Notes: generated by a model from the sequence alone, not told the origin. A DNA stretch of 34,519 nt from Alphaproteobacteria bacterium (GCA_017480385.1 JAFVAT010000011.1:1-34519), one strand, 5' to 3'; shown: positions 1 through 34,519, counted from the first letter of the stretch. Made by a program: numbers and translations.

Positions 1-549
1 AAAAACTGTGATAACAAAGATGAATGCACAAGCTTCTCCTGCAATCAGGGATATGCTCTGAACGGTTCCGTTTGCCAAAAAGTCGAGTGCGATGCTTCCA
101 GCTCCTGGTATGTCAACACAAACGGAACCATCAATGTTCCAAATACCGATCAATATAAATGCACGTCTATTTACGGTAATCACGCCGATATTAAAGTTCC
201 TGCGCCAAGATCATATTTGGTCTTCCAGATAAGGATGACCTCTTATGCTAATGTCAGTGGTTCTTTCACAACAGAAATACTGAAAATATCAAATTTGACA
301 AACTCCAACGCAACGCCAACGTACACATTTAATGATGAGGTAACCGTTACAAATAAAGTTTATTTGCATGAGGCGCTAAATTCCACAGCAGGAAACAGAA
401 AAGGAAGCAAAATGATCTTCAAGAAAGGACTGAAAGGGGCTCCTAGGTGTGTTGCAGTAAAAACATCTTCAACAACATCACCTCTGCAAGCTACCGATGC
501 GACGTGCACTTGCACAACGACAGAATGCACAATCGACGGCGCCAGATAA
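1..549 (+). CDS. Cys-rich (probably exported) protein, 3' part only
   Basis: An open frame enters from the left edge and ends at TAA 547-549, giving 182 visible residues and no start. The first 60 residues hold eight cysteines in a C-x5-C-x5-C-x8-C style spacing, including the piece ECTSFSCNQGYALNGSVC. A Thr/Ser/Asn-rich, beta-looking stretch with few charges follows, and the end is a short Cys cluster (CTCTTTEC). The pattern resembles the small disulfide-knot modules of the two exported Cys-rich proteins at 12.1-13.8 kb, so a periplasmic or surface location is likely, but the signal peptide lies outside the window. I do not recognise a named family. A strong intrinsic terminator follows, so this is the last gene of its transcript. 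Confidence 0.7.
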   Translation, partial: KNCDNKDECTSFSCNQGYALNGSVCQKVECDASSSWYVNTNGTINVPNTDQYKCTSIYGNHADIKVPAPRSYLVFQIRMTSYANVSGSFTTEILKISNLTNSNATPTYTFNDEVTVTNKVYLHEALNSTAGNRKGSKMIFKKGLKGAPRCVAVKTSSTTSPLQATDATCTCTTTECTIDGAR

Positions 550-556
550 CTTTCCC

Positions 557-576
557 TGCAGATTTTAAAATCTGCA
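557..576. repeat. Perfect 20-bp palindrome
   Basis: TGCAGATTTT/AAAATCTGCA is perfectly self-complementary, starts 7 bases after the stop of the preceding gene, and lies just before its terminator. It could be an operator or simply extra 3'-end structure; nothing distinguishes these. Confidence 0.4.
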
Positions 577-581
577 AATGC

Positions 582-622
582 AAACCGGCAGAGATTGAAT
601 CCCTCTGCCGGTTTCTTTTTTT
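582..622 (+). terminator. Intrinsic terminator of the Cys-rich gene
   Basis: A perfect 12-bp stem, AAACCGGCAGAG (582-593) with CTCTGCCGGTTT (603-614), has a 9-nt loop and is followed by C and a run of seven T. It stands 33 bases after the stop at 549. Confidence 0.85.
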
Positions 623-666
623 ATACATCCGTTCTGTATCGAACATATCTCTCTGCTGGACAGGAA

Positions 667-1128
667 TCACTTTTTTTCTCTTCCTCTTTGAAATAAGAAA
701 AACACCAATAAAATTAAAAAGATCAGAGACAAAAAAGAACACCCCCGAACCGCGGCTGCCGGCAAAGAGTGAATGAAAAAGCCCGAAATAAAACTGAGAA
801 CAACAGAAGGCAAAGTCCACAAACCGCTGCGGCCCGTATCATGCAATCGTCGAACGGCTGCAGCCCACATCGGAAAAAAAGAAATGAACAGATAAATTTC
901 CATTCCTTGTATTCCAATAACAACTCTGACAAGCCCGCTTATAATCACATTAAAGATAATAAAAGACCAAAATTGCGTTCGCCCGGTCCGTCCGGTCACA
1001 ATAAAATACTTTTTCCACGCTTCCACAAAACACATAAAAGCTGCAGACACAGATTGAACGGCTTCTGTTTCTGGTAATAGTTCCGTTTTTTCTGAAATAT
1101 TTTTTTCTTCCGACAAATGATCAGACAT
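667..1128 (-). CDS. DUF805 family inner-membrane protein
   Basis: A 153-residue membrane protein. After about 30 polar residues it carries the DUF805 hallmark FVEAWKKYFIVTGRTGRTQF, where an aromatic-rich helix leads into a GR-x2-R-x2-F/W turn. At least three hydrophobic segments follow (about 54-74, 77-93, 105-147), with a conserved-looking RRLHDTGRSGLW between the second and third. DUF805 proteins (YhaH-like) are small inner-membrane proteins of unknown function. The ATG at 1126-1128 is preceded by AGAGGAAAGCC, a good ribosome-binding site. It reads toward the terminator at 582-622 and is separated from the asmA-like gene by about 210 bp, so the two may share a transcript. Confidence 0.8.
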   Translation of the reverse strand: MSDHLSEEKNISEKTELLPETEAVQSVSAAFMCFVEAWKKYFIVTGRTGRTQFWSFIIFNVIISGLVRVVIGIQGMEIYLFISFFPMWAAAVRRLHDTGRSGLWTLPSVVLSFISGFFIHSLPAAAVRGCSFLSLIFLILLVFFLFQRGREKK

Positions 1129-1339
1129 GGCTTTCCTCTGAAAAGCACTTTATATCAGCACAATAAAATCAAAAACATACAAAAAATATTTTAAATCGAA
1201 GGCATATATTTTTGTTGTTTTTAAATAAAAATGAGGACAATCCATACGGCAAACCGCTGATGGTTTTCCTTAAACAACAAGAATAAAACAGATATCCGGA
1301 CGCCAAACAGTTCGAAGATTGTCATTGGCAGAAAAGGAT

Positions 1340-4045
1340 TTATTTTTTATCACCAAACCAATTCAAAAAACGATCTGTCGTTTTGTTAACGGTATCCGCG
1401 CCCTTTTGAATAACGCTGTCTGCCGTATTACCGACGGCTTGTCCTACTTTCTTTCCGCTTTCATAGGTTGTGTCAATGACGGCCTCCGCAGCTTTTTCCA
1501 GACTATCGGAAGTTTTTTGATACGCTCGCTGCATTCCGGCTTTAATCCCTGTTGTTTCCTTATACATTTTACTGTAAACAGTTCCCTGCAAAGCCGTATA
1601 ACAGGGGTCAGCATCAGAATCCAGCAATAATTTGGCTCCGATGAAAACGGCGCCTCCGGCGGCTATGCCGGCAGCGTTTTTGATAACGGATTTTGAATTC
1701 ACAAAAAGGGACGGATCCGTAATCGTTCCGGTCACTTTAATCATTGAGGCAAGAATTTGCGTTATATTTGTTTTCATTAAATTTCCGCTTAATGGCTGAA
1801 TAAGCATATCTATCTTGTCGTCCGCGAGAGTAACGCTTCCGTCCGCGACCAGCTTTATTTGATCCGCGTCAAAAACAATTCCTTTTGGAAACAGGGCTTT
1901 TCCCTTTGCAAAATCCGCCCTTATAACGGCGCATTTTAAATTTGCGTCGGTCTGTTTCGCCGAAATGTTCAGCGCGGACATCAGCTGAGTCAAAAAATCG
2001 CCCTGAACATATTTCAATGCTCCAAACCGCACTTCAGACGGCCCGACAGTCAGTAAAACCTGCCCTTCCAAATTTTCAAACAAATTGCGGTAACTTTTCC
2101 CTTTTGTTTTTAATGCGATGCGGGACCGGGCGATGCCGCCTTTTTTAAACGAAAAGTTTTTCCCGTTTCGTTTCAGACTTTTTATAAGATCCGGAAGAAC
2201 AATATTCGCCCCGTCCATATTGATATTCAGGGCATTTTCTTTGGCGTTCAAAAACAAATCGCCTTTCACCGTTCCCTGACCGGCATCAAAAGAAACAGGT
2301 TTCAGGTTTAAAACACCGTCTTTAACCTCGATCGTTCCTTTTAACTTATCCAAAGCTAAATTCCGATTGATAACCAGATGCGAAATATCAAAACTAAAAT
2401 GCGTATCGAACTGATTCAGAAAATCCAAATGCGGCTCTCCTTCCGGAATAAAAGCGCCTTTTGAAACGTCAGATGCGGAGGAAGGACTTCCTTTAGAATT
2501 ATCTTTCGCCGGAATTAAAAAAGAGATATCCGTTAACGGACTGACGATTTTCCCTTTTATATTCAATTTATTCTTAAATGAAATATCCACATTTCCGTTG
2601 GCCGAGCTTTTATCAAAAACCAGCCGGTCAAATTGCAACGACATATTCAGATTTTTAAATAAATCGCGGTAAGCTGCCCCTTTCGTTGAAAATTTTCCGT
2701 TCAAACGAGCGACAGAAATATTATCAAAGGCCTTTTTTTCTATCTTTACCAATTCTTTTAAAAAGTCGGGCAAAGTCAGATTTCGGAAATCCGTTTCAAT
2801 TTTGATAATATTTCCTTTTGAAGAGAAAGAAGCCGTGCCCTTCAGACTTCCTTTTCCCAGCTTTCCGGACAAAGGCTTTAACGTTAAAATCCCGTTTCGG
2901 ACATCAACCGTTCCGTTCACCTGATCAAACGAAAGGTTTTCGTTTACATTCAACCGTTCAATGTCAAACGCTAAATGCGCGCTGAACCGGTTCAGAAAAT
3001 CTAAAAGAAGCACACTTTCCCCAGTTAAATTTTGTTTTTTTGCCGTTGTCACGGAAGCTTTATCCGCCGAAATGAGAGAGGGAATGTCCATTAAAGGGCT
3101 GGCGATTTTTGCCCGAATATCCGGCTTTTCCGTCAAAGAGGCACTCACATCACCGCGTATGACACTTTTTCCGAACTCTAATTGTTCAATGCCAAGCAAC
3201 ACACTTTTTTGATCGGCGTTTACGTTTGACTTCAACTGTAAAGCCGGCAAGTTAAAGTTTCCCTCCGGAGACGTTAAATCCAACTTTGCGTCAGCATGCC
3301 AATCGCCGGAAACATCTGTCAAGGTGACGTAAGCCCTTAAATGACATCGCAAAGCGTCGGCCTCAATCTCGGCGTTATAAGTTCCTTTTTTTATCAAAGA
3401 ATCGAATGTCTCCCCTTTCATCGTTCCTTTGATTTCCCGACCGTCATAAAGTAAATCGTAGTTCAGAAAAACGCGATTTTCCTCAAGCTTTAAAGAGGCT
3501 TGTTTAATTTGCAGATTTATCTTTGATTTCGGGCTGTCATAGGTTATTACACCGTCCAAAACCGATATTTTTTTTATGATCAACTTCATACCGGACACAA
3601 AACCGTCGCCCGTTTCAGGCTTTTTCTTTTCTGCTTCGGAAATGTTTCTTTCAAAAACCCAGTTGCCCTTTCCTTTGTCATTAACTGACAAGTGAATTTC
3701 CGGTTGGACCAACTTTATGTTATTAACGGCAACGATTTTATTAAACAAGGGAATGATTGCGACAGACACTTCAATTTCTTTTGCCTCAATCATGGATTTC
3801 CTTCCGCCCCAATCGGCATCGGCAAATGAAGCCTGTTTTATGTTCAGCGTCGGCACCCAAGATATTTTTAAGCGTATATCACCCTCTAAGAATAATTTTC
3901 GACCGGTTTGATCAAAGACCATTTTTTCTATCCGAGGTTTATACGCATTTAAATCAAACCGGCAGATAAAAACGGAACCGGCGATAATAACAATCAAAAA
4001 AACAACTGATAAAACAACAAACAACCATTTCAAATATTTTTTCAT
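1340..4045 (-). CDS. AsmA-family envelope protein, internally duplicated
   Basis: A 901-residue protein of the AsmA/TamB-like superfamily, envelope-spanning proteins linked to outer-membrane lipid homeostasis. An N-terminal membrane anchor (about 8-28) leads straight into the AsmA start, FDLNAYKPRIEKMVFDQTGR and LEGDI, then long beta-rich repeats. Two stretches, about 348-470 and 540-660, are clearly related: each runs LDFLNxF, a DI-L-N-N-L block, G-T-V/I-x-V-x-G-L-L-P, then a LPD(F/L) block and Y-R-(D/N)-L-F-x-N-L, so the gene grew by internal duplication. The AsmA C-terminal part follows (about 660-790). The last 75 residues are an Ala/Lys/Thr-rich amphipathic tail with repeats of the type GKKVGQAVGNTADSVIQKG, not usual in AsmA. 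The start is preceded by AGGACGG. Confidence 0.88.
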   Translation of the reverse strand: MKKYLKWLFVVLSVVFLIVIIAGSVFICRFDLNAYKPRIEKMVFDQTGRKLFLEGDIRLKISWVPTLNIKQASFADADWGGRKSMIEAKEIEVSVAIIPLFNKIVAVNNIKLVQPEIHLSVNDKGKGNWVFERNISEAEKKKPETGDGFVSGMKLIIKKISVLDGVITYDSPKSKINLQIKQASLKLEENRVFLNYDLLYDGREIKGTMKGETFDSLIKKGTYNAEIEADALRCHLRAYVTLTDVSGDWHADAKLDLTSPEGNFNLPALQLKSNVNADQKSVLLGIEQLEFGKSVIRGDVSASLTEKPDIRAKIASPLMDIPSLISADKASVTTAKKQNLTGESVLLLDFLNRFSAHLAFDIERLNVNENLSFDQVNGTVDVRNGILTLKPLSGKLGKGSLKGTASFSSKGNIIKIETDFRNLTLPDFLKELVKIEKKAFDNISVARLNGKFSTKGAAYRDLFKNLNMSLQFDRLVFDKSSANGNVDISFKNKLNIKGKIVSPLTDISFLIPAKDNSKGSPSSASDVSKGAFIPEGEPHLDFLNQFDTHFSFDISHLVINRNLALDKLKGTIEVKDGVLNLKPVSFDAGQGTVKGDLFLNAKENALNINMDGANIVLPDLIKSLKRNGKNFSFKKGGIARSRIALKTKGKSYRNLFENLEGQVLLTVGPSEVRFGALKYVQGDFLTQLMSALNISAKQTDANLKCAVIRADFAKGKALFPKGIVFDADQIKLVADGSVTLADDKIDMLIQPLSGNLMKTNITQILASMIKVTGTITDPSLFVNSKSVIKNAAGIAAGGAVFIGAKLLLDSDADPCYTALQGTVYSKMYKETTGIKAGMQRAYQKTSDSLEKAAEAVIDTTYESGKKVGQAVGNTADSVIQKGADTVNKTTDRFLNWFGDKK

Positions 4046-4275
4046 TTTAATGAAACCGTCCTGCGAACATATGAAGCTTTCTGAAGAATAAAGCCGAACA
4101 GAGCCCTTTATAGACTTTTTTGAACGATTTCAGATAAATTTGCAATGTGAAAATCATTCAATGCCGAACACCAAAACGCCTCCCTGCGGAGGAAAAACTT
4201 CTCAAAAAAAACGGAAAGAAGGCTTTTTATGGACAGTTTCATTAGAAGTCCGTTTTTGAACTTACTGCAAAAACA

Positions 4276-4307
4276 AAAAGAACTCATTGAAAACAATGAG
4301 TTCTTTT
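4276..4307 (-). terminator. Intrinsic terminator downstream of tRNA-Ser
   Basis: A 14-bp perfect stem (4276-4289 with 4294-4307) with a 4-nt loop lies 7 bases past the CCA end of the minus-strand tRNA. In minus-strand sense the 3' arm runs into TTTT and more T-rich sequence. The A-tract on the other side means it could act in both directions. Confidence 0.8.
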
Positions 4308-4313
4308 AAAAAA

Positions 4314-4403
4314 TGGCGGAGGGCGTGGGAATCGAACCCACTCACGGCTTTAACCCCGTGTACGGATTAGCAATCCGCTGCATTACCATCCTGCCCGCCC
4401 TCC
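4314..4403 (-). tRNA. tRNA-Ser (anticodon GCU)
   Basis: The minus strand reads GGAGGGCGGGCAG... to ...CGCCCTCCGCCA, with a 7-bp acceptor stem, encoded CCA, an anticodon loop TTGCTAA (anticodon at 4369-4371) and the GGTTCGATTCC T-arm. The long variable arm (ACACGGGGTTAAAGCCGTG) is the class II feature that identifies a serine tRNA. The length is 90 nt. It decodes AGC/AGU and is flanked by its own promoter and terminator. Confidence 0.95.
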
Positions 4404-4416
4404 GTCGGTGTTTTTC

Positions 4417-4445
4417 TTTCTAACGAAAGATAAGCTTGCCGTCAA
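4417..4445 (-). promoter_or_regulatory. Sigma-70-type promoter for tRNA-Ser
   Basis: In minus-strand sense, TTGACG (4440-4445), a 17-bp spacer and TAGAAA (4417-4422) sit about 14 bases before the tRNA 5' end. The -35 matches 5 of 6 and the -10 matches 4 of 6 consensus bases. Confidence 0.5.
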
Positions 4446-4480
4446 TACTAAAAAGCATTTACCGGCAAAATTCTCCGCGT

Positions 4481-4681
4481 TTAGTCGCGCTGCAGCAAAG
4501 CTTCGGACAAATGGGACGACACACGGTCGACTTCGGCGACTTTTTTAGCCGGATCACGCAAAATCGATTCGCGCAATTTTTGATTAACAGCCGAATTTTC
4601 GGGTGTTCCGCCCAAATCCACTGTTACCGCCGCATTTTTTGCAAAACGCTTTACTAAAGACTTATCGCTTAATTTTGCCAT
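4481..4681 (-). CDS. Small protein of unknown function, 66 aa
   Basis: A 66-residue basic/acidic mixed, helix-prone soluble protein (MAKLSDKSLVKRFAKNAAV...) with no cysteine, no membrane segment and no family I recognise. I chose the ATG at 4679-4681 because GGAG sits six bases ahead of it; an in-frame ATG 24 bases further upstream is possible but lacks this spacing. Its first 20 bases overlap the end of the 57-aa ORF in another frame, a typical translational-coupling arrangement. It is therefore probably the last gene of the gatCAB transcript. The opposite strand also has a 73-codon frame here, but that lacks a ribosome-binding site. Confidence 0.5.
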   Translation of the reverse strand: MAKLSDKSLVKRFAKNAAVTVDLGGTPENSAVNQKLRESILRDPAKKVAEVDRVSSHLSEALLQRD

Positions 4682-4835
4682 TCCATTCTCCGTTTGCTTC
4701 ATCAAGCTGTTTAAAGATACGCCTGTTTGCTTCGAGAGTCCAGATTAAACTCCCCGTTTGGGGATAATACCCTTCCTGGCGGAGTTTTGATATTGCCAAT
4801 CGCACCGCTAAAAAACTGACGTCTGCGGTCGGCAA
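4662..4835 (-). CDS. 57-aa ORF directly after, and in frame with, the TAG of the 97-aa gene
   Basis: Immediately after the TAG at 4836-4838, the same frame stays open for 57 codons from TTG (4833-4835) to TAA (4662-4664). It reads as a plausible protein: ...FLAVRLAISKLRQEGYYPQT... then ...SLIWTLEANRRIFKQLDEAN.... Either it is an independent small gene started at TTG or GTG by coupling to the preceding stop, or it is the C-terminal half of a 155-residue protein interrupted by a nonsense codon (or read through). The amphipathic helix content and the neat overlap with the next gene argue that the frame is, or recently was, translated. No family is recognised. Confidence 0.4.
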   Translation of the reverse strand: MPTADVSFLAVRLAISKLRQEGYYPQTGSLIWTLEANRRIFKQLDEANGEWNGKIKR

Positions 4836-5129
4836 CTAGACCGGCAGTTTTCGAACGCGACTGACAGGCGCGTAATATTCGTGTTCCAGTTCATTATCCA
4901 GAATTTCCGCAACCAGAACCTTATCTTCTTTTTGCAGGGATTCAATTGCCAAAGGGGACAGGTATTCCAACAGAATAGCCCGCTTTGCGTCCCGCATCAG
5001 CAATCCGGTTTCCACGCCGTCAAAGAAAAAATGAGGGTGATCGGGAACACCCGCACGCGCTCTGATACAAAACAGCAGTTCTCCGTCTTTGTTCTGCACA
5101 ACGTCGTACAAGCCTTCCCGTTCAGCCAT
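4836..5129 (-). CDS. Small acidic protein of unknown function, 97 aa
   Basis: A 97-residue soluble protein that begins 18 bp after gatB, with AAAGGA eight bases before ATG, so it is very likely co-transcribed with gatCAB. The sequence alternates strands and helices (LYDVVQNKDGELLFCIRARA, then PHFFFDGVETGLLMRD) and ends RVRKLPV before TAG. It has one cysteine and no membrane segment. I do not recognise the family. The frame continues open for 57 more codons after the TAG (see the 57-aa ORF), so this may be the N-terminal half of a longer protein. The position after gatB gives no function by itself. Confidence 0.65.
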   Translation of the reverse strand: MAEREGLYDVVQNKDGELLFCIRARAGVPDHPHFFFDGVETGLLMRDAKRAILLEYLSPLAIESLQKEDKVLVAEILDNELEHEYYAPVSRVRKLPV

Positions 5130-5147
5130 CGTTTTTTCCTTTCGTTT

Positions 5148-6602
5148 TTAAGCGTCCAGCTTTTTCTTGACAAGCTCGTTCAGCATCGCCGGATTAGCTT
5201 TGCCCTGCGAAGCACGCATCGTCTGACCGACGAACCAGCCCAACAGTTTTTCTTTGCCGCCCTTGTATTCGGCGACTTTGTCGGGATTAGCAGCAATTAC
5301 GTCATCGACCATTTTTTCAATCGCAGAGGTATCTGTGACCTGTTTTAGGCCCTTCTCTTCAACAATCTGATCGGGCGTTTTGCCTTCTTCCACCATGAAA
5401 GCGAAAACGTCTTTCGCAATACGGGAGGAGATTGTTCCGTCGTTGATCAAATCCACCATGCGGCCAAGGTTTTCCGGATTTACGGGGCTTTCGGCAATCG
5501 ATTTGCCCTGCTTGTTTAAGACGGCAAACAAATCGCCCATGATATAGTTCGCGACTTTCTTCGCATCGTGGCCCTTCGCCGCAACTTCAAAGTAAGCGGC
5601 AATGTCCTTTTCGGCGACCAGCTGCCCCGCATCATACGCAGGCAAACCGTATTCTTCGATAAAGCGTTTTTTCTTCGCGTCCGGCAATTCCGGCATTTCG
5701 CCCCTCAGGCGTTCAATCATCGCGTCGTTCAAAACCAGAGGAATCAGGTCGGGATCGTAGAAATAACGATAGTCAACCGCCGTTTCTTTTGAACGCATCG
5801 AACGCGTTTCGCCTTTGACAGAGTCAAACTTGCGCGTTTCCTGAACGATACGACCGCCACTTTCCAACACTTCGACTTGACGCATCGCTTCGTATTCGAT
5901 CGCCTGCATCACGAAACGGATCGAGTTTACGTTCTTGATTTCGGCGCGCGTGCCATACGGTTCCCCCGGACGGCGCACGGAAACGTTCGCGTCGCAACGC
6001 ATCGAGCCTTCGTCCATATTGCCGTCACAGGAACCGATATAGCGCACAATCGAGCGCAGCTTACGCAGGTACGCCCCCGCTTCTTCCGGAGAACGAATAT
6101 CCGGACGGGACACAATTTCCATTAACGCCACGCCCGCACGGTTCAGGTCGACAAAAGACTTGCTGGGGTGCTGATCGTGCATCAGTTTGCCTGCGTCCTG
6201 TTCCAAGTGCAAACGCTCAATGCCGATACGGCGGGTTTCGCCGTTTTCCAAATCAACATCAATATAGCCGTCGGAAATGATCGGGTGATCGGACTGAGAA
6301 ATCTGATACCCGTTCGGTAGGTCGGCATAATAGTAGTTCTTGCGGGCAAAGATCGACTTTTTATTGATCGTCGCATTCAGCCCAAAGCCCGTGCGAACGG
6401 CCTGTTCGACGCATTCGTGATTGATGACCGGCAGCATTCCCGGAAAGCCCGCGTCAACAAAGCTGACCTGCGTGTTGGCTTCCGCGCCGAACGCCGTTGC
6501 CGCGCCGGAAAAGAGTTTTGCTTTGGAAATGACTTCGCAGTGGACTTCTAACCCCACGACAATTTCCCAATCGCCTGTTTCACCTTTGATAATATAAGAC
6601 AT
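5148..6602 (-). CDS. gatB: Asp-tRNA(Asn)/Glu-tRNA(Gln) amidotransferase subunit B
   Basis: A 484-residue GatB, the subunit that binds the misacylated tRNA, activates its acyl group and receives ammonia from GatA. It starts [20 protein letters not shown], as GatB proteins do, and contains [44 protein letters not shown] and RCDANVSVR, all canonical cradle-domain blocks. The helical plus YqeY-type tail domain (about 330-484) ends [20 protein letters not shown]. Length is normal. It follows gatA after 2 bp in a gatC-gatA-gatB operon. In alphaproteobacteria this complex normally makes Gln-tRNA(Gln), and often Asn-tRNA(Asn). Confidence 0.97.
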
Positions 6603-6604
6603 AA

Positions 6605-8095
6605 CTATTTTCCTCCCATACGCAGCGGACGGATCGGCATGCCGGACATAGCTTCAATCGCTCCGGCAACACGCAAAATGGTTTCTTCCGCAAAGGAATT
6701 ACCGATGACTTGCAGCCCGATCGGCAAACCGTTGATGTCGGACGTTCCCGCCGGCACGCAAACGGACGGCAGACCGGCCAGAGAAGACGGCACTGTGAAC
6801 ACGTCGTAGAGTTGCATTTTCAAAGGATCGCTGGTGCTGTCATCGTCTTTGCCGAAAGCGGTTTCCGGCGCGGCCGGAGCCAAAATCACGTCAACCTTTT
6901 TATAGGCTTCCGCAAATTCATGGCAGAGCAAGCGGCGGACTTTCTGCGCTTTCAGATAGCAGGTTTCATAATAGCCTTCCAGCAAAATGCAGGTACCGAT
7001 CATGATGCGGCGCTTGACTTCCTTGCCGAAACCTTCCGTACGCGTATTCGTGTACATTTCGTCCAAGCTCTTACCGTCAACGCGCAGACCGAACCGCACG
7101 CCGTCATAACGCGCCAGATTGGAAGACGCCTCCGCCGGCGCGATCAGGTAATAGGTCGGCAAAGCGTACTGCGTGGACGGCAGGGAAATATCGACGATTT
7201 CCGCACCCGCCGCTTTCAGCTTATCGGCCATGGATTCCCAAACGTGACGCACGTCGGAGTTCAAGCCCTTGTCCGGGTTGTATTCGCGGGGAATACCGAT
7301 TCTCAAACCTTTGACATCGCCTGTCAGAGCTTTTTCATAGTTCGGCACAGGCAAATTGGCCGAAGTGGAATCTTTCGGGTCGAAACCGGCCATGGCTTCC
7401 AGCATAATCGCCGTGTCGCGTACCGTGCGGGTCATCGTTCCCGCCTGATCCAGAGAGGAAGCGAATGCTACCATGCCCCAACGCGAGCAGCGACCGTAAG
7501 TCGGCTTACACCCGACAATGCCGCAGAACGACGCCGGCGTACGGATTGAACCGCCCGTATCGGAACCGGTAGCCGCCATGCACAGCCCCGCCGCGACAGC
7601 CGCCGCGGAACCGCCTGAAGACCCGCCGGGGATTAAGAATTTATCAGGATTGGTTTTATCTTTATACGGATTTCTGACCGCACCGTAATAACTGGTCAGG
7701 TTCGCCGTTCCCATTGCGAATTCGTCCATATTGGTTTTGCCCAGCATAACGGATCCGGCGTCTTCCAGTTTTTGAGAAACAGTTGATTCATAAGGCGGCA
7801 CAAATCCGTCCAGAATATGAGAACACGCTGTCGTCCTCACCCCTTTTGTGCAGTACAGGTCCTTCATGCCGACGGGAATGCCTTCCATTTTGCCGGCTTT
7901 TCCTGCCGCGCGGCGTTCGTCGGAGCGTTGAGCGCGTTCCAACGCGATTTCCGGCGTTTCTAACACATACGCGTTCAATTCGCGCGCCTTTTCCATTTCT
8001 GCCAAATGAGCTTTCGTCAGTTCAACGGAAGAAAACTCTTTCTTTTCCAAGCCTTCCAAAGCTTCGGAGATTGTCAGTTCAACTAAATCGGTCAT
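6605..8095 (-). CDS. gatA: Asp-tRNA(Asn)/Glu-tRNA(Gln) amidotransferase subunit A
   Basis: A 496-residue amidase-signature enzyme that hydrolyses glutamine and channels ammonia to GatB. The Ser-cisSer-Lys triad context is complete: the lysine in [11 protein letters not shown], the Gly/Ser-rich loop [17 protein letters not shown], and the nucleophile segment [16 protein letters not shown]. The downstream [14 protein letters not shown] is also typical. Length is normal. Its ATG lies 3 bases after the gatC stop and its ribosome-binding site (GGAG) sits at the end of gatC, so translation is coupled. Confidence 0.97.
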
Positions 8096-8098
8096 TGT

Positions 8099-8389
8099 TT
8101 ACTCCACCACCTTGGGAACCAGAAAATACCCATCCATTTCTTCGGGCGCGTTGGCCAGAATCTGATCGCGAATACCGCCGTCATTGATAACGTCCTCGCG
8201 TTCGCGCAGGTTCATATCTTCAACCACCGAATTCATCGGCAGAACATCATCGGTATTAACGTCTTTCAACTGATCGACCCAGCCTAAAATTTTCGTCAGT
8301 TCTGTAACCATTTCGTCCATATTTCCCTCCGGGATTCTCAGACGAGAAAGAATCCCCAGTCTTTTGACCATTTCCCTGTCGATTGGCAT
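8099..8389 (-). CDS. gatC: Asp-tRNA(Asn)/Glu-tRNA(Gln) amidotransferase subunit C
   Basis: A 96-residue GatC, the small clamp that stabilises the GatA-GatB interface. It has the family pattern near the start (VKRLGILSRLRIPE), the middle ILGWVDQLKDVNTDDVLPM, and the conserved end REDVINDGGIRDQILANAPE...GYFLVPKVVE. I chose the ATG at 8387-8389 (MPIDREMVKR) over an upstream in-frame start 25 codons earlier because it matches the usual GatC start and has AGGAGC about ten bases ahead. It is the first gene of the gatCAB operon. Confidence 0.95.
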   Translation of the reverse strand: MPIDREMVKRLGILSRLRIPEGNMDEMVTELTKILGWVDQLKDVNTDDVLPMNSVVEDMNLREREDVINDGGIRDQILANAPEEMDGYFLVPKVVE

Positions 8390-8476
8390 AAACGTATGTG
8401 CTCCTAACAAAAAAAATAAACTTTTAGAGAAAGTAGCATTTACCGCCGCGAACGGCAAGCCCAAACCCGCATTTTG

Positions 8477-9051
8477 TTAAAAAAGTGTCGCTTCCGTTCT
8501 TTTTCGTCCCGAACGCAGATAAATCAAAGGAATACTAATCAGAGAAATCGCATATTTAACGATAAGATTGAACGCGAAAATCTGCCAAACGATCTCCCCA
8601 CTGGAATGCTGACCGAATTGCTGGAAAGGACGCGGCCCCATTATGTTTTTCTCCGAACCGTTTTTCATAGACGTGATAGACTTCCGTATCAACCAGTTCG
8701 CTGATCAGCTGCGCCAACAAAGAAAAGACAATAATCCGCCACACCGGCGCCAGACATTCGTTAAACGCCAGCGACGCGGGCGATGCCGGATCAGAGGGAA
8801 ACAAAGCGATAAAAGCAAAATACGCGGACATCAGCAAATTGATCAAAACGGCAAAATAAATGCATTTTCTGGTCAATTCTCTGCCCAATTCCCGATGCAC
8901 CAGATCGCACAGGGTAAACGTCAGCGGATACAAAAAAAACGCCCATATCGACAGCATAGCCCAAAACAAAACCAACTTTGATGCTGCCGATATTGGAAAT
9001 CAGCTGCAGCGCGACGTACGATACGGCGACAAACAAAGCGGTGGAAGTCAT
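8477..9051 (-). pseudogene. Decayed VUT-family queuosine-precursor transporter (YhhQ-like)
   Basis: Three minus-strand frames together spell one VUT/YhhQ-type membrane protein. Frame one, from the ATG at 9049-9051 with GAGGGGA ahead, gives MTSTALFVAVSYVALQLISN to GYAVDMGVFF. At a run of eight T (8932-8939 on the plus strand as A) the frame is lost; with seven T it would continue LYPLTFTLCDLVHRELGR. Frame two then runs to ELVDTEVYHVYEKRFGEKH, where a second shift (about 8641) is needed to read WGRVLSSNSVSIPV. A third lesion near 8600, apparently with a deletion of the usual segment after SIPV, is needed to reach WQIFAFNLIVKYAISLISIP. One homopolymer error could be artefactual; three lesions mean a real pseudogene. 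The family imports queuosine precursors (preQ0/preQ1). Confidence 0.85.
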
Positions 9052-9085
9052 TATTATTTCCCCTCATTTTTTTTGTTTCTTGTAT

Positions 9086-9102
9086 ATCAAAAAGTTTTTG
9101 AT
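9086..9102. promoter_or_regulatory. Inverted repeat in the divergent ruvX / VUT-pseudogene spacer
   Basis: ATCAAAAA-G-TTTTTGAT is a perfect interrupted palindrome in the 84-bp gap between two divergent genes. Its position suits a shared operator, but no regulator is indicated and AT-rich palindromes arise easily. Confidence 0.3.
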
Positions 9103-9135
9103 TAAAAATATTTTTATCAAAAAGGATTTATTCTG

Positions 9136-9591
9136 ATGCTTTCTTTAACCGAATTTTTATCCGCCGCGCCGAAAGGAACGTCCCTTGTCGGGCTGGACAT
9201 CGGGACGAAAACGATCGGCGTTGCCGTATCCGATACGCTGTGGCTGACGGCGACACCTTTAAAAACAGTTTTCAGAAAAAGTTTTCAATATGATCTAAAT
9301 GAATTGGCTTCTTTATTAAAAGGGCGTGAAATCGGCGGTTTTGTTTCGGGACTGCCCCTGCAAATGGACGGACAGGAAGGAGCGCAGGCACAATACACCC
9401 GCGAACAGGCCGAAAAAATCGCGGCATATTTTCAAAAACCCGTCTATTTTCAGGACGAGCGGCTGTCGTCTGCCGCTGTCGAACGCGTCATGATCGGCGC
9501 TTATGATATGAGCCGCAAAAAACGCAAAGAAAAACTGGACGCCGGCGCCGCCGCTTATATCCTGCAGGGCGTTTTGGATCAGATTCGTTAA
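9136..9591 (+). CDS. ruvX: YqgF/RuvX-family putative Holliday-junction resolvase / pre-16S rRNA nuclease
   Basis: A 151-residue RNase H-fold nuclease. The first catalytic strand is LVGLDIGTKTIGVAVSD (Asp in GLDIGTK), followed by GFVSGLPLQMDGQEG, the second acidic motif FQDERLSSAAVE, and the third DAGAAAYILQGVLD near the end. This is the full set of family residues at the usual length. The family is described both as a resolvase homologue and, in E. coli (YqgF), as a pre-16S rRNA processing nuclease. AAAGGA precedes the ATG by about ten bases. It lies next to gatC in many alphaproteobacteria; here the dead transporter gene has come between them. It converges on the first metallopeptidase gene. 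Confidence 0.95.
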   Translation: MLSLTEFLSAAPKGTSLVGLDIGTKTIGVAVSDTLWLTATPLKTVFRKSFQYDLNELASLLKGREIGGFVSGLPLQMDGQEGAQAQYTREQAEKIAAYFQKPVYFQDERLSSAAVERVMIGAYDMSRKKRKEKLDAGAAAYILQGVLDQIR

Positions 9592-9612
9592 AAATCCCGT
9601 TGTTGTTTTGTT

Positions 9613-10620
9613 TTATCTGCCGCGCCGTGCCGCTATCAGCTGTGCCGCTACATTAGCCGGAATCGCCGCGTTTGTATTGGCTGGCTTTTTCTTTTGGGCT
9701 TTCAGTTCTTCACGCAAAGGCAAAGTCTGATACGTTTTGTCTTCTTCCAAATTGTACATATTCTTGCGAATGGCGAAGGTCTGCTGACATTTTTTACGTG
9801 TTGATTCGGAAACCGCCTGTTTTTCAGGTTGCTCCAAAACCTTAGGATTATCCGCCCAGTAGCATTTGCCCGACGCGTTTCTGCAAATCGTTTCGACGAT
9901 CTCTTTTGAAGAAACCGGTTTGACATAAAACGTTTCGGGATGATTACGTTCCTCCCAGCAATAATTCAATCCGCCGTCGCGCAGATAACCGTTTTCATAA
10001 CGAACGACCATTTCCTCGTTTTTATACCACCCCTCGAAAGCGCCCTGAAGCATTTTATCCGTCACGGGCCCCTTCGGGTCTTTGCAGGCGTCCATAAAGC
10101 CTTTGACGATCAGAGGATCGTCCTTTTCAAAAGCCTTCATCGGGCCGTCGATACCCTTTCGCATCAAATCATAGCAAACGGCGCAGGAAGTCGCCTGCGC
10201 GTCGGCCTCTTTCGCCCGGTGCGACATCACAGCGCCCCTGAAATCGTAGCGATTGCAGTCGCTTTCGATACCGTTTTCAAACTGTTGGATATGGCGCGCC
10301 TCGTGGCTGATGACCTGCATCAATTCTTCATCGGAACACATACAGTTCAACGACAGCATTTTTGTTTCCGCCGACACGCATCCGCCCCATCCGTCAGCAC
10401 CGAACATCATTATTCTGTAACCGTTTCTGGCAATGCCTTCCAGCAGCTCTTTGCCCAATTCCGAATTTTGCGCCACAGTGTTGATAATGTGCGCGGCCCT
10501 TCCTTTGTTCCGCCCCTGACACATACTTATATCAATGGGAATGATCGGCTTTTCCGGCTCTGCCGTCGTATTTCCGGCAGGTTTTGAAGCAAAAGCGGGG
10601 GTCAGAACGGTACTGGTCAT
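9613..10620 (-). CDS. Putative HExxH-type zinc metallopeptidase (DUF6782-like), paralogue 1
   Basis: A 335-residue protein with the zinc-peptidase motif HEARHIQQFE (about residues 107-116) and a downstream acidic segment RAKEADAQATSC that could supply the third ligand. This arrangement recalls the DUF6782 putative metallopeptidases; that name is from memory. It has at least a dozen cysteines, among them CMCSDEE and SCAVC, unlike its paralogue at 22.2-23.2 kb. The two share the HE-(A/S)-RH-x2-QFE core, the (R/A)-(K/M)-EADAQA helix, AFEGWY(K/D)N, a K-Y/C-WA-(D/K) block and an identical end, RGR. There is no convincing signal peptide. GAGGAG lies nine bases before the ATG. Substrate unknown. Confidence 0.7.
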   Translation of the reverse strand: MTSTVLTPAFASKPAGNTTAEPEKPIIPIDISMCQGRNKGRAAHIINTVAQNSELGKELLEGIARNGYRIMMFGADGWGGCVSAETKMLSLNCMCSDEELMQVISHEARHIQQFENGIESDCNRYDFRGAVMSHRAKEADAQATSCAVCYDLMRKGIDGPMKAFEKDDPLIVKGFMDACKDPKGPVTDKMLQGAFEGWYKNEEMVVRYENGYLRDGGLNYCWEERNHPETFYVKPVSSKEIVETICRNASGKCYWADNPKVLEQPEKQAVSESTRKKCQQTFAIRKNMYNLEEDKTYQTLPLREELKAQKKKPANTNAAIPANVAAQLIAARRGR

Positions 10621-10824
10621 CAAACGGGCTCCTCAAAGGCTGTTTGTCCAAATTTTGTCCCATTCTACAAATTTTCCCGTCGAAAAGAAAGCAAAATTTC
10701 ACGGTCCGTTTCATTTTTCGTCCGCCTTCCAAAGCCTTCTCCTTCTTTTATATTGTCTTTCAAGGACAAATCCTGCTACAAATATTTTTTGATTTTATTC
10801 GGCGGCTTTAATCAGGGGGAGAAA

Positions 10825-11733
10825 ATGCTGAAAAAACTTTACATGCTCACGCGACATTTTACATTGCCGATCATTGTTTTTTTGTTCCTGATTTATTGTT
10901 TTTTGGATAAAAGCCTGTGGAGTGATTTCAACGGCTACCTGACATCATTTAAGGCTCCGATCCGCAAAGGCGTTCTGGCCCTGATGATTTTTTTGGCCAT
11001 GTCATATATTCTGCGCAAAATATTGGCCGTGGGCCTGCCGCATATTTTCCGCCGGCTGCATCTGAACCAAAGTACGGAAAGTTCGGTGACCGCCGTTTTA
11101 GGCTATGTTTCTGTTTTGATTGCTTTTTTGATCGCTTTATCCGTTATGGGCGTGAATTTAAAAAGCTTGGGCGTGCTGATCAGCGCTTTGTCGATTGGAC
11201 TTGGCTTCGGACTGCAGCATATCGTCAACAACTTTATTTCGGGCATTTTGATTTTGTTCGAACGCCCTTTCCGCATCGGTGACTGGATTGTTATCAACGG
11301 GCATGAAGGCATCGTGCGCAAAATCAATATCCGATCCACGGAATTGGAAACATTTGACAAAGCGCAGATCATTATCCCGAACGCCGATATTATTTCCGGA
11401 GCGCTGACGAACTGCACCTTGCATGATTCTATGGGGCGGCTGGTGATTAATGTCGGCGTCGGATACGATTCTGATCTGGAAAAAGTCCTGCGGCTGGCCG
11501 TTGAAACGACACAAAATGACGACAGAATTTTAACAGACCCGCCGGCTTCAGCCATTGTGATCTCCTTTGATGACAGCAGCATCGGCATTCAGCTGCGCTG
11601 TTATGTCGGCAATATTTCACAGCGCGCTTTGGTCAAAAGCGATCTGATAATCCGGATACAAAAAAGCTTTAACCAAAACGGGATTGAAATTCCTTTTCCG
11701 CAGCGCGTTGTTACAATGCAGGCAAAAGAATAG
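10825..11733 (+). CDS. MscS-family mechanosensitive ion channel
   Basis: A 302-residue small-conductance mechanosensitive channel relative. Four hydrophobic segments (about 12-28, 47-67, 90-108, 112-125) lead into the pore and beta-domain signature: LGFGLQHIVNNFISGILILF, then ERPFRIGDWIVINGHEGIV, then IIIPNADIISGALTNCT. The beta and alpha/beta C-terminal domains complete a normal MscS-like protein that releases solutes under osmotic down-shock. The ATG at 10825 follows GGGGGAG at good spacing; an upstream in-frame ATG at 10753 lacks this. The gene ends TAG. No clear terminator follows. Confidence 0.93.
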   Translation: MLKKLYMLTRHFTLPIIVFLFLIYCFLDKSLWSDFNGYLTSFKAPIRKGVLALMIFLAMSYILRKILAVGLPHIFRRLHLNQSTESSVTAVLGYVSVLIAFLIALSVMGVNLKSLGVLISALSIGLGFGLQHIVNNFISGILILFERPFRIGDWIVINGHEGIVRKINIRSTELETFDKAQIIIPNADIISGALTNCTLHDSMGRLVINVGVGYDSDLEKVLRLAVETTQNDDRILTDPPASAIVISFDDSSIGIQLRCYVGNISQRALVKSDLIIRIQKSFNQNGIEIPFPQRVVTMQAKE

Positions 11734-12107
11734 CCCCGCCGCCGCAGAAACAATTCTTCATCTGTAACTGACAAATTCTTTCAGTCCAAAAACGTCTCTT
11801 AGAAAAAAGGAGCCGTCTTTATCTTTTTTATTAGGGGCTTTCTCATCAAAATACAATTTTATTTTTTCAGATATAAAAGAATATACATAACATACATTAT
11901 TTTTTGTATTTTTATGTAATTATTCAAAGTACATTTAATTTCATTTCTTTAATAAAGATAACACTAAAAGCGGCCATGACTCTTGTTTTATTTGTGACAC
12001 TTTTGTTAAAAATATACCCCCCCCCCCCCATATCTTTATTGAGACGCATTTTTATTTGAATAAGAATGTTTTCGAATTATTTTTTTCTACAATTAGAGGG
12101 GGATTTT
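11734..12107. other. AT-rich intergenic region with a poly-C tract
   Basis: This 374-bp spacer has no credible gene. The middle (about 11860-11960) is extremely AT-rich. The right part holds the likely promoter of the Cys-rich repeat gene, including candidate -35 elements TTGTGA (11992-11997) and TTGTTA (12003-12008), a 13-C run, and a ribosome-binding site GAGGGGG just before the ATG at 12108. No clear terminator for the mscS gene is visible. Confidence 0.6.
12017..12029. repeat. 13-cytosine homopolymer, putative phase-variation tract
   Basis: Thirteen consecutive C interrupt otherwise AT-rich DNA 79 bases before the start codon of the exported repeat protein. It lies between a possible -35 (TTGTTA, 12003-12008) and a possible -10 (TATCTT, 12031-12036). 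The spacer is now 22 bp; loss of about five C would give 17 bp. Such tracts mutate by slipped-strand mispairing, and poly-C promoter spacers control Neisseria surface proteins such as Opc. The promoter assignment is inference. Confidence 0.6.
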
Positions 12108-13235
12108 ATGAAAAAATTTCTAATACTATTTTTTGTCTCTATGGCGGTATTGTTTTGTACAAACACCGCTTTCGCCGCAATGGCGTGCAGAATGACGGAT
12201 CAACGGATTGACAGTACAGATGTCACCTGCCCGGACGGCTGCTATAAGAGCGGAAACAGCTGTTATACCTGCCCTGGGGGGCAAAAGTATTCAAACGGCA
12301 CATGCACTGCCTGTGAGGCAGGAACTTATTCTCCTTCACAATCTCTAGTTTGTACCGCCTGCGCTGCAGGGACTTATTCCGCTGCTGCAGGAGCTTCGGC
12401 CTGTACGGCTTGTCCGGCAGGACAGTATGCTTCCGGAAAGTGGAATACCCGCTGCACTGTTTGTGAAGCCGGAACATACGCTTCCGGAACACGCAACGCG
12501 TCCTGCACGACCTGTCCTGACGGAACCTATTCTGAGACAGGAGCGGCTTCTTGCACAGCCTGCCCGGCAGGAACATATGCTTATGGAAGGGGGAACATAT
12601 CCTGTGCGAAGTGTCAGGCGGGATATTTTGCTTCCGGAACAGGCAATGCTGACTGTGACGAGTGTCCTGCAGGAACGTATGCAAAAGAGGGGAGCGCTTC
12701 CTGTACAAAATGTCCCGCCGGAACATATGCTTCAGGTCCAGGGAATACTTCTTGCGAAGCCTGCCCCAGCGGTCAAACTTCGGACGAGGGAGCGTCCAGC
12801 TGTTTTTCGAGATCAGCAGTTTCCTGCTTGCCCGGTTATTATAACAAGGAGGGCTCTTGCACACCGTGCCGCTCAGGGACCTATTCTGGAGCAGGAGCCA
12901 CTTCTTGCACGGCTTGCCCAGCGGGAACGTATGCTTTCGGCACCGGCAACGCATCATGTACGGCCTGCCCTGACGGAACGTATGCCAGCAACGGAGGAGC
13001 TGACAGATGCATATCGTGTGGAACCATAAGTGTAACCAACGGTACCTGTACAAGCTGTTCCCCCGAAGACGGCACCTGCACCAAAGTCAGCTGCGGGGAC
13101 GGATACGTTGCCATACTCGGTACGTACATGCAAGCCTGCGTTCCGGATCCGGAAACACGAAAAAACACAGTCAAAGGTTCTTGTCCGGACGGATTCAAAA
13201 GATCAGATGTTGGTTGCTGCTGCACAAAGCAATGA
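12108..13235 (+). CDS. Exported Cys-rich tandem-repeat surface protein
   Basis: A 375-residue protein with a clear signal peptide (MKKFLILFFVSMAVLFCTN, cleavage near AFA-A). The body is about 13 tandem units of 16-17 residues, CxxCPAGTYASGxGNxS, from about residue 65 to 300. They alternate between a longer ASGTGNAS-type and a shorter KEGSAS-type ending. This is the ephrin-receptor-like/TNFR-like Cys-rich repeat that forms a disulfide ladder, common in eukaryotic-like surface proteins. The last 75 residues differ and end with SCPDGFKRSDVGCCCTKQ, a triple-Cys motif shared with the next gene. No membrane anchor is visible after the signal. I chose the ATG at 12108 for the GAGGGGG site and signal peptide. 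Expression may be set by the poly-C tract upstream. Confidence 0.88.
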   Translation: MKKFLILFFVSMAVLFCTNTAFAAMACRMTDQRIDSTDVTCPDGCYKSGNSCYTCPGGQKYSNGTCTACEAGTYSPSQSLVCTACAAGTYSAAAGASACTACPAGQYASGKWNTRCTVCEAGTYASGTRNASCTTCPDGTYSETGAASCTACPAGTYAYGRGNISCAKCQAGYFASGTGNADCDECPAGTYAKEGSASCTKCPAGTYASGPGNTSCEACPSGQTSDEGASSCFSRSAVSCLPGYYNKEGSCTPCRSGTYSGAGATSCTACPAGTYAFGTGNASCTACPDGTYASNGGADRCISCGTISVTNGTCTSCSPEDGTCTKVSCGDGYVAILGTYMQACVPDPETRKNTVKGSCPDGFKRSDVGCCCTKQ

Positions 13236-13248
13236 GGAGGGAAATGTC

Positions 13249-13812
13249 ATGAAAAAATTACTTTTGATTTTATCTGTTATGGTGTTTTCGCCTGTTGTTT
13301 CTCAAGCGGAAACAGCGTTTGACCAAGACGCGTCTTTCACAGTCGCCAAAGCGTTCAAGCTAGGACGTGATATTAGCGATGACGGCTCTTTCTTGAAAAA
13401 AGGAAGGTTCGGTACCGAAAAGCCGACTAGACCACCTGTTTGCAAGTCCGGCCAATATTTAAAAGGAAACACCTGTGTGGCTTGCCCGGCCAATGCCACC
13501 TGCGGCAACGGAAGAACATTCTCTTGTGAAAACGGGTATTACAGCTCCGACAGCGCGTGTATCGGGATTTGTTCCGGAGTAAACTGCCAATCCGGATTTT
13601 CTCCGACTGTTGACGGAGAAAAATGCTGCTGCGTGAAGGATTACTGCGCCGATTTCCCCGACAACGACCGCTTTTATGTAGAAGCCGACTGCGGCTATCT
13701 GATAGGCATCAAATCAAAAGACAATGCATGCCGAGTGATACTGGCGAAAGGATTCGCAACTCTGGCTCAAGCCGCTGCTGACGATAGTCTTTGGTGCGTA
13801 CACGAACGCTGA
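13249..13812 (+). CDS. Exported Cys-rich protein, partner of the repeat protein
   Basis: A 187-residue protein with a signal peptide (MKKLLLILSVMVFSPVVSQA, cleavage at SQA-E). A low-Cys linker of about 40 residues comes first, then Cys-rich modules beginning CKSGQYLKGNTCVACPANAT, then GFSPTVDGEKCCCVKDYC. This contains the same triple-Cys element as the end of the preceding protein. The C-terminal 60 residues have a different pattern (YVEADCGYLIGIKSKDNACR). It starts 13 bp after the previous stop with GAGGAGGGA as ribosome-binding site, so the two form a bicistron. Several terminator-like hairpins follow. Function unknown; probably secreted or surface-bound. Confidence 0.82.
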   Translation: MKKLLLILSVMVFSPVVSQAETAFDQDASFTVAKAFKLGRDISDDGSFLKKGRFGTEKPTRPPVCKSGQYLKGNTCVACPANATCGNGRTFSCENGYYSSDSACIGICSGVNCQSGFSPTVDGEKCCCVKDYCADFPDNDRFYVEADCGYLIGIKSKDNACRVILAKGFATLAQAAADDSLWCVHER

Positions 13813-13822
13813 TATTTCCTTT

Positions 13823-13855
13823 AGAAGGGGAGAAGCCCTCCTTTTTTCCCCTTCT
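13823..13855 (+). terminator. Hairpin after the Cys-rich bicistron
   Basis: AGAAGGGG (13823-13830) pairs with CCCCTTCT (13848-13855) around a 17-nt loop. A second small hairpin follows at 13862-13881 (GCAGGTA/TACCTGC). Neither has a perfect T-tail, so they may support the stronger terminator after them. Confidence 0.4.
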
Positions 13856-13887
13856 ATGAAAGCAGGTATTTTTTTACCTGCAAACCG

Positions 13888-13926
13888 AACCGGTCAAGTG
13901 TTGGATCCGCTTGACCGGTTTTTGTT
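13888..13926 (+). terminator. Intrinsic terminator of the Cys-rich bicistron
   Basis: An 11-bp perfect stem AACCGGTCAAG (13888-13898) with CTTGACCGGTT (13910-13920) has an 11-nt loop and runs into TTTTTG. It lies about 75 bases after the last stop. Confidence 0.8.
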
Positions 13927-14082
13927 ATTCTCTGACTATGGCCTTTTTATAAATATTAAAGTCATTATTGCCGCACAAAAAGAATGCAAAATATTTTTTC
14001 AGAGGATTTTTTTTATTTTTTTGCGCATACTTTTAAAAGAAATAACGTTTAATGTTATATAAGGCTTTGCGGAAAAAGATTT

Positions 14083-14634
14083 ATGACCGACCGGAACTTG
14101 ACAGATGAAGAATTAATGCGCAGAACGGCGCGCCATGATGCGGAAGCATTCCACATGCTGTTGACCCGTTATGAAAAAAGAGTTTTCGCATTGGCCTGGC
14201 GTCTTTGTTCAAACACAGCGGAGGCAGAAGATCTGGCGCAGGAAACGTTTTTAAAAATATGGCGCAATGCCGGTTTATGGCAGCCGCAGGCAAAGTTGGA
14301 AACATGGATTTATCGGGTTTTATACAACCTCTTCATTGACCAGCGGCGGCGCGTCAGGACACAGTCGGAGGAATTGACGCCGGATATTCGTTCCGATGAA
14401 GATACGCCGGAACAGGCTTTGATCAAAAAACGGGAGACAACGGAAATCAGCGAGGCGTTAAATGAGCTGCCCGACCGTCAGAAAGAAGCGCTGATTCTTT
14501 GCTATTACCAGGGAATGAAAGCGAAAGAGGCCGCCGATCTGTTGTCTGTTTCACAAAGCGCTCTGGAGGCTCTGCTGTTTCGGGCCCGTCAAACGTTGAA
14601 GGACAAACTGAGCAGAAGGAAAGGAACAAAATAA
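14083..14634 (+). CDS. ECF-family RNA polymerase sigma factor
   Basis: A 183-residue group 4 (ECF) sigma factor. Region 2 covers about 23-90, with EAEDLAQETFLKIWRNAG for core binding and -10 recognition, and WIYRVLYNLFIDQRRR. Region 4 covers about 127-177, with LPDRQKEALILCYYQGMKAK and EAADLLSVSQSALEALLFRA as the -35-binding helix-turn-helix. No region 1.1 or 3 is present, as expected. It is followed, with a TAATG overlap, by a one-pass anti-sigma-like protein and then a periplasmic metal-sensor-like protein, the order of CnrYXH-type systems. It probably drives its own operon and outer targets when metal is sensed. A candidate self-regulated promoter could not be defined. Confidence 0.93.
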   Translation: MTDRNLTDEELMRRTARHDAEAFHMLLTRYEKRVFALAWRLCSNTAEAEDLAQETFLKIWRNAGLWQPQAKLETWIYRVLYNLFIDQRRRVRTQSEELTPDIRSDEDTPEQALIKKRETTEISEALNELPDRQKEALILCYYQGMKAKEAADLLSVSQSALEALLFRARQTLKDKLSRRKGTK

Positions 14635-15020
14635 TGGACTTTGATTCTTTTGCACAAATGATACAAACTTTCGGCGCTTCCGCCGCACGTTGGGAAACCG
14701 ATCAGCCGGAGGCCACGGCACAATGGGCCAAAACACGGAAAGGAGCCAAGCTTTTACAGGCGGAAAAGATTCTGGATACCGAACTGGATTCCCTTCAGCC
14801 GCCGCTTTGCACCGGATTGATCGAACGCATTCAATCGGTCGTTATGAATGAAAAGACACAACGGCAAATAGTGCTGTTTTGGCGAATTTCGCCATGGGTC
14901 TCTTTTTTGTTTATGATCGGCGGATTTTATATGGGCTGGTACCAAAACCACCAGGACTTTATCAATACGCAAAGCTATTTCACAACAATGTTTGAAGATC
15001 TTAATTACGAACAATACTGA
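14634..15020 (+). CDS. Membrane anti-sigma factor (probable)
   Basis: A 128-residue protein with a cytoplasmic N-terminal region of about 80 residues, one membrane segment (about 84-102, WVSFLFMIGGFYMGW) and a short periplasmic tail. The N-terminus (FAQMIQTFGASAARWETDQP) has the F-x-L/M-I-x-x-(F/Y)-GA-x-x-x-RW pattern seen in alphaproteobacterial proteins coded after ECF sigma factors. Its ATG overlaps the sigma stop (TAATG), so equal amounts would be made, which fits a stoichiometric inhibitor. No zinc-binding HxxxCxxC motif is visible, so it is not a ZAS-type anti-sigma. Function is inferred mainly from position and topology. Confidence 0.7.
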   Translation: MDFDSFAQMIQTFGASAARWETDQPEATAQWAKTRKGAKLLQAEKILDTELDSLQPPLCTGLIERIQSVVMNEKTQRQIVLFWRISPWVSFLFMIGGFYMGWYQNHQDFINTQSYFTTMFEDLNYEQY

Positions 15021-15034
15021 CAAGGAGAAACACT

Positions 15035-15949
15035 ATGAATAAAAAAGTGCTGACAGCTTTAGGTATTTCGTTAGCCGTTAACTTTATTTTTATCGGCTTC
15101 GAAGCCTCCAGAATATATCACCGTCCGGCCTTTTCACATATTCCGCCGGCCAGACCAAGTTTTGCTTCGAAGCAAGGGCCTGAAAAATTCAGCTCGCCGG
15201 AACAAAAGCTGATGCGCGCTTCATTTAAAGAAGCCCTGAAAAATCATGCCCAAGAGATGAAAGAAGCCAAACAGGCCGTTGAAGAGGCTTTGAAAAAGGA
15301 ACCCTTTGACGCGGAAGAATTTAAAGCCGCCCTGCAAAAAGCCGCTGCGGTTCGCAGCACCGTTGATGCCGCCGTTCAGGAAAACATGGTCGAAATGCTG
15401 TCCAAAATGTCTTCGGAAGAGCGCCGGCGCTTTGCAGAACAATTTGGCAAACCGGACAAAGCTTTTAAAATGAAAAAAGACGAAAAGCAAAAGGATTTCC
15501 GTCCCGACCCTGAAAGAATCAAACCGCATCACAAAAAAGATTTCCGCCCGCGCGGCGAACACAAATCGGAATACTGCAAAGGCCCCCGTCCGCCAAAAGC
15601 AGAAGAAGGCATGATGCCGATGAAGAAAAAAGGCCCGCATCATTGCGGCTGTGATAAAAACGCTAAACATGGAAAAGAAGCGATGATGAAAAAGCCGATG
15701 AAAGACTGTAAGGGCCCGAAAGACGTTAAAGGTCCCAAAAAGCCGCCGATGCCGGACAAAGAAGCTGTTGCTGAGGCAAAAGACGCTCCTGAAGCAAAAG
15801 AGGCCGCCACAGTCCAAGCCGACAAAAAAGAAAAGGCAGAGAAAAAAAATATGGCCGTTCAAAAGCGTATCCGGCGCCGTGCGGCCAAGTCGAAAACACC
15901 GGAAACCGCAGCTCAGCCGGTTGTTTCCGCTCCCGCTGCCGCTGAATAA
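15035..15949 (+). CDS. Periplasmic heavy-metal sensor-like protein with a His/Cys/Met/Lys-rich tail
   Basis: A 304-residue protein: an N-terminal anchor (about 6-22, TALGISLAVNFIFIGFEASR), then a helical domain (about 52-140) of the CnrX/ZraP 'heavy-metal resistance' type, with EQKLMRASFKEALKNHAQEM, EEALKKEPFDAEEFKAALQK and LSKMSSEERRRFAEQF. An unusual 165-residue low-complexity extension follows, rich in Lys, Pro, His, Met and a few Cys (KPHHKKDFRP, MMPMKKKGPHHCGCDKNAKH, MMKKPMKDCKGP), and ends in an Ala/Lys/Pro tail. The extension could bind metal directly, but many of its residues are just Lys/Pro. It begins 14 bp after the anti-sigma gene with AAGGAG ahead of ATG. Its role would be to pass a periplasmic metal signal to the anti-sigma factor. 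Confidence 0.8.
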   Translation: MNKKVLTALGISLAVNFIFIGFEASRIYHRPAFSHIPPARPSFASKQGPEKFSSPEQKLMRASFKEALKNHAQEMKEAKQAVEEALKKEPFDAEEFKAALQKAAAVRSTVDAAVQENMVEMLSKMSSEERRRFAEQFGKPDKAFKMKKDEKQKDFRPDPERIKPHHKKDFRPRGEHKSEYCKGPRPPKAEEGMMPMKKKGPHHCGCDKNAKHGKEAMMKKPMKDCKGPKDVKGPKKPPMPDKEAVAEAKDAPEAKEAATVQADKKEKAEKKNMAVQKRIRRRAAKSKTPETAAQPVVSAPAAAE

Positions 15950-15961
15950 TTCTTTCTGATC

Positions 15962-16024
15962 AAGCGCGCTTTCAAAATCGCTTTCCGCTTACGGGCGAAA
16001 CATTTGGGAAGCGCGCTTTTTTTC
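15962..16024 (+). terminator. Terminator of the ECF operon
   Basis: Two copies of the palindrome AAGCGCGCTT (15962-15971 and 16009-16018) can pair with each other around a 37-nt loop, and the second is followed by a run of T. A shorter ACCGCT/AGCGGT hairpin with a T-rich tail follows at 16067-16093. Confidence 0.6.
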
Positions 16025-16304
16025 AATTCAAAGGCCCTTTCCCGAATTTGTTGTTCCGGCATGTTTACCGCTATATGCAAAAGCGGTTTTTGTTTTTTCG
16101 TTCAGAAGTCTTTGAGGAACAATGCAATAAGAAAAACGGCAGGTTCCCCCGCCACTTTTCCCGATTTCAAATCTATAAGGACAGACAAGATTTCTATAAT
16201 GCGCAAAGCCAACCCATAAAGGCGGACTTTGATTTTATCAAACCGCATTACTCCTCCATTTTGCGGAAACATTACCGCGTTGAGAAGGAACCAACTGAAA
16301 ACGC

Positions 16305-16333
16305 TTGACAAAAGTCCGGCGTTTCCATATTCT
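16305..16333 (+). promoter_or_regulatory. Near-consensus sigma-70 promoter of a small RNA
   Basis: TTGACA (16305-16310) is a perfect -35, followed by exactly 17 bp and TATTCT (16328-16333), which matches 5 of 6 -10 bases. Transcription would begin near 16339. Confidence 0.75.
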
Positions 16334-16336
16334 AAA

Positions 16337-16414
16337 ACCATGTAGAGGAATTAGATAGGTTGATTCCTTCTAGGTTTTAAGAAGTCCGGTGTTCCAGCAC
16401 CGGACTTTAATTTT
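16337..16414 (+). ncRNA. Candidate small RNA, about 75 nt, no known family recognised
   Basis: Directly downstream of the promoter, AACC(ATG)TAGAGGAAT at 16336-16351 pairs with ATTCC(T)TCTAGGTT at 16363-16376, forming a bulged 13-bp hairpin with an 11-nt loop. A spacer TTAAG follows, then a 10-bp terminator hairpin (16382-16407). The apical loop, TAGATAGGTTG, and the 5' arm's GAGGAA, close to a ribosome-binding site, could pair with target mRNAs. No open frame of useful length lies in the transcript. It is not 4.5S, tmRNA, 6S or RNase P by size and sequence. It lies alone in a 1-kb region without convincing protein genes. Confidence 0.65.
16382..16414 (+). terminator. Intrinsic terminator of the small RNA
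   Basis: A perfect 10-bp stem AAGTCCGGTG/CACCGGACTT (16382-16391 with 16398-16407) has the loop TTCCAG and the tail TAATTTTAT. Confidence 0.8.
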
Positions 16415-17061
16415 ATATACGATTTGCTATGTATTGACAAGGCATGCTGAAAAACCGAGCGGTTAAAGTAAGCTTGATAATCGCTGTTCGCCTTTTTGCC
16501 ATAAGTTTCGGATTTTTTTCAGCCAGCGGTTCATTCAGATGTTTTTTACGAAAGCGATTGAAATCTCTGTAGAAAACTTCCGTCTTTCAGAAAGCGTCAA
16601 AGCTGTCGCCAAATGTCCCCTGCGCCCGTTCAAAAGTCCTTCATGTTTTGCGTCTAATGCTTTCCCTTTGTTCTTTTTAACCGGACGAAAACATTCAGCC
16701 GCGCAGAAAACGCAGAGTTGTCGTCTTTTTTAAAAACATTTTCAATCTCCTGCCGATTTTTGCGATTCCCATAAAAAACAAAACAACTTTTACGCGTTTC
16801 GTTTTTATTCAACTGAATCATAAGATTTATTTAACTCTTTGTTCTTTTTACGTTCCATTTTTTATTATTTTTTTTCATCGACTCGTTGATTCTGTTCAAG
16901 ATTCAAAAAAGCCTTGATTTACAAGGCCTCCGAGTCGTTCAGACTCTTTCAGCGAAAAAAAAACGCAACTTTTTTTATATGTTCCTGCATTTTTTTCTGG
17001 ATTTACCGATTCGCCCCTATATATAGTGAGAAAAGTTAGTTTTTACATCAAGGATTCCATT
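16415..17061. other. Gene-poor AT-rich intergenic region
   Basis: No credible protein gene here; the few open frames have no ribosome-binding site and unnatural composition. A second TTGACA at 16434-16439 has no -10 at normal spacing. Near the right end there is a structured block (16878-16960) with CGACTCG/CGAGTCG, GAGTC/GACTC and GCCTTG/CAAGGC inverted repeats. A TATATATA stretch at 17018-17025 may serve as -10 for the ribbon-helix-helix gene. Confidence 0.55.
16904..16927 (-). terminator. Possible minus-strand intrinsic terminator
   Basis: In minus-strand sense GCCTTG-TAAAT-CAAGGC is followed by TTTTTTG. A GAGTC/GACTC hairpin lies just upstream of it, so it may end a short, otherwise unannotated minus-strand transcript; no clear promoter for one was found. 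Confidence 0.45.
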
Positions 17062-17283
17062 ATGGGAACAACCCCTGCAACCAATAAAGTCATTCCTCTT
17101 GTGCTGGACGACTCTCTTTATCAACTGATTAAAACACAAGCACAATTAGCCGGTGAACCGCTGGAAAATTTCATTCTGAACCGTTTGCATGATTCCCTTG
17201 AAGCCTGGGCCGATTATTGCTCTGCCGTTTCCATGCTGAACAATGAAGAACAGGAACATTTTCATTTGCGCGTAATCGATTAG
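17062..17283 (+). CDS. Ribbon-helix-helix-like small protein, orphan antitoxin-type
   Basis: A 73-residue protein with one basic/hydrophobic strand (KVIPLVLDD) followed by helix-turn-helix (SLYQLIKTQAQLAGEPLENF, then ILNRLHDSLEAW). This is the layout of CopG/Arc-type ribbon-helix-helix proteins and of DUF6290/RelB-like antitoxins, in which EAWADYCSAVSML would be the toxin-binding helix. The ATG at 17062 has AAGGA seven bases before it; a GTG 12 codons earlier is less likely. No toxin gene is next to it: it stands alone between a sparse region and its own terminator. It may be a stand-alone regulator or an antitoxin relic. Confidence 0.65.
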   Translation: MGTTPATNKVIPLVLDDSLYQLIKTQAQLAGEPLENFILNRLHDSLEAWADYCSAVSMLNNEEQEHFHLRVID

Positions 17284-17304
17284 CTTTATTTAAAACAAAA
17301 GAAG

Positions 17305-17332
17305 ATCCCCGGTGCGTCCGGGGATTTTTTTA
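17305..17332 (+). terminator. Intrinsic terminator of the ribbon-helix-helix gene
   Basis: ATCCCCGG/CCGGGGAT forms an 8-bp GC-rich stem with a 5-nt loop (TGCGT), followed by seven T, 21 bases after the stop. Confidence 0.88.
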
Positions 17333-17418
17333 TATCTTAATTCCTTTTTTCAAGCCATTATCCGGCTTTTTTTCATCATTATTTTCCTCATTCTTATAAA
17401 ACCGAAAAATAATTTTAC

Positions 17419-17447
17419 TTGACACAAGGGGGACTTCAAGGGATAAA
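17419..17447 (+). promoter_or_regulatory. Sigma-70 promoter of the seven-gene operon
   Basis: TTGACA (17419-17424), a 17-bp spacer and GATAAA (17442-17447) lie 34 bases before the methyltransferase start. This is the only strong promoter seen for the seven genes. Confidence 0.7.
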
Positions 17448-17480
17448 GTTTGATTCATGAAACTTTTTTAAGAGGACAAA

Positions 17481-18155
17481 ATGGAACAGATTGACACTTG
17501 GGCAAAGATCCAAAATGAAGAAGACCTTATGAACGATCACCACGCGCCGTTTTGGCGGGCGATGATTTCTCAAATGACAGAGGCTGATCTGCATAATGCT
17601 TCTGTTCTGGATTTCGGGTGCAATCAGGGCGGTTTCCTGCGCACATTATTCCGTATGAAGCCGTTTAAAAAAGGATTGGGCGTCGATTTGGCGGTCAAGT
17701 CTTTAGAAACAGCGGAAAATTTAAAGGGCAACATGCCTCTGCACTACACAACGCCGGATATTTTAAATTCAATGGAACACGAATTTGACACGGCCTTCAG
17801 CCATGATGTGATTTATCTGCTGCCCGATTTGAACGAACATGCGAATATCCTCAAACGTGTTTTAAAACCGAACGGCGTATACTATGCGGCGACCGGCTGT
17901 TATGCGGAAATGCCCCTGTGGCCGATTTGGAAAAAAGAAGTTGAAAGCTATTCCAATGTTCCTCTGCCCGATTATTCAATCAACGACTTTGCCAGAGCGT
18001 TCTGGAAAGCCGGATTTGATGTAGCCCTTCAGAAATGTATCCCGCAGGGGTTTGTTACTTGCTGGCCAGACAGAGAGGCTTACTTCCCTGAGGTAACGGA
18101 TTTCCTGAAATATTATGACTACAAGATCATTTTCCGTTTTTCAAAAAAGGACTGA
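17481..18155 (+). CDS. SAM-dependent class I methyltransferase
   Basis: A 224-residue Rossmann-fold methyltransferase. Motif I is SVLDFGCNQGGFLRTLF (about 39-55), the acidic end of strand 2 is GLGVDLAVKSLETAE, and motif IV is FDTAFSHDVIYLLPDL with a following ILKRVLKPNGVYY, as in methyltransferase_11/25 enzymes. The C-terminal third (PLWPIWKKEVESYSNVPLPD) probably shapes the substrate site. The acceptor cannot be told from sequence. It is the first gene of a seven-gene operon, with its own promoter and AGAGG before the ATG. Four bases separate its stop from the next small ORF. Confidence 0.88.
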   Translation: MEQIDTWAKIQNEEDLMNDHHAPFWRAMISQMTEADLHNASVLDFGCNQGGFLRTLFRMKPFKKGLGVDLAVKSLETAENLKGNMPLHYTTPDILNSMEHEFDTAFSHDVIYLLPDLNEHANILKRVLKPNGVYYAATGCYAEMPLWPIWKKEVESYSNVPLPDYSINDFARAFWKAGFDVALQKCIPQGFVTCWPDREAYFPEVTDFLKYYDYKIIFRFSKKD

Positions 18156-18159
18156 TGCG

Positions 18160-18288
18160 ATGACTTTTCCCGAAGGACAGCCGTTTATCCCCGATGAAAA
18201 AGACAATACGCCGCCTTGTCAAAAATCAGCGGAACATATGGAAAAACTGGCCCAAAAAACAGAGAATAAAAATGACAAAGACGCCTGA
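18160..18288 (+). CDS. 42-aa peptide ORF inside the operon
   Basis: A 42-codon frame from ATG 18160 to TGA 18286-18288, with AAGGA eight bases ahead (in the end of the methyltransferase gene). It overlaps the start of the hydrolase by 17 bases. The peptide, MTFPEGQPFIPDEKDNTPPC and then QKSAEHMEKLAQKTENKNDK, has a proline-rich front with one Cys and a charged helical tail. The spacing and overlap match the rest of the operon, which favours real translation. No family is recognised. It might be a carrier, adaptor or substrate peptide, or only a leader that couples translation. Confidence 0.5.
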   Translation: MTFPEGQPFIPDEKDNTPPCQKSAEHMEKLAQKTENKNDKDA

Positions 18289-19078
18289 AATTAAAAGCTG
18301 GAAATATTACCAAAGCAATCCTGAAAAAAGGCCGGATTGTCTGATTTTTATGTTGCACGGCTGCGGCGGCAATGCGGACGATATTTTAAAGCTTGCTCCT
18401 CAAATCAAAAAGCAAATCGGAAATAAAAACTTCGTTGCCGTCGCTCCCGACGCTTTTTTGTCGTCCGTGGAAGGAAATAATGTCTATCAGTGGTTCGATA
18501 TTGAAAACAACTATGCCAAGTCTTTGTTTTCCAAACCTTATACCGATTTATCCGAACAGGAAAAAAGTCGTTTTTCCGCAATGACAGAAGGGGAAAACGG
18601 CATGAAAGCGGCTTCTGAAACATTGAACGAGTTCCTTGATTTCTGTCAGAAAAAATTCGGTTTAAAAGATTCTCAGACTGTCATATTCGGCTATTCCCAA
18701 GGCGCAATGCAGGCGTTGGATATGGGCATCAGCCGTAAAAAGCCGGTTAAATCAATTGTCTGCGTATCGGGCTGCCTCATTCCTCCGGATCAGCAAGCAA
18801 TCAGAAAAGAGGTGACAAAAGGCGTCTGTCCGGAAATCCTGATGCTTCATGGCACCAAAGATAACGTAATAGATATCAATGCTGCCGAACAAACGGCAAA
18901 GGCACTGAGCGGTGCCGGTTTTAAAGCTCGCCTTGTCCGCCAAAACGGACTGGGTCACGGCCGCGGACAGGAAGCAGCTCTGTTTTGGGAAAAGGCGGCC
19001 TATCACACGGCGAAACAAGCGGCAAAAACGACTCCTGATCTGATAAAAACTCACACGAACCTCAGAGGCGGCAGATGA
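18272..19078 (+). CDS. Alpha/beta-hydrolase, phospholipase/carboxylesterase type
   Basis: A 268-residue esterase-like hydrolase. The oxyanion-hole strand is LIFMLHGCGGNADDI, the nucleophile elbow is VIFGYSQGAMQALDM (Ser in GYSQGA), the acid follows LMLHGTKDNVIDINAA (Asp), and the histidine is in QNGLGHGRGQEA. The catalytic triad is thus complete, as in PF02230 (phospholipase/carboxylesterase) enzymes. No signal peptide, so cytoplasmic. I chose the ATG at 18272 (MTKTPEIKSW) because upstream residues of this frame are a Lys/Arg-rich shadow of the 42-aa ORF. It overlaps the transketolase start by 4 bases (ATGA). The substrate is unknown. Confidence 0.87.
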   Translation: MTKTPEIKSWKYYQSNPEKRPDCLIFMLHGCGGNADDILKLAPQIKKQIGNKNFVAVAPDAFLSSVEGNNVYQWFDIENNYAKSLFSKPYTDLSEQEKSRFSAMTEGENGMKAASETLNEFLDFCQKKFGLKDSQTVIFGYSQGAMQALDMGISRKKPVKSIVCVSGCLIPPDQQAIRKEVTKGVCPEILMLHGTKDNVIDINAAEQTAKALSGAGFKARLVRQNGLGHGRGQEAALFWEKAAYHTAKQAAKTTPDLIKTHTNLRGGR

Positions 19079-20016
19079 CAGCCAGACTGGATTGGTCCCC
19101 TTTTACAGACCACGGCACTTTATCCGCGCTTGATTTCGCGCAGGAACATGAAAAAGCCCGATTGAATGAAATCGCGGCCAAAATGCGCTTCAATGTCATG
19201 GAAATGATGTGCGCCGCCGATTACGGTCACCCTGCGTCCTGCTTAGGGCTCAGCGATTTATTTACGGCTTTGTTTTTCGGGGAAATAATGCGCTGCAATC
19301 CGGCGGATCCGATGTGGGAGGGCCGCGATCGGCTGGTTGTTTCCAACGGGCATATTTCCGCTTTGCTGTACACGGCGCTTTCCATGGCTGGATATTTTCC
19401 TGCTTCAGACCTGAAAAATCATGCCCGCGCCGGCGGATTGCCCGGACACCCGCACCGCGACCCGCAAAGAGGCGTCGAGCTTTCCTCCGGCTCTTTGGGA
19501 CAGGGGGTCTCTGTTGCCGTCGGCATGGCCGTCGCTTTAAAGCCGCTGCGCCGCGATGTGTTCCTGACCACTTCGGACGGAGAAATTCAGGAAGGGCAAG
19601 TTTGGGAAGCTCTGCAAGCCGCGGTAAAATACAAGCTGTCCAACTTAAAAATCTTTCTGGACTGCAACGGAATTCAAAATTCAGGGCGCACTGCCGATAT
19701 TATGCCCGCCGGCGATTTAGAAAAGCTTTATACGGCCATGGGGTTTGAAGTTATTGTCTGCGACCGTGCCTGCGCTTTTGAAATTGCACAAGCCGTTCAA
19801 AAGCGAAAAGCGGAGGACAGGCCTCTTTTATGCCTGCTGTACACAATCGGCGGCAAAGGCGTTTCCTATATGGAAAACGATCCGTTCTGGCATGATGAAA
19901 TCCCGACCGGAGAGTTAAGGCAAAAGGCTTTGACGGAATTAACCGCTCAAAAGCAAAAGGCGTCCTCTTGGAAAACCTTTTTAACGCAAATGAAAGACGC
20001 GCCATGCCGACAATGA
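19075..20016 (+). CDS. Transketolase, N-terminal (TPP-binding) subunit
   Basis: A 313-residue split-transketolase N-half. Visible blocks are ADYGHPASCLGLSDLFTALF, VVSNGHISALLYTALSMAGY, GLPGHPHRDPQRGVELSSGS with LGQGVSVAVGMAVALK, and the TPP/metal motif SDGEIQEGQVWEALQAA...FLDCNGIQNSG. The usual GDGE is SDGE here, a mild change. It ends as N-halves do, ENDPFWHDEIP. Together with the next gene it makes a two-subunit enzyme of transketolase type that moves a C2 ketol group between sugar phosphates. Split forms are common in secondary and polysaccharide metabolism. The start overlaps the previous gene by 4 bases. Confidence 0.92.
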   Translation: MTARLDWSPFTDHGTLSALDFAQEHEKARLNEIAAKMRFNVMEMMCAADYGHPASCLGLSDLFTALFFGEIMRCNPADPMWEGRDRLVVSNGHISALLYTALSMAGYFPASDLKNHARAGGLPGHPHRDPQRGVELSSGSLGQGVSVAVGMAVALKPLRRDVFLTTSDGEIQEGQVWEALQAAVKYKLSNLKIFLDCNGIQNSGRTADIMPAGDLEKLYTAMGFEVIVCDRACAFEIAQAVQKRKAEDRPLLCLLYTIGGKGVSYMENDPFWHDEIPTGELRQKALTELTAQKQKASSWKTFLTQMKDAPCRQ

Positions 20017-20924
20017 TGGAAATTTTTTCAGAAGAACTTCTGAACGCCGGGCAGCAAAATCCGAATATTGTTGCTTTATCCGCCGATGTGCGCGGTTCAA
20101 CCGGATTGAAATTATTCGCCGAAGCTTTTCCCGACAGATACTTTGAAATGGGCATTTGCGAACAAAATATGATCGGTGCGGCGGCAGGCATGGCTCTGGC
20201 GGGCAAAAAAGCCGTTGCCTCCAGTTATGCCTGTTTCAGTCCGGGCCGAACGTGGGAACAGATCCGCAATGCCGTCTGCATGGACAAGGCTGATGTTAAA
20301 ATTATCGGAGCCCACATCGGCGTCGGATCGGGACGCAACGGACCGACGCACCAATCTTTTGAGGATATTGCCTTAACAGCCTGCCTGCCTCATTTGAGCG
20401 TTTACAGCCCCGCAACAAAACAGGACGTCCGTCTGTGCGCAAAAGAAATGCTGAACACATTCGGACCGGCTTATATCCGTCTGTCTGCAGAACTCTGCCC
20501 TGAGCCAGCGGAATACCGCTGCAGTCTTAAGGGGCTGTCTCTTTTAAAACACGGAAAAGATTTCGCCGTTATCGGCACGGGCGGAATTTTAAGAAAAGCA
20601 TTAAAAGCCGTTAAAATATTTGAAGAAAACTCTCCTTTTCAGACTGCCGTTTTTAATATGGTCCGTCTAGATTCCCTGAACGGTGAAATTTTTGACCCCT
20701 TAAAACATTTCAAGGCCGTTCTCTGTCTGGAGGAACATCAAACAAACGGCGGTCTGGCCTCATTAATCGCTCCCTTTTTCGCGGCAGATAAAACTTTGCC
20801 GCCGCTGTACCGCATGGGGATCGATCTGCGCTTCGGAGCCTCTATGGACGCCGAAGATTTATATTCTTTCCTGAATTTGTCTGAACAAAACATTTTATCC
20901 CGTTTGACTGAAATTGCCGCATGA
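20004..20924 (+). CDS. Transketolase, C-terminal subunit
   Basis: A roughly 306-residue pyrimidine-binding half. It has VALSADVRGSTGL, the catalytic-Glu motif YFEMGICEQNMIGAAAGMAL, then ASSYACFSPGRTWEQIRNAV and GAHIGVGSGRNGPTHQSFED, all typical of split transketolase beta subunits, and a transketolase C-terminal domain (about 185-300, VIGTGGILRKAL...LCLEEHQTNGG). The ATG at 20004 or those at 20013 and 20016 can start it; all lie in or at the end of the N-subunit gene, so translation is coupled. An ATG 12 codons upstream is less likely. It overlaps the next gene by 4 bases. Confidence 0.92.
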   Translation: MPTMMEIFSEELLNAGQQNPNIVALSADVRGSTGLKLFAEAFPDRYFEMGICEQNMIGAAAGMALAGKKAVASSYACFSPGRTWEQIRNAVCMDKADVKIIGAHIGVGSGRNGPTHQSFEDIALTACLPHLSVYSPATKQDVRLCAKEMLNTFGPAYIRLSAELCPEPAEYRCSLKGLSLLKHGKDFAVIGTGGILRKALKAVKIFEENSPFQTAVFNMVRLDSLNGEIFDPLKHFKAVLCLEEHQTNGGLASLIAPFFAADKTLPPLYRMGIDLRFGASMDAEDLYSFLNLSEQNILSRLTEIAA

Positions 20925-21820
20925 CTGAATTGGAACAAACTCTTTACCGTCTGATCACACGCAAAAGCTTTCGCAAGTGGGCTCTGCCGCCGAACGCCGC
21001 GGAACGGATCAAAACCGCAGTTGCCCTTTGCACGGCAGAAAACAAACCGTTAAACTTCGTTTTTGAATTCGGCGGCTATAAGCTATGGCGCCTGCCTTCC
21101 GCCCCCTATCCCGATTTGGCGGAAACATATATGCTGCGCCACTATGCCGCTTATCTGCAGCCGATTGCCGAGGCTTATCCGCCCGGAGCAAACATGTATT
21201 TTGCTTCCGATGACTGCGTTGTGGAACGCATGAACAACATCAAGCCGGAAGCATTAGAAATTTATGCCGCCGCTTTTCGAAACTGTTTAAAACAAATTGA
21301 ACCGGAACTGCCCGACAATATCAAAATGTCTTATATCCGGCTGGCGGAGCTTTACCCGTCCCGTAAAGAATTGGAGGACGAATTGAAGATTGCCTTTGCC
21401 GACAACATGAAAAAATTTGAAACGTGGACACCGGAAAAAAAAGACAGAATGCTTAAACGCGCTCAATTAAACTTTTGTCCCTCCGGTCCCTTAGCCGCCG
21501 AGGATTTATCTGATATTTCCGAAACGGAACTTTCCCTGCGGCTGATTACCGGCGCCGTTTATCATGATGCTTTTGAAGATTGCTCCCGCCGCAGAGAATT
21601 TGTCGTGGGAAAAGACAGGATTCTTTTGTTCTGTACGCCTATTCCGGAAGCAGTCGCTATTGGCACAACAAAAGCCTCCGTCACAAAATTCTGGACCGGC
21701 GTCGGCGTGCTCGAAAACGGTTTGGAAAAAGTTCTGTCTCCTTCAGCATGGGAAAAAAACAAGAGGACAAAACATGAAAAAAATCATTTCGGCTCCTTCC
21801 CGCCCCAAAGCTCACTATAA
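20921..21820 (+). CDS. Putative isocyanide-synthase-like (DIT1/PvcA-like) protein
   Basis: A 299-residue soluble protein I cannot assign firmly. The segment LNFVFEFGGYK (about 44-54), PDLAE (64-68), then YLQPIAEAYPPGANMYFASDDCVV (in pieces, about 78-101) follows the order and spacing of the DIT1/PvcA family: an (L/P)-x-F-P-x-K strand, PD-x-AE, and YPPGA followed by SDG. In that family the enzyme (IsnA/PvcA) joins an amino acid and ribulose-5-phosphate to make an isonitrile. Differences from the family, for example GGYK for FPxK and SDD for SDG, are clear. The C-terminal KASVTKFWTGVGVLENG is not recognised. Its last 47 bases overlap the RidA gene in another frame. Confidence 0.4.
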   Translation: MTELEQTLYRLITRKSFRKWALPPNAAERIKTAVALCTAENKPLNFVFEFGGYKLWRLPSAPYPDLAETYMLRHYAAYLQPIAEAYPPGANMYFASDDCVVERMNNIKPEALEIYAAAFRNCLKQIEPELPDNIKMSYIRLAELYPSRKELEDELKIAFADNMKKFETWTPEKKDRMLKRAQLNFCPSGPLAAEDLSDISETELSLRLITGAVYHDAFEDCSRRREFVVGKDRILLFCTPIPEAVAIGTTKASVTKFWTGVGVLENGLEKVLSPSAWEKNKRTKHEKNHFGSFPPQSSL

Positions 21821-22157
21821 TAATGCCGTTGCCGCCGAAGGAAAGTTCTTGTTCATTGCTACGCAGCCCTCGACAGACTGGGAAACCGGCACGTTTTTAG
21901 ACGGCGATATTTATTTTCAAACGCAAAAAGCTCTGGAAAATATCGTTTATTTTCTCAGTCGGGAAAACATAACTTTGGACAATGTCGTTAAAATGGGAAT
22001 CTTTCTGGCTGACATCAACGATTTTGACGCGATGAACGAAGTTTACAACCGCTTTTTTCCTGATCCTGAAACGGCACCCGTTCGCTTTACCCTGCAAACG
22101 CCCTTCCCGAATAAAAAAATCAAAGTCGAATTTGAAGCTATCGCCGTTCTGCCCTGA
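21774..22157 (+). CDS. RidA/YjgF-family protein
   Basis: A 127-residue RidA/YER057c/UK114-type protein. The end APVRFTLQTPFPNKKIKVEF, with the arginine that in RidA binds the substrate carboxylate, followed by EAIAVLP, is diagnostic. The pattern YNNAVAAEGKFLFIATQPST and DIYFQTQKALENIVYFLSRE is also typical. RidA proteins hydrolyse reactive enamine/imine intermediates. Here it is the seventh and last gene of the operon, so it may protect against, or use, an imine intermediate of that pathway rather than do housekeeping. AAGAGGACAAA precedes the ATG. No clear terminator follows before the convergent metallopeptidase gene. Confidence 0.92.
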   Translation: MKKIISAPSRPKAHYNNAVAAEGKFLFIATQPSTDWETGTFLDGDIYFQTQKALENIVYFLSRENITLDNVVKMGIFLADINDFDAMNEVYNRFFPDPETAPVRFTLQTPFPNKKIKVEFEAIAVLP

Positions 22158-22207
22158 CAAACACGGAAAAACAAAAAGCTCATCAAACCAGCGGGTCTTT
22201 TTATGTT

Positions 22208-23206
22208 TTAACGTCCGCGATTCTTTTTCAAATCAAAGAACGCACCTGCGCTCATCGTTACGCGGAAACCGGAAGAATTTGCTTTCTTTTCGGTAGCGGG
22301 AGCCTCTTTAACAGGCAGGTCTTTATAGCTTTTATCGGGCAGTACCCCCATTTTCTGCATACGCGCTGTAAAATAAGTATCTGCTGTTTCAACCGTATCG
22401 CGAGAAATTGCAATTTTATTTTCCGCTTCCAATATATCCGGTTTCTTGGCCCAATATTTGTCGCCGTTGGCATCAATACACAAATCATTTGTTATTGTCG
22501 CGGAAGAAACAGATTTATTATGCATTCCTTTAATACCTGAAGACAGTTCTCTTTTCAAAGGATTCAGTTGATACTGTTCTTCATACGCCCGAACGATCGA
22601 CGTATTATCGTACCAACCCTCAAAAGCCGCACGCAGAACCGCTCCATTTGCCTCTTTTTGTCCTTTTTGAACAAATGGAACGACTTTTGCAATAACAGGA
22701 GCCGCATTAGCATTCATTGCCATTAAAGGTTCCTTTGATCCGGTCGTCGCCGCGTATTCCAAACAAGCTCCGGCAGCCACAGCTTGAGCGTCTGCTTCCA
22801 TTGCGCGCGAAAGCATAATGGAAGACTTCAAATCGTAATTTTCAAAATTACAATGATAGCCCTTTTCAAACTGGCATGCATGGCGAGATTCATGCACCAG
22901 CGTTGAAAACAGAGACTTTGGAGGAAAACACGTACTGAGCGTAATTGTTTTTCCACTTTCACTGGCAGCCCCTTTAGCGTTATACATACTTTGAAATTTC
23001 AGTTTATACCCAGCAGCGCAAGCTTGTTCCAAAATACTTTTTCCCAACGGGGAATTTTTGGCAACTTCATTAATAATGGAAATCATTCTTTTAGCTTCGT
23101 GAGGCATAACATCCATATTAAAATCTACCAAAGGTGCTTCTTTCGGCGCGGAATTATCATATGGATATTGCGCGTAATACTCTGCAAACTCACGATAAAA
23201 AGCCAT
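22208..23206 (-). CDS. Putative HExxH-type zinc metallopeptidase (DUF6782-like), paralogue 2
   Basis: A 332-residue paralogue of the protein at 9613-10620. The motif HESRHACQFEKGYHC (about residues 110-124) is followed by LSRAMEADAQAVAAG; AAFEGWYDN, KYWAKKPDILEAE and the RGR end are shared. It has only a few cysteines, against a dozen or so in paralogue 1. The N-terminal 35 residues are Tyr/Pro-rich (REFAEYYAQYPYDNSAPKE) and not a signal peptide. The chosen ATG (23204-23206) has GAGGACGCAA ahead; an in-frame ATG ten codons upstream lacks that. Neighbouring genes give no clue to substrate. Cytoplasmic action, or delivery by a signal-independent secretion route, are both possible. Confidence 0.7.
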   Translation of the reverse strand: MAFYREFAEYYAQYPYDNSAPKEAPLVDFNMDVMPHEAKRMISIINEVAKNSPLGKSILEQACAAGYKLKFQSMYNAKGAASESGKTITLSTCFPPKSLFSTLVHESRHACQFEKGYHCNFENYDLKSSIMLSRAMEADAQAVAAGACLEYAATTGSKEPLMAMNANAAPVIAKVVPFVQKGQKEANGAVLRAAFEGWYDNTSIVRAYEEQYQLNPLKRELSSGIKGMHNKSVSSATITNDLCIDANGDKYWAKKPDILEAENKIAISRDTVETADTYFTARMQKMGVLPDKSYKDLPVKEAPATEKKANSSGFRVTMSAGAFFDLKKNRGR

Positions 23207-23668
23207 TTGCGTCCTCTTATTATTCCAGCATTTCAAAAAAGATTTTAAAAAAATTTCAAAGAAAAATCAATATCGACAAAAAAATAAAGTAATTCTTTTA
23301 ACATAATGGCCTCTGCATCTGTATTTAAAACAAAAAAAAAGAAAGAATCCTTTGCCTCCTTCTCTTTAACAGTCAAGTTTTAAATAAATATAAATATTGA
23401 ATCTGCTTATTTTTTCTTCTTCATACAAAGAATCGCCGTATCACATATATTCATAAAAATGAGTTTTTTTACAGAAAATTTAAAACTATCCTGCGCAAAA
23501 AAATAAAAGCGGCAATCGCGCCGCCAAAATTTTAAGGATTTCCGCCCTTTTTATCCCGTTATATCCCGTTTAATCCCACTTTATCCCGTCAAAGCAAAAT
23601 ATATAAAACTATGTTTCGTCTTACAAAAAAGTTTGTTTCAACGATTTTCAGATTCTTTTTAAAAACTA
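23207..23668. other. AT-rich intergenic region upstream of metallopeptidase 2
   Basis: No gene is seen in these 460 bp. They hold a possible GCGGC/GCCGC hairpin (about 23510-23525) and four 10-bp direct repeats at 23551-23590. The rest is AT-rich and A/T-homopolymer-rich, typical of a promoter region for the minus-strand peptidase gene. Confidence 0.5.
23551..23590. repeat. Four 10-bp direct repeats, (T/A)NATCCCGTT
   Basis: TTATCCCGTT, ATATCCCGTT, TAATCCCACT and TTATCCCGTC follow one another with an exact 10-bp period, so the ATCCC cores lie on one face of the helix. This looks like an array of protein-binding sites (operator or iteron). The core is a little like a DnaA box (TTATCCACA) but differs at the important positions. 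Confidence 0.55.
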
Positions 23669-23698
23669 AAAAAGCCCTTGAAAATCAAGGGCTTTTTT
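23669..23698 (-). terminator. Intrinsic terminator of tRNA-Thr
   Basis: In minus-strand sense, AGCCCTTG-ATTTT-CAAGGGCT, extended by A/T pairs, runs into TTTTTTAG just after the tRNA CCA end. The perfect stem has symmetric A and T tracts. Confidence 0.85.
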
Positions 23699-23700
23699 AA

Positions 23701-23776
<76 letters not shown>

Positions 23777-23788
23777 ACGGCAGAGTTC

Positions 23789-23816
23789 TTTATAGACGAT
23801 TTTTCAAAAACTGCAA
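23789..23816 (-). promoter_or_regulatory. Sigma-70 promoter of tRNA-Thr
   Basis: In minus-strand sense TTGCAG (23811-23816), 16 bp, TATAAA (23789-23794), 12 bases ahead of the tRNA 5' end. Confidence 0.65.
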
Positions 23817-23845
23817 GCATTTTTTAAACCGTTCCACAAAAAACA

Positions 23846-27530
<3,685 letters not shown>

Positions 27531-27552
27531 TTCGTTCGCCGTTAAAATGGTC

Positions 27553-28668
27553 TTACACTCTCATTGGCATTAAAACAAACAACACGCTGGGATCCGACAT
27601 ATCTGTCAAAACAGTCGGAGAAGCGGAATCCGAAAAAGCAATCTGAACCAGACCGCCTTTAATCTGCTTTAAAACATCTTCCAAATAAACATAGTTAAAG
27701 CCCACATCCATCGGATCAGCCGCATATTTGACTTCCAGTTCGTCCTCCGCACTGCCCTCTTCGGCATTTGCAGCGGAAACCCTGACCAAATCCGGCGCCA
27801 GGGTTAAACGAACTGCACGGGATTTTTCGGACAGACTGGACACACGGTCAACAACCGCCGTCAGCGCCTGAGCATCAACCTCCATAATTTTATCGTTTTC
27901 GGTCGGAATAACGCGTTCATAATCAGGATACGTCCCTTCTATCAACAAAGAGGTCAATACCAAATCCCCAAATGCAAAACGGATTTTATACACTGACAGA
28001 TCAATGCGGACATCGCCCTGTTCCTCCGCCAGCAATTTGCTTAATTCCCCGATTGCCTTGCGCGGAATAATAATTCCTGGCATTCCAGCGGCTCCTTCGG
28101 GAAAAACCGTTTCGGCACAAGCCAGACGATGTCCGTCTGTTGCCACCGCGCGCAGGATTTTTTCCTCTTTGGAAATCGCTTCATGCAAATAGATGCCGTT
28201 CAGATAGAAACGCGTTTCCTCTGTTGAAACCGCAAAGGACGTCCGATCGATCAAATCACGCAAATCAGAAGCTTTCAAGACAAAATGATGCGTCATGTCA
28301 CCGTCAGCAATCGTCGGGAAATCTTCACCGGCCATTGTCGCCAAAGCAAACTTGGCGCGCCCTGCCGTCATTTTCAGCTGATTGTTTTCGGCATTCAGAA
28401 CAAATTCAATTTCAGCACCGTCCGGCAGCTTTCGAACGATTTCGTACAGCTTGTGCGCGGGCGCCGTAATTGATCCGGCGGCATCAACTTTTGCCGGCGT
28501 TTTCTCACTGACTTCCAATTCATTATCCGTAGCGTTCAGAACGATTTCACCGTCCGTCGCCGTGATTTTCACATTTGACAGCAAAGGATTGGTGTGACGA
28601 CGTTCCACCACATTCTGGATATGGGACAGAGACTTTAATAACGCAGCGCGTTCAATTGTAAATTTCAT
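27553..28668 (-). CDS. dnaN: DNA polymerase III beta sliding clamp
   Basis: A 371-residue sliding clamp that keeps DNA polymerase III on its template. It has the three-domain layout, with the start MKFTIERAALLKSLSHIQNV VERR, then NPLLSNVKI and NATDNELEV (domain 1), VATDGHRLACAE (domain 2), and the C-terminal VLTDMSDPSVLFVLMPMRV with the hydrophobic end that lines the partner pocket. Length is normal. It lies between dnaA and recF in the standard bacterial order and has its own likely promoter. Confidence 0.97.
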   Translation of the reverse strand: MKFTIERAALLKSLSHIQNVVERRHTNPLLSNVKITATDGEIVLNATDNELEVSEKTPAKVDAAGSITAPAHKLYEIVRKLPDGAEIEFVLNAENNQLKMTAGRAKFALATMAGEDFPTIADGDMTHHFVLKASDLRDLIDRTSFAVSTEETRFYLNGIYLHEAISKEEKILRAVATDGHRLACAETVFPEGAAGMPGIIIPRKAIGELSKLLAEEQGDVRIDLSVYKIRFAFGDLVLTSLLIEGTYPDYERVIPTENDKIMEVDAQALTAVVDRVSSLSEKSRAVRLTLAPDLVRVSAANAEEGSAEDELEVKYAADPMDVGFNYVYLEDVLKQIKGGLVQIAFSDSASPTVLTDMSDPSVLFVLMPMRV

Positions 28669-28710
28669 CGAAGCAAACTCATCAAAAAAGGTTGAAAACT
28701 ATTTTGGTGC

Positions 28711-28739
28711 AGTATACCACATCTGCTTATTTTCAAAAG
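28711..28739 (-). promoter_or_regulatory. Likely promoter of dnaN
   Basis: In minus-strand sense TATACT (28711-28716) is a strong -10 and CTTTTG (28734-28739) a weak -35 at 17 bp. It stands about 42 bases ahead of the dnaN start. Confidence 0.45.
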
Positions 28740-28802
28740 CAAAAAATAAGTTTGACAGCAAAGATTTTTACCGAGTCGCCATTCGTCAGAAAAAGAAGAT
28801 TC

Positions 28803-30179
28803 CTAAACCGAAAGCATGCGGCGCAAACTGTCTGTTTCTTCTTTGAAAGAGGGATCCGCCGCCCGCAGATTTTCGATTGCTTTAACCGCATGGATTACAG
28901 TCGTATGATCCCGATCAAAAGCCCGTCCGATATCGGGCAGAGACTTTGTTGTCAGCTCTTTTGCCAAAAACATTGCGATCTGACGCGGCCTTGCCACGGG
29001 ACGGTCACGGCGCTTAGAGGTCATTTCCGCCACACGGATATTATAATGTTCGGCGACTTTACGCTGAATTTCCTCTATTGTGACACGGCGGTCCAGAACG
29101 CTCAAAATGTCCCGCAAAATATCGCAGGTGCGTTCCAAAGTCACCTCTCCACCCATTAGCTGGACATGCGCGGCTACCCGCAAAAGCGCCCCCTCCAGTT
29201 CGCGCACACTGGACGTGATCTTTTCCGCCAGAAAGGAAATAACCTCCTGCGGGACATATACGCCCAGATTTTGAGCCTTGCTTTCCAAAATGCCCATGCG
29301 CAGCTCAAAAGTCGTCTGATGAATATCCGCAACCAATCCGGACCCCAGCCTTGTTTTCAAGCGCTCTTCAATTCCTTCCAGATTAACCGGAGGCTTATCC
29401 GCGGATAAAACGATTTGTTTCCCGCTACCGACCAACGCATTAAAAGTGTGGAAAAATTCATCCTGCGTATTCTCTTTGCCGATCAAAAACTGCACATCGT
29501 CAATCATCAGCACATCAACTTTGCGCAGTTCTTCCTTAAACGACAGCGTATCCTTATAACGGATTGCCCGAATAAACAGATACATGAACTTTTCCGCCGA
29601 CAAATAAACAACCCGGCGGAACGGATCGTGTTCGCGGATATACCATGCGATCGAGTGCATCAAATGCGTTTTCCCCAACCCCGCGCCGGAATATAAATAC
29701 AGAGGATTAAAGGAAGGAGTCGCAGACTCCGCCACACGTCTGGCCGCAGCATAAGCAAATTCATTCGGTGCGCCGACCACAAAATTATCAAACGTAAAGC
29801 GCGGATCCAATGCCGTTGACAAAACGTCCTTTTCCGATTCCATCAACCCGGAAGCCGACGCCTGAGTCTGTTCCACCTCCGCTTTTTCAGGAGCCGCCGG
29901 AGTTTCCGCAAAAGCCGGACTGCCGACCTCGAATTTAATGCGCAGGACATCGGGATTTTCACTCTGCCATGCCTGTGTAATTTCATTGGAAAAATTGCGC
30001 GCGATATAGCTGCAGAAGAAATTCGTCGGCAAAAATAATGTCAAAGTACCGTCTTTCAGTCCGCCGACCGACAACGATTTCAGCCATGTATCAAAAACAG
30101 ACGCGCCCAACAGCCCGCGCAGACGCGTTTCAACAGCGTAAGCCTGTGATGCAACGGAATCCTGTTTTTTCTTAACCAT
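28803..30179 (-). CDS. dnaA: Chromosomal replication initiator DnaA
   Basis: A 458-residue AAA+ initiator. Domain I (about 10-90) has VFDTWLKSLSVGG...LTLFLPTNFFCSYIARNFS. A short variable domain II (about 95-130) is Glu/Ala/Ser-rich. Domain III has YSGAGLGKTHLMHSI (Walker A), DVLMIDDVQFLIGKE (Walker B) and LGSGLVADI. Domain IV ends with the DnaA signature RPVARPRQIAMFLAKELTTK, then DRDHTTVIHAVKAIENL. I chose the ATG at 30177-30179 (MVKKKQDSVASQ), preceded by GGGAT, over a start 15 codons earlier. It is first in the dnaA-dnaN-recF-gyrB group and has a good promoter. Confidence 0.97.
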   Translation of the reverse strand: MVKKKQDSVASQAYAVETRLRGLLGASVFDTWLKSLSVGGLKDGTLTLFLPTNFFCSYIARNFSNEITQAWQSENPDVLRIKFEVGSPAFAETPAAPEKAEVEQTQASASGLMESEKDVLSTALDPRFTFDNFVVGAPNEFAYAAARRVAESATPSFNPLYLYSGAGLGKTHLMHSIAWYIREHDPFRRVVYLSAEKFMYLFIRAIRYKDTLSFKEELRKVDVLMIDDVQFLIGKENTQDEFFHTFNALVGSGKQIVLSADKPPVNLEGIEERLKTRLGSGLVADIHQTTFELRMGILESKAQNLGVYVPQEVISFLAEKITSSVRELEGALLRVAAHVQLMGGEVTLERTCDILRDILSVLDRRVTIEEIQRKVAEHYNIRVAEMTSKRRDRPVARPRQIAMFLAKELTTKSLPDIGRAFDRDHTTVIHAVKAIENLRAADPSFKEETDSLRRMLSV

Positions 30180-30224
30180 CAGCTTATCCCAAAAAGTATA
30201 ACCGTTTTTAAAACCAGCCGGCAA

Positions 30225-30253
30225 ATAATAGGAGGAGACAAATCGAAAGGCAA
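30225..30253 (-). promoter_or_regulatory. Sigma-70 promoter of dnaA
   Basis: In minus-strand sense TTGCCT (30248-30253), 17 bp, TATTAT (30225-30230). Transcription would start near 30218 and give a leader of about 40 nt. No clear DnaA-box cluster is visible beside it. Confidence 0.65.
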
Positions 30254-30354
30254 GCCCTGCCGGACAGAAAAAGAAAATAAAAAGTCTTGACTCAAGATGT
30301 AGTGGTCACACGTTCCGAATCAAACAATTGTACAGCAAAAGAATCCCCGACAAA

Positions 30355-30389
30355 TAAAAAGCAGACCATTTATTTTAAAACAGTCTGCT
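30355..30389 (-). terminator. Terminator downstream of rpsT
   Basis: In minus-strand sense AGCAGAC (30383-30389) pairs with GTCTGCT (30360-30366) around a 16-nt AT-rich loop, followed by TTTTT. It ends transcription from rpsT before dnaA. Confidence 0.65.
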
Positions 30390-30459
30390 TCAAATTCGAA
30401 ATCTTTTATTTACAAAACGATACCCGGCCCCGCCGGACAGAGGTTTTATAAACGGCGAA

Positions 30460-30723
30460 CTACCCTAAAGCCTTGACACGTGCGGACAAGCGGGAAACCC
30501 TGCGCGCAGCGGTATTTTTGTGCAAAACACCCTTTGAAACGGCACGCATAATTTCCGATTCGGCCGTACGGAAGGCCTGCACAGCGGCAGCCTTGTCGCC
30601 GCTGGTCAAAGCGGTTTCAAATTTTTTCGTAAACGTATGAACGCGGGATTTTCTGGCGGCATTAAAAGCTGCACGGCGGGCGTTACGACGAATACGTTGT
30701 TTTGACGAAAGATGATTAGCCAT
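30460..30723 (-). CDS. rpsT: 30S ribosomal protein S20
   Basis: An 87-residue S20, which binds the 5' domain and helix 44 of 16S rRNA. It has the typical basic start [20 protein letters not shown] and the late [20 protein letters not shown], and two long helices between. It lies between the crotonase and dnaA, its usual alphaproteobacterial position, with its own strong promoter and terminator. Confidence 0.97.
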
Positions 30724-30761
30724 TTTTTTTTCCTGTTTCCTAAAAAAGAACTAAGGTAGGT

Positions 30762-30791
30762 TTTATACAATCAAACAAAAGCAAAAGTCAA
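30762..30791 (-). promoter_or_regulatory. Sigma-70 promoter of rpsT
   Basis: In minus-strand sense TTGACT (30786-30791), 18 bp, TATAAA (30762-30767). It partly sits just behind the stop of the crotonase gene, giving rpsT independent expression. Confidence 0.7.
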
Positions 30792-30799
30792 GGGATAAA

Positions 30800-31555
30800 C
30801 TACTTATGCTCAAACTTTGGCGCACGATTTTCTTTCAGCGCCTGCAGCCCTTCCCTGGCATCAGCCGAAAGCAAAGATAATCGGGCAATGGTTCCTTCAT
30901 TTTTCAAAGAAAGAGCACACGCGTCCGCAACAGCCTGTTTTGCCAGCCGCACGCCGGCAGCGGGCATAGCCGCGATACGTTCAGCGGTTTCACCTACCTC
31001 GTTTAATAAATTAACCGAATCCACCACACGCGAAACCAGCCCGCAGGCCAAAGCTTCTTCAGCGGAAATATGGCGTCCGGTCAACAACAGATCCGCGGCT
31101 TTGGCCCGTCCGACTCGACCGGTCAGCAGCGATACACCGCCTAATTGCGGCAAAACGCCCAACGTGATTTCCGGAAAGCCAAATCTGGCATTATCCGCCG
31201 CGATAACAATATCGCTCAGCAGCACCAATTCCAATCCGCCGCCGAAAGCATATCCCGCGACGGCAGCGATAATCGGTTTTGAACACGCCTGAATCATCTG
31301 CACGCTATGGCCGTATAAATCGCCGTCGCCTCCCTGAACGGAAGCAAATTCCGACATATCCGTTCCCGCGGCGAAAAAATCTCCGGCCCCTTTCAGCACG
31401 ATGACACGGATTGTTTTTTCTGCATCAAAAGCCCGGACGGCTTCGGCCAGTTCGTACATCATCGCCGCGCACACCGCATTCATTGAAGCCGGGCGGTTCA
31501 ACGTAATCAATCCGACAGCGCCGCTGTTTTCAACCGTAATTGTTTCAAAATCCAT
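30800..31555 (-). CDS. Enoyl-CoA hydratase/isomerase (crotonase) family enzyme
   Basis: A 251-residue crotonase-fold enzyme. It has LNRPASMNAV, the oxyanion-hole segment FFAAGTDMSEF (less usual than CAGADL), and AFGGGLELVLLSDIVIAAD with the catalytic Glu of GGGLEL. FGFPEITLGVLPQLGG carries the second catalytic Glu. Both catalytic glutamates of true enoyl-CoA hydratases are thus present, so it probably hydrates an enoyl-CoA, e.g. in fatty-acid beta-oxidation. It starts three bases after the stop of the exported 126-aa gene upstream, so both are one transcript. This pair beside rpsT-dnaA is a recurrent alphaproteobacterial arrangement. Confidence 0.92.
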   Translation of the reverse strand: MDFETITVENSGAVGLITLNRPASMNAVCAAMMYELAEAVRAFDAEKTIRVIVLKGAGDFFAAGTDMSEFASVQGGDGDLYGHSVQMIQACSKPIIAAVAGYAFGGGLELVLLSDIVIAADNARFGFPEITLGVLPQLGGVSLLTGRVGRAKAADLLLTGRHISAEEALACGLVSRVVDSVNLLNEVGETAERIAAMPAAGVRLAKQAVADACALSLKNEGTIARLSLLSADAREGLQALKENRAPKFEHK

Positions 31556-31558
31556 GTT

Positions 31559-31939
31559 TTAATCCTTTTCCCGTGTCATTAATTCAAAGCGTACGGACGC
31601 CGGCGTCCCGTCATCAACGGAAATCGTCAGCATTTCGCCTTCCCGCATATAAGAAACGGAAGACGTTTTTTTATTTTCGGACAAACGCTTCCACCCCAAC
31701 TGCGGCAGAGTTTTGTTATAAAAATCCACAATTTTTTGTTTGCCGATCTGACTGCTTTGGGCATAAGCCTCAATAATTCTGCCGGACGGCGCATCAAAAG
31801 AAACAGCCGCCTCTTCCGACTGTTTTAATCCTTCCATCAACGGCAGATCTTCGAATCCGGACATAAAAGCGCTTTCCGCCGCCGCACCGGAAGCGGAAAA
31901 AAACAGACCGGCCCATAAAATCAATAAAAACTTCCTCAT
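31559..31939 (-). CDS. Exported alphaproteobacterial protein of unknown function
   Basis: A 126-residue protein with signal peptide MRKFLLILWAGLFFSASGAA (cleavage near AAA-E). The mature start FMSGFEDLPLMEGL, then FDAPSGRIIEAYAQSS, then KIVDFYNKTLPQLGWKRL form a pattern I know from conserved alphaproteobacterial hypotheticals coded beside this crotonase. No enzyme motif is seen. The periplasmic domain is about 105 residues and looks like a small alpha/beta fold. Its spacing to the crotonase gene (3 bp) suggests a transcriptional unit, not necessarily a shared function. Confidence 0.8.
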   Translation of the reverse strand: MRKFLLILWAGLFFSASGAAAESAFMSGFEDLPLMEGLKQSEEAAVSFDAPSGRIIEAYAQSSQIGKQKIVDFYNKTLPQLGWKRLSENKKTSSVSYMREGEMLTISVDDGTPASVRFELMTREKD

Positions 31940-32042
31940 GTTTTCTGTTTATATCATTTTTTGAATATTCTCACCAGAAAAATACTGTCTCTTGCCAAAA
32001 TATCCATTATTATAAATCAGTTTTCAGTCAGGAAGGACCTCT

Positions 32043-33371
32043 TTGTTTTTATTCAGAAAACCGTTATATGCCTATGATTTGTATGCCTTCAGCCGCCGTT
32101 TGGCCGAATTTCGGTCTCAATCGGTACTGAAAACCCTGCCTTTGCGTTTTTTAACTCAGCCTTCCGGCCATAAAGTCTTATCCGACCTGCCGGAAAACGA
32201 AACGGACCGTTTAACGCTTTTTCTGCGGCATTCCGGCGTCCCGGAACAAACTCTGGCGGTTTATTCGGCACTGTATCCCGATGTGATTGGCGAGGATTTG
32301 GCAAACAGTTTATTTCAATCTTTTTGGCAACTACCCGCTTTTCCCGACAAAATTTCCGGTCAAGACCAAAAACGCTCCATACGGCTGCTTAAACTGTTCT
32401 ATGCGCTGAGCCTTGAACAAAAAGCGCCCGCAGAATTAATCGAACGGTTTGAAGGATTTTTACGGGAAGCTCTGGATTTTCGATTAGAAGCCGCGGCGTT
32501 GGAACAATTTAACGACGCTTTTTACGAATATGACCATATTCATGCTGTTTTGCCCGACTGGCCGAAAACAACGAAAAATGAATTAGTTTTGCAAAGACCG
32601 CCTTCTCTGCTGCCCTTAAGGGATTCGCCGAATAAAACCAAAACAGCCGCCGCACTGACCCAAGCGGTTGTTTCGATGCTGTTCCGACACGGCCTGCTGC
32701 TGCTGCCCGTTCCGGCGGCCTGTCAAACCGATGCATCGGGAAATTTATACTTCGTCCGAATCCGTTTTCCTCTTGTTCTAACACAGAAAGAACGTTTCTT
32801 CCTCAGCTCTTTTACAGAATCCCTGACAACCCGAAATTATTCAGCCGCGGTCGGAGCCCTGTCCGCATTCGGATACGCTGCAGCCGATACAGCCCTTTTA
32901 TTGGAACAAATAGATCAGGAAACATCGCTTATGACGCCGGCGGAAAAAGCTGAGGCCTTTTTAAAAAAACTGCCGACCGCACCATTTTTTATGCGTTATG
33001 GTGTTTCGGTTTTAAAAGCGACGGAAGCCTTATGCCGGCAGGAATTAGGCATCGGTCAGAAGCTTTGGTCATCTGCTGCCGAGGAATTGGCCGACGCATT
33101 GCCTCAAGGCAAAACGGCCCGTCCGATTTTTCAAAAAACAGCTGATCAATTCAGGCAAATCTTTTCTTTTGCGCCGCACCAATTGGAACGTTTGGAAATG
33201 CAGAACAAAAAAATACCGACTTTTCAAACAAATCCGGAAAAATTATCCGAAATGCTGACTCGGCAAACTATCGGAGCGCAGTTTCATTCAAAGCGCCGCC
33301 CGCCGTGGTCATTTTGGCTTTTTTTAATAGTTGCCTGTGCTTTAAGCGCCGGCCTGCTTTTTCTGAACTAA
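32043..33371 (+). CDS. Degenerate UbiB/ABC1-type pseudokinase-like membrane protein
   Basis: A 442-residue protein that I read as a distant UbiB relative: the order and spacing match UbiB blocks PDVIGEDLA (79-87; UbiB PDLVGEE), LPAF (97-100), FLREALDFRLEAAALEQF (about 139-156; UbiB ELDLRLEAAA), SMLFRHGLLLLPV (211-223; UbiB F-HADMHPGN) and FTESLTTRNYSAAVGALSAFGY (about 257-278; UbiB GFLTRDYRRVAEVHFEAGY), plus a C-terminal membrane helix (about 423-441). Yet the KxGQ, Ala-rich, VAVK-Lys, HADxHPGN and DFG elements are absent, and about 50 residues of the N-lobe are missing. It starts at TTG 32043 with AAGGA five bases ahead. It lies between dnaA and dut, where alphaproteobacteria keep ubiB. The frame is intact. 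Confidence 0.65.
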   Translation: MFLFRKPLYAYDLYAFSRRLAEFRSQSVLKTLPLRFLTQPSGHKVLSDLPENETDRLTLFLRHSGVPEQTLAVYSALYPDVIGEDLANSLFQSFWQLPAFPDKISGQDQKRSIRLLKLFYALSLEQKAPAELIERFEGFLREALDFRLEAAALEQFNDAFYEYDHIHAVLPDWPKTTKNELVLQRPPSLLPLRDSPNKTKTAAALTQAVVSMLFRHGLLLLPVPAACQTDASGNLYFVRIRFPLVLTQKERFFLSSFTESLTTRNYSAAVGALSAFGYAAADTALLLEQIDQETSLMTPAEKAEAFLKKLPTAPFFMRYGVSVLKATEALCRQELGIGQKLWSSAAEELADALPQGKTARPIFQKTADQFRQIFSFAPHQLERLEMQNKKIPTFQTNPEKLSEMLTRQTIGAQFHSKRRPPWSFWLFLIVACALSAGLLFLN

Positions 33372-33375
33372 CACC

Positions 33376-33903
33376 TTAAAATGCCGGCAAAGACGCTCTT
33401 TGAGCCGGGCTCATCGCCAAATAAACGGCGCGCACATTGTCATAAGCGGAAGAAACTCCCATATGGGCCGCCTGTAAATAATACGTATATGATTTCTGCA
33501 AATCCTGCCGCAGTCCGGTTCCCGTTGCATACATCCATGCCAGCAATTCAATGGCTTCGGGATTTTCATGTTCGGACAAACGGCGAATCTCAGCCAAATC
33601 AAACGGAGACACATCGCCCTTTTTAACGGCAAGGACGATATCCTGCCATTGACGCCCGGTTTCAAACGCCGCCGGTTTTTGTGTATGCTTTTCAAAATAG
33701 GCCTTTTTTTCCTGCCAAATCGCTTCCGGTTTCGAATCCGCCTTTTTAAAGGTTAACAGCGGCTCATTTAAGGCGGAACGACTGCCATTCTGTTCCGATC
33801 CGACCAAATTGCGGTACATTTGATCAACCGTCAACCCGAAAGCAAACCCTTCAGAAATATTGCCGAAAACAAGCACTATTCCCAAAAAAATATAACGCGA
33901 CAC
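33376..33903 (-). CDS. Exported Sel1-repeat protein
   Basis: A 175-residue protein with a GTG start (33901-33903) and a signal peptide (MSRYIFLGIVLVFGNISEGF, cleavage near AFG). The second half has one clear Sel1-like repeat, NPEAIELLAWMYATGTGLRQ then DLQKSYTYYLQAAHMG, and a second partial one (VSSAYDNVRAVYLAM). Sel1 repeats are tetratricopeptide-like protein-binding modules. It converges on the UbiB relative with only 4 bp between stops. The likely role is a periplasmic adaptor; no partner is visible. Confidence 0.75.
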   Translation of the reverse strand: MSRYIFLGIVLVFGNISEGFAFGLTVDQMYRNLVGSEQNGSRSALNEPLLTFKKADSKPEAIWQEKKAYFEKHTQKPAAFETGRQWQDIVLAVKKGDVSPFDLAEIRRLSEHENPEAIELLAWMYATGTGLRQDLQKSYTYYLQAAHMGVSSAYDNVRAVYLAMSPAQRASLPAF

Positions 33904-34000
33904 GGCCTAATCCCTATTTAATCAAGAGTATGTTAAGAATTTTATTGTATCCTTATAAAACCTTTTGAAGCAAAAATCCATAAAAATGGAAAAGACAGTC

Positions 34001-34450
34001 ATGAATAAAATACCAATTCCTGTTTTCCGCAACGTTGACGGAAATGATTTGCCCCTGCCTTCTTACGCCACACAAAACTCTGCCGGAATGGATTTGTATG
34101 CGGCTATTCCGGGATCTTTAACGATTCCGCCGCACAGCTGGGAAAAAATTCCTACCGGCATCAGCATGGCCCTGCCCTATGGTTTTGAAGCGCAAATTCG
34201 ATCCCGATCCGGACTGGCCCTGACAGACGGCATTATCGTGCTTAACGCTCCGGGAACGATTGATGCGGATTACCGCGGCGAAATTTTTGTCATTCTGTAT
34301 AATGCCGGCAGCAAAGTCTTTTTGCTCAAGCGGGGTATGAGGATCGCTCAAATGGTTATTGCGCCGGTTCTGCAGGCTGAATGGCAGGAAATCAGCGCTC
34401 TGAGCACGACCCAGCGCGGTTCGGGCGGTTTCGGATCGACAGGCATTTAA
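34001..34450 (+). CDS. dut: dUTP diphosphatase (dUTPase)
   Basis: A 149-residue trimeric dUTPase that cleaves dUTP to dUMP and pyrophosphate. Five motifs are visible: SAGMDLYAA (I), RSRSGLAL (II), GTIDADYRGEIFVIL (III), RGMRIAQMVIAP (IV) and RGSGGFGSTG (V). I chose the ATG at 34001 (MNKIPIPVFR), with GGAAAAG ahead, over upstream in-frame TTG/ATG starts because family members begin there. Its position near ubiB and dnaA is normal for the class. Confidence 0.97.
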   Translation: MNKIPIPVFRNVDGNDLPLPSYATQNSAGMDLYAAIPGSLTIPPHSWEKIPTGISMALPYGFEAQIRSRSGLALTDGIIVLNAPGTIDADYRGEIFVILYNAGSKVFLLKRGMRIAQMVIAPVLQAEWQEISALSTTQRGSGGFGSTGI

Positions 34451-34452
34451 AC

Positions 34453-34519
34453 ATGCTTTTCCTAGCCCTTTTAGTGATTTTTTCGGTCTGTTCTCCCGCT
34501 CAGGCCCAAACTGGATTGC
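34453..34519 (+). CDS. Exported protein, 5' end only
   Basis: An ATG two bases after the dut stop opens a frame to the window edge. The 22 visible residues are a signal peptide, MLFLALLVIFSVCSPAQAQT, with an AQA cleavage site. It is probably co-transcribed with dut; no family can be told from this. Confidence 0.6.
   Translation, partial: MLFLALLVIFSVCSPAQAQTGL

Follow-up and report, generated by a model that had tools for sequence, protein, structure and literature searches.

A seven-gene accessory operon that joins a split transketolase to a PvcA-like protein and shares a putative operator with feoAB

In front of a seven-gene operon of an Alphaproteobacteria bacterium (genome G000; the window, i.e., the whole stretch of DNA analysed, is 34,519 nucleotides long), we found an imperfect palindrome that also stands directly before feoA-feoB in the same genome. 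This shared palindrome is the best clue to the function of the operon, and it was absent from the original prediction, in which the gene content was read as a possible isonitrile pathway. The operon is more interesting in its regulation than that reading had it, and less certain in its chemistry than was claimed there. Since the operon shares its control site with feoAB, an undescribed small molecule is probably made under iron scarcity. We tentatively favour, at somewhat less than an even chance, the explanation that the operon, controlled by a metal that is probably iron, would make this molecule through a new amine–ketose chemistry on the PvcA fold.

The seven genes and their inheritance

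Seven tightly packed ORFs occupy positions 17481–22157 on the + strand. In order, they encode a class I SAM-dependent methyltransferase of 224 aa (17481–18155; PF13847, E = 2.3e-12); a small protein of 42 aa (18160–18288), with a conserved FPEG near its start and PC..SAE.MEKL in mid-protein; an alpha/beta hydrolase of 268 aa with a GYSQG nucleophile elbow (18272–19078; Abhydrolase_2, PF02230, E = 1.3e-21), whose start is backed by the relatives; the N-terminal, ThDP-binding half of a split transketolase (19075–20016; Transketolase_N, PF00456, E = 4.6e-42); its C-terminal half, comprising the Pyr and C parts (20004–20924; Transket_pyr, PF02779, E = 5e-37; Transketolase_C, PF02780); a 299-aa protein of the PvcA/isonitrile-synthase superfamily, FGGYK subgroup (20921–21820; DIT1_PvcA, PF05141, E = 1.8e-7); and a RidA/YjgF-family protein of 127 aa (21774–22157; Ribonuc_L-PSP, PF01042, E = 6.4e-25). 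The predicted gene set was thus recovered in place, with Pfam domains in six of the seven products. The RidA sequence contains the Arg (in PVRFT) and the Glu (in KVEFEA) that we take to be characteristic of the family. The first junction is a 4-bp gap, and the following ones are overlaps of 17, 4, 13, 4, and 47 bp. Because each junction is either a 4-bp gap or an overlap, the seven genes are very likely transcribed as one unit. The 47-bp overlap between the PvcA-like gene and the RidA gene is confined to this lineage: in the relatives, the PvcA-like protein stops around residue 284–288, at or near the RidA start, and has a length of about 285 aa, as against 299 aa here.

The six operon genes taken into the dN/dS set are all under purifying selection. 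In the comparison with the related genome G006, dN/dS was 0.03–0.13 for the methyltransferase (0.03), both transketolase halves, the PvcA-like protein, and RidA. For the small ORF, it was about 0.34 in its own frame and, as a control, 1.2 and 2.3 in the other two frames. The 42-aa protein is kept in all five operon-bearing genomes, and its ORF, scanned as a longer 57-aa reading, gave no Pfam match. The identity of the methyltransferase across the genomes is 80–91%, and that of RidA in the relatives is 74–81%.

The gene order is the same in G003, G004, and G008, the last of which belongs to another genus, and also in G006, where contig ends interrupt the hydrolase. The prediction that the seven genes would be found together in relatives is therefore borne out by four related genomes. 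The methyltransferase gene and the PvcA-like gene occur in an identical set of genomes (5 of the 12 family members), and the whole set is missing from the other 7; in three genomes of the same genus, with 98% completeness, both of these genes are missing. From the common order in the relatives, together with the perfect co-occurrence, the operon is seen to behave as a unit and, as judged from gene content, is an accessory set inherited as one block. A class-wide profile search of 385 genomes gave matches in the genus only, and a further scan of genome contigs returned the same close relatives. A scan of viral contigs gave no relative. A phylum-wide search with PF05141 led to canonical synthases and, in G081 and G745, to two distant proteins, in whose listed neighbourhoods no transketolase was recognised by eye. 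The named records to which these operon relatives trace are assemblies from sheep rumen or of uncultured Alphaproteobacteria.

A putative operator shared with feoAB

A putative promoter can be read at 17419–17449 on the + strand, with TTGACA at 17419–17424 and a weak − 10 element (GATAAA/TAAAGT) at 17443–17449. TTGAC-type boxes occur at a comparable position in G006 and G008. On the other side, a generic consensus promoter scan did not list this promoter, and promoter-like sites are no commoner in this region than in shuffled sequence. The single promoter of the original prediction is thus readable as a plausible candidate.

Over the − 10 element lies a 22-bp imperfect palindrome, AAAGTTTGATTCATGAAACTTT (17445–17466), which is a putative operator. 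This block is conserved upstream of the operon in all five operon genomes, amid otherwise poorly conserved DNA. The corresponding pattern, AAAGTTTGANNNNNNAAACTTT, matches G000 exactly at two places: one is the operon site, and the other directly precedes feoA-feoB. Across 12 genomes, exact matches number 12, of which 4 lie at the operon, 8 at feoAB, and none elsewhere; the expected number is about 0.01 per genome, or about 0.1 over the 12 genomes. In G006, copies with 1–2 mismatches precede both feoAB and the operon, and G008 has such a copy ahead of feoAB; when exact and weaker copies are taken together, the palindrome precedes feoAB in ten genomes. A weight matrix built from the feoA sites only placed its best site in the window at the operon, with a score of 20.9 (runner-up, 13.5). 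Because a random genome of this size may hold about one or two scores as high as 20.9, it is the position and the conservation that carry the weight for the operator. In eight genomes, a third group of sites stands ahead of the gene for a 219-aa protein of unknown family, and this gene comes directly after the operon in G006. A sequence search of the PDB with the 219-aa protein gave only weak, partial matches. Other operator-like matches in G000, with 2–3 mismatches, lay inside genes or off gene starts where they were looked at, and were not counted.

A search of the genome for the Fur and DtxR families detected no Fur member and a single regulator of the DtxR family, the gene for which lies at 57.8 kb on G000:C23. 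These sequence data suggest metal-dependent repression of the operon, most likely by iron, with Mn or another metal as a possibility. The TonB receptor plug domain (PF07715) was present in G003 and G004, and none was found in G006, G008, or G000, the completeness of the last being 95%. Because of this lack of a plug domain, a classical TonB-imported, secreted siderophore appears unlikely for G000.

The PvcA-like protein and the split transketolase

The 299-aa protein scored 31.4 bits against PF05141, over the gathering cut-off of 26.4; among the other copies, that of G003 scored 29.8 and that of G008 scored 18.6, under the cut-off. With a search profile made from the PvcA-like family and one Rhizobium relative, the best solved proteins were PIsnA (9DHM, 9DH4) and PvcA (3E59), with E values of about 1e-6. 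The AlphaFold model, made from a five-sequence alignment, is of low confidence (mean pLDDT of 43); its top structural matches were PvcA (Z = 10.6) and PIsnA (Z = 9.9), followed by tyrosyl-tRNA synthetases at 7.2 and below. At this pLDDT, the fold match to PvcA is supportive, not firm. The Pfam score, the profile matches, and the top structural matches together indicate that the protein very probably belongs to the PvcA superfamily, as had been predicted. Neither a match to another family of well-known function, nor a model lacking the PvcA fold, nor a scattering of the seven genes in relatives was found: the protein groups with the PvcA superfamily, and the relatives keep the operon together.

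Canonical PvcA and IsnA convert an amino group into an isonitrile with ribulose-5-phosphate. By sequence, the 299-aa protein is not such a canonical synthase. Its identity to PvcA, IsnA, and PIsnA is about 15–16% over the full length, and it scored 17.4 bits with the tyrosine isonitrile synthase equivalog NF045653 (TyIsonSynPvcA), the cut-off of which is 600. The motifs IRLSIHP and TPWHG, common to three canonical synthases, are replaced in all operon copies by AVAIGTTK (AIAIGTTK in one copy) and TKFWTGVG, respectively, and the segment between the two positions is shorter; this statement on the C-terminal motifs rests on a MAFFT alignment, the profile–profile alignment having covered only the N-terminal half. 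That half is retained, including the aligned K54, AE, and SD positions. A Pfam scan of the operon proteins detected no PvcB/IsnB-type Fe/2OG oxygenase domain. At L027 and L028, an oxygenase-like gene, read by eye, adjoins a canonical synthase. Because the C-terminal motifs are replaced, an isonitrile product is not to be assumed, and as the operon also encodes no PvcB/IsnB oxygenase, the label "isonitrile synthase" is too strong.

The replaced motifs and the shortened stretch between them are consistent with a PvcA-like enzyme that does not make isonitriles at all, and whose product stays inside the cell, e.g., a modified amino acid, a cofactor, or a metal-sparing compound. The yeast protein Dit1 offers a parallel, since it belongs to PF05141 and is reportedly not an isocyanide synthase (PMC7345447). 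A product of intracellular use would also agree with the Pfam scan of the operon proteins, which revealed no exporter or importer, and with the lack of a TonB plug in the genome. However, the N-terminal half with K54, AE, and SD is kept, and the replaced motifs are known here as conserved, not as catalytic. We regard this explanation as possible, and as the foremost competitor of the favoured one.

As for the split transketolase, the closest solved structures are those of the Carboxydothermus split enzyme (6YAK N-chain for the N half and 6YAJ for the C half). The ThDP/metal motif DGE...N is intact in the N half, and PF00456, PF02779, and PF02780 are all present. Two phosphate-site arginines of the E. 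coli enzyme (EcTK) are replaced in all four copies compared: R358 by Met and R520 by Ala. Since this stretch was misaligned by MAFFT, the R358 position was located by counting residues by hand from the SAD motif. At the D469 position, three copies carry Asn and one carries Asp. Mutations of EcTK at R358, D469, and R520 raise its activity on aromatic aldehydes (PMC7661550). Elsewhere, the genome encodes a full-length transketolase, a DXS-like protein, and a second split transketolase. Since R358 and R520 are lost and a full-length transketolase exists elsewhere, an ordinary feeding of ribulose-5-phosphate by the operon transketolase, as originally proposed, appears unlikely.

This bears directly on the canonical pathway, in which a PvcA-type synthase would act on an aromatic amino acid and transketolase-supplied ribulose-5-phosphate, followed by methyl and ester tailoring. 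The PF05141 match and the closest folds (PvcA and PIsnA) agree with this pathway, and an operator common to iron-uptake genes is comparable with the regulation of pvc, as the pvcA-D genes of Pseudomonas aeruginosa are reported to be iron-repressed (PMC3639982). However, the replaced C-terminal motifs, the lack of a PvcB/IsnB oxygenase in the operon, the loss of the two arginines, and the full-length transketolase elsewhere make it unlikely. A surface sugar or polysaccharide cassette, in which the split transketolase would make a branched or unusual ketose and the PvcA-like protein and the methyltransferase would decorate it, is suggested by a heptose/polysaccharide-type operon at the same chromosomal site in G005 (between an 85-aa gene and gyrB), by genes resembling O-acylation functions after the operon in G006, and by a second split transketolase in a cluster that by eye resembles surface-polysaccharide synthesis, but it is very improbable, given that the Pfam scan detected no glycosyltransferase or nucleotidyltransferase among the operon proteins, that a metal-type operator is not expected, and that the flanking genes differ among the genomes.

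A possible pathway and its relation to known systems

Sequence comparison establishes or strongly suggests the control site shared with feoAB and the families of the enzymes; the chemical steps of the favoured scheme of metal-controlled amine–ketose chemistry are all inferred. When the metal is plentiful, a DtxR-type metalloregulator would repress both the operon and feoAB. Upon derepression, the two transketolase halves would assemble into a heterotetramer and transfer a two-carbon ketol unit to an acceptor, probably a non-phosphorylated one. The PvcA-like enzyme may then join an amine and the resulting ketose into an imine and cleave it, after which the nitrogen would carry a one-carbon group, such as an isonitrile or a formyl, or some related fragment. 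RidA would remove by-products (stray imines or enamines) by hydrolysis, tailoring of an acid or ester would fall to the methyltransferase and the hydrolase, and the 42-aa protein could serve as an accessory or carrier. The product would bind iron or substitute for an iron-costly function, rather than act as a TonB-imported siderophore. The product chemistry is tentative, given the replacement of the C-terminal PvcA motifs, and the structure model is of low confidence. Also against the scheme, a secreted iron carrier would have neither a transporter in the operon nor the usual import route, and the Rhizobium relatives stand in another biosynthetic context, in which a transketolase is not listed. 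The narrower version, namely, that an undescribed iron-responsive pathway uses the dedicated split transketolase to make the ketose co-substrate of a new PvcA-fold subgroup, which in anaerobic gut bacteria would furnish a metal ligand with a one-carbon nitrogen group of the isonitrile kind or a related one, is doubtful.

A literature search, the coverage of which leaves out most subscription journals, found no paper naming both "isonitrile synthase" and "transketolase"; a broader search gave a single review, which was unrelated. Within this incomplete coverage, the pairing of a transketolase with a PvcA-like protein and the FGGYK subgroup both appear undescribed. Isonitrile-type metabolites are potent metal ligands that are not easily discovered by chemical means only. 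For Alphaproteobacteria of the rumen and gut, the operon offers a testable gene set together with low iron as the condition for induction and a candidate for the regulator. It could extend the chemistry of the PvcA fold past aromatic amino acids and ribulose-5-phosphate, and could show how these bacteria cope with scarce iron.

Several known systems can be compared with the operon. Yeast Dit1 likewise carries PF05141, and its reported product is other than an isonitrile (PMC7345447); it differs in that, by description, it belongs to a fungal spore-wall pathway with a P450 and no transketolase. The Carboxydothermus transketolase ChTK (6YAJ/6YAK) is likewise a two-gene ThDP enzyme, and is the best solved match for both halves. 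SqwGH of sulfoquinovose degradation, which takes ketol units from sulfonated sugars, is also split (PMC11659671). Unlike these two, the operon transketolase has Met and Ala as the equivalents of EcTK R358 and R520, and its genes sit in an operon that looks biosynthetic. A plasmid protein of Rhizobium leguminosarum (L038), with 24.5% identity over 93%, is the sole further relative of the FGGYK type that was found. It is also part of a biosynthesis-like operon, adjoining an aminotransferase, a methyltransferase, MetK, and an MFS transporter; it differs in that Pfam gives no match for it up to E = 0.01 and that neither a transketolase nor RidA is listed nearby, and its neighbouring methyltransferase has no recognisable kinship to the operon methyltransferase beyond the fold. 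Lastly, PvcA, IsnA, and PIsnA (3E59, 9DH4, 9DHM) resemble the operon protein in PF05141, in the N-terminal K, AE, and SD positions, and in the structural matches, and the iron-repressed pvcA-D of P. aeruginosa (PMC3639982) can be likened to the control proposed here. The operon protein differs from them in its low identity, in the replacement of IRLSIHP and TPWHG, and in having no PvcB-type oxygenase alongside; unlike them, it is joined to a split transketolase and RidA.

The palindrome and the ~219-aa protein family

The 22-bp palindrome preceding both the seven-gene operon and feoAB was also found, in eight genomes, in the promoter of a family of ~219-aa proteins that gave no Pfam match (L091:2009-2671 on contig G000:C29 of the window's own genome; L021:3510-4169; and loci L093, L095, L097, L099, L101, and L104). 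In some genomes, the palindrome is doubled in tandem in these promoters, and in the related genome G006, the ~219-aa gene lies directly 3′ of the operon. This family is probably a third regulon member beside the operon and feoAB.

The operon site and its surroundings

At the matching chromosomal site of the related genome G005, a heptose/polysaccharide-type operon (L055:2487-9797) replaces the seven-gene operon, which makes the interval from the 85-aa gene to gyrB a site of gene-cassette exchange. An ECF sigma factor and a Metal_resist protein are conserved close to the 85-aa gene in genomes of the genus, whether or not these carry the operon. In the window (14083-15949), they are accompanied by a 129-aa protein, a possible anti-sigma factor with no Pfam match, and the Metal_resist (PF13801) protein has a long tail rich in Cys, His, and Lys; together, these genes may be a metal-sensing unit. 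Only in G006, among the genomes, is a His-rich cation-efflux (CDF-type) transporter gene (L065:1391-2278) divergent from the operon.

Other genes

A second split transketolase of G000 is located at L020 (G000:C5, 13000-26000), in a cluster that, by eye, contains ligase-like, ketoacyl-synthase-like, and glycosyltransferase-like proteins and looks like one for surface-polysaccharide synthesis. Two putative DUF6782 metallopeptidases (PF20573) are encoded in the window (9613-10623 and 22208-23236), and a protein of similar look adjoins another G000 locus, L010. The window also encodes a Cys-rich 389-aa protein (12066-13235) that matches repeats of the ephrin-receptor-like and TNFR-like types (PF07699, with an E value of 2.5e-34), an unusual match in a bacterium.
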